Positions 1 through 12,363 of a stretch of 12,363 nucleotides of DNA are shown here, one piece after another. The translations under genes were made by a program, and so were the position numbers. This stretch comes from Rickettsia sp. (lineage in GTDB: Bacteria; Pseudomonadota; Alphaproteobacteria; Rickettsiales; Rickettsiaceae): assembly GCA_031254535.1 (NCBI GenBank), contig JAIRUG010000079.1, forward strand, positions 1 through 12,363, written 5' to 3'. The notes beneath the pieces are model-generated. The model had not been told where the DNA came from, did not search any database, and saw only the letters and a program-made list of their open reading frames with translations. How positions within the stretch are numbered: the stretch's first letter is position 1; each line of letters starts with the position of its first letter.

Positions 1-32
1 TCTATTAAATCCATTATTTCTGATATCTGCAT
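1..32 (-). CDS. Start of a minus-strand gene cut by the window edge, possibly FabZ
   Basis: An ATG at 32-30 opens a frame that runs off the left edge and reads MQISEIMDLI. These ten residues resemble the N-terminus of FabZ, the beta-hydroxyacyl-ACP dehydratase of fatty-acid and lipid A precursor synthesis, whose members commonly start with an EIMDLIPHRYPFLL-type sequence. The diagnostic HRYP segment lies outside the window, so the call rests on very little. In Rickettsia fabZ normally follows lpxD. Here the upstream neighbour is pdhB, which counts against the call or implies a rearrangement. The Shine-Dalgarno is weak (AAG a few bases before the ATG). A candidate promoter lies about 50 bases upstream. 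Confidence 0.35.
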   Translation of the reverse strand, partial: MQISEIMDLI

Positions 33-81
33 ATTCTTAAGTCATTATTTATATGAACTTAATTTATACACAATCTTTAGT

Positions 82-110
82 TATATTTTAACACCTTTTT
101 TAACTTTCAA
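82..110 (-). promoter_or_regulatory. Candidate sigma70-type promoter for the gene at the left edge
   Basis: On the minus strand TTGAAA (110-105) and AATATA (87-82) are separated by 17 bases. This would place a transcription start near 75, about 43 bases before the ATG at 32. The region is very AT-rich, so chance matches are likely and the -10 box is imperfect. Confidence 0.3.
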
Positions 111-185
111 CAGTTGTGATTCGAGTACCGGATCGACGCACAAATTACCAGCAGAAGTAGAGTTTTGCAAGAGGTCTATTAATTT

Positions 186-1166
186 TCATTGAACATAGCA
201 CACTTTTTTTACAGCGTTAATAACGTCTTCAATAGTTGGTAATGCTAATTTCTCTAAATTAACAGTATATGCTAAAGGAACATCCTTACCCGAGATAATT
301 TCTATAGGAGCATCTAGATAATCAAATGCCTGGCTCATTACCATGCTAGCTATAGTTGCTCCAACCCCTGCAAAAAACCAGCCTTCTTCTATAACAACCA
401 ATCGATTAGTCTTTTTGACTGATTGCAATATAGTTTCTATATCTAAAGGCTTGATCGTTCTGAGATCAATTACCTCACAGTTAATGCCATTATCCTGCAA
501 ACTATTTGCTGTATCTAAAGCCAACTTAACTTGCAAGGAAAATGTTACTATGGTGACATCATCGCCTTCCATAAGTTTCTTAGCTTGCCCAAAAGGAATA
601 GGCTCAATTATTTCTGGAACTTCAAAACTATGATTATAGAGAATTTCATTTTCTAGAAAAACCACTGGGTTGTCATCACGAATAGCAGTCATTAAAAGCC
701 CTTTGTGCTCTTCTGCACTATAGGGAGCAACTACCTTTAATCCCGGAATATGACTATAACAAGCCGTATAATTTTGGCTATGTTGAGCGGCAACTCGACT
801 TGCTGCCCCATTTGGTCCACGAAATACTATTGGACATTTAATGGTTCCACCAGACATATAATGAGTCTTAGCAGCAGAGTTAACTATTTGATCCATTGCT
901 TGCATGGCAAAATTAAATGTCATAAATTCAACAATCGGACGTAGCCCTAAAAATGCTGCCCCAATAGCTACACCAGTAAAACCATGCTCTACTATTGGCG
1001 TATCAATTACTCTTTTGGGACCAAATTGCTCCAACAAACCTTGGGTTACTTTATAGGCTCCCTGATACAGGGCAACTTCTTCTCCCATAATAAACACTCT
1101 ATCATCCCTTAGCATCTCTTCTTGCATTGCTTCACGTAAAGCTTCTCGTACTGTCTTTTGTATCAT
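186..1166 (-). CDS. pdhB: Pyruvate dehydrogenase E1 component, beta subunit
   Basis: This is the beta subunit of the heterotetrameric pyruvate dehydrogenase E1. With PdhA it decarboxylates pyruvate using thiamine diphosphate and passes the acetyl group to the lipoyl domain of E2. At 326 residues it has the usual family length. Family landmarks are all present: [17 protein letters not shown] near residues 28-44, [18 protein letters not shown] near 55-72, [11 protein letters not shown] near 80-90, the [17 protein letters not shown] loop near 115-131, and a C-terminal transketolase domain with [12 protein letters not shown] and VVIEEGW. The start is an ATG 11 bases after the pdhA stop, with only a weak AAG Shine-Dalgarno, so translational coupling to pdhA is likely. 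The E2 gene is not adjacent, as I recall is also the case in Rickettsia. The gene is intact. Confidence 0.96.
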
Positions 1167-1177
1167 AGTGATCTTAC

Positions 1178-2158
1178 TTACCCAACATAAATATTAGTAT
1201 ACAACTCTTCTTCATCCGGTAAGGCTGATTTTTCTGAGAACTCAACTGCCTCTACAATAATCTCTTTCACCTCCTTCTCAATTTCCTTCAAACGTTCTTC
1301 GCTAGCATATTGGTTAAGCAAAATAGTACTTTTGATGTGTGATATTGGATCTTGTTCTCTATAGTTTTCCACTTCGTCCTTATTACGATATTTAGCTGGA
1401 TCGGACATGGAATGTCCTCTATAACGATAGGCATCCATTTCTAATATTATTGGTCTACTCTGACTTCGCACATACTCTGCAGCTTGTTTGGCATAGTCGT
1501 AAACTTGCTCCAATGACATACCATCAACCTTAAACCCTGGAACACCACATGATTCTCCTTTCCGATAAAGATCAGTAATAAAAGTGGAACGAGCCACAGA
1601 GGTGCCCATGGCATATTGGTTGTTTTCAATCACATACACTACTGGTAATTGCCATAGTGCTGCTATGTTAAAAGACTCGTATACCTGACCTTGGTTTACT
1701 GCCCCATCTCCTAAAAAAGTAAAGCAGATATTATTAGTATCCCGATATTTTTCAGCAAGAGCCAGGCCTGTACCAATAGGTACCTGGGCTCCTACTATGC
1801 CGTGCCCACCATAAAATTTATTCGGTATGTCAAACATATGCATGGACCCTCCCTTACCTTTTGCACAACCAGTTTTTTTACCCATCAATTCTGCTAATAC
1901 ATATTTTGCTTCAGTTCCCGCTGAAATAATATGGGCATGATCTCTATAGCTGGTAATACTACTATCGCCAAGCTGTTTTGCTAAATCCACACCAGTAACT
2001 ATTGCTTCTTGTCCAATATATAAATGGCAAAACCCACCTATTAGACCCATACCATAAAGCTGTCCACATTTTTCTTCAAATCTTCTAAGTAACAATATCT
2101 TTCTATAAGACTCGAGATATTGAGTACTATTTAGTTTATATTTCCCGGGAACAATCAT
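1178..2158 (-). CDS. pdhA: Pyruvate dehydrogenase E1 component, alpha subunit
   Basis: This is the thiamine-diphosphate-binding alpha subunit of pyruvate dehydrogenase E1, partner of PdhB immediately downstream. The 326-residue protein shows [17 protein letters not shown] (22-38), [11 protein letters not shown] (42-52) and SYRDHAH (70-76). It carries [10 protein letters not shown] (100-109) and the classical TPP-Mg motif from GDG (150-152) to ENN (178-180). The YRGHSMSDP segment (246-254) corresponds to the phosphorylation-loop region of mitochondrial E1 alpha. The ATG is preceded by a strong AGAGGAG Shine-Dalgarno about six bases upstream, which fixes the start. It is the first gene of a two-gene pdhA-pdhB unit and is separated from rlpA by a short hairpin-bearing spacer. 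I saw no damage. Confidence 0.97.
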
Positions 2159-2207
2159 CTACAACTCCTCTATACTCTCAACTATTTAGTAAACCTTCCT
2201 TATCGTG

Positions 2208-2240
2208 AGAATGATAACAAGGCTGTTAAGTTATCATTCT
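2208..2240 (-). terminator. Hairpin between rlpA and pdhA
   Basis: AGAATGATAAC (2208-2218) and its exact reverse complement (2230-2240) form an 11-bp stem with an 11-base loop. The stem begins seven bases after the rlpA stop, where a terminator or 3'-end-stabilising hairpin would sit. No T-run follows it on the minus strand, so it is not a canonical rho-independent terminator and may allow read-through into pdhAB. Confidence 0.45.
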
Positions 2241-2247
2241 TAAATTA

Positions 2248-2889
2248 TCAAGGGTTAACTGCCAATTTATATTTTAGATTTACTAATTTGATATGACAAT
2301 TAATACTACATTTAGGATTAGCTACTTTTTTTTGTGCAATACAATTTTCCTTAGGTTTTAAAGAAATATTATTCAAAAATTCTTTAGTCTCTTTATGCAT
2401 ATATTGTACTCTAACTTTTGCTATACCATGTCTTTTAAATCCTAAAATTTCAGCAGATTTTTCTGAAACATCTATAATACGGTTTCCTTTAAAAGGACCA
2501 CGATCATTAACCATAAGAATCAGAGATTTATTATTACTTAAGTTAGTAACTTTGATCAAACTAGGCAACGGCAAACTACGATGAGCTGCACTTAGCATAT
2601 GTTTATTATAGGTATCACCATTTGCTGTTTTTTTCCCATGGAAATTATGCTTGGAACCATACCAAGACGCCATACCTACTTCATTGCAATTAACATTTTC
2701 CTTAGGCTTATAAGTCTTACCTTTGATAGTATATTTTTTGCCTATCTTATAATGTCCTTTATAATGAACATTTTTAGGATCTTCCTTCGATAATTTACTA
2801 TATAGTCTAGTCTTTGGTGGAATAGAACAAGAGCTAAGTCCCATACAATAAATTAGCAACAAAAGAATAGGAATAGGGCTAAATTTCAC
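2248..2889 (-). CDS. rlpA: RlpA-like lipoprotein (septal lytic transglycosylase family)
   Basis: RlpA proteins are outer-membrane lipoproteins with a double-psi beta-barrel that, where tested, cleave peptidoglycan lacking stem peptides at the septum. The 213-residue protein starts with a lipoprotein signal ending in the lipobox LSSC (18-21; C21 would be lipidated). The double-psi barrel spans about 70-165: GMASWYG (72-78), [13 protein letters not shown] (83-95), [10 protein letters not shown] (101-110) and VNDRGPF (127-133). D92 (an acidic residue in the TANG(E/D) position), H103 and D129 match the polar residues proposed as catalytic in Pseudomonas RlpA. There is no C-terminal SPOR domain; the tail after 165 is short and basic. 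The start is GTG at 2889, because the frame upstream is closed by the stop of the preceding BON gene. No Shine-Dalgarno is visible, so coupling to the upstream gene is likely. Confidence 0.88.
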
Positions 2890-2895
2890 TTTTAT

Positions 2896-3507
2896 TTACA
2901 CATGTTTATTATCAATCTTTTCAGCTTCCTTTATTTTAACGTGACAAACAACTCTTTCTACACCATTGATTTGGGAAGCAATAGAAGTGACCATTTCTAA
3001 CTCTTCCTCAGACCTTGCTAGACCAAATATATATACTATATTATTAACTGTAACAATAGTGTAATTTACCCACTTTATATCTCGTTTAACAAAAGTTCTA
3101 GCCTTAATTTGACTAGTAATCATAGCATCTTTAGTATATTGCACTAAGTCAAAATGATCACTTTTTTTATCTATTACCAGTTCATTAATAACTTCACTAA
3201 CTCCTGTTACATCCCAGACAAGTTCTACAGCTTTTAATGCATCTTCTTTTTTGTCTATGGTTCCAATCAGTAGTACTCTACCCTGTTCTACCTCAACCTT
3301 AATCTTAGTATATAATTCCCTGAAATTATTTTTTATAAAAGAAGCTTTGATCTTCGTTGATATTTTTACGTCATCAATTGTTTCGGAAACTGATTGATCT
3401 TTTGCAGCTGCAATAGTAGAAGTACTTGCCACAGTAAAAATAGCTGGAAGACAACAACCTGTAAGCATGAAAGATAAGATTATAATAACAAAGTTAATTC
3501 TATACAT
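2896..3507 (-). CDS. Lipoprotein with two BON domains (DolP/OsmY-like)
   Basis: The 203-residue protein has a lipoprotein signal with lipobox LTGC (15-18; C18 would be lipidated) followed by a short Ala/Ser/Thr linker. Two BON domains follow: one at about 45-115 (KISTKIKASF ... VEQGRVLLIGTI ... VSEVINELVI) and one at about 123-195 (MITSQIKARTF ... VNNIVYIFGLA ... GVERVVCHVKI). The repeated 'v-V-G-t' strand and the closing 'GV-.V-n.l.v' are typical of BON. Paired BON domains on a lipoprotein recall DolP (YraP), which maintains outer-membrane integrity and localises to the division site. The equivalence is inferred from architecture only. The start has an excellent AAGGAGG Shine-Dalgarno. It is first in an operon with rlpA (six bases apart) behind the promoter at 3580-3607. 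Confidence 0.85.
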   Translation of the reverse strand: MYRINFVIIILSFMLTGCCLPAIFTVASTSTIAAAKDQSVSETIDDVKISTKIKASFIKNNFRELYTKIKVEVEQGRVLLIGTIDKKEDALKAVELVWDVTGVSEVINELVIDKKSDHFDLVQYTKDAMITSQIKARTFVKRDIKWVNYTIVTVNNIVYIFGLARSEEELEMVTSIASQINGVERVVCHVKIKEAEKIDNKHV

Positions 3508-3579
3508 AATCCTCCTTAAGTCTCACCAACATAAAGTCGGTAATATTAACTCTTTAAGATAAAGCCTTTTAAATAGCTC

Positions 3580-3607
3580 ATTATAGTAAATCTTATAGTA
3601 AACACAA
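3580..3607 (-). promoter_or_regulatory. Sigma70-type promoter of the BON lipoprotein-rlpA operon
   Basis: On the minus strand TTGTGT (3607-3602) is followed after 16 bases by a perfect TATAAT (3585-3580). This puts the start of transcription near 3573 and leaves a leader of about 65 bases before the ATG. The -10 sits inside an imperfect direct repeat (TTTACTATAAG then TTTACTATAATG). Its position just downstream of the presumed tsaD terminator fits a new transcription unit. Confidence 0.55.
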
Positions 3608-3620
3608 CTAATTTCTGCCC

Positions 3621-3795
3621 AAAAATTCTAATATAGCTAACCCGAATAGGCTTTTGATATTGTTATAAATTCCCAAATATCATTGCGAGAAGGCGTAGCC
3701 GACGAAGCAATCCATGAAACTTGTCATATGGATTGCTTCGTCGGCTACGCCTTCTCGCAATGACATAACCTGGAACATTAACGGGTTAGCTATAT
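3621..3795 (-). terminator. Presumed gatB-tsaD terminator stem, split by an inserted palindrome
   Basis: ATATAGCTAACCCG (minus strand 3795-3782, covering the last codons and stop of tsaD) is the exact reverse complement of minus-strand 3644-3631. This gives a 14-bp stem. On the minus strand the second arm is followed by TAGAATTTTT, with five Ts, as in a rho-independent terminator. The two arms are now 137 bases apart because they enclose the palindromic element at 3680-3763. A terminator role is inference. Confidence 0.45.
3680..3763. repeat. Rickettsial-type palindromic repeat, near-perfect
   Basis: Bases 3681-3715 and 3728-3762 are exact reverse complements over 35 bp (36 bp counting the flanking T/A pair). 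A 12-base loop separates them. The outer end is CATTGCGAGAAGG and the inner end is GCAATCCAT. The same end sequences recur in the elements at 6313-6421, 9783-9874 and 9883-9953. It contains no start codon or domain and is not a gene. It is a dispersed intergenic element, expected to be copied by an unknown route. Confidence 0.9.
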
Positions 3796-4826
3796 AAATC
3801 CTCTAAGCTCCATTTTGCTCTAGGGCAGAAATTGAATGAGTTAGTAAGATTATTTTGCAAACGTTCTAGCCCAGCATAAGCGATCATAGCAGCATTATCG
3901 GTACATAAATGTGCTGGCGGTACTAAAAGTACATATCCCTGTTTTTCTGCTTGATGCTTAAGTATAGTTTTCAAATAAGCATTAGCGGCAACTCCACCGG
4001 CAAGCACGCAGGTTTTTTGTGATAATGCCGACTTACCGATAAATTTCTCATACATTGTAAAGCTATTAAGCATTTTTATTGATAAGATTTCTCCAACTAC
4101 ATATTGAAAGCTGGCAGCTATATCATTAATCTCTTGACCACCTATAGGTTGTAATTTGGATATTAATATCCGTACTGCTGTCTTTAAACCTGAAAATGAC
4201 ATATCACAGCCAGCTTGATGAATAATAGGCTTTGGCAAAATATACTTAAATGGATTGCCAAATTTTGCTCTTCTCTCAATTTCTACCCCTCCAGGGAAAG
4301 GTAAATTCAGCATTTTAGCTACTTTATCAAAGCATTCTCCTACCGAATCATCGATAGTTTGTCCTAAAATTTTATACTTACCCAACGCTTGGACAGCAAC
4401 AAATTGGCAATGCCCTCCTGAAACCAACAGGAATAGATAAGGGTACTCAGCCTTATTGGTTAATCTAGCAGTAAGTAAATGTCCCTCTAAATGGTTAACT
4501 GCAATAAAGGCCTTCTTTAAGACACTAGCAACTATTCTGCCAAACATTGAGCCAACTATCACCCCACCTATCAAGCCAGGACCAGAAGTAGCTGCGATTC
4601 CGTCTATATTGGATAGTTCAAGATGAGCTTCATCTAAAACATATCTAACTGCTTTTTCTAAATTTTGCAAATGCGATCTGGCAGCAATCTCCGGTACTAC
4701 CCCTTGAAAAGCCTTATGTTCTTGGTGCTGGGAAATAACAATATTTGATAAAATCTCTTTGTTTGAGGTAACTATTGCTACGCCAGTATCATCGCAACTT
4801 GACTCAATACCTAATATTTTAATTAT
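3786..4826 (-). CDS. tsaD: tRNA N6-threonylcarbamoyladenosine synthase subunit TsaD, non-canonical ATA start
   Basis: TsaD (Gcp/Kae1) transfers threonylcarbamoyl to A37 of ANN-decoding tRNAs, with TsaB, TsaE and TsaC. The frame encodes 346 residues beginning (M)[14 protein letters not shown], the exact family N-terminus, and includes [11 protein letters not shown] (42-52). The metal-binding HLEGH has its histidines at 112 and 116. Then come SGGHCQFV, the conserved C-terminal [11 protein letters not shown] and a closing [11 protein letters not shown]. The codon where Met belongs is ATA (4826-4824); the next is ATT. An in-frame TGA lies nine codons before the ATA, and there is no ATG, GTG or TTG before TTG at codon 53. 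AAGGAG (4840-4835) sits eight bases before the ATA, the ideal spacing. The ATA overlaps the gatB stop as ATAA, and an ancestral ATGA overlap is the simple explanation. Starting at codon 53 would delete the first nucleotide-binding motif. Confidence 0.93.
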
Positions 4827-6271
4827 TGTAATTTCTCCTTTAATAAATCATTCACTAGGTTAGGGTTTGCTTTTCCTTCAGTTTTTTTCATTACTTGTCC
4901 AACAAAAAAACCAAATAACTTATCCTTACCACTTCTATAGGCGGCAACAGAGTCAGGATTTTCTAACAATATTCCGTCAATTATAGCAGTTAGTATATCA
5001 CTATTTGACACTTGCACTAAGTCCTTTTCTTTAATAATTTTTTCCGGATCTTCTCCAGTTTCAAACATAGTTTCGAAAACTACTTTGGCAATCTTTCCTG
5101 AAATCACCCCATCTTCTATTAGTTTTACCATTTGACCAAGCATTTTCGGGGTAATTTTACATTCATTTAAGCTAATGGAATTTTTATTAAGCTGACCAAA
5201 TAACTCACTAATAATCCAATTAGCAAGTATTTTGGGATTGCATAAGCCAACTGCTGCTTCGAAATAATATGCCACCTGCTCATCAGCTACCAGAACTTCA
5301 GCATCATATGCACTTAAACCATACTCTGTCATATATCTTTGAATTTTTGCATCTGGCAGTTCTGGCAAATCTCTAGCCAATTGTTCTATTAACTCCTCAG
5401 ATATAACTATTGGCAATAAATCTGGATCAGGAAAATATCGATAGTCATGAGATTCTTCTTTTAAACGCATCGTTCTAGTTTCACCAGTGTCAGCATCAAA
5501 CAGTCTAGTCTCCTGTATTATTGTCTGCCCAGCTTCAATTAAATTTACTTGCCTATTTGCTTCAAACTCTATTGCTCGCATAATATTACGAATCGAATTG
5601 ATATTCTTGATCTCACACCTTATGCCAAGTGGATCCCCAGCAAGCCTGACTGAAACATTAGCATCGCAACGCAATGAGCCTTTTTCCATATCGCCATCAC
5701 AACTTCCTATATACCTCAACAAAGTCCTGAGTTTGCGAACAAATTTAGCCGTATCTTCCGGCGAATCAAGATCTGGTTCAGTAACAATTTCCATTAATCC
5801 TATACCAGATCGGTTTAAATCAATGAAGCTGTAATAAGGAGATTGATCATGGATGGACTTACCAGCATCTTGTTCTAAATGCACACGATTAATTCTGATC
5901 CTTTTGGTTGTTCTCTGTTCAGTTACTATATCCAAATAACCATCTTGAACGATTGGATGATAGAATTGTGATACTTGATAGCCCTGCGGTAGATCCGGAT
6001 AAAAGTAATTCTTACGATCAAATCTTGAATTAAGATTAATTTTTGCCTTAAGTCCAAGACCAGTTTTAATTACCTGATGGACACAATGTTCATTTAACAT
6101 TGGTAGCATTCCAGGCATTGCTGCATCAATCAAAGATACTTGTGAATTAGGAGGAGCAGCAAATTCGGTAGAACTACCAGAGAAAAGTTTGGATTTTGAA
6201 GAAATTTGGGCATGAATCTCGACGCCTATCACATATTGCCATCTACCTGTATTACCAATAATATAAGCCAT
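4823..6271 (-). CDS. gatB: Aspartyl/glutamyl-tRNA(Asn/Gln) amidotransferase subunit B
   Basis: GatB is the kinase/tRNA-binding subunit of GatCAB, which converts mischarged Glu-tRNA(Gln) and Asp-tRNA(Asn) to the correct amides. Alphaproteobacteria lacking GlnRS depend on it. The 482-residue protein is full length. It has VIGVEIHAQ (14-22), [13 protein letters not shown] (about 155-167) and the GatB signature [19 protein letters not shown] near residues 190-210. The C-terminal helical YqeY-like tail ([20 protein letters not shown]) is also complete. The ATG has an AAAGAGA Shine-Dalgarno. It is the first gene of a unit with tsaD, which overlaps its stop. Unlike the Rickettsia arrangement I remember, no gatC or gatA precedes it; upstream is a palindromic repeat and an oppositely oriented accessory gene. 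Confidence 0.97.
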
Positions 6272-6312
6272 TTAAAATCTCTTTAGTTTATTATTAATAT
6301 AATTGTCCCATC

Positions 6313-6421
6313 GTCATTGCGAGGAGCTACTTTAGTGGCGACGAAGCAATCCATATGAACAAGCTTCATGGATACTTATAACTTACAATTGCCACGCTCA
6401 CGTACGTTCGCTCGCAATGAC
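6313..6421. repeat. Rickettsial-type palindromic repeat, degenerate copy
   Basis: The ends GTCATTGCGAG (6313-6323) and CTCGCAATGAC (6411-6421) are exact 11-bp inverted repeats. The left half contains GCGACGAAGCAATCCAT, shared with the element at 3680-3763. The interior no longer pairs fully and carries CACGTACGTTCGCTCGC near its right end. It lies just upstream of gatB, between gatB and the accessory gene. Confidence 0.75.
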
Positions 6422-6460
6422 GTGTATGCACATACGTTCGCTCGCTAATAGACGTATGTG
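6399..6460. repeat. Imperfect tandem repeat of about 30 bp with a small palindrome
   Basis: A CACGTACGTTCGCTCGC unit near 6399-6415 is repeated as CACATACGTTCGCTCGC at 6429-6445. Both are followed by an A/T-containing stretch and GACGT. In addition CACATACGT (6429-6437) and ACGTATGTG (6452-6460) form a 9-bp inverted repeat. This extends the palindromic element on its right side and looks like local duplication and decay. Confidence 0.55.
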
Positions 6461-6695
6461 AATTTGGCACAATGCTAATCGAGTTAGCTACAGTTAAATC
6501 TTTATCATATTTTCAATAAAAATTGTAGTTTTTATTTTATAGCCAGCAATTCTATAAAAATATTGAAATTTAATTACTTTTTTGCTTAGTGGGAGAAAAT
6601 TTTGATATACACTATAAAACACTTGAACAATTTAGATTTTGCAAAAATATCATAAGTTACAAAAAAGTTACTAATTATTGTAAATATTTAAAAAA

Positions 6696-6724
6696 ATACT
6701 TAATATTACTTGATTATTAAGTAT
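6696..6724. repeat. 10-bp inverted repeat in the leader
   Basis: ATACTTAATA (6696-6705) and its exact reverse complement (6715-6724) enclose nine bases. The arms are entirely A, T and one C/G pair, so chance is a real possibility. It could form a weak hairpin or a protein site. Confidence 0.35.
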
Positions 6725-6793
6725 AAATCTGTCTTAATTTACATATGGGTTCTTTGTATAGCTATTTATTTATAAGAAAGAAATTTGAAGAAA

Positions 6794-6863
6794 AAAATTA
6801 AGCAAAGAACTTTAACCAACATAAAAATAGTTTAGTATTTATGATGATTCTCTGCTTAATTTT
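6794..6863. repeat. 16-bp inverted repeat upstream of the 925-residue protein gene
   Basis: AAAATTAAGCAAAGAA (6794-6809) and TTCTCTGCTTAATTTT (6848-6863) are reverse complements at 15 of 16 positions. They are separated by 38 bases and end about 85 bases before the start codon. The second arm ends in four Ts. It may be an operator with two half-sites, a hairpin in the 5' leader, or the end of a short upstream RNA. I cannot choose between these. Confidence 0.5.
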
Positions 6864-6947
6864 AACAACAAAATTACTTTATAGTTAAATAAGTTATGCA
6901 AGAATCTGTTACTAACAATTAATTAAATGAATATATAAGAGGATATT

Positions 6948-9725
6948 ATGCCATTATCACTATTTAACAAAACATCACCTGAAAGTAAGAAAGCAAAACA
7001 AGAGCACTTTAAAAAAAAGGTTAGTAATTTGTTCCAAGAATATGGCAATACACAGGCAATTAGTACACCTTTTGATAAAGAGGCGTATAAAGTACTTAAG
7101 AAAGAATATGACCCATTACTAAATAAGATAGAGGATACTCAATCACTTTTTGAGTTAAACAAATCTCTAGCCATTATTGCTCTCCGAGCAGGTCAAGATG
7201 CAAGTACATATTTAAAGATGTGGGAGAAGACTAATATTAATTCAAGTGACTTTATAACAGAACTACAAACAATCCTTGAAGGTCGCATTAAATTTCTTCA
7301 AGAAACTGGCAATATAACAAAAATTAATACGCCTCTTGATTCATCGGAATATAAGTCAAATAATATCATACGTGATAATTTAGTTAAAACTATAAAAGAG
7401 TCTCCACTTTCAGGTGAGATCAGAGCAAAACTATCTTTTGAGTTAAACAAGTGTCAAGCTATTAGTGTTTTCCGAGCAGGCCAAAACGCAAGTACATATT
7501 TAAAGGGGTGTGGTAGCCTTAGTGCTAGTAGAAATGAGTTTATAATAGAACTATACAAAGTACTAACAAATATGCAAAATTCAGAACTAGTAGTACAAAA
7601 TATTTATAAACAAATATATTATCCATTGGTACAACAAGCCTTAAATGCAGTGGATTCACACCTTAAAACTTCAGAAGAAAACTATGTTGCAGCTTTTAAT
7701 GAGATAACACCTTTGGTAGCAAATTGCAACATTCCTAAAGTACTTGCAAAATATGTCGAGATTTGTATAAAAGAAGGTACACTCTCGAAACTTGAGCAAT
7801 GTTGGAAAGTTTGTACTGAAACAATAGTTAACCGTACAAAAGAAGATAAAGTTCTTGCTAAAATCTTTGGAGATTTACAGAAGAAGTTTAAACAGGTATC
7901 TCTATCTGATGATAAAGCTATTGATCAAAAGACTAAGCTTCAGTACAGTGATCTTACTGATCAAGCTGGGGAGCGTGCTAAACAACATAGCCCTCAGCCT
8001 CAGATACAGGAAACAGCTGCTCCTGTAAGCAGGGAAGAAGAAATAGCATGCAAAGAACTTGAAAAAGCAAAAGAGAAAGCAAAGCAAGCTATTACACAAG
8101 TTGTTACTACTGAAGCTAGGGTTGCAGAAATCAAGGTAGAGCAGCAATATAAAGCTAAATTAGAAGCCAAAACAGCTAAAGTTAAAGCTGAACTCGATGC
8201 TGAAAGAGAGCAAAATAAACTCCAAATCAAAGATGAAACAAAATCTAAATTAGAGGAAATACAAAGTGAAGGTTCATCTAAAGATACTTTAATTACACTC
8301 ACTGCCTCTTCAAAGTCGAATTCTCAGCATACAGAAATAGTTAAAAATAAAGATGTTTCAGAGTCGCTTCCTCCGACATATACCCCCATCTATCCGGATA
8401 TTAGTGAATATAATATGTCTTTAGAAGGTAATCAAACTGTCCCTACACCAAGTGTTGTACCTACTCCTATAACTAATGTCGATACTAATACCACAGCACT
8501 AGTAAAAGAGGTAACTGAGCTTTTTGATTCAAGAGCACCAGGTGTTATGGATCAAACTTTAGAAGGTAATCAAACTGTCTCTATACCAAGTGTTGTACCT
8601 ACTCCTACAACTAATGTCAGTACTAATGCCGCAGAGCTAGTAGAAGAGGTAACGGAGCTTCCTGATTCAAAAACATCAGATGTTATGGGTCAAACTTTAG
8701 AAAGTAATCAAACTGGTGTTGTACCTATTCCTACAACTAATGTCAGTGCTGATGCCACAGAGCTAGTAAAAAAGGTAACGGAACTTCTTGATTCAGGAAC
8801 ACCAAGTGCTAAGGATCAAATTGTAGTACTTTGTAATAATACTATTAAGAGCGGCTTTAATGCATATGAAATCATTGATGATTTAAAAGTTTTGAAGGCT
8901 TTAGCTTCTGGATTTTTATCTGTAAAGAACCCGGAAAAAGCTAAAGAAATAGCAGAAGCTGCTGAAAAAATTTGTGGTAAAATTGTTAAAATATCTCAAG
9001 ATGAATATAATCTCATTTGGGACAGTAAAGTTTTGAATTTATTAGCTAAGGAATATTATGAATTAGGACTCTATAACAATTGTATTGAATCTTGTAAAAA
9101 ATCATATGAGTGTAACAAGATAGCTTCTGAAGAGCATTATCAAATCTTAAAAGAAATAGCAGACAAAACAACAAGTCCAGATATACAACTTGCTGCCCTT
9201 AATGCCGCTAAAAATCAAACAAACGACTTAAAACAGAAAGGTGAACTCTCTTTCTCTAGAGCTAAGATTTTATTGTCTTTAGGAAATAATAATACTGAAG
9301 CTACAAATGAGTGTGAAAATGCTGCTTGTTATAATCCCAGTATATATAAAAATCTTGATGAGGAAACTTTAAAGAGCATATATGACAAAACAAAAAATTC
9401 TGTAGCAGGGTATATCTACTTCTCTAATCACAACAATCATAACTTTGGGAATCAAGCTCTTGCTGAAAAATTTAAAGAAATTGGTTACAATATACTTCTA
9501 ACAATTGGCCATTCAGGAACAGCACTATGTGCTATGAAAGCTTTTCTTTGTTCTCACGACAGAGCTATATTGGACAGTGGTCTATGGGGTATGGGACTGT
9601 CATCACCCTATTACACAAATTATGCAAAAATTCCACATAACGACTTCAATCAGTTAGATAATTACTGCAGAACTCTTATTGGGGAGCTTGAGTCTGATAT
9701 GTATAGTGGAATACATTTGAATTAG
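6948..9725 (+). CDS. Unrecognised 925-residue repeat and coiled-coil protein, possible effector
   Basis: I do not recognise this protein. It has no signal peptide or membrane segment. An N-terminal module of about 90 residues occurs twice (about 29-112 and 116-207), each copy with FELNKs.AI...RAGQ(D/N)ASTYLK; these match strongly at the DNA level too. A helical stretch follows to about 320. A highly charged, Lys/Glu/Ala-rich coiled coil covers about 360-445. Three Pro/Thr/Val-rich tandem repeats cover about 492-625. The C-terminal part (about 630-870) is helical with TPR-like pairs such as LLAKEYYELGLYNNCIESCKKSY, and the last 55 residues are rich in Tyr, Gly and Asn. The ATG has AGAGGA four bases upstream of the preceding TATT spacer. 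Palindromic repeats lie on both sides. A host-directed effector is only a guess from architecture. Confidence 0.85.
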   Translation: MPLSLFNKTSPESKKAKQEHFKKKVSNLFQEYGNTQAISTPFDKEAYKVLKKEYDPLLNKIEDTQSLFELNKSLAIIALRAGQDASTYLKMWEKTNINSSDFITELQTILEGRIKFLQETGNITKINTPLDSSEYKSNNIIRDNLVKTIKESPLSGEIRAKLSFELNKCQAISVFRAGQNASTYLKGCGSLSASRNEFIIELYKVLTNMQNSELVVQNIYKQIYYPLVQQALNAVDSHLKTSEENYVAAFNEITPLVANCNIPKVLAKYVEICIKEGTLSKLEQCWKVCTETIVNRTKEDKVLAKIFGDLQKKFKQVSLSDDKAIDQKTKLQYSDLTDQAGERAKQHSPQPQIQETAAPVSREEEIACKELEKAKEKAKQAITQVVTTEARVAEIKVEQQYKAKLEAKTAKVKAELDAEREQNKLQIKDETKSKLEEIQSEGSSKDTLITLTASSKSNSQHTEIVKNKDVSESLPPTYTPIYPDISEYNMSLEGNQTVPTPSVVPTPITNVDTNTTALVKEVTELFDSRAPGVMDQTLEGNQTVSIPSVVPTPTTNVSTNAAELVEEVTELPDSKTSDVMGQTLESNQTGVVPIPTTNVSADATELVKKVTELLDSGTPSAKDQIVVLCNNTIKSGFNAYEIIDDLKVLKALASGFLSVKNPEKAKEIAEAAEKICGKIVKISQDEYNLIWDSKVLNLLAKEYYELGLYNNCIESCKKSYECNKIASEEHYQILKEIADKTTSPDIQLAALNAAKNQTNDLKQKGELSFSRAKILLSLGNNNTEATNECENAACYNPSIYKNLDEETLKSIYDKTKNSVAGYIYFSNHNNHNFGNQALAEKFKEIGYNILLTIGHSGTALCAMKAFLCSHDRAILDSGLWGMGLSSPYYTNYAKIPHNDFNQLDNYCRTLIGELESDMYSGIHLN
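8421..8822 (+). repeat. Three in-frame tandem repeats (138, 138 and about 126 bp)
   Basis: Units start at 8421, 8559 and 8697. The first two are exactly 138 bp apart, encoding 46 residues each. The third lacks a 12-bp piece after AATCAAACTG, which removes four residues and keeps the frame. Each unit encodes LE(G/S)NQT, a VVP.P(I/T)TNV segment, then a short helix ending in VTEL.DS. The copies are close in DNA sequence, so the array is young and probably varies in copy number between strains. Confidence 0.88.
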
Positions 9726-9743
9726 GTTATATTATACTGTCTA

Positions 9744-9775
9744 TTAGCGAGGAGCTACTTACTTACGTACGTACC
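9744..9775. repeat. Fragment of a palindromic repeat
   Basis: TAGCGAGGAGCTACTTACTT followed by ACGTACGTACC resembles the GCGAGGAGCTACTTTAG left end and the ACGTACGTTCGC interior of the element at 6313-6421. It lacks a matching second end and looks like a remnant next to the two more complete copies that follow. Confidence 0.5.
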
Positions 9776-9782
9776 CTATACT

Positions 9783-9874
9783 GTCATTGCGAGGGGCTAG
9801 TTTAGTAGTATTGATGCAATCCAGAAAGTGACTAGAAATGGATTGCTTCGTCGGCTATGCCTCCTCGCAATGAC
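9783..9874. repeat. Rickettsial-type palindromic repeat
   Basis: The ends GTCATTGCGAGG (9783-9794) and CCTCGCAATGAC (9863-9874) are exact 12-bp inverted repeats. The inner GCAATCCA (9816-9823) pairs with TGGATTGC (9839-9846). The right half, GGATTGCTTCGTCGGCTA, matches the perfect copy at 3680-3763 closely. The left half has diverged. Confidence 0.82.
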
Positions 9875-9882
9875 ACTACAAC

Positions 9883-9953
9883 GTCATTGCAAGGAGCTAC
9901 TTTAGAGCGACGAAGCAATCCAGAAAAGTGAGCTTACGCCTCTTCGCAATGAC
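9883..9953. repeat. Rickettsial-type palindromic repeat, shorter copy
   Basis: It opens with GTCATTGCAAGGAGCTACTT and closes with TCTTCGCAATGAC, with inverted ends GTCATTGC/GCAATGAC (9883-9890 and 9946-9953). It contains GCGACGAAGCAATCCA like the other copies. Only eight bases separate it from the preceding element. Together the elements fill most of the 311-base gap between the two accessory genes. Confidence 0.78.
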
Positions 9954-10036
9954 GCATGGGATATTCTTAACCAGAACACCCTCCCCTTACGCAAATATAA
10001 TATATTAAGTTACAAGTAAAAAAGCAGAGGAATAAA

Positions 10037-10786
10037 ATGAATAAATATTTAACATTAATAATGTTATTAACAATGCCACATAATTCATTTGCTCAACAAC
10101 AAATATCTAATTTTGTTACACCAGTTACTTATTTTGTCGATCATGTCAAACAATTAAATCTACTTAAGAATAATTTAATTAAATATCGACAAGCAAGTAT
10201 TGTAGGCACCAGCGGCATGGGGAAAACACAACTTACTAGAATGTATTGTTATGAGAATCAAAATAATTACAAACTTATTTGGCTTATTGACTGTAATTTA
10301 GATATTGATGAAGAGTTGCTAAAGCTAGCAAAAGCTATTAATAGTACTGATAAATCTAATCTAATATTATCAGAAGATATAACATTAATACGAAAAGAAA
10401 TAATGAACTATTTATTGAATCAAGATAAATGGTTGCTGGTATTCGATAACTTAAAGATAAGTGAAAATAAAAAAGTTCAAGAGTTTATTGATTGGGAACA
10501 TAACGGGCACGTTATATTTTGTTCCCAAGATAGTGAAATATTACCTAATATAATCAAAATGACTGCCTTTGAAAAAAGTGAAGCCATTATTCTAGCTAAT
10601 AATCTTCTAGAAAATAATGATACCAAATTAGCAAAATTCTTGAGCAAAGAATTTGCTGGTTATCCTATCATGATAGTACAAGGTGCACAATTATTAAACA
10701 ATGTACAAGGTTTAGGTAAAAAGGAATATAAGGAAAAGATCCACCAATCAACAGACAAAATTAAATATTACATTAGTTATCAATGA
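10037..10786 (+). CDS. N-terminal piece: signal peptide and NB-ARC-like ATPase domain
   Basis: This open frame of 249 codons has a good start: ATG with AGAGGA five bases upstream. Residues 1-19 form a signal peptide (MNKYLTLIMLLTMPHNSFA, probable cleavage after A19). The ATPase domain follows, with Walker A GTSGMGKT (57-64), Walker B LLVFDNL (133-139), an NB-ARC sensor-like GHVIFCSQD (157-165) and a GLPL-like AGYPIMIVQGAQLL near 206-220. The last residues (about 240 on, YYISYQ) are out of frame. The natural continuation is in the next frame (LNITLVINELKPSTKKLLNK). If expressed as it stands, the product would be an ATPase domain without its repeats. Confidence 0.75.
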   Translation: MNKYLTLIMLLTMPHNSFAQQQISNFVTPVTYFVDHVKQLNLLKNNLIKYRQASIVGTSGMGKTQLTRMYCYENQNNYKLIWLIDCNLDIDEELLKLAKAINSTDKSNLILSEDITLIRKEIMNYLLNQDKWLLVFDNLKISENKKVQEFIDWEHNGHVIFCSQDSEILPNIIKMTAFEKSEAIILANNLLENNDTKLAKFLSKEFAGYPIMIVQGAQLLNNVQGLGKKEYKEKIHQSTDKIKYYISYQ

Positions 10787-11372
10787 ATTAAAGCCAAGTA
10801 CTAAAAAATTACTAAATAAAATAGCCTTAATAAATAATCAAGGTTTCTCAAAAGAACTTTTAAAAATTGTCACTGATGATCAAAATACTCTAGATGATGA
10901 TCTTTATCAATTATCTAAATTTGCCCTAATATCTAACATTGAGCTACATGAGATTAATCCGATCTTTGAAATGCACGATGTTATTGCTCAGAAAGTGGCT
11001 GAGATAAATGGAAATAGTAATAATAAAACGGATTTAGATAATATTATTACCAAGTTAATAAATTACATACCAAAGAGCTCAATAAAAGCACGTCTTTTTA
11101 ACAGTGCTAAAACTATATCTGAGAATTTTGAAATAATTTTAAAAAATTCAGAAAAATATAACTTAAATATATATAAAATTATGCGACTTAACCTCCAATC
11201 AATGGTTCAGTATTATAATATTCATAATTATTATAGCCTAGAAAAAAAGCTCCAGTGGTTTAATAAAATTGCTCAGCAAAAAAAGTTTAAATTATGGTTA
11301 ATGAATAATGATGAAAAATATATATGCAAAATACTTACATGCAACATGTTGGTATCATATGAGTTATTCTAA
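10743..11372 (+). pseudogene. Second piece of the STAND-TPR gene
   Basis: This frame continues the ATPase as LNITLVINELKPSTKKLLNK, then a winged-helix-like stretch and FEMHDVIAQKVAEING (near 10962-11010), a segment that typically follows the ATPase in this type of protein. It then begins the helical repeats. The first usable ATG inside it is at 10971, but the coding sense begins well upstream. No Shine-Dalgarno supports independent translation. It runs out of sense after EKYI at about 11325 and stops at 11372. Confidence 0.6.
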
Positions 11373-11535
11373 CTATAGAATAGCAATAAATTATTGTACA
11401 AAAGCACAAGAAATATTAGATAGTGTAAAAGGTTATGACTATCACAAATGGACTGTACCTTTTAATTTAGCACAATCTAATCTTGCATTAGGACAGGTTC
11501 AAGAAGCAGAAAAAAACATTCAAATTATAGAATAA
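11305..11535 (+). pseudogene. Third piece of the STAND-TPR gene
   Basis: The frame is open from the double stop at 11299-11304. It reads YAKYLHATCWYHMSYSNYRI, then IAINYCTKAQEIL and FNLAQSNLALGQVQEAEKN, which are TPR-like helix pairs. It ends at TAA 11533-11535 inside GAATAAAGG. The ATG codons at 11308 and 11311 have no Shine-Dalgarno. The piece makes sense only as part of the longer protein. Confidence 0.55.
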
Positions 11536-12280
11536 AGGTTTAATAGATAAAAATGACATAGCCTATTTAACTAGAGCTAAGTCACTTTTATTATTTGTAC
11601 AAGGTAAATATAGTAAATCATTAGAGCAAAATAATAGAACTATAGAAGGAATTATTAAAAAGGGAATAAGTCCTGATGACCTAATTCTTGTATATCCTTA
11701 TCTACTTAAAGCAGAAATATTGAATTATCTTAAAAAATACCAAAGAGCACATGTTCAACTTAAACAGTTATATAATTTGTATAAATCTTATAAAAAAGAG
11801 CCCCCTGAAATATTTGGTTGTATTTATATCCAAATGGCAAGAAGTGAGTTAGGGTTGGGTAAACTAGAGCAAGCCTCAGAGCATATTAATAAAGCTATTT
11901 CCATATTTTTAACCGATGAGCGTAGGAATCCCAAAGACGCAGATTATTCAGAAGATCCAGATTTAGCTGCTAGTTATGTAGTGCAAGGTGATATTCTATT
12001 TGCTGAAAATAAGATAAAAGAAGCTATAAACTTTTATAATAAAGCTTATAGCATATATTATTATTTATATAGAGATAACCGTAAAAATGTGGCTCAAGTT
12101 AGTTATTTGTATAGTCAAGGAGCTAAAGCGTCATGTAAAGCAAGAAATTTATTTAGTTATAAATTTTTTGGTAAGGCACAAGTAAAGGAGTTCGGGATAA
12201 ATCACCCTAATACTGTATCTATGTTTGAATATTGTAAAAAATATAATATGGGACCGTTGAAAGATAAAAATTTGCTCTAA
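11531..12280 (+). pseudogene. C-terminal TPR-like piece of the STAND-TPR gene
   Basis: The frame is open from the TAG at 11528-11530 to the TAA at 12278-12280, 249 codons. It encodes successive helix pairs: AYLTRAKSLLLFVQGKYSKS, FGCIYIQMARSELGLGKLEQ, AASYVVQGDILFAENKIKEA and the final SCKARNLFSYKFFGKAQV segment. These fit TPR spacing (A/G at position 8 of helix A, then G.. ..A). The only start codon in a reasonable place is a TTG at 11720, without a clear Shine-Dalgarno, so independent translation is doubtful. Confidence 0.6.
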
Positions 12281-12363
12281 TTTCAAAAAAAAGAAACAAA
12301 ATCTTTTGTCTAAAAAATTACAAAAAAAATCATCAACTCTGATATTTTTAAAAGATTGCAATT
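12281..12363. other. Spacer after the STAND-TPR gene
   Basis: These 83 AT-rich bases contain A-runs and a very short ACAAA/TTTGT inverted repeat near 12296-12310. No T-run follows the repeat, so I do not call a terminator. No gene is visible. Confidence 0.5.

Follow-up and report, generated by a model that had tools for sequence, protein, structure and literature searches.

In a clade of the insect-dwelling Torix group of Rickettsia, a group that has been named 'Candidatus Tisiphia' (PMC9098888), tsaD, which encodes a tRNA-modifying enzyme, is very probably intact and expressed from a near-cognate start codon that has become fixed; taken as a whole, this is the reading that best explains the sequences we compared. 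The window (the whole stretch of DNA analysed, 12,363 nucleotides) is contig 45 of a draft assembly (725 kb, 110 contigs, 68% complete), and in it tsaD follows gatB on the minus strand (Table 1). On that strand the 3' end of gatB reads TTA AAG GAG AAA TTA CAA TAA, and the tsaD frame from 4826 reads ATA ATT AAA ATA TTA GGT ATT GAG TCA AGT. An earlier note on this DNA had described an ATA at the start position of tsaD that overlaps the gatB stop (ATAA), an AAGGAG placed eight bases before it, and a tsaD frame with no ATG, GTG or TTG until codon 53. We could confirm each of these in the window, counting the eight bases between GGAG and ATA; only the in-frame TGA upstream, which the note had put nine codons off, is in fact eight codons before ATA (4850-4848). 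The product scores 391.4 bits against the curated TsaD model TIGR03723 (cut-off 296.1), and the region covered by the model includes codons 4-52.

From this arrangement we infer how translation of tsaD may begin. Ribosomes would bind the AAAGGAG in the final gatB codons, would have just terminated at the overlapping gatB UAA, or both, and the initiator tRNA would then read AUA or the next codon, AUU. The product would be full-length TsaD (346 or 345 residues in the window), made at a low rate, with the Shine-Dalgarno (SD) motif and the stop/start overlap compensating for the poor start codon.

Elsewhere in the window, both on the plus strand, are an open frame of 925 aa with a repetitive Thr/Pro-rich middle (6948-9725) and a frame of 249 aa with a GMGKT nucleotide-binding-like motif (10037-10786).

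Table 1. Features of the gatB-tsaD junction in the window.
Feature	Position	Strand	Remarks
tsaD	3786..4826	-	346 codons counted from ATA, then the stop (3788-3786); 4826-3789 without the stop; TIGR03723
ATA, most likely start codon	4824..4826	-	shares its final two bases with the beginning of the gatB TAA
ATT, second candidate start codon	4821..4823	-	codon 2 of the tsaD frame
gatB stop TAA	4823..4825	-	TAA at this residue in G003, G010 and G011 too
AAAGGAG SD motif	4835..4841	-	within the final gatB codons
gatB, 482 aa	4823..6271	-	NCBIfam GatB model, above cut-off
TTG codon 53	4668..4670	-	earliest ATG, GTG or TTG of the tsaD frame; start here rejected

Spread and history of the junction

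The ATAATT overlap is identical in 12 of 16 genomes of the genus, the window's own genome included, and is absent from the remaining four (G003, G007, G010 and G011). Among its carriers is the chromosome of RiCimp (CP084573.1), which is described as a complete genome built with long reads (PMC9098888). In a scan of named public genomes from which 80 loci were kept, all five near relatives (Rickettsia endosymbionts or Rickettsia sp., 95-97% protein identity) carry ATAATT; these five are G002, G005, G008, G012 and G013, all of them among the 16 genus genomes. Each of the 12 genomes has a single tsaD match at E<=0.001. In a tsaD tree of 24 proteins, which leaves out G007 (fragment only), the 12 form one clade with support of 100/100, and G011 together with (G003+G010) forms its sister group (95/88).

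Outside the clade, a normal codon is found near the tsaD start in 36 of 37 loci, and in G011, G003 and G007 that start is ATG. The one exception is G010, whose tsaD has no normal codon before a GTG at clade position 43; in the alignment, a CTG of G010 pairs with the ATG of G003, and an ATT pairs with clade codon 2.

The earlier note had traced the overlap to a single ATGA-to-ATAA transition and had pointed to the same junction in related genomes as a check. The comparison yields no such ancestor. In the 12 clade genomes and in G003, G010 and G011, gatB stops with TAA at the identical residue, and in G007 it stops one codon earlier with TAG; a TGA stage of the gatB stop overlapping a tsaD ATG was seen in none of the 12 clade genomes, G003, G007, G010 and G011. 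The stretch from the end of the gatB stop to the conserved Gly of tsaD measures 11 nt in the clade, against 25 in G010, 29 in G011 and 241 in G007, and in G003 tsaD lies elsewhere in the genome rather than behind gatB. Because relatives keep TAA and the stop-to-Gly distance differs, an indel fits better than a transition, and the older tsaD start was probably lost through one that fell between the gatB stop and the body of tsaD. The direction of this change is unpolarised, since the tsaD loci of eight outgroup genomes yielded no matching gatB end alongside.

A general ATGA-to-ATAA habit in these genomes was also considered and was rejected on junction counts. Between confirmed genes of RiCimp, scored in the downstream frame, there are 27 ATGA and 6 ATAA junctions, and the 960 kb of G010 hold 24 and 6. 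Of the six ATAA junctions of RiCimp, that of tsaD is the sole one with a downstream gene among the 35 pairs flagged by the orthologue screen below.

Two further observations concern tsaD in other genomes. In sister-genus genomes G088, G089, G092, G094, G102, G103, G105, G107, G108 and G109, the tsaD matches are split in two within open frames of 386-434 aa, which implies an in-frame insert around residues 231-268, presumably such as Rickettsia palindromic elements would give. Separately, the fly Pseudolycoriella hygida has an entry for a 74% identical TsaD (P0008), placed on a 193 Mb contig, which reflects either a transfer into an insect chromosome or an assembly mix.

Shine-Dalgarno motif and other genes without a normal start

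AAAGGAG, with its GGAG eight bases from ATA, is found in 11 of the 12 clade genomes, G005 having the weaker AAAGAG. The motif can pair with 16S rRNA, as the tail of the latter reads GGATTACCTCCTTT in G008 and G010. Over the last 300 gatB codons there are 17 conserved Lys columns, and the one in the SD alone ends in G in 11 or more of the 12 genomes; the GAG half is not unusual, since the same holds for six of the 24 conserved Glu columns. Lys-Glu pairs of RiCimp are written AAGGAG in 53 of 770 cases. Judged by codon usage, the SD is retained against codon preference in 11 of the 12 genomes; counting against this, gatB of G007 ends in AAG GAG too, though its tsaD is 241 nt off. Folding of the junction RNA revealed no structure beyond that of shuffles (z 0.86).

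We screened orthologues of the whole RiCimp chromosome against G010 (960 of 1601 kb) using non-overlapping frames, which gave 539 pairs, or 443 after dropping those with identity <50% or an alignment <70 residues. In 35 of the 443, one genome or the other had no normal start close to where homology begins. By our reading, the N-terminus is conserved and a usable normal start is lacking in four of these: tsaD, infC, a short RNase D-like exonuclease gene and prfB, which we take to be the frame after the usual prfB frameshift. The remaining flagged pairs look to us like fragments, mobile pieces or alignments with an early or late onset. A second screen, for a near-cognate codon with an SD in both genomes (454 pairs), returned six pairs, comprising infC, the exonuclease and four others that overlap normal starts or fragments; tsaD is missing from it because G010 is without the overlap.

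The start of infC (L272-L287) could be read in 13 of the 16 genomes (G006, G009 and G011 were not matched by our patterns). In 12 of these it is ATT, seven bases from GGAG, and G001 has ATC/ATT at 5/8. The comparison with infC that the earlier note had drawn is thus apt, as infC starts with ATT in the same genomes. The exonuclease gene (L288-L301) was recovered complete in 14 of the 16 genomes, with none in G000 and only a distant match in G007. It carries AGGAGG followed, after five bases, by ATT in nine of the 14, ATC in two and ATA in two; G011 has ATG at the start position, without the AGGAGG. Codon 4 is its likely start because two genomes have ACT as codon 6, and the GTG that G010 has at codon 2 lies within the SD. 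The protein matches PF01612 and scores 80.7 bits against the RNase D model TIGR01388 (cut-off 299), so it is RNase D-like only. In RiCimp, the spacing of GGAG from the start is 8 bases for tsaD, 7 for infC and 6 for the RNase D-like gene; among 254 normally started genes with co-aligned starts, GGAG occurs within 22 nt in 24 and at a spacing of 5-8 in 13.

Alternative readings of the tsaD start

A weak start may have been fixed by chance in the ancestor of the clade, lowering TsaD and being merely tolerated, with no control purpose. This is compatible with our best explanation of initiation, and we put its chances at about even. Symbiont genomes of this kind are small, and the constancy of ATA and ATT had to be rejected as evidence, because 19 of the 23 Ile columns of tsaD are invariant in the clade. 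A similar single change may be seen in a gene beside an uppS-like gene in G010, which has ATA where RiCimp has ATG and which we call cdsA-like from its neighbours and sequence, not from a model. That ATA lies within a longer overlap without touching a stop, and the change of start is ambiguous because a TTG follows at codon 10. Set against chance fixation are the retention of the SD and the existence of two comparable genes, also with an SD.

Within our preferred explanation, AUA is the probable initiation codon of tsaD. AUU is a weaker candidate: tsaD might start at codon 2, as infC does in the same genomes, with ATA being merely the overlap with the gatB stop. Met1 of the solved enteric TsaD aligns with ATT (residue 3 of the query pairs with its residue 2), and ATT is present at the equivalent place in G010. 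However, a start at ATT would put GGAG at a spacing of 11 rather than 8, the tsaD ATG of the sister genus aligns with the clade ATA, and two public TsaD proteins (P0001 and P0002; 94 and 89% identity, 344 aa, beginning MIKILG) seem, from the protein alone, to place Met on ATA. The view of the earlier note that a near-cognate start with a good SD is the likeliest reading of tsaD is supported.

Initiation at a later normal codon, yielding a shortened enzyme, is improbable. None of the 12 clade frames has ATG, GTG or TTG at the start position or in frame upstream, and such codons do occur further in: the first is codon 5 in two genomes (TTG in G001 and G009), codon 16 in two (GTG in G004 and G005), codon 43-44 in six and codon 53 in two. 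A shortened tsaD start is possible in G001, G009, G004 and G005 on the basis of these codons, and one public protein (P0036, from a 1,601,456-base contig) is annotated from a GTG, at 302 aa and about 42 residues late. Against a later start, the candidate codons vary from genome to genome, codons 4-52 fall within the TsaD model, and across the 12 distinct clade sequences codons 1-52 have pS 0.258, pN 0.018 and pN/pS 0.070, compared with a pN/pS of 0.132 from codon 53 to the end. Because codons 1-52 are under such strong purifying selection, the N-terminus is, by this measure, translated. Initiation at TTG codon 53, which the earlier note had weighed, is accordingly rejected, those codons being more constrained than the rest and codon 53 being TTA in one of the 12 genomes. 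The pN/pS values also led us to reject a pseudogene. TsaE is present in all 16 genus genomes and the TsaC/Sua5 family in 14, the two misses being assemblies of 68% and 75% completeness.

A GatB-TsaD fusion made by frameshifting at the end of gatB might be suggested by the SD-like AAGGAG and the overlapping frames, but it is very unlikely, as inspection reveals no slippery run before CAA TAA, and in G010 and G011 tsaD follows the stop at 25-29 nt and out of the clade's frame. A sequencing or assembly error at 4824, raised by the earlier note and conceivable in a draft of 110 contigs, has a negligible chance of being correct, because the same bases are found in 11 further genomes, the complete RiCimp among them.

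Known near-cognate starts and the role of IF3

The tsaD junction shares features with several known systems. E. coli pcnB, a different gene, likewise has an AUU start, which reportedly limits its expression; we know of no stop/start overlap there. ATGA overlaps, in which a stop and a start share bases, are the counterpart in that respect, except that tsaD has ATAA and its relatives are without a TGA stage. The gene for IF3, infC (AUU, AUC or AUA), resembles tsaD in having a near-cognate start, no normal in-frame codon upstream and a clear SD. In E. coli, feedback on infC by its own product has been shown, and infC is described as a case in which IF3 represses a non-canonical start (PMC5472188), whereas no such feedback is evident for TsaD. 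The closest measured precedent comes from S. aureus, where ccpN (AUA), cvfC1 (AUU) and infC (AUA) are described as having conserved starts with an extended SD, mapped by ribosome profiling; the ccpN and cvfC1 starts were tested in reporters, and AUA and AUU starts gave a lower yield (PMC13009471). These are other genes with mapped starts, whereas the tsaD start is predicted from sequence. Streptomyces sigR, for which IF3 repression is reported as shown (PMC5472188), also has a conserved non-canonical start misplaced by annotation, and differs from tsaD in that its codon is GTC. We found no literature naming a non-canonical tsaD start in the title or opening of the abstract, and nothing on RNase D with a UUG start. 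Most likely, tsaD joins the known AUA- and AUU-start genes with a strong SD, and its weak start is driven by that SD together with coupling to gatB.

An altered initiator tRNA was tried as an explanation and rejected. RiCimp has three tRNA-Met (CAT) genes, and the initiator anticodon stem-loop is identical in 29 of 30 family loci read (one was not matched by our pattern), so that it is ordinary for the family with nothing specific to the clade. IF3 has both of its domains and was found in all 16 genus genomes, and control of tsaD by IF3 is plausible. More speculatively, and rather unlikely on present evidence, 'Ca. Tisiphia' may keep a small set of genes with an AUH start and an SD (infC, tsaD and the RNase D-like gene), through which the level or fidelity of IF3 would set tRNA-modification output and perhaps the trimming of RNA 3' ends. 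If so, the wandering of the exonuclease start among AUU, AUC and AUA (AUG in one of 14 genomes) would reflect selection for any weak AUH start, not for one codon.

The late GTG start given to P0036 is an example of how gene calling can err at near-cognate starts. For the symbionts themselves, the finding would mean that a broadly needed translation gene runs on a near-cognate start across a whole clade, with its SD visibly kept. Together, infC, tsaD and the RNase D-like exonuclease gene provide a concrete, testable set with which to ask whether, in reduced genomes, IF3 acts on genes other than infC.
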